From positions 1 to 43,551 of the IMG/VR virus record IMGVR_UViG_3300035070_001113: DNA of 43,551 nt; one strand, 5' to 3'. The stretch's first letter is position 1; each line of letters opens with the position of its first letter. The notes under the pieces were generated by a model. It was not told the origin of the DNA. It did not search any database and worked only from the letters and a program-made list of their open reading frames with translations. The translations under genes were made by a program, and so were the position numbers. Below, one piece after another: positions 1 through 43,551 of this stretch. The DNA comes from a virus.

Positions 1-299
1 ATCGCATTGGCGTTAGGGCAAGACCTAGCGGTATCTTGCGTTTGCCTAGTCTCAAAACCCTTCTGACCATTTTCGCCTTTAGCGTAACCAGCCTTTCCAA
101 TCGTGACGCCAGCCTTTCGTAGTTCCTTGGCTTTGTCATCGAATTGTTTTTGCTTATCCTTAACGCCAGCCTTAGCGTTTATAAGAGCGTCTTGAGCGAT
201 ATCCAAATCCGCCTTTGCGCCAGTACCTTCTAAGAAAGCCTTAGTAAGACCGATGGATAAAGCAACAGTATTAACAACAACGTTTGTTTTGGTAGTCAT
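1..299 (-). CDS. N-terminal part of HNH-like protein (runs off left edge)
   Basis: An open frame starts with ATG at 299-297 behind a good ribosome site (AAGGAG seven bases upstream) and has no stop for 99 codons up to the window edge. The N-terminus is MTTKTNVVVNTVALSIGLTK; the rest is rich in Lys, Ala and Gly (KAGVTIGKAGYAKGENGQKG) and shows no recognisable domain. If the window is circular, the frame passes the edge through one split codon (ATA, Ile) and continues into the frame ending at 43332, which carries an HNH-like C-terminus, giving 172 residues in all. The start and strand are clear. The joining is inference from the frame match and the absence of stops. Confidence 0.75.
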   Translation of the reverse strand, partial: MTTKTNVVVNTVALSIGLTKAFLEGTGAKADLDIAQDALINAKAGVKDKQKQFDDKAKELRKAGVTIGKAGYAKGENGQKGFETRQTQDTARSCPNANA

Positions 300-355
300 A
301 ATTTTCTCCTTCAAAATGACTGTTAATGAAATATGGCAATTACCGCAACCACAAC

Positions 356-387
356 TATATAGTCTCACAACCCTGTTACACTGTCAA
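356..387 (-). promoter_or_regulatory. Possible leftward sigma-70-type promoter
   Basis: A perfect -35 box TTGACA lies at 387-382 on the minus strand. The best -10 candidates are TATATA (361-356, 20-base spacer, long) or GACTAT (364-359, 17-base spacer, poor match). The placement fits transcription of the gene starting at 299, but the spacing or the -10 quality is weak. Confidence 0.3.
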
Positions 388-419
388 ATAATACGTGGTA
401 ATTAATTGTCGTGTGTTGT

Positions 420-439
420 CGTAGGAGTCGACTCCTACG
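420..439. repeat. 20-bp perfect palindrome
   Basis: CGTAGGAGTCGACTCCTACG is a perfect 20-bp palindrome with no loop, centred on GTCGAC. Two TTGTCGT direct repeats lie immediately to the left. With no spacer and no T tract, a dimeric protein-binding site (operator, or terminase/replication protein site) is more likely than a terminator. Confidence 0.75.
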
Positions 440-574
440 CCACCCCTTTTCGAGTTATAGCCTAGAGAACTGGTCTCCCCCACCCCCCTGTGTGTGTCAG
501 ATGGGACCCGGCTGTCTGTACTGTGTGTTTTGCTCGTTAGATTTCAAATTTTTTGAAAATAGACCCACCCCCTA

Positions 575-603
575 TTGACTTTTTATGAGACCCGTGGTAG
601 GTT
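575..603 (+). promoter_or_regulatory. Weak candidate promoter for the terminase operon
   Basis: TTGACT (575-580), a 17-base spacer and TAGGTT (598-603) form a weak sigma-70-like promoter. If used, transcription would begin near 610. That would exclude the ATG at 585 and favour the ATG at 654, which has AAGGAG upstream, though 14 bases away. Confidence 0.25.
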
Positions 604-1238
604 CAAAATCTAACAAGTACCCCCTAACGAAAAAAGGAGTCCCGTTTCCTCTCATGCCACTAACAATTACACCAGACGTAGGAATACCACTACCATTTGA
701 TGTAACACCAGAAGAGGTAAAGGATTTTAGAAAGAAGGCAAAAGCAGCCTTTAACACTATCAAATCTCTACTAGATGCTGGCGCTCAGATGCCAGAATTA
801 GACGAGGGTACATCCACACAAGCACACGAATTAATGGCACGGGAAAAACTCCCGGTTGCTAAGACACCGCCCGGTGTAATAATAAAACTAGAAGCCTTGC
901 TGACTCATTATGATCATGAGTTTCTAAATGCAAATGACAGGCTCGCAAATTATGTAACGAATAGATTATTGGAAGAAACTGAGAATGAAGATGCACGTTT
1001 TCGATTAAAGGCATTGGAGTTGCTTGGAAAGCGCAGAGGGGTAAACTTATTCTCAGAGCAACACGATGTCACAATAAGACAGAAACCTACCGAAGATATA
1101 GAAAACAGATTGAATCAGATATTGGGTAGGTATGTAACAGATGTAGAAACAGTGGAGGAGAACACTAATGAACTTTTAGAGAATGAATCAGATCACACCT
1201 CTACAGATTATCAAGAAAAACCCGCATCTACTAAGTAA
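585..1238 (+). CDS. Terminase small subunit (probable)
   Basis: This is the likely small terminase subunit, which recognises phage DNA and hands it to the large subunit. The call rests mainly on position: it directly precedes and overlaps the large subunit, and its size (217 residues) is typical. The protein is mixed-charge and helical (EEVKDFRKKAKAAFNTIKSL), with a C-terminal segment (RFRLKALELLGKRRGVNLFS) of the kind seen in phage small terminases, where repeat-number and LFxE-like motifs are common. The start is uncertain. ATG 585 has no ribosome site, and the alternative ATG at 654 has AGGAG 14 bases upstream and would give 194 residues. The N-terminus GSKSNKYPLTKKG resembles basic N-termini of small terminases, so the longer form is kept. 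Confidence 0.75.
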   Translation: MRPVVGSKSNKYPLTKKGVPFPLMPLTITPDVGIPLPFDVTPEEVKDFRKKAKAAFNTIKSLLDAGAQMPELDEGTSTQAHELMAREKLPVAKTPPGVIIKLEALLTHYDHEFLNANDRLANYVTNRLLEETENEDARFRLKALELLGKRRGVNLFSEQHDVTIRQKPTEDIENRLNQILGRYVTDVETVEENTNELLENESDHTSTDYQEKPASTK

Positions 1239-2709
1239 GTTACCTGCTGAAGTAAAAGCAGAAGTAGCAGATTATTTAGAAGAGCTTGCAGATAGAGAAC
1301 GGTCTGAAAAGGCTAAGAGTTCTTTCATGGAGTTTGTTACACAGGTCTGGCCTAGCTTTATTCATGGCGCACACCACAAGAGGATGGCAGGGGCGTTTGA
1401 AGAAGTGATGAGTGGACAATGTAAAAGACTTATCGTAAATATGCCTCCACGGCATACGAAGTCAGAATTTGCTAGTTATTTGTTGCCAGCATGGTTTTTA
1501 GGGAAGTATCCTGATAAAAAAGTAATCCAAACCTCGCATACGGCAGAACTTGCGGTTGGTTTTGGTAGAAAGGTACGAAATCTTGTCGATTCTGAAACGT
1601 ATAAAAACATATTTCCAGACGTTGGACTTCAGGCTGACTCAAAGGCGGCTGGGCGTTGGGCTACCAACAAGGGAGGAGACTACTTTGCTATCGGTGTTGG
1701 AGGCGCTGTTACGGGTAAAGGTGCGGATGTCCTCATCATTGATGACCCTCATTCGGAGCAAGAAGCAGCGCAAGCCGAAATAAACCCTGAAATCTACGAT
1801 AAAACCTACGAATGGTACACATCTGGTCCTCGACAGCGTCTACAACCGGGCGGAGCGATCATAATTGTTATGACAAGGTGGTCAAAAAGGGACTTAACAG
1901 GTCAAGTTATGCGTGCTGCAGCGCAAAGAGGTGGTGAAGATTGGAAAGTTATAGAATTTCCTGCGATTTTACCGAGTGGTAACCCACTTTGGCCTCAATT
2001 TTGGCCTCTAATCGAGCTAAATGCACTAAAAGAAGAGCTACCTAACTCAAAATGGATGGCTCAGTACCAACAAAACCCCACATCTGAGGGTTCAGCCATT
2101 GTAAAACGAGAATGGTGGCAGATTTGGGAGAAAGAAGACCCACCTGCTTGTGAATTTGTCCTACAATCTTGGGATACAGCGTTTGAAAAGAACAATCGAG
2201 CAGACTATTCAGCCTGTACTACATGGGGTGTGTTTTATAAAGAGGATGATACAGGTGTGCCACAGGCTCAGATTATGTTATTAAATGCGTTTCGCAGAAG
2301 AATGGAGTTTCCAGAGCTAAAAAAAGTTGCTTTAGAAGAGTATACGGATTGGGAACCAGATTCTATAATAATAGAGAAGAAAGCATCGGGCGCTCCGCTA
2401 ATTTATGAGATGAGAGCGATGGGAGTGCCTGTGCAGGAGTTTACTCCTAGTAAAGGTAACGACAAAATATCACGATTAAACGCAGTTTCAGATTTATTCG
2501 CTTCGGGCAGAGTATGGATACCCAACACAAACTGGGCAGAAGAGGTTGTAGATGAAGTAGCAAGTTTTCCTGCAGGAGAGCATGATGACTATGTGGACTC
2601 AACTTCTTTAGCAATGATGAGATTTAGAAAAGGTGGGTTTATACGCACTCTTCTTGATGAAGAAGATGAAGCACCAAATTATAGAAGGCACAGAGAGCCT
2701 TACTACTAA
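1183..2709 (+). CDS. Terminase large subunit (ATPase-nuclease)
   Basis: This is the packaging motor that pumps and cuts phage DNA at the portal. The N-terminal ATPase has a Walker A-like motif MPPRHTKS (residues 87-94), Walker B VLIIDDPH (183-190) and a coupling motif VMTRW (229-233). The C-terminal RNase H-fold nuclease has its acidic residues in SWDTAFE (D331), IIEKKASG (E398) and EHDDYVDS (D468/D469). The length of 508 residues is normal for the family. The start overlaps the small subunit by 56 bases, suggesting coupled translation. The portal gene follows after 9 bases. Assignment is secure. The family's headful/pac or cos behaviour cannot be read from this sequence alone. Confidence 0.97.
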   Translation: MNQITPLQIIKKNPHLLSKLPAEVKAEVADYLEELADRERSEKAKSSFMEFVTQVWPSFIHGAHHKRMAGAFEEVMSGQCKRLIVNMPPRHTKSEFASYLLPAWFLGKYPDKKVIQTSHTAELAVGFGRKVRNLVDSETYKNIFPDVGLQADSKAAGRWATNKGGDYFAIGVGGAVTGKGADVLIIDDPHSEQEAAQAEINPEIYDKTYEWYTSGPRQRLQPGGAIIIVMTRWSKRDLTGQVMRAAAQRGGEDWKVIEFPAILPSGNPLWPQFWPLIELNALKEELPNSKWMAQYQQNPTSEGSAIVKREWWQIWEKEDPPACEFVLQSWDTAFEKNNRADYSACTTWGVFYKEDDTGVPQAQIMLLNAFRRRMEFPELKKVALEEYTDWEPDSIIIEKKASGAPLIYEMRAMGVPVQEFTPSKGNDKISRLNAVSDLFASGRVWIPNTNWAEEVVDEVASFPAGEHDDYVDSTSLAMMRFRKGGFIRTLLDEEDEAPNYRRHREPYY

Positions 2710-2718
2710 GGATAAAAT

Positions 2719-5241
2719 ATGGCAATTAATAATATGGAAAAACCAATGGAACCCACAGACTTAACTCAAGTTATGGGAGAGCCTGATATAGAGATAGAAA
2801 TCGAAGATCCAGAAAAAGTTACAGTTGGTATCGGGGATATGGAGATCGTTATAGATCCAGATGCAGAAAGCGATGATGATTTCAACGCAAACTTAGCAGA
2901 GGATATGAGTGACGAAGAATTACAGACTATATCCACAGATCTTCTTAATGATTTTGAAGAGGACTTATCTAGTCGGAAAGACTGGATGCAAACATATGTA
3001 GATGGTCTTGATTTACTGGGTCTGAAGCTAGAAGAAAGAACCGAGCCTTGGCCCGGAGCTTGTGGTGTACATCACCCACTGTTGACAGAAGCACTTGTAA
3101 AGTTTCAATCAGAAACAATTATGGAGACATTTCCTGCACAAGGACCTGTTAAAACACAGATTATTGGAGAGCAAACCAGAGAAAAGAAAGAAGCAGCTAA
3201 CAGAGTAAAAGCTGATATGAACTATCAGTTAACTGAGAAGATGGTTGAGTACAGACCAGAACATGAAAGAATGTTGTGGGGTCTTGGTTTATCTGGTAAT
3301 GCGTTTAAAAAAGTTTATTACGATCCTAGCTTAGAAAGACAAGTTTCTATATTTATACCAGCAGAAGATATTGTTGTACCGTACGGTGCATCTGACTTAG
3401 AGACAGCAGAGCGGGTAACTCACGTGATGCGTAAGACACCAAATGACTTAAAAAAATTACAGGTATCTGGATTTTATAGAGACATCGAGTTAGAAGAACC
3501 AACAGATTATTTAGATGAAGTAGAGAAAAAAATCGCAGAAAAAATGGGATTCTCTGCTTCTCATGATGACCGATACAAAATCTTAGAGATGCACGTAGAT
3601 TTAGACTTGCCGGGATATGAAGACAAAGACAAAGATGGAAAAACAACAGGCATAGCTCTACCATATGTTGTGACCCTTGAAAAAGGCACTGGCACGATTC
3701 TTGCAATTCGTAGAAATTACCAACCAGACGATTCTGCTAAGAAAAAGCGTAACCATTTTGTTCATTATGGGTATGTCCCAGGGTTTGGTTTTTATCATTT
3801 TGGTTTAATACATCTAGTAGGAGCTTTTGCTAAATCAGGCACTTCACTCATACGACAACTTGTTGACGCAGGTACGTTATCTAACTTACCCGGTGGATTT
3901 AAAACTAAAGGTCTACGAGTAAAAGGTGATGATACACCAATTAGTCCAGCAGAGTTTAGAGATGTGGATGTACCAAGTGGTTCAATAAAAGACAATATTA
4001 TGCCGCTCCCATACAAAGAGCCAAGTCAGGTGTTATATAGTCTATTGGGTACGATTGTTGATGAGGGCAGAAGATTCGCCAGCGCAGCAGATTTAAAGAT
4101 ATCTGATATGTCAGCGCAAAGTCCTGTAGGGACAACCCTAGCTATATTGGAGAGAGCGTTAAAAGTTATGTCTGCCGTACAGGCTAGAGTTCACTACTCT
4201 ATGCGTCAGGAGTTTAAATTACTCAAAGAGATAATTAGAGACTACACACCGGATAAATATAATTACAAACCTGAGACTGCTTCACCTGTAGTAAAGAGGT
4301 CAGACTATGACATGGTAGAGGTGTTACCTATATCTGATCCTAATTCTTCTACAATGGCTCAAAAAGTAGTGCAGTATCAGGCTGTTATGCAAATGGCACA
4401 GGCTGCGCCGCAGATTTATGATTTACCCCGTCTCCATAGACAGATGTTAGATGTATTAGGGATTAAAGATGCTGCAAAGCTTGTGCCTCTTGAAGATGAT
4501 CAAAAACCAAAAGATCCTTTGACAGAGAATATGAACGCATTGAAAGTTAAGCCTATGAAGGCATTTATGTATCAGGATCATGACGCACATATATTGTCAC
4601 ACATGAATTTTTTAAACGATCCTATCGTAGGACAACTTCTTGCTCAGAACCCTAAGGCTAAACTCATAGCAACAAATATACAGGCGCATGTAGCAGAACA
4701 TCTTGGATTTAAATATAGGATGGATATTGAGAAGCGAGTGGGCGCTCCTTTACCAAAACCAGACTCAGATTTACCAGAGGATATGGAATTAGAGGTATCA
4801 AGACTTATAGCTCAGGCTTCCAGTCAGTTGTCTCAAAACAACATGGCACAGGTTGCTCAACAAAAAGCACAGCAACAGGCACAAGATCCTATTATCCAGA
4901 TGCAACAGCAAGAGCTACAACTTAAAGCTCAAGATGCTATGCGTAAGGCTCAGAAAGATCAGGCAGATATTGCTCTTAAACAAGCTCAGATTGCTGTGGA
5001 GCAAGAAAGAATTGCTTCTCAAGAACGACAAGCCCAGCTTAATACACTGGCAAAGGCAGCTACAGATGACGCTAAACTAGAGGAAAAACAATCTAGTCAG
5101 GTAGTGAAAGCATTGGTGGAAGAGCAAAAGATTGAGAATCAGGCTGATAATGCGATAGCACAAACATTATTACAACAGGCCTTAAATCAACAGCCTACAG
5201 AGCAACCTACAGAACCCCCACCACCTGAGGAGAAACAATAA
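2719..5241 (+). CDS. Portal protein (P22-like family)
   Basis: This protein forms the dodecameric ring at the capsid vertex through which DNA enters and leaves. It is 840 residues long. An acidic N-terminal leader (PDIEIEIEDPEK and similar) is followed by a conserved central region with WPGACGVHHPLLTEAL, MLWGLGLSGNAFKKVYYDP, GFGFYHFGLIHLVGAFAKSGTSL and SPVGTTLAILERALKVMSAVQ, typical of large P22-type portals in marine phages. The last ~170 residues are very rich in Gln and Ala with long heptad-like stretches, fitting the extended helical barrel of P22-type portals. It starts ATG with AAGGAT upstream, right after the large terminase, as is usual. Confidence 0.95.
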   Translation: MAINNMEKPMEPTDLTQVMGEPDIEIEIEDPEKVTVGIGDMEIVIDPDAESDDDFNANLAEDMSDEELQTISTDLLNDFEEDLSSRKDWMQTYVDGLDLLGLKLEERTEPWPGACGVHHPLLTEALVKFQSETIMETFPAQGPVKTQIIGEQTREKKEAANRVKADMNYQLTEKMVEYRPEHERMLWGLGLSGNAFKKVYYDPSLERQVSIFIPAEDIVVPYGASDLETAERVTHVMRKTPNDLKKLQVSGFYRDIELEEPTDYLDEVEKKIAEKMGFSASHDDRYKILEMHVDLDLPGYEDKDKDGKTTGIALPYVVTLEKGTGTILAIRRNYQPDDSAKKKRNHFVHYGYVPGFGFYHFGLIHLVGAFAKSGTSLIRQLVDAGTLSNLPGGFKTKGLRVKGDDTPISPAEFRDVDVPSGSIKDNIMPLPYKEPSQVLYSLLGTIVDEGRRFASAADLKISDMSAQSPVGTTLAILERALKVMSAVQARVHYSMRQEFKLLKEIIRDYTPDKYNYKPETASPVVKRSDYDMVEVLPISDPNSSTMAQKVVQYQAVMQMAQAAPQIYDLPRLHRQMLDVLGIKDAAKLVPLEDDQKPKDPLTENMNALKVKPMKAFMYQDHDAHILSHMNFLNDPIVGQLLAQNPKAKLIATNIQAHVAEHLGFKYRMDIEKRVGAPLPKPDSDLPEDMELEVSRLIAQASSQLSQNNMAQVAQQKAQQQAQDPIIQMQQQELQLKAQDAMRKAQKDQADIALKQAQIAVEQERIASQERQAQLNTLAKAATDDAKLEEKQSSQVVKALVEEQKIENQADNAIAQTLLQQALNQQPTEQPTEPPPPEEKQ

Positions 5242-5441
5242 TGGATGGGTTGGAGTTATTACTAGAGAAGTTTGAAAACGAAATATCAGAGATAAAAGAT
5301 AATATGGCTGACGGATCAGCTAAGTCTTATGAAGAATATCAAAAGTTTTGCGGTATGGTTAAAGGTCTTGCCATCGCAATTAATCACGTAATAGACCTGC
5401 AAGAAGCAAATAGAGAGGGTGAATACGAGGATGACGACTGA
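5241..5441 (+). CDS. Small conserved head-module protein, function unknown
   Basis: This 66-residue acidic protein (MDGLELLLEKFENEISEIKD, ending EYEDDD) is predicted to be mostly helical. The start overlaps the portal stop (TAATG). It sits between portal and the GroES-like protein. Similar short proteins with KxxCGxxKGL-type cores (here FCGMVKGLAIAINHVIDL) occur at this place in related phages. No function is known to me. Confidence 0.8.
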   Translation: MDGLELLLEKFENEISEIKDNMADGSAKSYEEYQKFCGMVKGLAIAINHVIDLQEANREGEYEDDD

Positions 5442-5787
5442 AAATGAAGAAAAAGCTAAACAATTACCAGAACCTTCTGGGTATCACATTTTATGTACAG
5501 TACCTGATGCCGAGGAGAAGTATGATAGTGGTCTATTAAAAGCTGACACTACGAAGCATTTTGAAGAAGTTCTTAGCACTGTATTTTTCGTAATTAAACT
5601 TGGACCTGATTGTTATCAAGACAAAGATAGGTTTCCAAGCGGTCCTTGGTGTAAGGAGGGGGATTTTATTTTAGCCCGACCAAACTCAGGAACCAGAGTG
5701 AAAATACATGGCAAAGAGTTTCGATTAATTAACGACGACAGCGTGGAGGCGGTAGTACAAGATCCACGAGGAATATCACGAGCATAG
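5431..5787 (+). CDS. GroES-like co-chaperonin protein
   Basis: This 118-residue protein resembles the 10-kDa co-chaperonin fold, which caps GroEL and helps fold large substrates such as capsid protein. It shows GYHILCTVPDAEEKYDSGL at the N-terminus, where the mobile loop would follow; then VFFVIKLGPDCY, CKEGDFILARPNSGTRVKIH and a final EFRLINDDSVEAVV matching the GroES C-terminal strand order. ATG 5431 is preferred (GAGGG 11 bases upstream); a GTG at 5419 would sit directly against that ribosome site. It overlaps the preceding gene by 11 bases. Phage GroES substitutes exist (T4 gp31 is the classic case); that this one works with host GroEL is inference. Confidence 0.8.
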   Translation: MTTENEEKAKQLPEPSGYHILCTVPDAEEKYDSGLLKADTTKHFEEVLSTVFFVIKLGPDCYQDKDRFPSGPWCKEGDFILARPNSGTRVKIHGKEFRLINDDSVEAVVQDPRGISRA

Positions 5788-5796
5788 GAGATGAAA

Positions 5797-6750
5797 ATGG
5801 CTGAAGAGCAAAACTTACCTAACGAAGAGGATGTTAAGAAACCTGAAGCTGCTTTAGAGGCAAAGGCGTCTGATGTTGAGATAGAGATTGAGGATGATAC
5901 TCCTGAAGAGGATCAGAACCGGAAAAATCTACCCAAAGAGTTAGTCCATAAATTAGAGTCTGATGAACTTGATGATTACGATGACAAAGTAAAAGACAAG
6001 ATTTATCAGCTCAAAAAAGTCTGGCACGATGAGCGTCGTGAAAAAGAGCGGATAGCAAGAGAGAATGCAGAAGCTATAAGAGCAGCTCAAAAGTTAAGAG
6101 AAGAGAATAAGCAACTAAAAGCAAATTCTGAAAATAACCAGACAGAGTACTTGAAAGCTATTGAGTCTGCTGCTGATTATGAATTGTTAGCTGCGAAACA
6201 AGCTTATAAAACTGCTCATGATGATGGCGATACTGACAAGATGACAGAAGCCCAGCAAAAGATAAGCGAAGCTACATATAAAAAAGAAAAAGTAAATCAA
6301 TACAAAACTTCTTTACAAAATAAAGAAAATGATGTAAAACAAGAAGATAAAGATACACCCGCTGCTCTACCACCTGACGCAAAGGCTGTGGAATGGCAGA
6401 AACAAAATGACTGGTTCGGACAAGACGAAGAAATGACGAGCCTTGCGTTGGGGTTACATGAAAAGTTGGTAAGACAAAACGGCAGTTCTTACGCAACAAC
6501 AGACGAATACTATAAACGAATTGACGAAACCATGAGAAAAAGGTTTCCAGAGCATTTCGACGTTGAAGAAGTAGAAACGAGAGAACCTACTAAATCAAAA
6601 CCTGCGGCAGTAGTTGCTCCAGTAACACGAACAACTTCATCAAAGAAGATACGATTGACAACGTCACAAGTAAATTTAGCGAAAAAGTTGGGGTTGTCGC
6701 CAGAGCAATATGCTAAAGAAATGATTAAATTGGAGAATAGAAATGGCTGA
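5797..6750 (+). CDS. Capsid scaffolding protein
   Basis: This is probably the assembly scaffold that shapes the procapsid and then leaves. It has 317 residues and is strongly charged. An acidic N-terminus (DVEIEIEDDTPEEDQ) precedes a long coiled coil around residues 65-110 (KIYQLKKVWHDERREKERIA, then ENAEAIRAAQKLREENKQLK). A second helical region follows, and the C-terminus is basic (TSSKKIRLTTSQVNLAKKLG), ending in KLGLSPEQYAKEMIK, as in scaffolds that bind coat protein. Position between portal and capsid protein supports this. ATG 5797 is chosen because GGAG lies six bases upstream; ATG 5791 would abut it. Confidence 0.85.
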   Translation: MAEEQNLPNEEDVKKPEAALEAKASDVEIEIEDDTPEEDQNRKNLPKELVHKLESDELDDYDDKVKDKIYQLKKVWHDERREKERIARENAEAIRAAQKLREENKQLKANSENNQTEYLKAIESAADYELLAAKQAYKTAHDDGDTDKMTEAQQKISEATYKKEKVNQYKTSLQNKENDVKQEDKDTPAALPPDAKAVEWQKQNDWFGQDEEMTSLALGLHEKLVRQNGSSYATTDEYYKRIDETMRKRFPEHFDVEEVETREPTKSKPAAVVAPVTRTTSSKKIRLTTSQVNLAKKLGLSPEQYAKEMIKLENRNG

Positions 6751-7192
6751 AAACAGATTATCTCGTGAATTACAAAACAGAGCTTCAAAGGAAAGACCAA
6801 AAACTTGGAAACCTCCTTCTACGTTACCGGAAGTTATTCCGTTACCCGGATTTAACTATCAATGGAAAAGAATAGCTATATTAAACGATCCTGATCCTAG
6901 AAACATATCTATGGCTCTTAGAGAAGGGTATGAAATGGTTAAAGCAGAAGAGCAACCACATATGAAAATAGTGGCTGACTCTAATTCCAGATATCCCGGT
7001 TGTATAGAAATAGGCGGACTTGTACTTTGTAAAATTCCTACAGAGCTTGCTAAACAGCGTAATGACTATTATTTAGAGAAAGCTGACCAACAAATGCAGT
7101 CTGTAGATAATAATCTTATGCGACAAAGCGACCCAAGAGCGCCGATATTTAAGGAACACAAATCCACGGTGTCTTTTGGAAAAGGTAAATAA
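6743..7192 (+). CDS. Conserved head-module protein, function unknown
   Basis: 149 residues starting MAENRLSRELQNR, with a conserved-looking core TWKPPSTLPEVIPLPGFNYQ WKRI (broken here for length) and a C-terminal half with DNNLMRQSDPRAPIFKEH. GGAG precedes the ATG, which overlaps the scaffold stop by 8 bases. Proteins of this type lie between scaffold and decoration/capsid genes in related marine phages; they may be minor head components. I know no biochemical function. Confidence 0.8.
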   Translation: MAENRLSRELQNRASKERPKTWKPPSTLPEVIPLPGFNYQWKRIAILNDPDPRNISMALREGYEMVKAEEQPHMKIVADSNSRYPGCIEIGGLVLCKIPTELAKQRNDYYLEKADQQMQSVDNNLMRQSDPRAPIFKEHKSTVSFGKGK

Positions 7193-7212
7193 TTTTTAAT
7201 TGGAGAAATTAG

Positions 7213-7872
7213 ATGGCAACCACTGCTGCATATAAAGGGTTAGTACCAGTCAATTTGATTGGTGGCGCACCCTACAATGGCGGAGCTATGAGGGAGTATA
7301 AAGTTGCTTCCAATAACAGTGCCGCTATGTTCGCTGGTGATCTCATTGCATTAACAACTGCAGGGCAACCTGCTGCTTTAACTGCTACTCCTACAGCCGA
7401 AGATATTAATGCTGGTGCTGACGCACAAGCTGGTACTATGGGTGTTATGACGGGTTGTAGATATGTTGATGCTAATGGCGTTCAGCAATTCGCCCAGTTC
7501 CTACCTGTTAATTCTATTACAGGTGGGTTTTCTGATGTCCATATTTTTGTTAATGATGAACCACGTCAGTTGTACAGAGTTGTTGGAAGTGCTGCTTTAG
7601 GTACATTCAACAGTGGTACAGACGGATCAGGGTTTCCGGGAGCGATTGGTAAAAATGCTCAATTAGGTAACTTCTCTTCTGGAAGTACAACAACTGGTAA
7701 TTCAGGAGTGAACCTTCTTGTAGGCACTAATGGTGCTGGTTTACTAACTACTAATACATTCGCAGTGAGAGTTGTTGATGTAGTTAGAGGTACTGAAAGC
7801 GAAGCTTATCCTGAGTTTATCGTTAAGTTCAACGTTGGCGTACACTCGTATGACAACTCATTAGGCATATAA
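7213..7872 (+). CDS. Probable capsid decoration or minor head protein
   Basis: This 219-residue protein is rich in Gly, Ala, Thr and Asn and predicted to be beta-rich (AGTMGVMTGCRYVDANGVQQ; TNTFAVRVVDVVRGTESEAY). It lies directly before the capsid gene behind a GGAG site. Composition and place match head decoration/stabilisation proteins or other abundant virion proteins. There is no definitive motif, so the role is inferred from context. Confidence 0.7.
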   Translation: MATTAAYKGLVPVNLIGGAPYNGGAMREYKVASNNSAAMFAGDLIALTTAGQPAALTATPTAEDINAGADAQAGTMGVMTGCRYVDANGVQQFAQFLPVNSITGGFSDVHIFVNDEPRQLYRVVGSAALGTFNSGTDGSGFPGAIGKNAQLGNFSSGSTTTGNSGVNLLVGTNGAGLLTTNTFAVRVVDVVRGTESEAYPEFIVKFNVGVHSYDNSLGI

Positions 7873-7884
7873 GGAGATTTTTAA

Positions 7885-8802
7885 ATGGCGATTTCAAGAT
7901 CACAATTACTAAAAGAACTCCTTCCCGGCTTAAATGCTTTGTTTGGTTTAGAGTATGCCAAATATGGTGAAGAGCATAAGGAGATCTATGAGCAAGAGAC
8001 TTCTGAGCGTTCGTTTGAAGAAGAGACAAAGCTTTCTGGCTTTGGAGCAGCCCCAGTAAAATCTGAAGGCGCAGCTATCGAATACGATAACGCACAAGAA
8101 GCATTTACAGCTCGCTATACGCACGAAACTGTTGCTATGGGCTTTGCGATAACCGAAGAGGCTTCTGAAGATAATCTTTATGATAGTCTTGGCGCTCGTT
8201 ATACAAAGGCTTTGGCTCGTGCTATGGCTTACACAAAGCAGGTTAAAGCTGCTGCAGTTTTAAACAAAGGCTTTACTGGAACAGGTAATCCTACCTATGG
8301 TGACGGAAAAGTATTGTTTGCAACTGACCACCCACTAGTTTCTGGTGGAACAAACAGCAACCGTCCTACAACAGGCGCAGACTTAAATGAAACATCTCTT
8401 GAAGATGCGGTAATTCAAATTGCAGCTTGGACAGACGAGCGTGGTTTGTTAATTGCAGCTAAACCAAGAAAGCTAATTATCCCTCCTGCACTTCAGTTCG
8501 TGGCAACACGTATACTTGAAACACAGCAGAGAGTAGGAACAGCAGATAACGATATTAACGCTATTGTGACAACTGGAGCTATTCCAGAGGGTTACACAGT
8601 TAATCATTATCTAACTGATACTAACGCTTTCTTCTTAACAACTGATGTACCTAATGGATTGAAGCACTTTGTTCGTGCGCCTATGGCGACTTCTATGGAC
8701 GGAGACTTTGATACAGGTAACGTACGTTACAAGGCTCGTGAGCGCTATTCATTTGGCGTATCTGATCCTTTGGGTATGTTTGGTTCTCCGGGAGCTTCGT
8801 AA
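7885..8802 (+). CDS. Major capsid protein (Mu gpT-like family)
   Basis: This is the HK97-fold shell subunit. Its 305 residues show the series I recognise from Mu gpT-type major head subunits in marine phages: ERSFEEETKLSGFGAAPVKS, YTHETVAMGFAITEEASEDN, RYTKALARAMAYTKQVKAAA, DERGLLIAAKPRKLIIPP, VGTADNDINAI, TDVPNGLKHFVRAPM and RYKARERYSFGVSDPLG. Start ATG has AAGGAG upstream, 12 bases after the previous gene. A strong terminator follows at 8819-8850, consistent with high expression of the head operon. Its last 58 bases are overlapped on the other strand by the HNH gene. Confidence 0.95.
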   Translation: MAISRSQLLKELLPGLNALFGLEYAKYGEEHKEIYEQETSERSFEEETKLSGFGAAPVKSEGAAIEYDNAQEAFTARYTHETVAMGFAITEEASEDNLYDSLGARYTKALARAMAYTKQVKAAAVLNKGFTGTGNPTYGDGKVLFATDHPLVSGGTNSNRPTTGADLNETSLEDAVIQIAAWTDERGLLIAAKPRKLIIPPALQFVATRILETQQRVGTADNDINAIVTTGAIPEGYTVNHYLTDTNAFFLTTDVPNGLKHFVRAPMATSMDGDFDTGNVRYKARERYSFGVSDPLGMFGSPGAS

Positions 8803-9176
8803 GAAGTTTTCACTTGGGAAAGGGAGCGTTTTGCTCCCTTTTTCTTTTTCTTATCTACTCTTTCTTGATGGTGAAGCTTTCTATGACAGTTAGCGCACAA
8901 CACCATACACTTTTTTATTTCTTCATAGGCTTCTTTGAAATTGTGATTTGACACTAATTTATTAACTGGCCTATTATCTTTACTTCTTTTTATATGATGA
9001 AAATCTATAGTGGATATGTGTCTTTCTCCACATATTTCACAAGATAAAGATTCTTTAAATTCTAACCACTGTTTTTTCAGTCTTTTTTTTCTTTCTTTAT
9101 TTCTCCTAAGATATGTATCTTTATTTTTTAAGTAGTGATCTCTTTTATACTGTTTTCTTTTTTCATCATCTGTCAT
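8745..9176 (-). CDS. HNH endonuclease (free-standing, homing-type)
   Basis: This 143-residue nuclease has a basic N-terminal half (KRKQYKRDHYLKNKDTYLRR) and an HNH core with zinc cysteines C46/C49 (CEICG), the metal-binding DFHH (58-61) and CANCHRKLHH (C94, C97, H98), as in HNH homing enzymes that cut DNA to spread. Its start overlaps the stop of the upstream GNAT gene (ATGA), so the two form a leftward operon. Residues after ~109 (KKKKKGAKRS onward) are encoded by the antisense of the capsid terminator and the capsid 3' end. They do not look like part of the domain, which suggests that the frame simply runs on into older sequence. Confidence 0.9.
   Translation of the reverse strand: MTDDEKRKQYKRDHYLKNKDTYLRRNKERKKRLKKQWLEFKESLSCEICGERHISTIDFHHIKRSKDNRPVNKLVSNHNFKEAYEEIKKCMVLCANCHRKLHHQERVDKKKKKGAKRSLSQVKTSYEAPGEPNIPKGSDTPNE
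8819..8850 (+). terminator. Rho-independent terminator after the capsid gene
   Basis: A 9-bp perfect stem AAAGGGAGC (8819-8827) / GCTCCCTTT (8833-8841) with a 5-base loop GTTTT is followed by a T-rich run interrupted by single C residues to 8850. It lies 16 bases after the capsid stop. In the opposite direction there is no T tract, so it acts on rightward transcription only. It lies inside the coding sequence of the antisense HNH gene. Confidence 0.9.
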
Positions 9177-9601
9177 AGTCTTTTAGCCCAATAGATTGAA
9201 TTTTCATTACCCCAAGGGGAGCTTGGATATATTATTTTGTACTTACATCGTATTAAGGAATTACTGGATGCAGGATTGTCAGTTGATGTATCCGTTATAA
9301 TCCATGTATGTCCTTTTTTTCTACTAAATCGTTCTCTTCTACGAATTAGTGATTTTTGTATACCCAAACCTCTATTATCTGGATGCACACAGCAGCGAGA
9401 TAAATATGCTGTATCTAACCATTGTCTTGATGGAGTAATTAAACCAAAAGCTATTAGTATTTTGTTTTCATATACTAAAAACCATTCTCCTTCTGGTTCT
9501 TCAGACGGTGTAACTGGGTCATCAGCAGGTAGAGACAGTTTTTGTAAGAAGATTAGTTGATTTACTTGTTTTTGGTTTAAATCTAAAGAGTTAACTCTCA
9601 T
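9173..9601 (-). CDS. GNAT-family N-acetyltransferase
   Basis: This 142-residue protein has the GNAT layout. A strand pair FLVYENKILIAFGLITPS (41-58) is followed by YLSRCCVHPDNRGLGIQKSL, where the acetyl-CoA pyrophosphate loop RGLGIQ (77-82) follows the strand-4 motif. Then come WIITDTSTDNPASSNSLIRC with the typical N/S-rich alpha-4 region and a C-terminal YKIIYPSSPWG..SIYW. The family moves acetyl from acetyl-CoA to an amine; the substrate is unknown. It is on the opposite strand from the structural genes and coupled to the HNH gene, so it may be a moron or cargo gene. No good leftward promoter is obvious upstream. Confidence 0.85.
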   Translation of the reverse strand: MRVNSLDLNQKQVNQLIFLQKLSLPADDPVTPSEEPEGEWFLVYENKILIAFGLITPSRQWLDTAYLSRCCVHPDNRGLGIQKSLIRRRERFSRKKGHTWIITDTSTDNPASSNSLIRCKYKIIYPSSPWGNENSIYWAKRL

Positions 9602-9615
9602 GATAATTTGTTGTG

Positions 9616-9644
9616 TTGCATTTGATGTATTTTAATGGTATAAG
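9616..9644 (+). promoter_or_regulatory. Sigma-70-type promoter restarting structural transcription
   Basis: TTGCAT (9616-9621), an exact 17-base spacer and TATAAG (9639-9644) form a good promoter pointing at the gene starting at 9737. It lies just after the antisense GNAT/HNH insert, and the capsid operon is terminated before that insert, so a promoter is expected here. A leader of about 85 bases follows. Confidence 0.6.
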
Positions 9645-9666
9645 AAGTAAATATCTAGGGTTAATC

Positions 9667-9710
9667 TACACACTTAACTGACCTAGCAGACATAGTAGAG
9701 AAAGTGTGTA
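9667..9710 (+). promoter_or_regulatory. Inverted repeat in the 9737 gene leader
   Basis: TACACACTT (9667-9675) and AAGTGTGTA (9702-9710) are perfectly complementary over 9 bp with a 26-base loop. They lie between the proposed promoter and the ribosome site (AGGAG, 9726-9730). This could be an mRNA 5' stabilising hairpin or an operator. There is no T tract, so it is not a terminator. Confidence 0.4.
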
Positions 9711-9736
9711 TATGTGCTACTACACAGGAGAAATAA

Positions 9737-10207
9737 ATGGGTACAACTACCTTTTCTGGTCCAGTTAAGGCCGGAACAATCAAAGACACAACAGGCACGA
9801 CTGTAGGAACTGACGTAAATAACGTTGGTTTTGTACTAATGGCTCAGTCAGCAGTAATTGATATTACTGGCACGACCGCTACAACCACAGTTGGTGTTAT
9901 CCCAGCAAATTCTAAAATTACAGAAGTGATGTTAAACGTTGTGGAAGCTTCAAACTCCCCTTCAGCAGCTACGGTTTCAGTAGGGTTTTCAGGAGCAACA
10001 ACAGCTTTATTAAACGGGACAAACGCTAAAGCCGCAGCTTTAACATACAGCACAGGTATGGCTACCGCTTCTATTAATATAGGAACTGTTGATCGCACGG
10101 TAATCGCTACATTTAATCCAATAGCCACGGCAACTGGAACAGAGGGCATTGCTGACGTAACTGTTAAATATTTACAAGATACTAATCTAGACGTAACCGA
10201 TTCTTAA
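9737..10207 (+). CDS. Probable virion structural protein
   Basis: 156 residues, Thr/Ala/Val-rich and beta-type. The start MGTTTFSGPVKAGTIKDTTG is a recognisable opening of virion proteins in marine phages. The protein has no Cys, few charged residues and repeated TATTTVGVIPANSKI-type strands. It is first in the transcription unit after the GNAT/HNH insert, with a good ribosome site (GGAG, 6 bases). It may be a head fibre or decoration protein; the precise role is unknown. Confidence 0.75.
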   Translation: MGTTTFSGPVKAGTIKDTTGTTVGTDVNNVGFVLMAQSAVIDITGTTATTTVGVIPANSKITEVMLNVVEASNSPSAATVSVGFSGATTALLNGTNAKAAALTYSTGMATASINIGTVDRTVIATFNPIATATGTEGIADVTVKYLQDTNLDVTDS

Positions 10208-10218
10208 AGGAGTAAGAC

Positions 10219-10524
10219 ATGAGTTTTGCATCTGACGTAAAAGCTCTTACTACAAAGGATACGGGTCAAAAGATTAGTGGTAGAACCAGAATACAAGGTA
10301 TTCAGTATGTGCATAACGCTAGTGCTGATATAACTCTCAGCAATGGTGATACTGCTACGGGAACTACCTTACTACAATTAACTTCTTCTAGTGCGATTGG
10401 CACGGAAGATGTTTTCATACCTGATAACGGTATATTGTTTGATTCTGGTATGCACTTAACTAACAGCAATACTGCTGCAATAACCAGCGTAACCGTATTC
10501 TATGTAGGTGGCGGCGAGACCTAA
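10219..10524 (+). CDS. Small beta-rich structural protein
   Basis: 101 residues starting MSFASDVKALTTKDTGQKIS, followed by beta strands rich in Thr, Ser and Ile and ending SVTVFYVGGGET. AAGGAG precedes the ATG. The protein follows the preceding beta-rich protein by 11 bases and probably belongs to the same virion substructure. There is no domain I can name. Confidence 0.75.
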   Translation: MSFASDVKALTTKDTGQKISGRTRIQGIQYVHNASADITLSNGDTATGTTLLQLTSSSAIGTEDVFIPDNGILFDSGMHLTNSNTAAITSVTVFYVGGGET

Positions 10525-10526
10525 TA

Positions 10527-10826
10527 ATGGTCGAGAAGAAAAAACGAAAAGGAATGGGGATTAAAACCTCTGTGAAGTCGGGTAATTTTCGCCCGACTAA
10601 ACAAGGTGCGGGCATGACTAAAAAAGGTGTGGCTGCATACCGCAGAGCTAATCCCGGTTCTAAATTAAAAACTGCTGTTACAGGTAAAGTTAAAAAAGGT
10701 TCTAAAGACGCAAAAAGGCGTAAGTCATTCTGCGCTCGTTCTGCAGGACAAATGAAACAATTCCCCAAAGCAGCAAAAGACCCTAATAGCCGTTTACGGC
10801 AAGCTAGAAGAAGGTGGAAGTGTTAA
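10527..10826 (+). CDS. Very basic conserved phage protein (DUF6321-like)
   Basis: 99 residues, dominated by Lys and Arg. It contains GAGMTKKGVAAYRRANPGSK, LKTAVTGKVKKG and RRKSFCARSAGQMKQFPKAA, then DPNSRLRQARRRWKC, a highly conserved arrangement I associate with DUF6321-type proteins of cyanophages and other marine phages. The strong charge suggests nucleic acid binding, possibly packaged with DNA, but this is inference. The stop overlaps the next start (TAATG). Confidence 0.8.
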   Translation: MVEKKKRKGMGIKTSVKSGNFRPTKQGAGMTKKGVAAYRRANPGSKLKTAVTGKVKKGSKDAKRRKSFCARSAGQMKQFPKAAKDPNSRLRQARRRWKC

Positions 10827-11089
10827 TGGAAAAAGAAGAGATACAGAAAATCTTCAGAGGTGATATTAAAAGTGAAGTTGCTGTTCAGGCAAATGAGATA
10901 AAACACCTTCATTCTGACGTAGAGGATATGAAAGCTGATATAGAAGAAATTAAAAAATCTCTTGCAGAGATTCACAAAGTATTATCAGAGGCTAGGGGTG
11001 GTTGGAAAACATTGATGTGGGCAGCAGGCGCAGGAAGCGCTGTAACTGCTTTTATTATTGCAATACAACAAATTTTTTGGGGAAAGTAA
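10826..11089 (+). CDS. Coiled-coil plus single TM protein (XhlA/holin-like)
   Basis: 87 residues from the ATG at 10826, which overlaps the preceding stop and has GGTGGAAG upstream (a GTG at 10814 is the alternative). Residues ~15-56 form a coiled coil (EIKHLHSDVEDMKADIEEIK). A single membrane segment follows at ~62-84 (WAAGAGSAVTAFIIAIQQIF), ending WGK. This layout matches the haemolysin XhlA/holin-associated family, whose members act in lysis. Its distance from the endopeptidase cassette makes the role uncertain; it could also be a virion membrane-interacting protein. Confidence 0.65.
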   Translation: MEKEEIQKIFRGDIKSEVAVQANEIKHLHSDVEDMKADIEEIKKSLAEIHKVLSEARGGWKTLMWAAGAGSAVTAFIIAIQQIFWGK

Positions 11090-11478
11090 TGAATCAAAAA
11101 GAAAAAAAACGTCTTTTAAGTGTTGACGCTATACCCGCTGCAGGAAAGATGGATGAGTTTATAGAAAAAAGAATGCAAGCAAAATTCCCAAAGCTGTACC
11201 CTGATGATGAAGCAAAGAAAACAATGTCAAAAAAAGACAAGGCTGAGATTGATGCTTTTATGAAACGTTATGAAAAAGATAAAGATCTTACAGATGAGTT
11301 TAAGAAAAAAATTAGGGGGGAATTAGAAGACGGCTATGCACGGGTTAGAGGTAAATCAAAAGCTCAAAGTGGAGGCATGAAAGCCGGAGGTAAAGTAAAA
11401 GCTAAGAAAAAAACAACCAGAAAATTTAGAGGTGATGGTATTGTTAAAAAAGGCAAGACTAAATGTAAGATGAGATAA
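11089..11478 (+). CDS. Lys-rich small protein with C-terminal DGIxKxGKT motif
   Basis: 129 residues from the ATG overlapping the preceding stop (TAATG at 11087-11091). The N-terminal part is helical and charged (EKKRLLSVDAIPAAGKMDEF; EAKKTMSKKDKAEIDAFMKR); the C-terminal third is Gly/Lys-rich (SGGMKAGGKVKAKKKTTRKF) and ends RGDGIVKKGKTKCKMR. The ending closely resembles that of the protein at 12158-12643 (RADGIAKRGKTRGRKV), so the two share a C-terminal module. The function is unknown; a basic virion or DNA-associated protein is likely. Confidence 0.75.
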   Translation: MNQKEKKRLLSVDAIPAAGKMDEFIEKRMQAKFPKLYPDDEAKKTMSKKDKAEIDAFMKRYEKDKDLTDEFKKKIRGELEDGYARVRGKSKAQSGGMKAGGKVKAKKKTTRKFRGDGIVKKGKTKCKMR

Positions 11479-11490
11479 AGGAGGTTTAGG

Positions 11491-12165
11491 GTGGCATATT
11501 TAATTAGTAACATTCCGTATACAAAGGTTTGGATTAGAAAAGAATTTACACATGGACATCAAAAATATCACGGGGAGTTCATACATGGCTTGGCAGTCGC
11601 AGTCACAACAATGCCAGACCGATGCCTCAGTTTCCAAATCATCTTTACTGGGTGTGAGGAAGACGGAGAAGAAGTCGGACCTCATGGCGGAGCAATGTGG
11701 GCAAGGATGCCAATCACAGCCTTATGTGGCGACATCCCATTGGATGAGTGGCCGGAAAGAATGGAAACCCACCTCGCACAGCCGTGGGACTGTCCATCGC
11801 ATTACCACTCCATTGTGTCCTTTGACAGGTGTAAGCCTAGCCCATGGTTATGTAAGATCGCCGGGGAGTTTCATACATCGAGATATTTATTTACAGTTGA
11901 CTACACCAGAAGTGAAATCGCAGACTGTCCAGCCCAACATAAGCAGAGTCACGTTATGGTGTTAACAGACGGACCTTGGAAGGGCAACATGGTTGCATTA
12001 CCCAACAATAGAGTTAGAGTTACAAGCCCTGCTCTTTGGGTTACAGGTGAAGGCGCACCTGATTTCAGACCCAGCCAACATACGCATTGTGCGGAGCAAG
12101 ATGATTCGTACATGGATCCAGAAATAACATTTAATAATTTATACAAAGGAGATGAAGATGGCTAA
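11491..12165 (+). CDS. Conserved His/Trp/Cys-rich phage protein, function unknown
   Basis: 224 residues starting with GTG behind a strong AAAGGAGG site. It is rich in Trp, His, Pro and Cys with many fixed-looking segments: LAVAVTTMPDRCLSFQIIFT, GGAMWARMPITALCGDIPLD, HLAQPWDCPSHYHSIVSFDR, LFTVDYTRSEIADCPAQHKQ, VALPNNRVRVTSPALWVTGE and APDFRPSQHTHCAEQDDSYM. I recognise it as a conserved marine/cyanophage protein without known function. By eye its codons are more G/C-rich than those of its neighbours. It lies between two lysine-rich proteins and its end overlaps the next gene by 8 bases. Confidence 0.8.
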   Translation: MAYLISNIPYTKVWIRKEFTHGHQKYHGEFIHGLAVAVTTMPDRCLSFQIIFTGCEEDGEEVGPHGGAMWARMPITALCGDIPLDEWPERMETHLAQPWDCPSHYHSIVSFDRCKPSPWLCKIAGEFHTSRYLFTVDYTRSEIADCPAQHKQSHVMVLTDGPWKGNMVALPNNRVRVTSPALWVTGEGAPDFRPSQHTHCAEQDDSYMDPEITFNNLYKGDEDG

Positions 12166-12643
12166 AATGCCTATGATTAGAGATCCAAAAACAGGTAAAA
12201 TGGTCCCAAGTTTCGCTATGGATGGTAAGGGAGCGGGAGATTTAAAAAAAGCAGCTAAAGGTGGCGCTATTAAAATGGCTAAAGGTGGTATGGCAGCTAA
12301 AGGAATGGCTAAAGGCGGTGCAGTAATGGCTAAAGGTGGTATGGCAGCTAAAGGAATGGCTAAAGGCGGCGCAATAATGGCTAAAGGCGGTTCTGTTAAG
12401 ATGGCAAAAGGCGGTGCAGTAATGGCTAAGGGCGCCGAACCTATGAAGGGTATGAAGGGTATGAAAATGGCTGGTGGTGGTATGGCTAAAGGTTATAAAG
12501 CTGGTGGTATGATGGCTAAAGGCTATAAAGCTGGTGGTGTTGCAACCAAAGGTGGTACAAAGGGTGGCGTTAGCGGTGGTACAAAAGTAACCAGAGCTGA
12601 TGGTATTGCGAAAAGAGGTAAGACAAGAGGAAGAAAAGTATAA
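12158..12643 (+). CDS. MAKGG-repeat basic protein
   Basis: 161 residues from the ATG at 12158, with GGAG six bases upstream (ATG 12152 would touch it). After MAKMPMIRDPKTGKMVPSFA the protein is almost wholly built of MAKGG, AAKGMAKGG and KGYKAGG units, then ends RADGIAKRGKTRGRKV. It has essentially no acidic residues in the repeat. Such low-complexity K/G/M/A proteins occur in marine phages and are likely to bind DNA or condense material, but the role is unproven. The repeats include a 51-bp tandem duplication. Confidence 0.8.
   Translation: MAKMPMIRDPKTGKMVPSFAMDGKGAGDLKKAAKGGAIKMAKGGMAAKGMAKGGAVMAKGGMAAKGMAKGGAIMAKGGSVKMAKGGAVMAKGAEPMKGMKGMKMAGGGMAKGYKAGGMMAKGYKAGGVATKGGTKGGVSGGTKVTRADGIAKRGKTRGRKV
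12275..12376 (+). repeat. 51-bp tandem duplication in the MAKGG gene
   Basis: Units 12275-12325 and 12326-12376 are identical except for two silent or conservative third/first-base changes, each coding MAKGGMAAKGMAKGGAV/I (17 residues). Shorter ATGGCTAAAGG units flank them to about 12560. The near identity points to recent slippage or unequal recombination. Confidence 0.9.
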
Positions 12644-12819
12644 TGGCTGTTAAAAAGAAAAAAACTACTAAAAAGAAATCAGGGGCTAAACCCACAAACC
12701 CATCTTTATACGCTCGTGTAAAAGCTGAAGCAAAAAGAAAATTTAAGGTTTTTCCAAGCGCTTATGCTTCAGGGTACATAGTACGTGAGTACAAGAAAAG
12801 GGGTGGAGGGTATAGATAA
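12643..12819 (+). CDS. Small basic conserved phage protein
   Basis: 58 residues: a lysine-rich head (MAVKKKKTTKKKSG) followed by NPSLYARVKAEAKRKFKVFP and SAYASGYIVREYKKRGGGYR, a strongly conserved small family of marine phages. Both its start and its stop overlap neighbours (TAATG on each side), so it is translated in a coupled chain. It is short, yet the pattern of conserved residues and coupling make it a secure gene. The likely role is nucleic-acid binding (inference). Confidence 0.85.
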   Translation: MAVKKKKTTKKKSGAKPTNPSLYARVKAEAKRKFKVFPSAYASGYIVREYKKRGGGYR

Positions 12820-13109
12820 TGTCTCTAAAAGAATGGTTTGGTAAAGGTAAAAAAGGCGACTGGGTTGATATAGGTGCGCCTAAAAAGAAAGGTAAATACC
12901 AAGCCTGTGGACGCAAGTCTGCAAAAGGAGATAGTAAGCGAGCATATCCAAAATGTGTACCTAGGTCAAAAGCTAAATCCATGACTGCGGCACAACGCAA
13001 GTCTGCTGTTCAAAGAAAAAGGGCAGCAGGTAATCCGGGTGGAAAACCCACAAACGTAAAAACTATTTTGAAAAAAAAGAAAGGGACTAAGGGTGGAAGG
13101 AAAGTTTAG
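12819..13109 (+). CDS. Basic Cys-containing conserved protein (DUF5872-like)
   Basis: 96 residues with the signature MSLKEWFGKGKKGDWVDIGA, PKKKGKYQACGRKSAKGD, RAYPKCVPRSKAKSMTAAQR and KSAVQRKRAAGNPGGKPTNV. I associate this with the DUF5872-type family found in viruses and bacteria. Two conserved Cys (ACGRK, PKCVP) may bind metal. The tail KKKKGTKGGRKV echoes the end of the MAKGG protein. The function is unknown. Confidence 0.8.
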   Translation: MSLKEWFGKGKKGDWVDIGAPKKKGKYQACGRKSAKGDSKRAYPKCVPRSKAKSMTAAQRKSAVQRKRAAGNPGGKPTNVKTILKKKKGTKGGRKV

Positions 13110-13338
13110 TTTTATACAAAAGCAGCTTGAAGCGTCTGAAAGATTATATGAAATAATGAAAAACGATCTTCGTGATCGAACTCAGCATCAGCTAAAGTAT
13201 TTTGAATTAATGACTGAAACAACACACAGTTTAATTTTAAAACTAGATGGTCGAGACAAAGAAATAAAAGAATTAAAAAATAGGATAGAAGAGTTAGAAA
13301 AAGAAAGAAACAAAACTTTACTATATGATAAATCTTAA
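13093..13338 (+). CDS. Small coiled-coil protein
   Basis: 81 residues from a GTG overlapping the preceding gene by 17 bases; a later ATG at 13156 is possible. The sequence is helical throughout with a heptad coiled coil at the C-terminal side (DGRDKEIKELKNRIEELEKE). There is no membrane segment or recognisable family. Because of the GTG start and weak ribosome site, the exact N-terminus is unsure. Confidence 0.6.
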   Translation: MEGKFSFIQKQLEASERLYEIMKNDLRDRTQHQLKYFELMTETTHSLILKLDGRDKEIKELKNRIEELEKERNKTLLYDKS

Positions 13339-13353
13339 TTAAAGGAGACTACT

Positions 13354-13515
13354 ATGGAAGTTATTTTTAATACATTACAACAAGCTCAGAAATACGGTAT
13401 TGAGCAAGCAAAAAGCGCTATAGATTTTAATTCTCGTGCTGCTAAAGCAGTTATAGACCACTGTGCAACAAGTTTAGATTGGTGGAAAGATATACTATCT
13501 AAAAAAGATAAGTAG
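13354..13515 (+). CDS. Small helical protein, function unknown
   Basis: 53 residues (MEVIFNTLQQAQKYGIEQAK ... ATSLDWWKDILSKKDK) behind a strong AAAGGAG site at 13341-13347. Its stop TAG overlaps the GTG of the next gene. It is predicted to be a single amphipathic helical unit. The ribosome site and coupled context support a real gene. Confidence 0.75.
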   Translation: MEVIFNTLQQAQKYGIEQAKSAIDFNSRAAKAVIDHCATSLDWWKDILSKKDK

Positions 13516-13658
13516 TGTGGAGTAAAAAGTACAAGCGCTCTATTGACTGTAAAAATCCAAAAGGGTTTAGTCAAAGGGCGCATTGCCAAGGAAGAAAGAA
13601 ACGTGCGGAAATCAAATCCAAGAATACCAAGAAAACCCGGTCAACCCGCAAGGTCTAA
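13515..13658 (+). CDS. Small Cys-containing conserved protein (KYKRSIDC type)
   Basis: 47 residues from a GTG that overlaps the preceding stop (TAGTG). The core is KYKRSIDCKNPKGFSQRAHC followed by QGRKKR, a compact pattern with two Cys and one His (CxxPxGFSQxxHCxGRK) that I recognise from small marine phage proteins; it may bind a metal. The tail is basic. It overlaps the next gene by 56 bases in another frame. Confidence 0.75.
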   Translation: MWSKKYKRSIDCKNPKGFSQRAHCQGRKKRAEIKSKNTKKTRSTRKV

Positions 13659-13893
13659 GAAACATTCTGATTTATATACGGATGAGAACCCCAAGGGTAC
13701 GATAAAAGGATTAAAGTTTGCCACACGAGAGGATGCAGTAAAAAGTGTAAGTAAGATTAGAAATAGCGGTAGATCAAAGGCACATAAGATACAAGCTGCT
13801 ATCGCTATGGAGCAAAGAGCCAGAGTTATGGGTAAAAAAGATGCTGCTGGTGTTTACAGAAAATATATAAATAGCGTGAAAGCAAAGAAATAA
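13603..13893 (+). CDS. Conserved basic phage protein, function unknown
   Basis: 96 residues from GTG 13603 (AAGGA ten bases upstream); the frame is open back to a TTG at 13543. The conserved core is PRIPRKPGQPARSKKHSDLY, TDENPKGTIKGLKFATREDA, SVSKIRNSGRSKAHKIQAAI and AMEQRARVMGKKDAAGVYRK. It is a known conserved small protein of marine phages (I believe a DUF family, number uncertain). It is basic and helical. The stop overlaps the next start (TAATG). Confidence 0.8.
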   Translation: MRKSNPRIPRKPGQPARSKKHSDLYTDENPKGTIKGLKFATREDAVKSVSKIRNSGRSKAHKIQAAIAMEQRARVMGKKDAAGVYRKYINSVKAKK

Positions 13894-14603
13894 TGGCTAC
13901 TACAGACACAACAAGTTTTAATTTAGATCTTAATGAATTAGCGGAAGAAGCGTTTTCACGATGTGGAACCGAGATGCGTACTGGATATGACCTTAAAACA
14001 GCCAGACGTTCTTTAAATTTATTAACTATTGATTGGGCTAACCGAGGTATAAACTTGTGGACAATAGAAGAGGGAACTATACCTTTGACTCAAGGCACTA
14101 TTACGTATGACCTCCCCGTAGACACTATAGATTTATTAGAGCATCAGGTAAGAACAGGTTCAGGTACAAATCAACAAGACCTAACAATTAGCCGTATATC
14201 TGTAAGTACATATGCAACAATACCGAATAAAAATGCGACAGGCCGACCCATACAGATATTTATTGACAGAAAGTCTGGGGCTACTAATTCTTCCGGTGTT
14301 GTTCAAACCCCTCAAGTAAAAGTATGGCCGACTCCAGATCAAAGTAATTTTTATACTCTTGTGTACTTTAGAATGAGAAGAATACAAGATGCAGGTAATG
14401 GTGTTAACACACCAGACATACCGTTTAGAATGTTGCCTTGCTTGGTATCAGGATTAGCGTATTATCTTTCTTTAAAAATACCAGAAGCAACTGACAGAAT
14501 ACAGATGTTAAAACAAGACTATGAAGAGCAGTGGATGATAGCTTCTAGTGAAGATAGAGAGAAGGCTCCTTTGCGATTAGCACCGAGAGAGTTTTTATAT
14601 TGA
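13893..14603 (+). CDS. Head-to-tail adaptor / neck protein (probable)
   Basis: 236 residues. The N-terminal helix-rich part (LNELAEEAFSRCGTEMRTGY, DLKTARRSLNLLTIDWANRG) is followed by a beta region (WTIEEGTIPLTQGTITYDLP) and a C-terminal helical LPCLVSGLAYYLSLKIPEAT with a DRIQMLKQDYEEQW helix. This arrangement is that of phage adaptor proteins that sit under the portal (P22 gp4/T7 gp11-type role). Position between the basic-protein cluster and tail genes fits. The exact fold assignment is inference. Confidence 0.75.
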   Translation: MATTDTTSFNLDLNELAEEAFSRCGTEMRTGYDLKTARRSLNLLTIDWANRGINLWTIEEGTIPLTQGTITYDLPVDTIDLLEHQVRTGSGTNQQDLTISRISVSTYATIPNKNATGRPIQIFIDRKSGATNSSGVVQTPQVKVWPTPDQSNFYTLVYFRMRRIQDAGNGVNTPDIPFRMLPCLVSGLAYYLSLKIPEATDRIQMLKQDYEEQWMIASSEDREKAPLRLAPREFLY

Positions 14604-14604
14604 T

Positions 14605-15063
14605 ATGGGATCTAACTATGCAAGAGGCAAAAGAGCTATCGCAGAGTGCGATAGATGTGGATTTAGGTATAAATTAAAGGAATTAAAACAGCTTACAATA
14701 AAGACAAAAAGTGTTAATATTCTGGTATGCCCAGAGTGTTTTGAGCAGGATCAGCCACAATTACAACTCGGCATGTTTCCTGTAAACGACCCTCAAGCTC
14801 TGAGGAACCCACGACCAGATTTAACACGATTTGCAGAATCAGATTCCAGAAGTTATCAGTATGGGTTTGACCCTGTAGGTTTTAGCAATCCTTTTAATTT
14901 GGATCTAATAAATAATTTGTTAATATCTGGAAGTGTAGGCACAATTACTATAGGAGGAGATGCGGTTTCTAGCACCGAATCTAGTAGTGATAGTAGTGAT
15001 AGTAGTGATAGCGGAGACAGTGGTGATAGCGGAGACAGTGGTGATAGCGGAGGTGGGTATTAA
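14605..15063 (+). CDS. Zinc-ribbon protein with Ser-Asp repeat tail
   Basis: 152 residues. The N-terminal part has two Cys pairs, ECDRCGF (C15, C18) and VCPECF (C42, C45), forming a probable zinc ribbon, followed by QPQLQLGMFPVNDPQALRNP, a conserved stretch in related phage proteins. The C-terminal ~25 residues are a Ser-Asp/Ser-Gly-Asp repeat ending GGGY. It lies between two neck/adaptor genes and may be part of the connector. The function is not known. Confidence 0.75.
   Translation: MGSNYARGKRAIAECDRCGFRYKLKELKQLTIKTKSVNILVCPECFEQDQPQLQLGMFPVNDPQALRNPRPDLTRFAESDSRSYQYGFDPVGFSNPFNLDLINNLLISGSVGTITIGGDAVSSTESSSDSSDSSDSGDSGDSGDSGDSGGGY
14983..15045 (+). repeat. 9-bp tandem repeats coding SSD/SGD units
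   Basis: Seven consecutive 9-base units of AGTAGTGAT, AGCGGAGAC or AGTGGTGAT type encode SSD SSD SSD SGD SGD SGD SGD. The last four alternate in two 18-base pairs. Such in-frame repeats change length easily by slippage. Confidence 0.85.
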
Positions 15064-15080
15064 ATAAATCAGGAGAACTT

Positions 15081-15233
15081 ATGAAAGACACCGGAAAATT
15101 TAAACAACCTATGGATATGCCTGTACCAAAGCAAGATGGGTATCCAAACAATGTAGCAAACACTCAAACAGTTAAAACAAGAGGGACAGGTGCTGCTACA
15201 AAAGGTACAAACTCTTCTAAGAAACTTGGATAA
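15081..15233 (+). CDS. Small protein with TRGTGAATKGT tail
   Basis: 50 residues (MKDTGKFKQPMDMPVPKQDG ... VKTRGTGAATKGTNSSKKLG) with AGGAG eight bases before the ATG. Its stop overlaps the next start (TAATG). The RGTGAATKG ending is a recurrent tail in small marine phage proteins. No other domain is visible; it is probably disordered. The role is unknown. Confidence 0.75.
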   Translation: MKDTGKFKQPMDMPVPKQDGYPNNVANTQTVKTRGTGAATKGTNSSKKLG

Positions 15234-15910
15234 TGAACTATAGTCAATTATTTGAAACTATAAAAGGTTATTGTGAGAATGACTTTCCTGATACTTCTTT
15301 TACAGATAGTGGTGGAAATACAATTACTCTTACAAGCACCGAGCAGATTAATACATTTATAGACCAAGCAGAACAAAAAGTTTTTAACTCTGTTCAGATA
15401 TTAGATCTTAGGAAAAATGTGACAGGGGGTATGACTACAGGTAATCAGTATCTTACAGTTCCAACGGATTGGCTTGCTAACTTTTCTTTAGCGGTTATTG
15501 ATTCTTCTGGAAACTATAGTTATTTGTTGAATAAAGATGTTAATTTTATTCGTGAGGCTTTCCCGAACCCTTCTACCACAGGGCAACCTACGCACTATGC
15601 GTTGTTTGACCAAAATTCTTATATATTGGGACCGACTCCAGACGCAAATTATTCTACTGAACTTCACTATTTTTATTATCCACCATCTATTGTTACAAGC
15701 AGTACTTCTTGGTTGGGTGATAACTTTGATTCTGTTTTACTTTATGGCGCTTTGATAGAAGCACACATATTTATGAAAGGTGAGGCAGACAGTTACCAAA
15801 GCTATGTGCAGAGGTATAATGAGTCTATGGCGTTACTGAAACAATTAAGTGAAGGTAAGAATCGTCAAGATATGTATAGAACTAAACAAGTTAGGTTGGG
15901 GGTACAATGA
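15233..15910 (+). CDS. Second adaptor-like neck protein
   Basis: 225 residues: MNYSQLFETIKGYCENDFPD, TSTEQINTFIDQAEQKVFNS, then beta segments (NQYLTVPTDWLANFSLAVID; PTHYALFDQNSYILGPTPDA) and a helical C-terminus (GALIEAHIFMKGEADSYQSY). This is the pattern of SU10-type phage adaptor proteins linking portal and tail. With the 13893 gene it would make two stacked connector rings. Identity as an adaptor is well supported by pattern; ring order is unknown. Confidence 0.8.
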   Translation: MNYSQLFETIKGYCENDFPDTSFTDSGGNTITLTSTEQINTFIDQAEQKVFNSVQILDLRKNVTGGMTTGNQYLTVPTDWLANFSLAVIDSSGNYSYLLNKDVNFIREAFPNPSTTGQPTHYALFDQNSYILGPTPDANYSTELHYFYYPPSIVTSSTSWLGDNFDSVLLYGALIEAHIFMKGEADSYQSYVQRYNESMALLKQLSEGKNRQDMYRTKQVRLGVQ

Positions 15911-16197
15911 TTGGTAATAGCACATCAGTATTGTTAGGTGGTGGAGTAAAAGTTATGACAACTTCTCGTAGAGGTTTTAATACTGAGGAAGTTGCTGAAA
16001 GAGCATTAAATAAGATAATAGCTGTCGGTAGTGATTCACACCCTGCAGTTAGAGCGCAAGCTGAAGCTTTTAAAAAAGATATACGAAAAGTTTTAGTGCA
16101 ATATATGAAAGAAATGGTCAGGAGCCATAATACAACCTTAGCTCATAGGTTTAGAGAGATGGGATATCCTGAACTAATTAAATTACTAGAGGAGTAA
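15907..16197 (+). CDS. Conserved small helical protein (MIGNSTSVLLGG type)
   Basis: 96 residues starting MIGNSTSVLLGGGVKVMTTS, then RRGFNTEEVAERALNKIIAV, SHPAVRAQAEAFKKDIRKVL and a helical tail ending YPELIKLLEE. The ATG overlaps the preceding TGA (ATGA). A closely similar protein occurs in many marine podovirus-like genomes next to adaptor/tail genes, but no function is established. An alternative start lies at 15955. Confidence 0.8.
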   Translation: MIGNSTSVLLGGGVKVMTTSRRGFNTEEVAERALNKIIAVGSDSHPAVRAQAEAFKKDIRKVLVQYMKEMVRSHNTTLAHRFREMGYPELIKLLEE

Positions 16198-16200
16198 AAA

Positions 16201-16662
16201 ATGGCTATTACACAAGCAATGTGTACATCTTTTAAAGCAGAAGTATTATTGGGTGTTCACGATTTTAGACCTGACGCATCTGCTACATCGGACGTTTTTA
16301 AATTAGCGTTGTATTCTGCAGCAGCTACTTTAAGTGCTGGCACTACATCTTTTACAACAAGTAGTGAATCCACTGGAACTACTTCAGGTGGTTCTGCTCT
16401 TGTAAATTTAGGTGTTACTATAGGGGATTCTACGGGGTTTGTAGATTTCTCTGATTTAACATTTACTAACGTCACTATAAATGCGGCGGGGTGTTTAATT
16501 TATAACAGTACGCCTTCTACAAATTCAAACACTGGAGCTTCTTTAACTAACCCTGCCGTATGTGTGTTAGATTTTGGAGGTACAAAAACATCCACTTCAG
16601 GTGATTTTAGTGTAATATTTCCAGCGAATACGAGTGCTGCAGCTATAATTAGAATAGCTTAA
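16201..16662 (+). CDS. Tail-region structural protein
   Basis: 153 residues starting MAITQAMCTSFKAEVLLGVH, with HDFRPDASATSDVFKLALYS and an extended Ser/Thr/Gly-rich beta section (TINAAGCLIYNSTPSTNSNT) ending NTSAAAIIRIA. I recognise the N-terminus from virion proteins of marine phages. It is most likely a tail-associated or minor virion protein. Context: four bases after the previous gene and two before the next. Confidence 0.7.
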   Translation: MAITQAMCTSFKAEVLLGVHDFRPDASATSDVFKLALYSAAATLSAGTTSFTTSSESTGTTSGGSALVNLGVTIGDSTGFVDFSDLTFTNVTINAAGCLIYNSTPSTNSNTGASLTNPAVCVLDFGGTKTSTSGDFSVIFPANTSAAAIIRIA

Positions 16663-16663
16663 A

Positions 16664-17131
16664 ATGGCTGATGTAAATGTTAATGTAGCAAGACAAGCCG
16701 TTGCAAACGGGTGGGGTAGAGCGGCTTGGGGTGACGGTGGTTGGAACGCATCAATAACTGAACCTGACATTAGCATGACAGGAGCTGTGGGGTCTACGTT
16801 TGTTAACGCAGATGCAAATGTAAGTGGTCTATCCGGTGTCATAGGATTAAAGTTTGTAGGTGAAGAAGAAGTAGTCAGTAATAATAATCTAAGCGTTACT
16901 GGTTTTAGCGCAACAGTTGGTTTAGGTTCAATATCTGTAGCTTTAAATAATATAGTCTCTGCAACCGGGCTATCTGCAACGAGTAGTTTAGGTAGTGTAT
17001 CAGCAGAAGCTAACGCTACTACAAATGTAACTGGAGTATCCTCTGCTATGAGTTTAGGTAATAATTTAGTATGGGGGCAAATAGACACAACACAAACACC
17101 CGATTGGGGAGAAATTAAAGAAGCAGCATAG
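16664..17131 (+). CDS. Repeat-containing tail protein (SATxxLGSV repeats)
   Basis: 155 residues. The start contains GWGRAAWGDGGWNASITEPD, followed by four or five imperfect ~24-residue repeats of the form VTGLSATxxLGSVSV (SGVIGLKF; SATVGLGSISV; SATSSLGSVSA; SSAMSLGNNL) and an ending VWGQIDTTQTPDWGEIKEAA. Such repeats are found in virion proteins of marine podoviruses. The protein at 25647-25946 ends in the same repeat (SATTGLGSVTVTIT). It is probably a beta-structured tail fibre or spike component. Confidence 0.7.
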   Translation: MADVNVNVARQAVANGWGRAAWGDGGWNASITEPDISMTGAVGSTFVNADANVSGLSGVIGLKFVGEEEVVSNNNLSVTGFSATVGLGSISVALNNIVSATGLSATSSLGSVSAEANATTNVTGVSSAMSLGNNLVWGQIDTTQTPDWGEIKEAA

Positions 17132-17140
17132 GAGAATAAA

Positions 17141-18301
17141 ATGGCTTCATCATATTCAAATTTAAAAATACAACTCATGGGAACCGGAGATAACTCTGGA
17201 ACTTGGGGTACAATTACGAATACAAACTTAGGCACTGCCATAGAAGAAGCTATTTGTGAATCCGCAGATGTTGCTTTTTCTCAGGATAGCCTCACTCTTT
17301 CTTTGACAGACAGTAATGCCACTCAAGTGGCTAGGCATTTACGCCTCAATCTAACTGGTACAGGATCTGCAGGGATAACTCTTACCGTTCCTGATATAGA
17401 AAAAAACTACATAATTAATAATACTTTAGCCACTGATGTAGGAATAAAAAACTCTTCAGGATCACAAGTCACCGTCCCTAATGGTAGATCAGCGATAGTG
17501 TATAGCACAGGGTCTGGCGTAGTAGATGCGATTACAGGTTTAAATACTGCAGAAGTAACGGATTTAACAGTTACTACTAAGTTATCTGCTAACGGTACGT
17601 TAGATGTATCAGGTAACGGTTCTGTGGGAGGCACGTTTAATGTAGAAGGCGATTTAAAAAACGCTTCGGGTAATTTAACAGTAGACCCTGCTACACAAAT
17701 TGTAGAAATTAGAGGTAATGGTTCAGATACAGAAGGGCAGATAAAATTAAACTGTCATGCTAATAGTCACGGACAAACTTTAAAAGCGCAACCACACTCT
17801 CTTAATATAACTAATACTAATTTATTACCAAAAGGCGGTAACTCAACATTAGTTTCTGAAAGTGCCAGTGCGACTATTACTAATAAAATTTTTAACGCCA
17901 GTCTTAGAGAAAAAATAAATGTTTCTACAACCTCTGCTACGGGCGTAATTAATTTTAGTGTATTAGAACAAAATGCTGAATTAAGAACAAATGATGCGGC
18001 GGCAGACTTTGAGTTAAATTTTAGAGGTAGTGCAGGAGCAACATTCGCTTCCATTATGCCTACTGGCGAATCAGTATCGCTTGCATTTGAGTCAAAAATG
18101 GGTGCAACTGCGTATTATTTAGAAGCAATACAAATAGACGGTGCTACAGCCAACCCAGTGTATTGGCAAGGAGGCACTGCGCCATCTCAGGGTAATGTTA
18201 GTGGTGTGGATAGTTATTTAATAAACATTACTAGGACTACGGGAACGGCTAATTACACTTGTTTAGCATCTCAAACACAGTTCGGGAAGGTTGATTACTA
18301 A
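17141..18301 (+). CDS. Tail fibre protein
   Basis: 386 residues. The N-terminal ~130 residues (MASSYSNLKIQLMGTGDNSG, TWGTITNTNLGTAIEEAICE, then RHLRLNLTGTGSAGITLTVP) form the conserved attachment region of many phage tail fibres. The middle is low-complexity beta sequence with TLDVSGNGSVGGTFNVEGDL, the stem repeat type, and the C-terminal domain is variable-looking. Role: binding to the tail and probably the host surface. Its stop overlaps the LamG giant's start (TAATG), linking the two receptor-binding candidates. Confidence 0.85.
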   Translation: MASSYSNLKIQLMGTGDNSGTWGTITNTNLGTAIEEAICESADVAFSQDSLTLSLTDSNATQVARHLRLNLTGTGSAGITLTVPDIEKNYIINNTLATDVGIKNSSGSQVTVPNGRSAIVYSTGSGVVDAITGLNTAEVTDLTVTTKLSANGTLDVSGNGSVGGTFNVEGDLKNASGNLTVDPATQIVEIRGNGSDTEGQIKLNCHANSHGQTLKAQPHSLNITNTNLLPKGGNSTLVSESASATITNKIFNASLREKINVSTTSATGVINFSVLEQNAELRTNDAAADFELNFRGSAGATFASIMPTGESVSLAFESKMGATAYYLEAIQIDGATANPVYWQGGTAPSQGNVSGVDSYLINITRTTGTANYTCLASQTQFGKVDY

Positions 18302-21300
18302 TGCCAGTTAAAAGTCTAAAAGGCGGTATAGGAGTAAGACCTCTTGGTTTTGGTCTTGGAGCTGCTGAAGAAGAAACAGAGCCTAACTTTAATCAAACTG
18401 TATTACTTCTTCATGCAGATGGTTCTGAAGGTGCAGGAGATACATCAAATTTAGGAGATCCAAACTACAAAGCATTTAAAGATAACTCTACATCAGCTCA
18501 TGCTCTTGCTGTAGCAGGTGATGCTTATGGTAATGACTTTAGCCCATATTATTATGCTGATGGGTATTGGAGTAATTTGTTTACTGTGAATAATACTACT
18601 ATGAGTCTTACATCTACGGCTGCTTTACAATTAAGTGGAGTATTTACAGTAGAATGTTGGATTAATTTAAAGACTTTAGCAACTGATGGTGGGCCTCATC
18701 CAAGTATTCTTACTTTTCCTACTAATGGAAGTTATCAAACACAACTTTACTTAAATTCTAGTAATGATTATGTTGGTTGGTATTATAATGGAGATATAGT
18801 TAAAACAACTAATAATAGTATTTCATTAAACACATGGCATCATATTGCTGTTGCCAGAGATGCTTCAAATCAAATAGCTTTGTGGTTAGATGGAACTAGA
18901 ATAAGTGCTTTAGCTACAGGGCAATCAACATCGTATGGAAATACAAGTGGTACTTTTTATATTGGTTCTTTTAGTACGACTGGAGAATTAGATGGCTATA
19001 TATCAAATGTTAGAATAGTAAAAGGTTATGATGTTTATGGAACTACTAATACATCTATAACAGTACCTACTACTCCTCTTACAGCAATAACAGGAACTAG
19101 TTTATTAACTTGTCAATCAAATAGATTTATAGATAATGCCTCTAGCCCTCATGCTCTTACAGTGGGAAGTGGTCAATCAATATCTACCAACACACCATTC
19201 ACAGTTACAAAAACTGCAAATGTAGGCGCAGGATTTTTTGATGGTAATACTGATAATTTAACAACATCAGGAAGTTCTGATTTTGCTTTTGGTACAGGAG
19301 ACTTTACTGCTGAAGCTTGGGTATACCCTAGTAGTTTACCTTCAACTGCTGTTGTTTTAGACCTAAGATATAACAATAATGCTAATACAGATAATATATC
19401 CGCACTAACTTTGTTTGGTTCAACATTAGGATCTTTTATTGGAGCTAATAAAACAGCCGGATCTGATATACCGGTTGTAATAGGACAGTGGAATCATATT
19501 GTTGTTCAAAGAATAAGTAGCACTTTGTATTTTGCTGTTAATGGGAAAGTAAGTTCAACAACTGTTGCCTCATCAGACAATCTTAATAATACTAACCAAA
19601 GAGCAACAGTAGGTGGTAATGTAGACCAAACAACTGTGTCTATGTATACAGGTTATATAGCAGACCTTCGTGTAGTTAATGGAACAGGAGTATATGGAAC
19701 AAGTAATTTCGATGTACCAACAACATCATTAACAGCAGTAACAAATACTAAATTTCTTACATGTCAATACTCAGGAGCAGTTCGTAATGTAGGCTTCTTA
19801 GATGACTCTAAATATAATCATCGTATAACTCGTAATGGTGATGTAAGCATAGGTACATTCAGCCCATTTAGTTTAGAAGATGGGTATTGGAGTTATTATG
19901 GAGGTAATACAGGAGGTTATTACTTTGCAGATTCTGCTGATCTTGAAATAGGTACTTCAGATTTTACAATCGAATTTTGGATGAATTTAGATACAATTAG
20001 TGGAGGTGACTATCTTACTGGTAAAGTGCCTTCTAGTGGAGCAGGAGGTGATACAGCTTTTCAAATATATATGAGTGGTAGTGGAGGAGTAATAAATTTC
20101 TGGCTACAAGACACATCAGGTACTACGACTATTTCAACTCCTTCTTCTACTATATCTGCACATACATGGCATTTTATTTCTTGTGTTCGACAGAGTGGAA
20201 CAATGAGACTATATGTAGATGGAGTTCAAAAAGCTACAGGAACTAGATCAGGTTCGGTAAAAGATGTTGCAGGAGGTGTTGGAATAGGCATGACTGGTGA
20301 ATATGCTGATTATCTTGCAGGATACATGAGTAACTATAGATTTGTAATTGGTACTTGTTTGCGAAACGATGGTACTACATTTAGTGTTCCAACAACGCCT
20401 TTAACTTCAACTGGTTCAGAAACAAAAATACTTACGGCACAATCAAATAAATTTGTTGATAATTCTTCTACAGGAAGAACTCCTGTTCTTTCAGGTACAG
20501 CACCTAAAATATTACCATTCTCACCTCTTGCGCCATCTAGGTCATATAGTAAAGATGCAGTAGGTGGTAGTGTTTACTATGATGGTACTGGAGATTATTT
20601 AACTTACACAACAGATAATGCAACTCCTAGACTTAGTACAAACTGGAGCATAGAGTTTTGGATGTATTTAACTGCTCGTGGCTCTCATGGTTTTCTTCAG
20701 CAACATGGTGGAAGTGCAGGTGATTTTAACACCACAAATGGTATGTCATTTCAATTCTATGAGGTTAGTAGTACTATGTATTGGCAACCTGCAAATGGTT
20801 CAGGGGGTTCTGTAGCATTATCAACAGCAACCTTACCCCCATTATTTGCTTGGACTCACATGGTAATTAGTAATGATGGTACACAGACTTCAGTATTTAT
20901 GAATGGAGTTAGGGTGTTAAATGGAACAACTGGTTATGAAGATATGCACAATGCAACAACATCTAATAAAATTCAATTAGGATATTTAGCAGGTTCTGAC
21001 TATCCAACTGATGGTTATTTTACTGGACTGCAATATCATAACACAGAAGTTTATGATGCTAGTTCTACAACAATAACAGTTCCAACTGCTCCTAAGTCTG
21101 CCGATGCTAATACTTTATTATTATCAAACTTTACTAATGCAGGTATCATTGACCACACAATGAAAAACAACCTTGAGACAGAAAATAATACAAGAGTCTC
21201 GGGACAACAAGTTAAGTTTGGTACTGGTAGTATGTATCTTGATGGTACTGGTGATTATTTATTTTTACCATCTAATGACAATTTAGTAATGGGGACTGGT

Positions 21301-21729
21301 GATTTTACTTTTGAAATGTTCTTTTATTATGATGCAGCTAGTTATGCTGATGGATATTTAATTGACCAAAGAAATACTGCTTCACAAGCTGCAATTGCAG
21401 TATATATTCAAGCAAGTACAGGAAAATTTATTTATTATGTAAGTGGTTCTGCACGAATTAATGATGCAACTCCTGCATCCGTTAGAGCATGGCAACATTT
21501 TGCATTGGTGCGATACAATGGAACAACAACAATTTATGTTAACGGAACTGCATCAGGTTCGACATACTCTGATTCAAATAATTATGTTGCACCTAATACA
21601 TACATTGGTGCTAGATTTAATGCAACAAGTCCTTTTAATGGATATATGGACGATATTAGAATGACTAAAGGTGTTGCTAGATATACTTCAAACTTTACAG
21701 CCCCAACAAAAGCCTTTGCTAACAGATAG
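18301..21729 (+). CDS. Giant LamG-repeat receptor-binding protein
   Basis: 1142 residues carrying five tandem concanavalin A-like (LamG-type) modules. Each has the trio FTxExW (residues ~115, 335, 556, 782, 1003), WxHxxxxR-type (~178, 396, 622, 850, 1063) and DGYxxxxRxxxG-like (~231, 452, 675, 905, 1114; fully kept in modules 1, 2, 3 and 5). LamG modules bind glycans or act as adhesion units. The short N-terminus MPVKSLKGGIGVRPLGFGLG probably attaches to the tail. No enzyme motif is seen. It lies directly after the tail fibre gene. The sequence is markedly A/T-rich at third positions by eye, which fits acquisition or rapid change in a host-range gene. Confidence 0.85.
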   Translation: MPVKSLKGGIGVRPLGFGLGAAEEETEPNFNQTVLLLHADGSEGAGDTSNLGDPNYKAFKDNSTSAHALAVAGDAYGNDFSPYYYADGYWSNLFTVNNTTMSLTSTAALQLSGVFTVECWINLKTLATDGGPHPSILTFPTNGSYQTQLYLNSSNDYVGWYYNGDIVKTTNNSISLNTWHHIAVARDASNQIALWLDGTRISALATGQSTSYGNTSGTFYIGSFSTTGELDGYISNVRIVKGYDVYGTTNTSITVPTTPLTAITGTSLLTCQSNRFIDNASSPHALTVGSGQSISTNTPFTVTKTANVGAGFFDGNTDNLTTSGSSDFAFGTGDFTAEAWVYPSSLPSTAVVLDLRYNNNANTDNISALTLFGSTLGSFIGANKTAGSDIPVVIGQWNHIVVQRISSTLYFAVNGKVSSTTVASSDNLNNTNQRATVGGNVDQTTVSMYTGYIADLRVVNGTGVYGTSNFDVPTTSLTAVTNTKFLTCQYSGAVRNVGFLDDSKYNHRITRNGDVSIGTFSPFSLEDGYWSYYGGNTGGYYFADSADLEIGTSDFTIEFWMNLDTISGGDYLTGKVPSSGAGGDTAFQIYMSGSGGVINFWLQDTSGTTTISTPSSTISAHTWHFISCVRQSGTMRLYVDGVQKATGTRSGSVKDVAGGVGIGMTGEYADYLAGYMSNYRFVIGTCLRNDGTTFSVPTTPLTSTGSETKILTAQSNKFVDNSSTGRTPVLSGTAPKILPFSPLAPSRSYSKDAVGGSVYYDGTGDYLTYTTDNATPRLSTNWSIEFWMYLTARGSHGFLQQHGGSAGDFNTTNGMSFQFYEVSSTMYWQPANGSGGSVALSTATLPPLFAWTHMVISNDGTQTSVFMNGVRVLNGTTGYEDMHNATTSNKIQLGYLAGSDYPTDGYFTGLQYHNTEVYDASSTTITVPTAPKSADANTLLLSNFTNAGIIDHTMKNNLETENNTRVSGQQVKFGTGSMYLDGTGDYLFLPSNDNLVMGTGDFTFEMFFYYDAASYADGYLIDQRNTASQAAIAVYIQASTGKFIYYVSGSARINDATPASVRAWQHFALVRYNGTTTIYVNGTASGSTYSDSNNYVAPNTYIGARFNATSPFNGYMDDIRMTKGVARYTSNFTAPTKAFANR

Positions 21730-21737
21730 GAGACAAA

Positions 21738-22202
21738 ATGTATATTGCAAAAGTAGATGGAAATGTTGTCGGTGAAATAGTACATTACACAAAAGTGTTT
21801 CGTACTGTGCCTACTGATGACCAATTAACGAAAAGAGGTTATAAAAAGATTAACAAGTTTAAGCCTCACGATAATCTAACAGAAGCACTAACTGGAACAA
21901 CTCCATACGTATCTGGTTCTTACGTATTCACTGTAGAAAAAACTGATTTAACTTCTGATGAAATAACAGATAGAAAAAACTCAGCCATGAATAAAATAAG
22001 AGCCACTAGGGATGAAATGTTAAAAGCTACAGACTGGGCTGCAATTAAAAAAGCCGAAACCGGAGAGGCTATGCCTAGCGCTATGGCTTCATATAGACAG
22101 GCTTTGCGTAATGTCCCTGCTACAATCGGTAATGCAGATCCTAGAACATGGAGTGATTGGCCTACAATAAGTTTAGATGGTAGTTCTGCTACTGGGGTAT
22201 AA
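21738..22202 (+). CDS. Tail-fibre-associated protein, assembly-chaperone-like
   Basis: 154 residues following the receptor-binding gene, with GGAG upstream. The N-terminal part is beta (MYIAKVDGNVVGEIVHYTKV); the C-terminal part MNKIRATRDEMLKATDWAAI...MPSAMASYRQALRNVPATIG and a final DWPTI matches the R-x-x-R-D-x-x-L-x-x-T-D-W/Y-R-Q-A-L pattern of small phage proteins encoded beside tail fibres, some thought to be fibre assembly chaperones. The function is inferred from pattern and place. Confidence 0.65.
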   Translation: MYIAKVDGNVVGEIVHYTKVFRTVPTDDQLTKRGYKKINKFKPHDNLTEALTGTTPYVSGSYVFTVEKTDLTSDEITDRKNSAMNKIRATRDEMLKATDWAAIKKAETGEAMPSAMASYRQALRNVPATIGNADPRTWSDWPTISLDGSSATGV

Positions 22203-22230
22203 ATAGGGTGGAGAAAAGAGCCAATGTTAG

Positions 22231-22749
22231 ATGATAGATCCCATCACTGCATTGACTGCAGCAAATTTAGCCTTCAATGGTGTCAAGAAAGCCATTCAGG
22301 TAGGCAGAGACCTAGAAGATATTTTTAGTCAATTATCGACTTGGAGCGGACATGTTTCTGATTTACAAGAATGGATGGGTCAGGAAAGGAAGTTCAAAAA
22401 ACCGACTTTATGGCAAAAACTAACATGGGATAAAAGCGAAACGGCAGAGGCATTTGATGAACTTATCGCAAAAAAGAAGATTAAAGAGATGGAAGATGCA
22501 ATCAAACATGAATTTACATGGGGAAAGCTTCACCATCTTGGAATGGATGGGCCTTATGGCTACCGAGCCTTTATTAAGATACGTCGGGAAATCAAAGAAA
22601 AACGGAAGAAACAAATATACAATCAGATGCGAAGGCGGAAAGCTTTTATATATAACACAAAGATGGGAGTGGCAATTGGAACCCTTGTATTGATTTTGAT
22701 ATGGCTACTACATTTTGGATGGACAGCAATTATGGAAGCAAGTAAATGA
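22231..22749 (+). CDS. Membrane-anchored protein of the lysis region
   Basis: 172 residues: MIDPITALTAANLAFNGVKK, a charged helical middle (EAFDELIAKKKIKEMEDAIK), a very basic stretch (EIKEKRKKQIYNQMRRRKAF) and one C-terminal membrane segment (GVAIGTLVLILIWLLHFGWT, ~148-167). The basic-then-TM order suggests a tail-anchored inner membrane protein. I recognise the MIDPITALTAA start from conserved cyanophage/marine phage proteins. An ATG at 22224 in another frame is better placed for the GGTGGAG site but gives only a 33-residue frame. Confidence 0.7.
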   Translation: MIDPITALTAANLAFNGVKKAIQVGRDLEDIFSQLSTWSGHVSDLQEWMGQERKFKKPTLWQKLTWDKSETAEAFDELIAKKKIKEMEDAIKHEFTWGKLHHLGMDGPYGYRAFIKIRREIKEKRKKQIYNQMRRRKAFIYNTKMGVAIGTLVLILIWLLHFGWTAIMEASK

Positions 22750-22952
22750 TTAGCGTGGCGTTTTGGGTGGCTACCATGGTTCCACATGTAGACCAGTACT
22801 ATTGTAAGTTGCAATGGGTGGAAAGAGATTTATGTTATTACTGGTGTGCTAATACTAAAAGAGGATTTAATTGGTTTGAACCAAGAGCAGTAAAAGGATG
22901 TAAGCTAGAAAAGTTGTTTTATAAAGTAGAAAAGGAAAAATCGAGTGCTTAA
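22746..22952 (+). CDS. Small lysis-cassette protein, function unknown
   Basis: 68 residues starting MISVAFWVATMVPHVDQYYC, with a start overlapping the preceding stop (ATGA) and an end overlapping the holin start by 8 bases. It contains four Cys and many aromatic residues (CKLQWVERDLCYYWC). The first ~12 residues are hydrophobic but too short to be a sure signal. It could be a lysis accessory; no family is recognised. Confidence 0.6.
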   Translation: MISVAFWVATMVPHVDQYYCKLQWVERDLCYYWCANTKRGFNWFEPRAVKGCKLEKLFYKVEKEKSSA

Positions 22953-23382
22953 TTTAATATCAGGGTTATTACCAATAGGAGAGAAGCTTGTAGATAAGTT
23001 AATTCCCGACCCGCAAGCTAAACAAAAGGCTCTTCAGCAACTAAAGAAGATGGAGCAAGACGGAAGTCTCAAACGCATGGAAGCTGAATTTGCTGATAAA
23101 GATAGCGCCAGAAAACGTGAGATGGCTATCTCTACCAGTGAACATAGCCCGTGGCTAAATAAAATCATTACCAGTCTACTCGCACTCGGCATTGTGGGGT
23201 TAGCTTTTGCTTTATTTGCTGTTATATTATTCTTAGAAGTCACACCTGCAAACAAGGATATACTTATTTTTTTACTCGGTAATTTGACAACATTGGTAGG
23301 TTTGGTGTGTTCATATTATTTTGGTAGTTCAGTAGGTAGTAAAGATAAAACAGAAGAGATAAAGGGGTTAATGAAGAAATGA
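22945..23382 (+). CDS. Holin-like membrane protein
   Basis: 145 residues, GTG start with AAGGA upstream. An amphipathic N-terminus MLNLISGLLPIGEKLVDKLI precedes a charged helix and two strong membrane segments: WLNKIITSLLALGIVGLAFA (~70-95) and ILIFLLGNLTTLVGLVCSYY (~106-128). The end is a charged tail (SKDKTEEIKGLMKK). This layout matches the 3TM holin family known from gene transfer agents and phages; holins time lysis by opening the inner membrane. The peptidase gene follows with an ATGA overlap, which supports the role. Confidence 0.85.
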   Translation: MLNLISGLLPIGEKLVDKLIPDPQAKQKALQQLKKMEQDGSLKRMEAEFADKDSARKREMAISTSEHSPWLNKIITSLLALGIVGLAFALFAVILFLEVTPANKDILIFLLGNLTTLVGLVCSYYFGSSVGSKDKTEEIKGLMKK

Positions 23383-23765
23383 AAATGGATTGGAATACAA
23401 GCGCATATTTTTCTCAACATGAGTTTAAATGTTCACACACAGGTCAATGTGACATGAACCCAGAGTTTATAGATAAGTTAAATGATTTACGTTTAGCTTT
23501 TGGGAAACCTATGAAAATAACTTCTGGATACAGACACGTTAGTCATCCCATTGAAAGAAAGAAAGAAACTCCGGGAGCGCACACTACAGGGCAAGCTGCA
23601 GATATAGCAGTATCAAGAGAGGATGCGTTTCATTTATTATCATTAGCGTTAAGCAAAGGTTTTACAGGCATAGGCATACAACAAAAAGGTTCAGGTAGGT
23701 TTATACATTTAGATACATTAGAAAATTCACCGGAAAGACCAAGGCCAACAATCTGGTCTTATTAA
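23379..23765 (+). CDS. Endolysin: M15-family zinc D-Ala carboxy/endopeptidase
   Basis: 128 residues, single catalytic domain of the M15_3 peptidase type that cuts the peptide part of peptidoglycan. Visible motifs are FSQHEFKCSHTGQCDMNPEF, ITSGYR (47-52), HPIERKK and the zinc ligands H68 and D75 in GAHTTGQAADI, with H110 in RFIHLDTL and a final WSY. The length is that of minimal phage enzymes; there is no signal peptide, so it needs the holin. The start overlaps the holin stop (ATGA). Confidence 0.93.
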   Translation: MKMDWNTSAYFSQHEFKCSHTGQCDMNPEFIDKLNDLRLAFGKPMKITSGYRHVSHPIERKKETPGAHTTGQAADIAVSREDAFHLLSLALSKGFTGIGIQQKGSGRFIHLDTLENSPERPRPTIWSY

Positions 23766-23766
23766 T

Positions 23767-25647
23767 ATGACTTTACAGAAACTACAATTTAGACCCGGTA
23801 TAAATAGAGATGTAACTAACTACTCTAATGAGGGCGGTTGGTTTGAGTGCGATAAGGTGCGGTTTTTAAATGGCTATCCAGAAAAATTAAATGGGTGGGC
23901 CACGTATGCGCCATCTTCTATACTAGGTACTTGTAGGGCTTTGTTTGGGTGGATAACATCTTTTGAAGATAATTTTTTAGCCATAGGCACAAACTCTAAA
24001 GTATATGTAGAGGTTGGAACCAACTTAAACGATGTGACACCTTTGCGTTCTGCTAGTCCAACTTTGGCAGTTCATGCTTTCTCTGCTACAAACACTTCTG
24101 CAACAATAGCTGTAGAAGCCACAGCACATGGGACAAATACAGGAGATTTTGTAACTTTCTCTGGAGCATCCTCTTTGGGTGGAAACATAACCGCTGATGT
24201 ATTAAACCAGAACTATGAGATAACTGAAATAGATGCTGATAACTACAGCATATCCGCAGCGGTAACTGCTAATGCTTCTGATACAGGAGATGGTGGGGCA
24301 AGTGCCGAAGGATCATATGAAATACCAACAGGTAATGGAACTGTTTCTTATGGTTACGGTTGGGGTGTAAGCACGTGGGGTAGACTAGGCTGGGGTTCTG
24401 GCGCATTACAACCTTTGTTATTACCTTTAACTGTTTGGTTTTTTGATAACTTTGACAACGACTTAGTTATGAACGTGAATACTGGAGGTAAGGGTGCTGT
24501 ATTTTATTGGGATAGAGGAGCTTTAGATGACCCCGGTTCTTCTCTTGGAACTAGAGCTGTCAAATTATCTACGAGAGATGGAGCTAAAAACGTACCTGCA
24601 GAAGTAGGACAAATCATGGTGTCTCAAAACGACAGGCACTTGTTAGCTTTCGGAGCATCCCCGTTTTCAGGATTAGATACAACAGAGGATACAGGCACAT
24701 TTGATCCGTTGTTAATTCGTTTTGCTGATCAAGATAATCCAGAAGATTTTAAGCCTACAACCACTAATAGTGCGGGGTTTTTAAGAGTCAGTAGTGGTTC
24801 AAGAATCGTTACTGCATTTAGAACAAGACAAGAAACTCTAGTATTTACAGATATGTCTGTTCATTCACTACAGTTTTTAGGGACTACTGAAGTATTTAGT
24901 TTACAAGAATTAGAAACCAATATATCTATATCTAGTCCACGTTGTATAGCAGCAGCTAGTAATGTGTTGTTTTGGATGGGGACAGATAAGTTTTATTTAT
25001 ACAACGGACGTGTAGACACGTTACCGTGTACTTTAAGAGACCACGTATTTAATGATTTAAACTTTGATGCGTTGCCTTACATATACGCAGGTACTGTAGA
25101 GTCACACAATGAAGTGTGGTGGTTTTACCCATCTAAAGATAGCCAAACAAATGATTCTTACGTAACTTACAACTATAAAGACAACTTGTGGTTCTATGGA
25201 AAGCTAAACCGATCTGCTTGGTTGGATGCTAATTTAAGGCAGTTCCCACAGGCTGTAGGGGAAAACACTTTATTTGACCACGAAAGTGGTATGGATGCTG
25301 ATGGCTCGGCTATGGAGTCGTTTATTACAAGCTCTGACTTTGATATAGGTGATGGAGAGAAATTTACTTTGGTTAGACGGATAATACCCGATGTAGATTT
25401 TACGGGTTCCAATGCAGCAGAACCTCATGTTAAAATGACGGTGAAACCTAGAGACTTTCCCGGTAGTGCATACCGGATAGAAGATAATAAAAATGTTATT
25501 GAAACATCTGTAGGTGTCTACACCGATCAAGTATATTTAAGAGCAAGGGCAAGACAGATAGGTTTTAAAATAACATCCGATAGTCTAGGTACAATGTGGA
25601 AGTTAGGCTCTCCAAGATTAGATGGTAGACCTGATGGGAGAAGATAA
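23767..25647 (+). CDS. Tail nozzle / hub-type protein (P22 gp10-like role)
   Basis: 626 residues, largely beta. The start MTLQKLQFRPGINRDVTNYS, followed by GGWFECDKVRFLNGYPEKLN, is the hallmark of the large tail-tube or stabilisation protein in marine podoviruses. Later come GWGVSTWGRLGWGSG, LDDPGSSLGTRAVKLSTRDG, RTRQETLVFTDMSVHSLQFL and a C-terminal RARARQIGFKITSDSLGTMW. By comparison with P22 gp10 and T7 gp12 it should form the ring that extends the short tail. The assignment comes from pattern and context; exact homology would need a structure search. Confidence 0.8.
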   Translation: MTLQKLQFRPGINRDVTNYSNEGGWFECDKVRFLNGYPEKLNGWATYAPSSILGTCRALFGWITSFEDNFLAIGTNSKVYVEVGTNLNDVTPLRSASPTLAVHAFSATNTSATIAVEATAHGTNTGDFVTFSGASSLGGNITADVLNQNYEITEIDADNYSISAAVTANASDTGDGGASAEGSYEIPTGNGTVSYGYGWGVSTWGRLGWGSGALQPLLLPLTVWFFDNFDNDLVMNVNTGGKGAVFYWDRGALDDPGSSLGTRAVKLSTRDGAKNVPAEVGQIMVSQNDRHLLAFGASPFSGLDTTEDTGTFDPLLIRFADQDNPEDFKPTTTNSAGFLRVSSGSRIVTAFRTRQETLVFTDMSVHSLQFLGTTEVFSLQELETNISISSPRCIAAASNVLFWMGTDKFYLYNGRVDTLPCTLRDHVFNDLNFDALPYIYAGTVESHNEVWWFYPSKDSQTNDSYVTYNYKDNLWFYGKLNRSAWLDANLRQFPQAVGENTLFDHESGMDADGSAMESFITSSDFDIGDGEKFTLVRRIIPDVDFTGSNAAEPHVKMTVKPRDFPGSAYRIEDNKNVIETSVGVYTDQVYLRARARQIGFKITSDSLGTMWKLGSPRLDGRPDGRR

Positions 25648-25946
25648 TGGCGATGCGAAACTTTCGGTCTCCACCGTTGCCTTTGCCTCAAAACGAGTAC
25701 GATCAGCAATATTTCAATCAGTTAATAAAAGTTCTTCAGACATATTTCAGACAGTTGGATTCACAGAATCCATTACATTTAGATGGGCTTGTATTAACTG
25801 ATTTAACAGAGAGTCCAGTAGGATTCCCTAATTATAGCTTATATAGAGAAGGTAGAGATGTTAAGATATTATTACCCGGTGATGCGGTGGTGGCAGGGAG
25901 TTCGGCAACAACAGGTTTAGGATCAGTAACGGTGACAATAACATGA
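25647..25946 (+). CDS. Small tail protein with C-terminal SATTGLGSV repeat
   Basis: 99 residues: MAMRNFRSPPLPLPQNEYDQ, then QYFNQLIKVLQTYFRQLDSQ (helical), and a C-terminal beta strand SSATTGLGSVTVTIT. The start overlaps the preceding stop (TAATG). The tail repeats the unit found in the protein at 16664-17131, hinting that both are in the same tail structure. Small proteins like this regularly follow the nozzle gene in related phages. Confidence 0.75.
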   Translation: MAMRNFRSPPLPLPQNEYDQQYFNQLIKVLQTYFRQLDSQNPLHLDGLVLTDLTESPVGFPNYSLYREGRDVKILLPGDAVVAGSSATTGLGSVTVTIT

Positions 25947-26035
25947 ATATAGTTTTAACCTGCAGAAACAACCTCCTCGGTGGCATCACCACCCTACCTC
26001 TCCGCCTTGGGGGTTGGCAGGTCTTTACAGTATGA
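25943..26035 (+). CDS. Possible 30-residue coupled peptide
   Basis: The ATG overlaps the preceding TGA (ATGA) and the frame codes MNIVLTCRNNLLGGITTLPL then RLGGWQVFTV. It fills nearly all of the 104-base gap before 26051. The composition is protein-like (TTLPLRLGGWQ) and I have a vague memory of similar short peptides at this place in marine phages. No ribosome site except coupling. Tentative. Confidence 0.45.
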   Translation: MNIVLTCRNNLLGGITTLPLRLGGWQVFTV

Positions 26036-26050
26036 TTAGGAACTAATAAT

Positions 26051-28012
26051 ATGGCTACAATTCAAAATGTAACAAGCGTTCCCGGAGGGTACGTAATAAG
26101 ACGGGTAATACCGGATCCAAATAACCCTGCATTTGGAGCATCAACTACTGTAGAAGATTTTATTCCCGCAGAAGACGTAATTAGTTCTTCGCAAAACTTT
26201 AGAAATTTTGGGCTGCAAACCGATATTCAGTTACCCGATGATTATGTTGTTGGGGCAACCTACACTCCCCCAGTAATTGGACAATCGTTAAATCAACCTG
26301 CAAAAGTAACTAATATAAACACGGGGGAATCAGCTCCAATTGATCGAGCCTCAGAAGTCATAAATAAAGGAGGCGACGCTCCAGTCAATGACAAAGATTT
26401 AGCTCGTGATGCAAATACAACTACGACCGCACCTACAACTGATATGGATGCTGAGAAATTTGATAAGCTCACTGACGCTGAACAAGATGATTACATGGCT
26501 CAGGTTTTAGGGTACGATGATTATGCTGATATGCAATCAGTTATACCTGATACACCTACAACTACGCCTACACCTGTTACACCATTTAATAGAGACACAC
26601 TAAAAGAAAGACTAGGGATACCTACATTAAGTTTTGCTGACTTTAATAAAGCTCCTGTAACAACAGGACCAACAGCAACAGCAGGTATTGAAAGATTAAG
26701 ACCTACAGATACAACAGGAACAATGGCTGGTGTATTTGCAAGCCCTCAGTTTACATCACCTTATTCTGTTCAAACTGAACAACAACAATTACCTGACACT
26801 TTTACACAACTTGGAGATTTGTTTAGTGAACAATTTAAAGAAGAGATAAGAGGTCCATTAGAAGAACAAATAAGAGCAGAAGTAGCCGAAGAAGCGGCAG
26901 GTAATAGAGCAGGTGGTCTTGCTAGCTTAGGATATAGACGTGGTGGTGTGGTGGATGAAAATGGTATACCTCGTTTGTTTATTGGAGGTTTGTTTAAAGG
27001 TATAGGTAGAGCGTTGAGTGGGGCAGTTAAAGGAATAACTAAGATAGCTCCGTTTGTATTACCATTTATACCGGGGTTTCAAGCTTTAACACCTTTTAAA
27101 CAAGCTCTTGTGGCAGGAGGTATTGGTGGTTTTAGAGATGGTAAATTTGATCCAACCAGAGCTTTAACTGCTGGTGTTACTACTTACGGATTAGGAAAAC
27201 TGGCTGAAGCTGCGGGAGCATCTGGGCAGGTAAGTGAAGGGATGGGTGGTGTTGATGCAAGTGTTGCAGAGCCAATGGTTAGGACAACTCCCGGAACAAC
27301 TACAAGCTTTCCAGAAACACCTCTACCTGACGTTAAGACAGGTGCGTATAGACCAAATATTTCTTCAGGAATGGAAAACATAGCGCAAGGTAGTGTAACA
27401 GTTCCCACTGAAACGGCTTCATACGTAGATGTTTTTAGAACGCCAGCAACAACCTCTTCAGGGGTTGGTTTGGATTCACTAAAAGGGCAAGTAGTTGGCA
27501 CAGGACAAAACATTCTTAGAACTGGAGAAGAATTAATATCTGGTAATATACCCATGAAAAAATTAATTACTCCTGCTATCTCTACTTTAGGCGGTATAAC
27601 AGCTACAAAAGCTGGCGATGAAATTGCTAAACAAGAAGCAGAATACAAAGCTTTAACAGCGGCAGATGCAGCGGAAAAAGAAAGAAAACGTAGACTAGCT
27701 TTAGAAGCTATGAGAAGAAACCCCTTTGGTTATAACAAAGGTGGTGAAACATCACTTCCTCCTAGATATTTAGATGGTGCGGGTGATGGTATGAGCGATT
27801 CAATACGAGCCAATATAGGTGGTATGCAAGAAGCAAGATTAGCTGATGGAGAATTTGTCGTCCCTGCCGATGTAGTGGCAGACCTTGGTAACGGTTCCTC
27901 AAATGCAGGAGCTGAAAGATTATACTCCATGATGGATAGAATTAGACAGGCACGTCATGGAACAACAAAACAACCGCCTGAAGTAAATGTAAACAAAACA
28001 TTACCAGCGTAG
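26051..28012 (+). CDS. Probable ejection / internal virion protein 1
   Basis: 653 residues. N-terminal part (MATIQNVTSVPGGYVIRRVI) and a Pro/Thr-rich linker (residues ~120-250). Then glycine-rich RAGGLASLGYRRGGVVDENG (~286) with LFIGGLFKGIGRALSGAVKG and IAPFVLPFIPGFQAL, a long amphipathic/hydrophobic stretch that could enter a membrane. The end has GGMQEARLADGEFVVPADVV with RLYSMMDRIRQARHG, a conserved C-terminus of such proteins. Position in the last structural block with three similar proteins suggests a protein ejected with DNA to form a channel, as in P22/T7. This role is inference. Confidence 0.7.
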   Translation: MATIQNVTSVPGGYVIRRVIPDPNNPAFGASTTVEDFIPAEDVISSSQNFRNFGLQTDIQLPDDYVVGATYTPPVIGQSLNQPAKVTNINTGESAPIDRASEVINKGGDAPVNDKDLARDANTTTTAPTTDMDAEKFDKLTDAEQDDYMAQVLGYDDYADMQSVIPDTPTTTPTPVTPFNRDTLKERLGIPTLSFADFNKAPVTTGPTATAGIERLRPTDTTGTMAGVFASPQFTSPYSVQTEQQQLPDTFTQLGDLFSEQFKEEIRGPLEEQIRAEVAEEAAGNRAGGLASLGYRRGGVVDENGIPRLFIGGLFKGIGRALSGAVKGITKIAPFVLPFIPGFQALTPFKQALVAGGIGGFRDGKFDPTRALTAGVTTYGLGKLAEAAGASGQVSEGMGGVDASVAEPMVRTTPGTTTSFPETPLPDVKTGAYRPNISSGMENIAQGSVTVPTETASYVDVFRTPATTSSGVGLDSLKGQVVGTGQNILRTGEELISGNIPMKKLITPAISTLGGITATKAGDEIAKQEAEYKALTAADAAEKERKRRLALEAMRRNPFGYNKGGETSLPPRYLDGAGDGMSDSIRANIGGMQEARLADGEFVVPADVVADLGNGSSNAGAERLYSMMDRIRQARHGTTKQPPEVNVNKTLPA

Positions 28013-28022
28013 AGGAAAAGAT

Positions 28023-28943
28023 ATGGTACAACAAGTAACCCAAGTAACGAGTGAAATACCTGAGGTATTAGAACCTTATTTTATAGGCGATCCCGGTGCA
28101 GGTATAACAGGCATAATGCCGAAAGCCCAAGAACTATTTGGGAAAGGTTTTGATCAAGTATACGGAGCAGGAGCGCAATCTCTTATGGGACTTGGTGGCG
28201 TTGCACCTATGTCAGCCGCACAGCAAGAACTTGGTACGCAAATAGCAGGGCTACAAGCTCCAGAAGCATTTACTACAGCACAACAAGCTCAAGAAGCAGG
28301 TATTCAAGGATTATTAGCAGCGCCCGGAAGATTTGATTCAGCGGCAGCTCAAGCTTATATGTCACCATATCAGCAAAGCGTAGTAGACATAGCGCAAAGA
28401 AAAGCGATAGACGCTGCAAAAAAAGCTCAGTTGGATGCCAACTTAGCGTCAGCTAGACAAGGTACATATGGTGGTGCAAGACAAGCTCTTTTAACAGGAG
28501 CTAGAGAATCAGGACTTAGAACTCAACTCGGCGATATACAGTCTAGAGGGCTACAAGCGGCTTTTGAGAATGCACAAGCACAGTTTGAGAGAGACCGTGC
28601 CGCACAGATGGCAGCAGCTTCTGGATTAGGTACACTAGGACAACAACAAGGAGCATTAGGAGTTCAGCAACAAGCAGCAGAACTAGACCGACTCAAGACA
28701 CTCGGTGCGTTTGGAGACTTAGAAAGAGCTATAATGCAAGAAGGTCTAAGCGCAGAAGGCGCATACCAAAGACGTAGAGACGAGTTTGGACAACAGCAAC
28801 TAGGTAATCTTGCAAACATCTTGCGTGGTGTACCAACAACAGACACAACACAAACAACTGCTACACCTCCACCAAGCTTCGCATCACAACTAACAGGTCT
28901 TGGTATTACAGGTCTAAGTTTAGCTAAATTATTAGGGGGTTAA
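28023..28943 (+). CDS. Probable ejection / internal virion protein 2
   Basis: 306 residues, Ala/Gln/Leu-rich and almost wholly helical. It carries AYMSPYQQSVVDIAQRKAID, LASARQGTYGGARQALLTGA and RESGLRTQLGDIQSRGLQAA, a pattern I know from marine podovirus internal virion proteins, and ends in a hydrophobic LTGLGITGLSLAKLLGG. It lies between two other large helical proteins. Likely part of the ejection complex. Confidence 0.75.
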   Translation: MVQQVTQVTSEIPEVLEPYFIGDPGAGITGIMPKAQELFGKGFDQVYGAGAQSLMGLGGVAPMSAAQQELGTQIAGLQAPEAFTTAQQAQEAGIQGLLAAPGRFDSAAAQAYMSPYQQSVVDIAQRKAIDAAKKAQLDANLASARQGTYGGARQALLTGARESGLRTQLGDIQSRGLQAAFENAQAQFERDRAAQMAAASGLGTLGQQQGALGVQQQAAELDRLKTLGAFGDLERAIMQEGLSAEGAYQRRRDEFGQQQLGNLANILRGVPTTDTTQTTATPPPSFASQLTGLGITGLSLAKLLGG

Positions 28944-28945
28944 AA

Positions 28946-30727
28946 ATGATTCCGCAACAAGGTCTAACTACTATATTAAAAGATAAAATGGCTAATATAG
29001 AAGCCAAGGCTAGAGCTTTTTTAATGTCAGATGACAAAATAGGTTTTATAGCAAAACTTATGCAAGACAGCCCTACCGAAGTCGCTCCTATTGTGAACGC
29101 AGGAAGAAGAATAGCAGGTGAACAAAAAGCTATGATGATGGCGCAAGCTCAAGACACACAACCTTCAGTTACACAAAACAATCTAAAAGCAATTACAGAG
29201 CCTGTAACTGCCGCTAGAAGTGGTGGAGCTATTTCATCTTTACCAATAAAAGATAGTATGTTTAGAGCAGCAGGTGGTGGTATCGTTGCGTTTGCAAATG
29301 GTGGTGGTATACAACCAAATTTTTATCCGGGACTACCGGGTGTAAATAGGGCGCAAGCAATAGAAAATGAAAAAAGAAAAAGAATTATGGAGGCTGAAAG
29401 AGAAGCTAATAAACAAGGTAAAACTCTATTTACGCCTAGAAGAAGTCCGGGCTTTGTAGATTTCCTTGGAGGCGACAGCCCGATAACCACACCTTCATTA
29501 CCTCCCGGACAATCATACACGCCGGGTATATTTGGTTTAATGCGGGGACAGTCAGCAAATCAAAAAGCTGCTGAAGCTGTAGATGCGCCTCAGACTCAGG
29601 TGTCGAGAGCAGATATCGAAGCGTTAGCTGCAGGTGATAAAAAAATAGAAGATGTAGATTTAACAAGAGCTAGAAGTGATACTTCACTGGTTCCTAGATT
29701 CTCTGACGACGATTTAAAAACAGCTTTAGAAGCAGATGATGTGTTAAAAACAAAACTTGATTTTGAAGACGCTGCGTTAAAACAAGATGGTACTCCGACA
29801 ATGGAGGACACGGGTCTTATGGGTCAAGCTGTAGATGATAAGAGAAAAGAAACACCTGACAGAATACAGTTTGAGTTTACAGATGCGGACACATTATTAA
29901 AAGAAGCTCAAGAAACAGCCGATAGTATATTTAAAAAAGTAGAAGGTTCAGATGACTTTGCAAATCCAGAAAAAGCGGTTGCAGATACAAGAGCATTTTT
30001 TGAGAAGTCTGGTGTAGATTTAACTAACGCAGCACAAAAAGCAGCTTTGGATAAGCAAGAAGCATTATTAGCCAAGGATAAAAAAGAAGGTGCTATGTAT
30101 GCGTTACTTGAGTTTGGTTTTGGTTTAATGGCAGGTAAAAGCCCAAATGCTTTAACTAATGTGGGAGAAGCAGGTAAAGCAGTAGCGCCAAGACTATTCC
30201 AGTTACAAAAAGATATAAGAAAAGGTAACGAGCGTTTAACAGATGCTAGACTTAAATTAGCAGAATTAGAAAATACTCAAAAAATGGGTATAGCTAAAGT
30301 CTCTATGGACAGAATAGAAAAAGAGAAAGAAAGAATAGCTAGAGCAAACGACAGATTAATGCAAACTAAAGCTTCATTTATAAACTCTTTCATGCAAAAC
30401 AGAAGAATGTTAGAAACTTCTAAACTTAGCGCAATGACAAATCTACGAACTGCTGAGATGAGAGTTGAGGCGCAAGATAGAGCAACGCAAGCTCAACTTG
30501 ATAAGGTCACCAGAGATAAATTGATAGCGGAAGCGCTTAATATGCCAGAAGGTCCAGAAAGAACAAAACGTTTAGAAGAAATTAACAAGGTGTACTTTAG
30601 ACCAGATCCTTTTGCGAGTCTTGGTGAGCGACTTAGGACGGCTGGTAAGGGAGCAGGACTAGAAGATAAAGAAATTACTGCTTTAGAAAATAGGTTAGGA
30701 CTAACACAAATAAAACAAATACCATGA
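28946..30727 (+). CDS. Probable ejection / internal virion protein 3
   Basis: 593 residues, mostly helical and charged. A glycine motif FRAAGGGIVAFANGGGIQPN lies at ~106-125, an Arg/Pro linker follows, and the C-terminal half carries long helices (MDRIEKEKERIARANDRLMQ) after a hydrophobic YALLEFGFGLMAGKSPNALT (~384). The AGGGIVAFANGG motif occurs in many marine phage virion proteins. The stop overlaps the next start (ATGA), so this protein and the 2085-residue giant are coupled. Confidence 0.7.
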   Translation: MIPQQGLTTILKDKMANIEAKARAFLMSDDKIGFIAKLMQDSPTEVAPIVNAGRRIAGEQKAMMMAQAQDTQPSVTQNNLKAITEPVTAARSGGAISSLPIKDSMFRAAGGGIVAFANGGGIQPNFYPGLPGVNRAQAIENEKRKRIMEAEREANKQGKTLFTPRRSPGFVDFLGGDSPITTPSLPPGQSYTPGIFGLMRGQSANQKAAEAVDAPQTQVSRADIEALAAGDKKIEDVDLTRARSDTSLVPRFSDDDLKTALEADDVLKTKLDFEDAALKQDGTPTMEDTGLMGQAVDDKRKETPDRIQFEFTDADTLLKEAQETADSIFKKVEGSDDFANPEKAVADTRAFFEKSGVDLTNAAQKAALDKQEALLAKDKKEGAMYALLEFGFGLMAGKSPNALTNVGEAGKAVAPRLFQLQKDIRKGNERLTDARLKLAELENTQKMGIAKVSMDRIEKEKERIARANDRLMQTKASFINSFMQNRRMLETSKLSAMTNLRTAEMRVEAQDRATQAQLDKVTRDKLIAEALNMPEGPERTKRLEEINKVYFRPDPFASLGERLRTAGKGAGLEDKEITALENRLGLTQIKQIP

Positions 30728-33700
30728 CCCCAAAAGAAAAATACAGAGCTTTAGGAGAGAATTTCTTAAAAATATACCGCTCTCCAGAATATGGACCTGA
30801 AGTTGCTCAACAGTATTTGGCTTCTTACAACTTAGACTTTGAAAGCCTTAATAAAGCCATAGATGCTACAGATGATGAGACTACTTTTAGTGAGTTTATA
30901 GATCAGGTTCAAGAAGGGTTTAAAGGTATTATCCCCGGTGCGGCAGGTACAATAGAGACTGGGGTTGTTGGTGCTTCTGCATTAGCACCTGACGAGGGGT
31001 TTATAACAGAAAAAGGTATCCGTGATACAGCATCAGATGTATTAAGACCATTACAAGAGTTTGCAGCTCCAGAAGCAGGATTTGAAGAATCTACTGGTAG
31101 AAAGATTGGTGAAGGTCTAGGTTCGTTTTTATCTTTTGTAGGTTTAGGGTTAATACCCGGATTTGGTAAAGCGGGGTTAGCAGGGTTTGCCGCAGCTACA
31201 GGAGCGGGTGAGGCACGTTTACGTGCAGAAGCAGAAAATGCTACTCCAGAACAAATTAGTGATGCGACATTCCGTGGAACTTTTGTTGGTCTATCAGAAG
31301 CGCTTGCTCCTGCTAAAGTTTTAGGCCGTATTAAACGAACTAAAGAGGGAGCTACAGCAGTAAATAAAGCTGTTGATAGAATCTCCAGTGCTGCTATAAC
31401 GGGAGGAATAGAAGGCGCACAAGAAGCTGCCGCAGGTATAGCTCAAAACTTTATAGCTCAAGACATATATAAACCGGAACAAGAATTAGTAGAAGGTCTT
31501 GGGGAAAACTTTACGATTGGAGCCACAGTTGGTGTAATAGCACAAGGATTATTTGATTTAGCCATACCACGTGCAACAAAAACTGCAAAAGCTACCACAG
31601 AAGAAAAACCTGCTACTCAAGAAGATACAGAACCTGCAAAGATGCCTACAGTACAGGAAGAGTTATTTCCTGATGATAAAAAACCTAGTAGAGCTGAATT
31701 GTCAAAACTATCAGATAAACAAAAAGAAATAAATAAATTCAAACGTGCAGACTTCAGAGACCTTGAAAAAGAACAGACAGATCAATTCATCATAAAAGAA
31801 ATTAAAAATACAAGAGATGAGTTTGATATGTTCCAGCGTGAGAACCAAAGGCTTGAGGCTGCTTTTAATAAATCAAAAGATACAGCGGAACGAAACAGGT
31901 TAGGAAAACTAGGCCAAGAGAATTTTGCTACTATGGCTACATTAGAGCAAAAGATAAACACGTTAAAAGAACAGGCCGCTAAACGCAGGATTGCTAAATC
32001 TAAGTATGAAAGACCGACAACTCCAAAAGGACAAGCAGAGCTTGATTTCTCTGGCACTTTAGAAGACACAAGAGACCCAGTTAAAGCCCCACTACCCAAA
32101 GCCACAGCACTAGGTGGATTAGACCCAAATGTAAAATTAACTCCTGAACAGGAAGATTTTTTTATACAAGAAAGAACTAAAGCAGCCGTAGGGAAAAAAA
32201 CAAAGGGAGAGGTTTTATCTGCCGAAGAAAAAGTATTAACAGATGCAAGAGATAGAGAAATAAGACAGACAGAAGTTGACTTACAACAAACAGGGGTGCA
32301 AAAAAGAGTACCACCCTTAGTATTAAAGTCTCCTGAAGATGTTGTGTTAGGCACTCGTCAACAAGAGCAAGAATTATTGGAAGATTTAGAAGGTATAAAA
32401 AGTATTAGACAAAAGCAGTTAGATGAATTAGAGCAAGAAATAGCTAATACCACTGATAGAAATGCAAAAAGAAGGCTACAGAGAAGATTTAACAGAGTTG
32501 CTGAAGATATAAAAGGTATAAATGAAAGATTACCTCAACAACTTTTTGATGTAAGTAGAGCTAAAGATGAGGCAGTGCCGACACCAGAAGCACCCCAAAA
32601 AATAACTGAAGCAGATTTTAAAGAAATGGGTATAGGTCCTACAAACAAAAGTCTGCGTAAAAAAATACTTGGTAAAGATTTAGATAACCCAAATGAAAGA
32701 GCTGAAGTACGTGATGCTTTAAACACATACGTGCAAACTGGCAATAAAAGTGAGGGTTTACGAAACCGAGTAGAAAGTTATTTATCTAAGCCTGTATTTG
32801 CAGAACAACTATCCTTGGGTTTACCACAACCAGTAAAGGAGACAATAGATGATAGAAGAAGAGAAATTACCCCTGACAGCGAAAGAGCTGTCCTTGGCGA
32901 TGCAGCATCTGTGGCTCCCGGACCCAGTCCCGAAACAATTACAGCACCTGTCGGAGAAAGAGTGGATACAGGTAGGACTGATACTAGACAGGCTGATGTC
33001 AGAAAGAGACAGGTCGACCCTACATTAGAAGGAGAAGGAGATCTTCCTATAGGAGAAGTTTCTCGCCCTGTTCCATTAGAAGTTACAGAAGATTTCAAAA
33101 AAGCTTTTCCTAAAACGACCACAGAAACAGAAGCTGTGAGTGAATCAATGGAGGGGTTAGGAAAGTCTTTAGAGAAGTTTATTAAAAGAATACGTAAAGC
33201 AAGAGAAGAAAAGAAAGAGAAAGAAGCTAAGAAAAAACCTACAAAACAAGAACAACAAGAGTCTTTACAGACGGCTATAGTTGCAACTCCTCTAAACGAA
33301 TATATACAAAGACAACACAAAACAAAAACCCTAAATGAAGATAGAGAGTTAGAATATTTTGCAGCAGATTTGTACGTAGAGGGAAGAGCTAAGTTAGGTA
33401 AGATAAACCTAACTGACGTTGAGACTGGTCCAAAAAGAAGAGTAAATACAATAAAATACTCTGGTTTAACTAAAACCGAAAGAACCGTTTTAGAAAGTTT
33501 AAATGAAGAACAAAAAGCAAAAGTAGATAATAAAGTTCTTGAACTAATAGCTACCGAAGAAAAAGCAAATAAATATCAGGCTAGGTTAGATCAAGAAAAA
33601 GAAACAAAAGTAGCTGAACTAAAAGAAGGTAATACACACGTAAAAGCTATCGTAAAAATAAAAAATGAAATCATAAAAGATTGGAAAAATGCTCCTAGGA

Positions 33701-36700
33701 TAGATGTTGTACCAAATGAAAACAGACTTCCTGCAAAAATACAAACTTACTTAGAAAACAAGCGTAACGAAGATCTTCTTGATGATGATAAAAGAGTAAG
33801 AGGTGTATTTGATGCAGAAACTAATACTGTTTACTTAGTAGCCAACGCACTTAAAGCTAATAACCAACAAGTTGCAGAAACTATATTACATGAGTCCATA
33901 GGACACTTTGGTTTACGTGCTGTGCTAGGTGATAAATATTCAGAAACGATGCAAAACATCTATAAAAATGGTAATAAAGAATTACAACAAATAGTAAATA
34001 CCATGATGCAGACAGAAGGTTTGTCAAAAGAATCTGCTGTAGAAGAATTAATAGCCGATAGCGCTGAAAAGTTAGCTAGTGGGAAGAACATAATATCTAC
34101 TCTAAAATCACTTGTTAACAAGACAGTTGCTTTTATTAAAAAATTCTTGAGAGACAACTTAGGTATTAAGATATCTGACAATAAGACTGTAGAAGACTTA
34201 GTAGCTAAATCCCTAAACTTTGTTATAAATGGTAGAAAGAAAAAATTGAAAAGAAACCCATATGCGGCAGAAATAATGCTACAAAGTGTGGCGTTAGATG
34301 CACCGGGTACTCTTGCTATAGAGAATTTGCTTTCTAAAAATATTTCTAACAAAGGTAATAATGAAGTATTTAAAGAGTTCGTAGAAAAAAATTCTTCTGT
34401 CACTGCTATGAAAGGGTTTTTCTCTAGGGCAGCGGCTAGGATAGAAGTAGAAGTAGGCTTTAAAGGCGCTTCAGTAGAACGTAAATTAAAGAAACTATAT
34501 AACGGAGCAATTAGAAACGTATTAGGTGATATAAGACCTGACTTGTTTTTAACAATGGCTGAACACTCAGATACATTAGGAACGGCTGTTATGAAGCAAG
34601 GTAAGTTGATGTTCTCAAAAGAGACTGGATGGCAAGCCGTTAAAGATAAAGATTCTTTGTTTGAAGCATACCAACAAATCGCTGATTTTGGACAGCAAAT
34701 ACGTGACCCACAAAAAGCTATGGATGTGGTTAGTGATGTGTTAGTCGCAGTAAGAGCAAGTGAACTTAAAAAATACAGAAAAGACATACCTGAAGAATTG
34801 TTACCTTCTCAAGATGCTATTAACGCAGGATTAAAAGTACGAGAAATGTATCCTCAGATACAAAAAATAGAAAACACATTAAAAAATTACAGATTTAATT
34901 TAATAGATGCTTTAGTAGAAGCAGGAAGCTTGTCAAAAGATAAAGCTGATTTATGGAAAAAGGCTTCAGGGTATATACCTTGGAATCGTATAAAAGATGA
35001 AGACATTAGTAGGTTTGAAAGAGAGCCTAAAAAAGTTATAAGAGAATTAGCAACCAGAACTGAAACACGTGCATTAAAAGGTAGTAAGTCAGAAATAAAT
35101 AACGTGATGAGTAATATGGTTGGATTGTCTTTTTGGATGGTTAATAGCGCAGTGCGTAATCACGCCGCACTTAGTTTAGTTGATACATTTGCAAAACCAC
35201 AAAAAGATGGTGGACTAGCTACGTACGAAAAAGGTGTTTTAGTTGAAGGCGCTAAGAAAGTTAAAGGTATAGCAGAAAGTGCGTCTCAAGATCAAAAAGA
35301 TAGAACGGTGCAAGTATATAGAAATGGTAAAAGAGAGTTTTATGAATTTGCTGATGTATTAGACGTATATGCCTTTAAAGGTCTGGAAGTACCCACTTCA
35401 AAAATTATTGACGGATTTACTCTTGCATCTAATGCTCTAAGAAAAGGTGTTACAGCTATGCCTGAATTTGCGTTTAGTCAGCTATTTCAAGACGCATCAC
35501 GTGCATATGTATTGTCTGGAACTCAAAATCCTTTTAGAACAGCAAGTGGTGTAGTTAACCCATTAGCATATTTTTCTTCTAGGTTTTTAAAAGACCCAAC
35601 GATTGAAAAATTACGTAGTTTTGGGATAACTGGATCTTACGATTTGATGCACGGTAAAGCGCAAAAAGAAATAATGAAAGAGTTTAACTTAAATGAGAAA
35701 AAACCTTATGATGCTTTACTAAACCCTCTTTCTAAAACATTTGATTTCTTAGAAAATTTCTCAATAGCATCGGATGCTAACTTACGAAAAGCTATATATG
35801 AACAAACATTAAGAGAGACTAAGTCTGAAAGATTTCCTGACGGTGATATATTGGAAGCTAGATACAGGGCGCAAGAGATAATTAATTTTAAACGACAAGG
35901 CGCCAATAAAACCGTAGCTGTTGCAAGACAGATAGTGCCATTTTTAAATGCGTATATACAAGGTATGAGTGTCTACTATAGAACAATGATGGGAGAAGGA
36001 ATTACTAACCAAGAAAAACGTGCGGCATTTAATTTATTCCTAAGTTCAGCAGCTAAACTAACGGCTTTAAGTTTTTTATATGCCACATTAGTTGCAGGAG
36101 ATGAAGAATATGAAGCACAAGAAGATTATATAAAAAACAAAAATTTCTTTATACCGGGTACACCGTTAAAAATCCCTGTTGCTCCAGAAATAGGTTTTTT
36201 ATTTAAAGTTTTACCCGAAAGAACATACAGTTACATAGCTAGTCAAGGAACAGAAAGGCCACAGGACGCAACTAAATTTCTTGAGGCTATGAGAACAGCT
36301 CTTGTTGATAGTTTTAGTGGCCCAAACTTAACTCCTCAATTACTTAAAACCCCTGTCGAGTTACTCGTAAATTATTCTTTTTTTAGAGATGCTCCTATCG
36401 TACCTACACGATTAAAAAATTTAGAAGAAGAGCTTCAATTTACTTCATCTACGTCAGAGTTTTCTAAATTTATAGCGCCATATATGCTGGGTAATCCCAT
36501 ACAAATAGATTATTTTATAAAAGGTATGTTTGGCATATTAGGAGGAAACGTATTATACGCAACTAACTTAATAACTGCGCCAAATAGAAGAGATTTTAAC
36601 TATTATGAAATACCGATTGTAAAAACATTCACTCGTGATGCAATACCATCTGGTCTTAAATCAGAGTTTTATGCTCTTAGAGATGATATGGACAGAGTAG

Positions 36701-36981
36701 CAGATTCAATTCGTCAATTATCTTTAAACCCTGCCGATGCCGATAATTTAATAGAATATTTAAGTAAGGATAATAACTACGATAAGCTTTACATATCTAA
36801 AATATTAGATAGCGTACAAAGACAATTATCTATGTCCAGAAGAGCAAAGCGAGATATTGAAGCAAGTAAAGATTTATCCAGTGAGGAAAAACAAGAACTT
36901 GTTAACAGAATAGACGAGCATGACAATATGCTTATAAGGTCTATAAACATACCTAAAATTAGAAAATTCCTAGGATATTAA
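30724..36981 (+). CDS. Giant polyvalent-type internal virion protein (2085 aa)
   Basis: This is the largest gene. Residues ~130-300 have glycine-rich hydrophobic helices (FLSFVGLGLIPGFGKAGLAG; FTIGATVGVIAQGLFDLAIP). A long charged region (~300-1000) looks disordered or coiled. A peptidase-like block, GVFDAETNTVYLVANAL then ILHESIGHFGLRAVLG, has H1056-E1057-xxx-H1061; the spacing is HExxxH, not the usual HExxH. The C-terminal third has EIINFKRQGANKTVAVARQI, VPFLNAYIQGMSVYYR (~1737), a hydrophobic FLSSAAKLTALSFLYATLVA and LPERTYSYIAS, which resembles the LPD38 region of polyvalent proteins. Such giants are carried in the capsid and enter the cell with DNA. Its enzymatic activity is unproven. 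It closes the rightward structural block. Confidence 0.8.
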   Translation: MTPKEKYRALGENFLKIYRSPEYGPEVAQQYLASYNLDFESLNKAIDATDDETTFSEFIDQVQEGFKGIIPGAAGTIETGVVGASALAPDEGFITEKGIRDTASDVLRPLQEFAAPEAGFEESTGRKIGEGLGSFLSFVGLGLIPGFGKAGLAGFAAATGAGEARLRAEAENATPEQISDATFRGTFVGLSEALAPAKVLGRIKRTKEGATAVNKAVDRISSAAITGGIEGAQEAAAGIAQNFIAQDIYKPEQELVEGLGENFTIGATVGVIAQGLFDLAIPRATKTAKATTEEKPATQEDTEPAKMPTVQEELFPDDKKPSRAELSKLSDKQKEINKFKRADFRDLEKEQTDQFIIKEIKNTRDEFDMFQRENQRLEAAFNKSKDTAERNRLGKLGQENFATMATLEQKINTLKEQAAKRRIAKSKYERPTTPKGQAELDFSGTLEDTRDPVKAPLPKATALGGLDPNVKLTPEQEDFFIQERTKAAVGKKTKGEVLSAEEKVLTDARDREIRQTEVDLQQTGVQKRVPPLVLKSPEDVVLGTRQQEQELLEDLEGIKSIRQKQLDELEQEIANTTDRNAKRRLQRRFNRVAEDIKGINERLPQQLFDVSRAKDEAVPTPEAPQKITEADFKEMGIGPTNKSLRKKILGKDLDNPNERAEVRDALNTYVQTGNKSEGLRNRVESYLSKPVFAEQLSLGLPQPVKETIDDRRREITPDSERAVLGDAASVAPGPSPETITAPVGERVDTGRTDTRQADVRKRQVDPTLEGEGDLPIGEVSRPVPLEVTEDFKKAFPKTTTETEAVSESMEGLGKSLEKFIKRIRKAREEKKEKEAKKKPTKQEQQESLQTAIVATPLNEYIQRQHKTKTLNEDRELEYFAADLYVEGRAKLGKINLTDVETGPKRRVNTIKYSGLTKTERTVLESLNEEQKAKVDNKVLELIATEEKANKYQARLDQEKETKVAELKEGNTHVKAIVKIKNEIIKDWKNAPRIDVVPNENRLPAKIQTYLENKRNEDLLDDDKRVRGVFDAETNTVYLVANALKANNQQVAETILHESIGHFGLRAVLGDKYSETMQNIYKNGNKELQQIVNTMMQTEGLSKESAVEELIADSAEKLASGKNIISTLKSLVNKTVAFIKKFLRDNLGIKISDNKTVEDLVAKSLNFVINGRKKKLKRNPYAAEIMLQSVALDAPGTLAIENLLSKNISNKGNNEVFKEFVEKNSSVTAMKGFFSRAAARIEVEVGFKGASVERKLKKLYNGAIRNVLGDIRPDLFLTMAEHSDTLGTAVMKQGKLMFSKETGWQAVKDKDSLFEAYQQIADFGQQIRDPQKAMDVVSDVLVAVRASELKKYRKDIPEELLPSQDAINAGLKVREMYPQIQKIENTLKNYRFNLIDALVEAGSLSKDKADLWKKASGYIPWNRIKDEDISRFEREPKKVIRELATRTETRALKGSKSEINNVMSNMVGLSFWMVNSAVRNHAALSLVDTFAKPQKDGGLATYEKGVLVEGAKKVKGIAESASQDQKDRTVQVYRNGKREFYEFADVLDVYAFKGLEVPTSKIIDGFTLASNALRKGVTAMPEFAFSQLFQDASRAYVLSGTQNPFRTASGVVNPLAYFSSRFLKDPTIEKLRSFGITGSYDLMHGKAQKEIMKEFNLNEKKPYDALLNPLSKTFDFLENFSIASDANLRKAIYEQTLRETKSERFPDGDILEARYRAQEIINFKRQGANKTVAVARQIVPFLNAYIQGMSVYYRTMMGEGITNQEKRAAFNLFLSSAAKLTALSFLYATLVAGDEEYEAQEDYIKNKNFFIPGTPLKIPVAPEIGFLFKVLPERTYSYIASQGTERPQDATKFLEAMRTALVDSFSGPNLTPQLLKTPVELLVNYSFFRDAPIVPTRLKNLEEELQFTSSTSEFSKFIAPYMLGNPIQIDYFIKGMFGILGGNVLYATNLITAPNRRDFNYYEIPIVKTFTRDAIPSGLKSEFYALRDDMDRVADSIRQLSLNPADADNLIEYLSKDNNYDKLYISKILDSVQRQLSMSRRAKRDIEASKDLSSEEKQELVNRIDEHDNMLIRSINIPKIRKFLGY

Positions 36982-37020
36982 AAAAATCCCCCAGTAAAGT
37001 GTCCGCTCTCTACTAGGGGA
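36980..37020 (-). terminator. Leftward terminator of the replication arm
   Basis: In leftward RNA the stem TCCCCTAGTA (37020-37011) pairs with TACTGGGGGA (36996-36987), nine pairs and one mismatch, with a 14-base loop, followed directly by seven T (36986-36980). It stops transcripts of the right arm just before they run into the giant structural gene on the opposite strand. Read rightward there is no T tract after the stem. Confidence 0.75.
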
Positions 37021-37025
37021 AAATG

Positions 37026-37068
37026 CCTTTCTAACTTTCGGTGAAGGAGAGCCAAAAACCTAGAAAGG
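37026..37068 (+). terminator. Candidate rightward hairpin between convergent arms
   Basis: CCTTTCTA (37026-37033) and TAGAAAGG (37061-37068) make a perfect 8-bp stem with a 27-base loop, followed by ACTTTT. It may be a weak terminator for the structural block or part of a structured RNA. Its loop contains GAGAGC (37047-37052), complementary to GCTCTC in the loop of the adjacent hairpin. Confidence 0.4.
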
Positions 37069-37098
37069 ACTTTTAAAATGAACGAATGTGAGTAAATT

Positions 37099-37290
37099 CT
37101 ACCATTCTATTCTCCAACATCGCAACCCATATCTATTCTTATCTATAACTTGTTTGCATATTACGTTATATTTACGCCTATTTGCCTCCGCTAAGACATA
37201 TTCTTTTACTGGTTTGACGTCCAAACAAGGGATAAAAACAGACGTACCAACCTCAAATTCATTCCAAGATATCCTCACTGGCAGACCCAT
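37099..37290 (-). CDS. Small conserved phage protein (VFIPCLDVK type)
   Basis: 63 residues from ATG 37290 (a TTG at 37308 would add six). The core GTSVFIPCLDVKPVKEYVLA, EANRRKYNVICKQVIDKNRY and a final GLRCWRIEW matches a common small phage protein of unknown function with the pattern FxPCLD...GLRxWR. It overlaps the end of the primase gene by 32 bases in another frame. It is the last gene before the leftward terminator. Basic and probably DNA/RNA related, but no function is known. Confidence 0.75.
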   Translation of the reverse strand: MGLPVRISWNEFEVGTSVFIPCLDVKPVKEYVLAEANRRKYNVICKQVIDKNRYGLRCWRIEW

Positions 37291-40123
37291 TATCCGTATC
37301 ACTTGCAAACCCCTCTAAATCAAAACTATCTAACTTTTTAGTATTGAACTCAAGACATCTAACACTATTTGTTGCGCTAGATAAAGACGTACCTGCTAAT
37401 AATCTTTTCTTCTTTATGCCTAGATAAGACCCACTCTTCTTGTAATCTAACAAAGAGTCTTCAAAACTGATGTAGTTTCTACTGCAATACTGCTGATACA
37501 TACTTTTAGATACATACAGTCTTTCCTCATCTTTCTCTAATCTAGCTACACAAGAGGTTCTAGGTTCTTTTATTGCGCCCATATCTAACCCTGTGCGTTT
37601 ATCTTTACCCACGTTAACAACTGTAATACCTAATGGGTGCGAGTTTAGGAACGCTCCTAGTATCTCTCCATATTCCGTCAAAGAATCTTTGTTACTCTTT
37701 CTACTGTGGTTAATTAAGTTAACGCAATAATCAAATACAGGTTTTATAGGTATATCGTGCAGTCCTAAATCTTTTGCTATCATCCCACCTGTTAGTGCAA
37801 CTGCCGCACCTGCTGACCAAAACCTTTCAGTATTTTTAATGTTAGCGGCTCTATCCATTATCTGGTTTGTTTCGTTTAACTTAGCAATTACATCTGGTAA
37901 GTTGTTTACACAGTATTGAATATACGGTTTTATTGCGTGTCCGTAGTGTTTACTTATCCTACCAAAGTGAGCCTTTGACCACGTTGGGTCATTAAATTTA
38001 TCTACTGGTAACTTGTCTTCCAGTATACGCATTAATTCGGCGTCGGGAAAAGCCTTAATAGATAATAATTTATCTCGTATTCTAGTATTAGAAGTAGATA
38101 CCACAGGAATAGACCAAGTAGTTTTGTTTAATCTTTCTTTATTTGCTTTGGCATCCATTCTATTTTTGCCACGACCTGATGTAATGTCATAGATGAGGTT
38201 ACTCATCATCTTTGGTTCCATGTTTGTTATTTCATCAATAGTCGGTGTTAAACTTTGCATAGAACCTAATCTTTGCATCCTAGAGTTGTGCGTATCATCC
38301 CACTTTAAAACTAATGCTTTTGGGTTTCCATAAATACTATTTAACAAATGTAGCACCGAGGATTTACCTGCCCCACTTCCGGGAGATATCAAATTATATA
38401 ACAACCCATCTAACATACCGTCTCCCACAAACTTCATGAGAGGACCACCAAAACCTAGAAAAAATGCAAAAGCTTTACCGATTCTATCTTCGTGTGCATA
38501 GGCATTGATAATATCTTTCCACGTGTGGAAGTCTCCTCTTTCATGAAACATAGGTGTTAGTATTAGTGTGGGTGTTGTTGGAGGGCTGTATGATGGTTCT
38601 GCCTGTCCAACTCTTATCTCTTTATCTCCATACACAAATAAACTATCTTCGTCATGCCAACCAAACTGTCTCCTAGCTATTTCTGCTTTCTTTTCATTCT
38701 GTAATTTTTCTACTGATTTGTTTATGTATTGCATCAAATAATCCTGTCTTTTTCCTAAAGCTGTTACACCATGAAATGCCACCGCCGCTAAAAATTTATC
38801 TTTAGCCAGAGTAGAACTCAAAGGTACTATGAACTCTCTAACTCCATCCTTAGGTAAATGTAACCTAATTAAAAGACTTTCGCCATCTTCTGGGTCATGT
38901 ATTCTCTTTACTACATATAAATCGTATGGATAAACACATACATTTTCGGGCGGTTCTTCTTCACTCTTTTTAATTTCTATGTATACACCACCTGTAGGCG
39001 GTCTGTTAAATCCACGTGGCGGTAATGGTATTTCATATGTTTGTTTTTCTTTTGTGACAGCATTTTCTTCTTTGACTACATAGTCTTCTACTTTAGATTT
39101 TATAAACTCTTTACCTAACACAACAGGAGAAGTTATCTTGTGTTGACATCCTTCACATCCACCCGGATTCAAAGTTTTAAATGTCTCACATTTATATGGT
39201 CCTTTAGTTTTCGATGCTTTATAAAATGCTTCTTCTTCATTGTAGTGTGGATGCTTGTTAGACATTATCCGAATAGCTTTTGACCTATCTGTACATACTT
39301 CTGCTATAGATAAAACTGCTCTCCACATAGGTTCTTCTAAAGATTCTTGATTACCATATGCGTATACTATTTGGGCGCAACCAACACCCCCCATAGATTT
39401 CTTGAATATTGTTTTAAATTCAGTTTTAAAGTTGCCTTGTAGTTTCTTTGTTAGAGGGTCGGTGTAATCTCTAAAATCTTTTTTCCGTAGTTGGTCAAAT
39501 AAAGATGCCGAACTATATCCACTTACTGCATTTTCTATTTGTTCTAACTCTACAGGCTCACCCTTACTACGCACAACTACTGGTTTTGGTTCATCTCCCT
39601 TGAAGTTAAATGTATCTGGTACACGTAAAATCCTAGCATTGTCAGCCGTGACGTTTGCATCAGCAGAGAAGTTTTTATCTGAACATAAGGCTTTTAAACT
39701 CTCAGCAATAGGCTTCCACGTCTCTTTTGATATCGACGTAGTTAAAACCCAGTAAACGTGTATACCGTTACCAGAATCTACTAACAAAGATGGTTTAGGT
39801 AAACCTGCTTCTCTACGAAAAGCTTTGAAGGCTTTTAAACCATCGGACTTTGTTTCATAGTCTTTATTAGGCCCACAGTCCACATCCATAAAAAAACATT
39901 TAAGTTCTTTAGAATTTTCTTGCGACCTACTACTATCATCAGTAAATGATGCCAAAGCGACGTACGCATCGCTCTTTCTTTCAACTATTCCTTCTGTATC
40001 TTTAACTAATTCATCAACAGTTCTATAAAATTTATCTTTATTATTTTTTCTTTTTATATCTGTAGAACAATATAGACCGTTAGTCGGTAATACAAAAGAA
40101 AGAAACTCTTTCTTTGTAAGCAT
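37259..40123 (-). CDS. Primase-helicase fusion (AEP-type primase, DUF927-type helicase)
   Basis: 954 residues. The N-terminal archaeo-eukaryotic-type primase domain shows the catalytic DxD in FMDVDCG (D80, D82), SGNGIHVYW (117-125) and DNARILRVPDTFN (161-173). A Cys cluster (C312, C323, C326) follows in a PriCT-like region. The C-terminal helicase has GWHDEDSLFVYG (488-499, DUF927-like), Walker A GSGAGKSS (582-589) and Walker B LTPTIDEI (625-632). Such fusions prime and unwind DNA at the fork. The ribosome site AGGGGA lies inside a pair of alternative hairpins (40130-40157). No polymerase gene accompanies it. Confidence 0.9.
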   Translation of the reverse strand: MLTKKEFLSFVLPTNGLYCSTDIKRKNNKDKFYRTVDELVKDTEGIVERKSDAYVALASFTDDSSRSQENSKELKCFFMDVDCGPNKDYETKSDGLKAFKAFRREAGLPKPSLLVDSGNGIHVYWVLTTSISKETWKPIAESLKALCSDKNFSADANVTADNARILRVPDTFNFKGDEPKPVVVRSKGEPVELEQIENAVSGYSSASLFDQLRKKDFRDYTDPLTKKLQGNFKTEFKTIFKKSMGGVGCAQIVYAYGNQESLEEPMWRAVLSIAEVCTDRSKAIRIMSNKHPHYNEEEAFYKASKTKGPYKCETFKTLNPGGCEGCQHKITSPVVLGKEFIKSKVEDYVVKEENAVTKEKQTYEIPLPPRGFNRPPTGGVYIEIKKSEEEPPENVCVYPYDLYVVKRIHDPEDGESLLIRLHLPKDGVREFIVPLSSTLAKDKFLAAVAFHGVTALGKRQDYLMQYINKSVEKLQNEKKAEIARRQFGWHDEDSLFVYGDKEIRVGQAEPSYSPPTTPTLILTPMFHERGDFHTWKDIINAYAHEDRIGKAFAFFLGFGGPLMKFVGDGMLDGLLYNLISPGSGAGKSSVLHLLNSIYGNPKALVLKWDDTHNSRMQRLGSMQSLTPTIDEITNMEPKMMSNLIYDITSGRGKNRMDAKANKERLNKTTWSIPVVSTSNTRIRDKLLSIKAFPDAELMRILEDKLPVDKFNDPTWSKAHFGRISKHYGHAIKPYIQYCVNNLPDVIAKLNETNQIMDRAANIKNTERFWSAGAAVALTGGMIAKDLGLHDIPIKPVFDYCVNLINHSRKSNKDSLTEYGEILGAFLNSHPLGITVVNVGKDKRTGLDMGAIKEPRTSCVARLEKDEERLYVSKSMYQQYCSRNYISFEDSLLDYKKSGSYLGIKKKRLLAGTSLSSATNSVRCLEFNTKKLDSFDLEGFASDTDNGSASEDILE

Positions 40124-40129
40124 AATAAT

Positions 40130-40164
40130 CCCCTAGGGTAGGGGGAATTACCCCCTAGTTTTTT
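40130..40164 (+). terminator. Hairpin: rightward terminator and leftward switch candidate
   Basis: Read rightward, TAGGGGG (40139-40145), loop AATTA and CCCCCTA (40151-40157) are followed by GTTTTTT (to 40164), a good rho-independent terminator. No gene here reads rightward, so it would stop antisense or read-through transcripts. Read leftward, the 40139-40144 strand can instead pair with TAGGGG (40135-40130), which holds the primase ribosome site. The two hairpins exclude each other. Confidence 0.7.
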
Positions 40165-40388
40165 AATTTAGCAACTAACTTTTCTACCTGTTTGATATGC
40201 GTGTCTTGAATTGTAGTAATACCTTTGAACCAATTGTAGACAGTCATCCGAGTAACATTAAGATACTCAGCCACATCATTTACAGGTATATCGTTTTGTA
40301 CACAAATTAACCCTAGTTTTACACCTAACAAGTCTGAGTCCGCTTCGTTAACCGCATTAACAAATTGCACGGAGTAACCTTTTGACAT
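40155..40388 (-). CDS. Small helix-turn-helix DNA-binding regulator
   Basis: 77 residues. The segment GLICVQNDIPVNDVAEYLNV with TRMTVYNWFKG (35-57) is a clear Cro/C1-type helix-turn-helix (VNDVAEYLNVTRMTVYNWF). It probably controls phage transcription or replication; the target is unknown (the 420-439 palindrome is one candidate). Its ribosome site GAGGAG lies in the codons of the acidic tail of the upstream gene, and its stop lies inside the hairpin before the primase. Confidence 0.8.
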   Translation of the reverse strand: MSKGYSVQFVNAVNEADSDLLGVKLGLICVQNDIPVNDVAEYLNVTRMTVYNWFKGITTIQDTHIKQVEKLVAKLKN

Positions 40389-40391
40389 ATA

Positions 40392-41261
40392 TCACTCCTC
40401 GTCGTCGTCCCACTCGTCAATAACTTTCTCTACATCAACCTTAGACGGAGCCTCTTTTTCTTTCTTATTGGCTACCTTTTTAGGTTCAGCAGACTCGGCA
40501 GGTTCCTCTATCTTAGCAGGTGCTTCCTTATGCTCTATCTGTTTGGCAGTTTGATTAACCGACATAGTAACTAACCTTTTTACCTCATCAGATTCAGACT
40601 TCTCAAGTGCTACATCAAACTCGTCATTCTCTAATAAACGTACAGGCTTGAAAGTTATCTTACCAATACCAGAAGTATCAAAACGCATCTCTGTTACTAC
40701 AGACATGATAGGTGCGCCCTGTGTAGCAATACGTCTTGCATATGCTTGTAAAGGCCACTTGTTATTTTCACCCTCACCGAAAATAGACTTAGCAGGTACA
40801 TTCAATTGATAGACAGGGCCATTAATATCACCTTCCAAAACAACAGCAATACGTTGTTGGAATCTACAAGCACGGCTCTCCCCTTGCCCAGAACCTTTGA
40901 TATTTTGTGGACAGTCTACACAATTTTTAGACTGTGGGTTTTCTACTTTCGGGTCTGGTTTAGAACCATCAGCCGACCAACAATCAGGTGCAGATACTAC
41001 ACCTTTCTTATAAGCCCCTGCATAATAAATCCTAGAGACGTGTTCAGATGCGCCAACAATAACTACATTCATGGCACGGTCTTCATTACAAGCAACTTCT
41101 TTACCGTCTACCATCATGCGCCATACACCACCCTCAATGGAAATACGTCTAATTCCAGAACCACCAGAACCACCCATCAATGACTTCGTTAAATTATCTA
41201 CACCACCCTTATTACGAATGTGGTCAGGTAATCCTTTTTTAAATATTGCGATATCGCTCAT
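40392..41261 (-). CDS. ssDNA-binding-like protein with acidic tail
   Basis: 289 residues. Core: AMNVVIVGASEHVSRIYYAG, DCWSADGSKPDPKV, then a Cys set (C94, C114, C117, C132) in SKNCVDCPQNIKG and SRACRFQQRIAVVLEG, a pattern found in phage single-strand DNA-binding proteins of this kind. A Lys/Glu-rich linker follows, with a very acidic end VIDEWDDDEE like the protein-interaction tail of SSBs. Four Cys may bind zinc. The function is inferred from pattern, tail and position beside the primase-helicase. GGGAGAG precedes the ATG. Confidence 0.75.
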   Translation of the reverse strand: MSDIAIFKKGLPDHIRNKGGVDNLTKSLMGGSGGSGIRRISIEGGVWRMMVDGKEVACNEDRAMNVVIVGASEHVSRIYYAGAYKKGVVSAPDCWSADGSKPDPKVENPQSKNCVDCPQNIKGSGQGESRACRFQQRIAVVLEGDINGPVYQLNVPAKSIFGEGENNKWPLQAYARRIATQGAPIMSVVTEMRFDTSGIGKITFKPVRLLENDEFDVALEKSESDEVKRLVTMSVNQTAKQIEHKEAPAKIEEPAESAEPKKVANKKEKEAPSKVDVEKVIDEWDDDEE

Positions 41262-41280
41262 TTCACTCTCCCATAGTTAA

Positions 41281-41667
41281 TTAAGTTTTTCTACGAACTG
41301 TTACAGCATAACGACTGTCCACATTAAGTCCCGGAGGTAACTTGTCAGGATTCTCCTGTAAAAACTGACTCATGTTGGATTGCGCTATGCGCTTCTCTAG
41401 TAACTCTAACGCATTGTTATCTTTTATAAACTCATACATAGATTGCCAATCAGCCGTATGGTATCTCTTCGATATACGTCTTGTTACCGTGCCATAATCT
41501 GTGCGTAAACTTTCCGCACCTGTATCTTTACAAACTTCAAGAAGTTCGTTTTCTATCACACGTAAAGCTTCTTTCAACTCTTCGTCTTTCTTTTCAAACT
41601 CGCTTTTAAGATCAGCACGTTTGTCCCGAATCTTTACGTAGACTTTTACTAGCTTATCTACTTTCAT
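41281..41667 (-). CDS. Conserved coiled-coil protein, possibly Gam-like
   Basis: 128 residues. An N-terminal coiled coil (KIRDKRADLKSEFEKKDEEL) precedes TGAESLRTDYGTVTRRISKR, YHTADWQSMYEFIKDNNALE, LLEKRIAQSNMSQFLQENPD and KLPPGLNVDSRYAVTVRRKT. The pattern of coiled coil plus a TxYGTV-type beta hairpin recalls Mu Gam-like proteins that protect DNA ends, but this is only a resemblance. It lies between the helicase and the ssDNA-binding-like gene, behind a strong GGAGGAGGG site. Confidence 0.7.
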   Translation of the reverse strand: MKVDKLVKVYVKIRDKRADLKSEFEKKDEELKEALRVIENELLEVCKDTGAESLRTDYGTVTRRISKRYHTADWQSMYEFIKDNNALELLEKRIAQSNMSQFLQENPDKLPPGLNVDSRYAVTVRRKT

Positions 41668-41698
41668 TTACCCTCCTCCATTTAAAACACGTATATAA

Positions 41699-41727
41699 AT
41701 ACTACAACCTACTTTATACATTGTCAA
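41699..41727 (-). promoter_or_regulatory. Strong sigma-70-type leftward promoter
   Basis: A perfect TTGACA (41727-41722), an exact 17-base spacer and TAGTAT (41704-41699) lie just before the gene starting at 41667. The -35 box overlaps the stop codon of the SNF2 gene. It would drive the coiled-coil, ssDNA-binding-like, HTH and primase genes and suggests use of host RNA polymerase. Confidence 0.65.
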
Positions 41728-43271
41728 TCATCTTCTAAAATATTTTTATATAAATCGACAAGTTTATTATGTACATCAATTTTTGACTGTAGCATTTTGT
41801 ACATTTTCTTTTCTGCATGAGACCCTTGTAAGTGTACGACAGTACATGGATTCTTTTGACCTGCCCTGTGTACTCTTGCGTTTGCTTGTAAATACGTTTC
41901 TACAGACATGACAGCAGACCAATACACCACCACGTTTGCGGCGTGGAGCGTTACTCCATGCGATGCGGCTTGTGGTTGTATGACTAATATTCTTGGGTCT
42001 TTTGTTGTTTGGAATCTATTAAATATATCTGTTCTATTGTTTACAGATACTCCCCCATGTATCACATCACACGTATACTTGTTTTTAAGTAGATAGTCTT
42101 CTATTAAATTTATTGCATGACGGTAGGGTGCAAACACAATAACTTTGTGACTTGCTTCATCAATAACTTCGGTCAACACTTGTAGTCTATTAGATACATC
42201 AAACTCTACTGTATCTCCATTATCCGTGTATACCGCACCACAAGATAATTGTAGGAGTTTGTTTAAGTTTGCAGCGGCATTAACAGAAGTTATTTCTTCT
42301 CCGGCTGCGATAGTCATCATATCTTTTCTCATGCGTTCATAATACTTAGACTGTTGTTTTGTAAGAGGAATTTTCCTAGTTGTGTAGGTCATGTCTGGTA
42401 AATCCAAACAATCTTTTTTTGTAAATCGTATCGCAGGTTGTAAAGCCTTGTGAACTACATCCTCTGCTTTTTCTTTTGGTAGCCATATAAATTGAGATAC
42501 TTTATACATGACAAGATCTTTGAACGTACCGAAATATTTAGGTACATTAGCGGGGTTTATAATTCTAGCCAAACCATACGCATCTGTGGGAGATTGCGAT
42601 GCAGGTGTACCTGTCAGCATCCATACCCATGTATGTGGTTTTATTATCGAGTTTAGTATCTTCCATCTTTTTGTAGTAACCGTTTTATATGCGTTTGCTT
42701 CGTCTACTACTATAAGGTCAAACTCATTGTTATTTACTGCATCTCGTATAATCTGCAATCCATCATAGTTACATATTACAAACTCAGCATCAGAGTTTAC
42801 GACCTCTATCCTTTTTTCTCGTGAATAGCTATGGGCTATCGCTACCGACCTATGGATAGCAAATTTAAATAAGTCTCCACCCCACGCAGATTGCATGATA
42901 GATAGAGGACATAGCACTAAAACTCTTTTGATAAACCCTAGTTTCATTAAATAATCAGCCGCCCATATTACACTAGCTGTTTTGCCCGTACCTTGTTCGT
43001 TAAAAACAAACGCACGACGATTTAATGTTAGGAATGAGGATGTTTCTTTTTGATGTTCAAATGGTTTGTATTTACCACCCCATTTATAATTTCTACATAT
43101 GGGACTGGGGACGTTTTTTATTTTTAGATTTTTTAAAACTTGTGCTTCTTCTAAACCCCAATTTACTAATACTTCGTTAGAAGAAAGTGATTTGCTTTTT
43201 GGTATTACCTCTGTGATCTTATTAGGCTGTCGTACTTTTAGTAGCAAAGCCTTGTTGTCTATGATCTCCAT
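41724..43271 (-). CDS. SNF2-family DNA helicase
   Basis: 515 residues from the ATG at 43271 (AAAGGAG, six bases upstream; an ATG at 43292 lies before that site). Motif I NEQGTGKTA (91-99), motif II DEAN (190-193), motif III LTGTPA (219-224), RecA-2 motifs VIVFAPYRHAINLIEDYLL and VIQPQAASHGVTLHAANVVV, and motif VI QANARVHRAGQKN (462-474). SNF2 enzymes of phages translocate on double-stranded DNA and are common in replication/recombination modules. It is the first large gene of the leftward arm after the HNH-like protein. Confidence 0.93.
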   Translation of the reverse strand: MEIIDNKALLLKVRQPNKITEVIPKSKSLSSNEVLVNWGLEEAQVLKNLKIKNVPSPICRNYKWGGKYKPFEHQKETSSFLTLNRRAFVFNEQGTGKTASVIWAADYLMKLGFIKRVLVLCPLSIMQSAWGGDLFKFAIHRSVAIAHSYSREKRIEVVNSDAEFVICNYDGLQIIRDAVNNNEFDLIVVDEANAYKTVTTKRWKILNSIIKPHTWVWMLTGTPASQSPTDAYGLARIINPANVPKYFGTFKDLVMYKVSQFIWLPKEKAEDVVHKALQPAIRFTKKDCLDLPDMTYTTRKIPLTKQQSKYYERMRKDMMTIAAGEEITSVNAAANLNKLLQLSCGAVYTDNGDTVEFDVSNRLQVLTEVIDEASHKVIVFAPYRHAINLIEDYLLKNKYTCDVIHGGVSVNNRTDIFNRFQTTKDPRILVIQPQAASHGVTLHAANVVVYWSAVMSVETYLQANARVHRAGQKNPCTVVHLQGSHAEKKMYKMLQSKIDVHNKLVDLYKNILEDD

Positions 43272-43330
43272 CGTACTCTCCTTTCTATACACGTACAGAC
43301 CAAAGTAACATTTTTACTTAGTCAGAGGAC

Positions 43331-43336
43331 ATTATA
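43331..43336 (-). promoter_or_regulatory. Candidate -10 box before the SNF2 gene
   Basis: A perfect TATAAT (43336-43331, minus strand) overlaps the HNH stop codon and is followed by the SNF2 leader. The -35 region 17 bases upstream (TCGTAA) is a poor match, so this is only a candidate. Confidence 0.35.
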
Positions 43337-43551
43337 CCTTTTTCTTTTTATAATTACGAGATCTATTTTTCTTTTTGGATTCTATTTTATATCCGTCTTT
43401 GTTTGTGCCACCTTTACTCAACGGTTTACTGTGGGATATATCTTTACCCTCACGTTTGTCTGCTTTTCCGTTTTTGTTTCTGTCAGGATATTTTTTATCC
43501 ATAGCACGTCTAGCACGTTGACGTTCCATTCGATCTTTGTGTTCGCCACGT
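43332..43551 (-). CDS. C-terminal part of HNH-like protein (enters at right edge)
   Basis: The frame is open at the right edge (RGEHKDR before MERQRARRAMDKKYPDRNKN) and ends with TAA at 43334-43332. The C-terminus GKDISHSKPLSKGGTNKDGY, then KIESKKKNRSRNYKKKKV, matches the HNH pattern DIxHxKPLSKGGTN...NL/xIxSxxxNRS, with D-x-x-H as the first metal-site pair. It is highly basic. If the window is circular, the frame is the continuation of the gene starting at 299, across one split codon, giving 172 residues. In many tailed phages an HNH gene lies near the terminase genes, as here. Confidence 0.8.
   Translation of the reverse strand, partial: RGEHKDRMERQRARRAMDKKYPDRNKNGKADKREGKDISHSKPLSKGGTNKDGYKIESKKKNRSRNYKKKKV

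Follow-up and report, generated by a model that had tools for sequence, protein, structure and literature searches.

A candidate lineage-specific translational switch between the HTH and primase genes of a virus known from an IMG/VR record

In the leftward mRNA of IMG/VR virus record IMGVR_UViG_3300035070_001113, whose 43,551 nucleotides were analysed in full and are here called the window, the junction between a small HTH protein gene and a primase-helicase-like gene carries three short segments from which two mutually exclusive hairpins can form, one of them burying the ribosome-binding site of the primase gene. The junction may be a lineage-specific, cis-acting element that tunes primase translation by a ribosome-driven exchange of one hairpin for the other, a reading to which we give a probability of roughly 0.4. 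As a candidate translational switch restricted to its lineage it is partly supported, its basis being complementarity, retention within the clade, computed energies and depleted synonymous change.

The junction and its three segments

The leftward junction RNA reads AAC-UAGGGGG-UAAUU-CCCCCUA-CCC-UAGGGG-AUUAUU-AUG, and the features concerned are as follows.

40388-40155, (-): gene for a small HTH protein of 77 aa; matches PHROG 8 transcriptional regulator (E 4e-4) and, below cutoff, Pfam HTH_3 and HTH_23
40157-40151, (-): segment A, UAGGGGG; the HTH gene's UAG stop lies within it; paired with B in all window-clade variants
40145-40139, (-): segment B, CCCCCUA; common to both hairpins; CCCCCU invariant in the clade
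40135-40130, (-): segment C, UAGGGG; harbours AGGGGA (40134-40129), the ribosome-binding site of the primase gene; invariant in the clade
37259..40123, (-): primase-helicase-like gene, 954 aa; DUF927 match, E 8.5e-25, with PHROG DNA primase/helicase matches

The original prediction, made from the letters of the window, had placed A, B and C at exactly these positions, and sequence and folding together confirm both of the stems that it drew: A pairs with B in seven Watson-Crick pairs around the loop UAAUU (-12.7 kcal/mol alone in the window), and B (40144-40139) pairs with C (40135-40130) in six pairs around the loop CCC (-8.9 kcal/mol alone). Segment B is shared, so that A:B and B:C are mutually exclusive, and with AGGGGA held in C the arrangement is the one expected of an SD-sequestering switch. 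The stop codon of the HTH gene does lie inside A, with the UAG ending that gene at 40155. The ribosome site lies within C as proposed, and the spacing of six given for it needs only a small correction, as AGGGGA ends five bases before AUG 40123 and it is AGGGG that ends six before. The claim that A:B frees the site holds only in part for the window, where a weak 3-bp hairpin (GGG 40132-40130 with CCC 40138-40136) is predicted there even with A:B formed; in relatives it is weakened or gone.

Hairpins of the type GGGGG..CCCCC occur once in the window against 0.03 expected, and perfect exclusive triples with 7-bp and 6-bp stems occur once on the minus strand, where 60 dinucleotide shuffles give 0.1 per strand, a chance figure that applies before placement on a ribosome site is required. 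The triple is only moderately rare window-wide, yet it sits exactly on the ribosome site of a gene. The specific A/B/C pattern, sought as a repeated element, is confined to homologous loci. The folding energy of a 61-nt segment is no better than that of shuffles (z -0.6), a score that is uninformative at this length because G and C runs survive dinucleotide shuffling. Apart from A:B, the window has two perfect, GC-rich hairpins with 7 bp or more, a terminator-like GGGAGC..GCTCCC followed by T-rich sequence at 8819-8841, and a palindrome, GTAGGAGTCGACTCCTAC, at 420-439.

Retention within the window clade

The window clade consists of IMG/VR contigs with 85-100% primase identity. Its variants are the window type (L001 and L003, with L008 differing by one loop change), a group comprising L002, L007, L010 and L011 with the junction UUAGGGGGGUAACUCCCCCUGACCUAGGGG, and L004 with the junction UUAGGGGGGAUAAUUCCCCCCUGACCUAGGGG, which L012 shares except for AUAGUU. 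All of them, the relatives at 85-99% primase identity included, retain A:B, with 7-10 bp, and the six B:C pairs; in the clade alignment pairing holds in 96% of the cells for A:B and in 100% of those for B:C. In the L002 and L004 groups A:B is lengthened to 9-10 pairs and A40139 is replaced by G, which can form a G.U wobble with both U40157 and U40135, while L004 and L012 have gained a G in A and a matching C in B. The comparison with relatives for compensatory changes, put forward with the original prediction, was therefore favourable in that both stems are kept in close relatives and unfavourable in that no A:B or B:C pair in the clade alignment shows a two-sided change, the changes found being one-sided G.U substitutions and matched insertions. 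A covariation test on the clade was set aside, as it holds too little divergence for two-sided changes. No DNA match to the window was found among close named phages; the best protein match, Pseudomonas phage Rollin, is at 27% identity too distant for junction comparison, and none of the cellular genomes searched was found to encode a relative.

The substitutions in these relatives also bear on the notion that the hairpin works on the opposite strand, as an intrinsic terminator (TAGGGGG AATTA CCCCCTA GTTTTTT) halting rightward RNA that enters the HTH gene from behind.

40139..40164, (+): terminator-like match from a consensus scan, the A:B hairpin followed by GTTTTTT

The match to the consensus, with seven pairs and six T, is real and the T-run is present in clade relatives too, but the changes that are G.U pairs in leftward RNA become C-A mismatches in rightward RNA, and the T-run derives from the lysine codons at the end of the HTH gene. 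As, in addition, L028 is without a comparable T-run on that strand and this stretch shows no obvious rightward gene, such a terminator is highly improbable. An intrinsic terminator of the leftward operon at the junction was likewise rejected, the stem being followed by CCCUAGGGGAUUAUUAUG and no U-run coming directly after it. The likely terminator of that operon is a strong hairpin and then T7 at 36987-37020 (-), 240 bp past the primase end. Near it, at 37026-37069 (+), an inverted repeat, CCTTTCTA..TAGAAAGG, with an inner hairpin lies just before a short rightward frame and has no Rfam match.

Outside the clade

The original prediction was to stand only if the complementarity was kept wherever the genes are, and this fails beyond the window clade, because L005/L006 and L028-L034 keep the genes without the three-segment complementarity. 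L005 and L006, the nearest outgroup at 69% primase identity, have both genes separated by a 16-nt gap with no hairpin. At about 60% identity, L028-L034 have an A:B-like hairpin, UAAGGGGG..CCCCCUUA, then a U-rich tail and no B:C, their ribosome site, GAAAGG, not being complementary to the hairpin; L059, L089 and L093 have other simple hairpins in the gap. In the tree the window groups with L002, L007 and L004, followed by L005, then L028-L032, with lineages that have the int-alpA RNA lying beyond. In the viral collection 430 loci belong to the HTH family, and at 67 of 70 HTH loci outside the window's close clade a primase homologue is downstream, the other three ending within 115 bases of the HTH stop. 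In L057, L058, L062, L065-L068, L071, L074-L077 and others the two genes abut with almost no gap, so that no RNA element fits between them; conservation is stronger for the gene pair than for the intervening RNA.

A terminating ribosome and the primase ribosome site

In the proposed switch B would by default be held in A:B, which is the more stable hairpin and the first to be made, so that the primase ribosome site would be almost open. A ribosome that terminates on the HTH gene would cover A and release B, which would then be free to pair with C and lock the primase ribosome site, and translation of the HTH gene would in this way bring about a transient drop in primase initiation. By standard toeprint geometry the footprint of a terminating ribosome ends near 40145, and as the stop codon lies in A the exchange is sterically possible.

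The whole junction was modelled with the bases beneath a terminating ribosome held unpaired, and the cost of opening AGGGGA was computed. It is 1.6-3.3 kcal/mol by default versus 9.9-11.3 kcal/mol with a terminating ribosome over A in every clade variant tested, a clade-wide rise of +7 to +9 kcal/mol. The window's own rise, 7.4 kcal/mol, was reached by none of 200 gap shuffles, the opening-cost change at the other four window junctions with a 24-120 nt gap ranges from -2.5 to +1.0, and under the modelled ribosome the outgroup L028 shows no rise and L005 a fall. Within the model, then, the suggestion that a ribosome on A favours B:C and so hides the primase site is energetically coherent throughout the clade and well above the shuffle control. 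When the free gap bases were mutated at random with a load close to that observed, a rise of 7 or more survived in 3% of simulations with one insertion and in 0.7% with three insertions, each with three substitutions as well; among cases limited to those with a strong A:B, the switch property was kept in 22% and 10%, respectively.

The last two figures lead to the main rival of the switch, which is that A:B alone is functional, a plain intergenic hairpin past the HTH stop with a part in protecting, separating or helping to process the two messages, and B:C no more than a consequence of A and the ribosome site each being a run of G. Selection on A:B alone nearly explains the switch property, because given A:B it arises by chance in that 10-22% of simulations, and the L028-L034 hairpin in the same place without B:C, together with the hairpins of other kinds in L059, L089 and L093, fits a function for a hairpin as such. 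Against this, B:C is retained in every clade variant despite changes at A40139 and C40138, and in the window the opening cost rises beyond the range of the shuffle control, and we regard a role for A:B alone as somewhat unlikely. For constraint on the A:B hairpin the evidence is good; for selection on B:C in itself it is only weak.

That ribosome occupancy drives the exchange between A:B and B:C, and how large its effect would be in the cell and what its biological use would be, we infer. The effect may be small, because ribosomes linger only briefly at stop codons and because A:B is the stabler of the two hairpins.

The wider fold and synonymous change

A 141-nt region around the junction is more stable than shuffles (z -3.5, and -3.6 in a second scan) and ranks about sixth of about 620 minus-strand windows, which places it in the most structured 1%. 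In the consensus fold a long stem closes the junction, enclosing A:B together with a hairpin that spans primase codons 2-11.

40168..40192, (-): predicted long closing stem, 5' strand, in the HTH coding end; RNAalifold consensus
40066..40090, (-): predicted long closing stem, 3' strand, in primase codons about 12-20; RNAalifold, 96% of cells paired
40091..40118, (-): predicted hairpin within primase codons 2-11; RNAalifold, its 12 pairs present in each of the six rows

Between HTH codon 66 and primase codon 45, a region picked after the alignment was seen, synonymous changes number 3 versus 14-17 expected in L002 and L007 and 6 versus 15-16 in L004 and L012, a depletion around the junction of about three-fold, and in L002 primase codons 292-357 form an equally depleted stretch. 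Elsewhere in the primase gene, at about codons 200-300 (around 39520-39220), protein and synonymous divergence jump in L007, L010, L004 and L012 and do not in L002 and L011, a pattern in the sequences which suggests that recombination may have occurred inside the gene.

It can be asked whether the functional unit is this larger, clade-specific fold of closing stem, A:B and primase-start hairpin, acting as a translational operator or as a structure bound by a protein, be it the primase, the HTH protein or a host factor. The stability of the 141-nt region and the synonymous depletion across the same span are in keeping with this, as is the greater stability of the junction fold relative to synonymous codon redraws (z -3.1 for the window, -3.0 for L002 and -2.3 for L004, with +1.1 for L005). 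But the six-row consensus of the wider fold holds no two-sided change and no covarying pair, five other minus-strand windows are structured more strongly, and two of these cover the terminator at the end of the operon, and codons rich in lysine and phenylalanine favour the coding hairpin. A functional unit of this kind is improbable.

Relation to known RNAs

A scan of the window at Rfam gathering scores gave no family, hence no known riboswitch aptamer, and sub-threshold matches (PreQ1 with 16 versus 39 bits, and others) are far below cut-off. On the modelled energies the junction device is predicted to behave like a translational attenuator, and it is in no Rfam family tested. In erm-type attenuators, as in the ermC leader, the position of an upstream ribosome sets which of two exclusive hairpins forms and so whether a downstream ribosome site is open or closed. 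The proposed switch would share this logic, but in the window the polarity is reversed, the upstream ribosome being predicted to close the site, and in place of a leader peptide on which a drug stalls the ribosome there is a real gene for a 77-aa protein. The phage lambda cIII messenger is also comparable, having two exclusive conformations with the ribosome site hidden in one of them, but gene and sequence are different. The c4 and P4 CI antisense RNAs are small structured phage RNAs that act close to genes for replication or immunity and whose loops are complementary to targets in the vicinity. The c4 RNA is listed as RF01695 (PMC2864571). RNAs of this sort resemble those of the int-alpA relatives and not the window, and the Rfam scans of the window and relatives reported no c4 match.

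In many distant relatives the HTH-primase gap is 85-110 nt long and is the Rfam family int-alpA (RF02996), with scores of 38-50 bits against a covariance-model cut-off of 35.8 bits (L045, L048, L049, L050, L051, L053, L054, L060 and L070).

L045:3235-3303, L048:3241-3312, L051:3229-3295, L060:2823-2889, L070:3229-3301 and others: int-alpA between the HTH and primase genes

Rfam lists int-alpA only as an sRNA, and the literature search on it gave a list entry and no function. Its loop is complementary to the tail that follows its enclosing stem, GCCGUC with GACGGC in one lineage, where L042 reaches up to nine pairs (GCCGUCAAU/AUUGACGGC), and GCCGAA with UUCGG in L051 of the other, so that this pairing has changed on both sides between lineages. 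All sequences of the first lineage (L037-L054) have a second complement, GACGGC or GGCGGC, which overlaps the primase ribosome site AAGGACGGCUAUG; the second lineage is without a GACGGC copy there. U-rich tails after the hairpin are found in int-alpA relatives as in L028. The window and its close relatives are without int-alpA across their scanned records, and the window has none of its enclosing stem with two inner hairpins, its CGAAAAG junction or its pseudoknot loop. What is common to the two is the gap itself and, in one int-alpA lineage, the option of exclusive pairing at the primase ribosome site.

The HTH-primase gap could on this comparison be a standing site of RNA switches that target the primase ribosome site, with int-alpA choosing between tail and ribosome site in one lineage and the window lineage having replaced it with a minimal three-segment hairpin of the same either/or logic, an idea that is unlikely as it stands. 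The presence of int-alpA in the gap of sister clades, and of only a bare hairpin or no element at all closer to the window, would suit a neutral relic of an int-alpA-type RNA, or chance, now without function, and chance alone would give about 0.1 such triples per strand. Yet the pairing is kept across 6-15% protein divergence and random mutation destroys it, and no int-alpA match is left in the window; relic and chance are together very improbable.

Implications for the control of phage replication

If the proposed switch exists, translation of a small regulator would hold back the gene that follows it, that of the replication primase, through an RNA device of 30 bases, with a polarity opposite to that of classical translational attenuators. 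The comparison ties the HTH-primase gap to int-alpA and offers a direct test of int-alpA action on the primase ribosome site, and if the gap is indeed a standing site of such switches, the orphan int-alpA family would gain a cis role in phage replication control.
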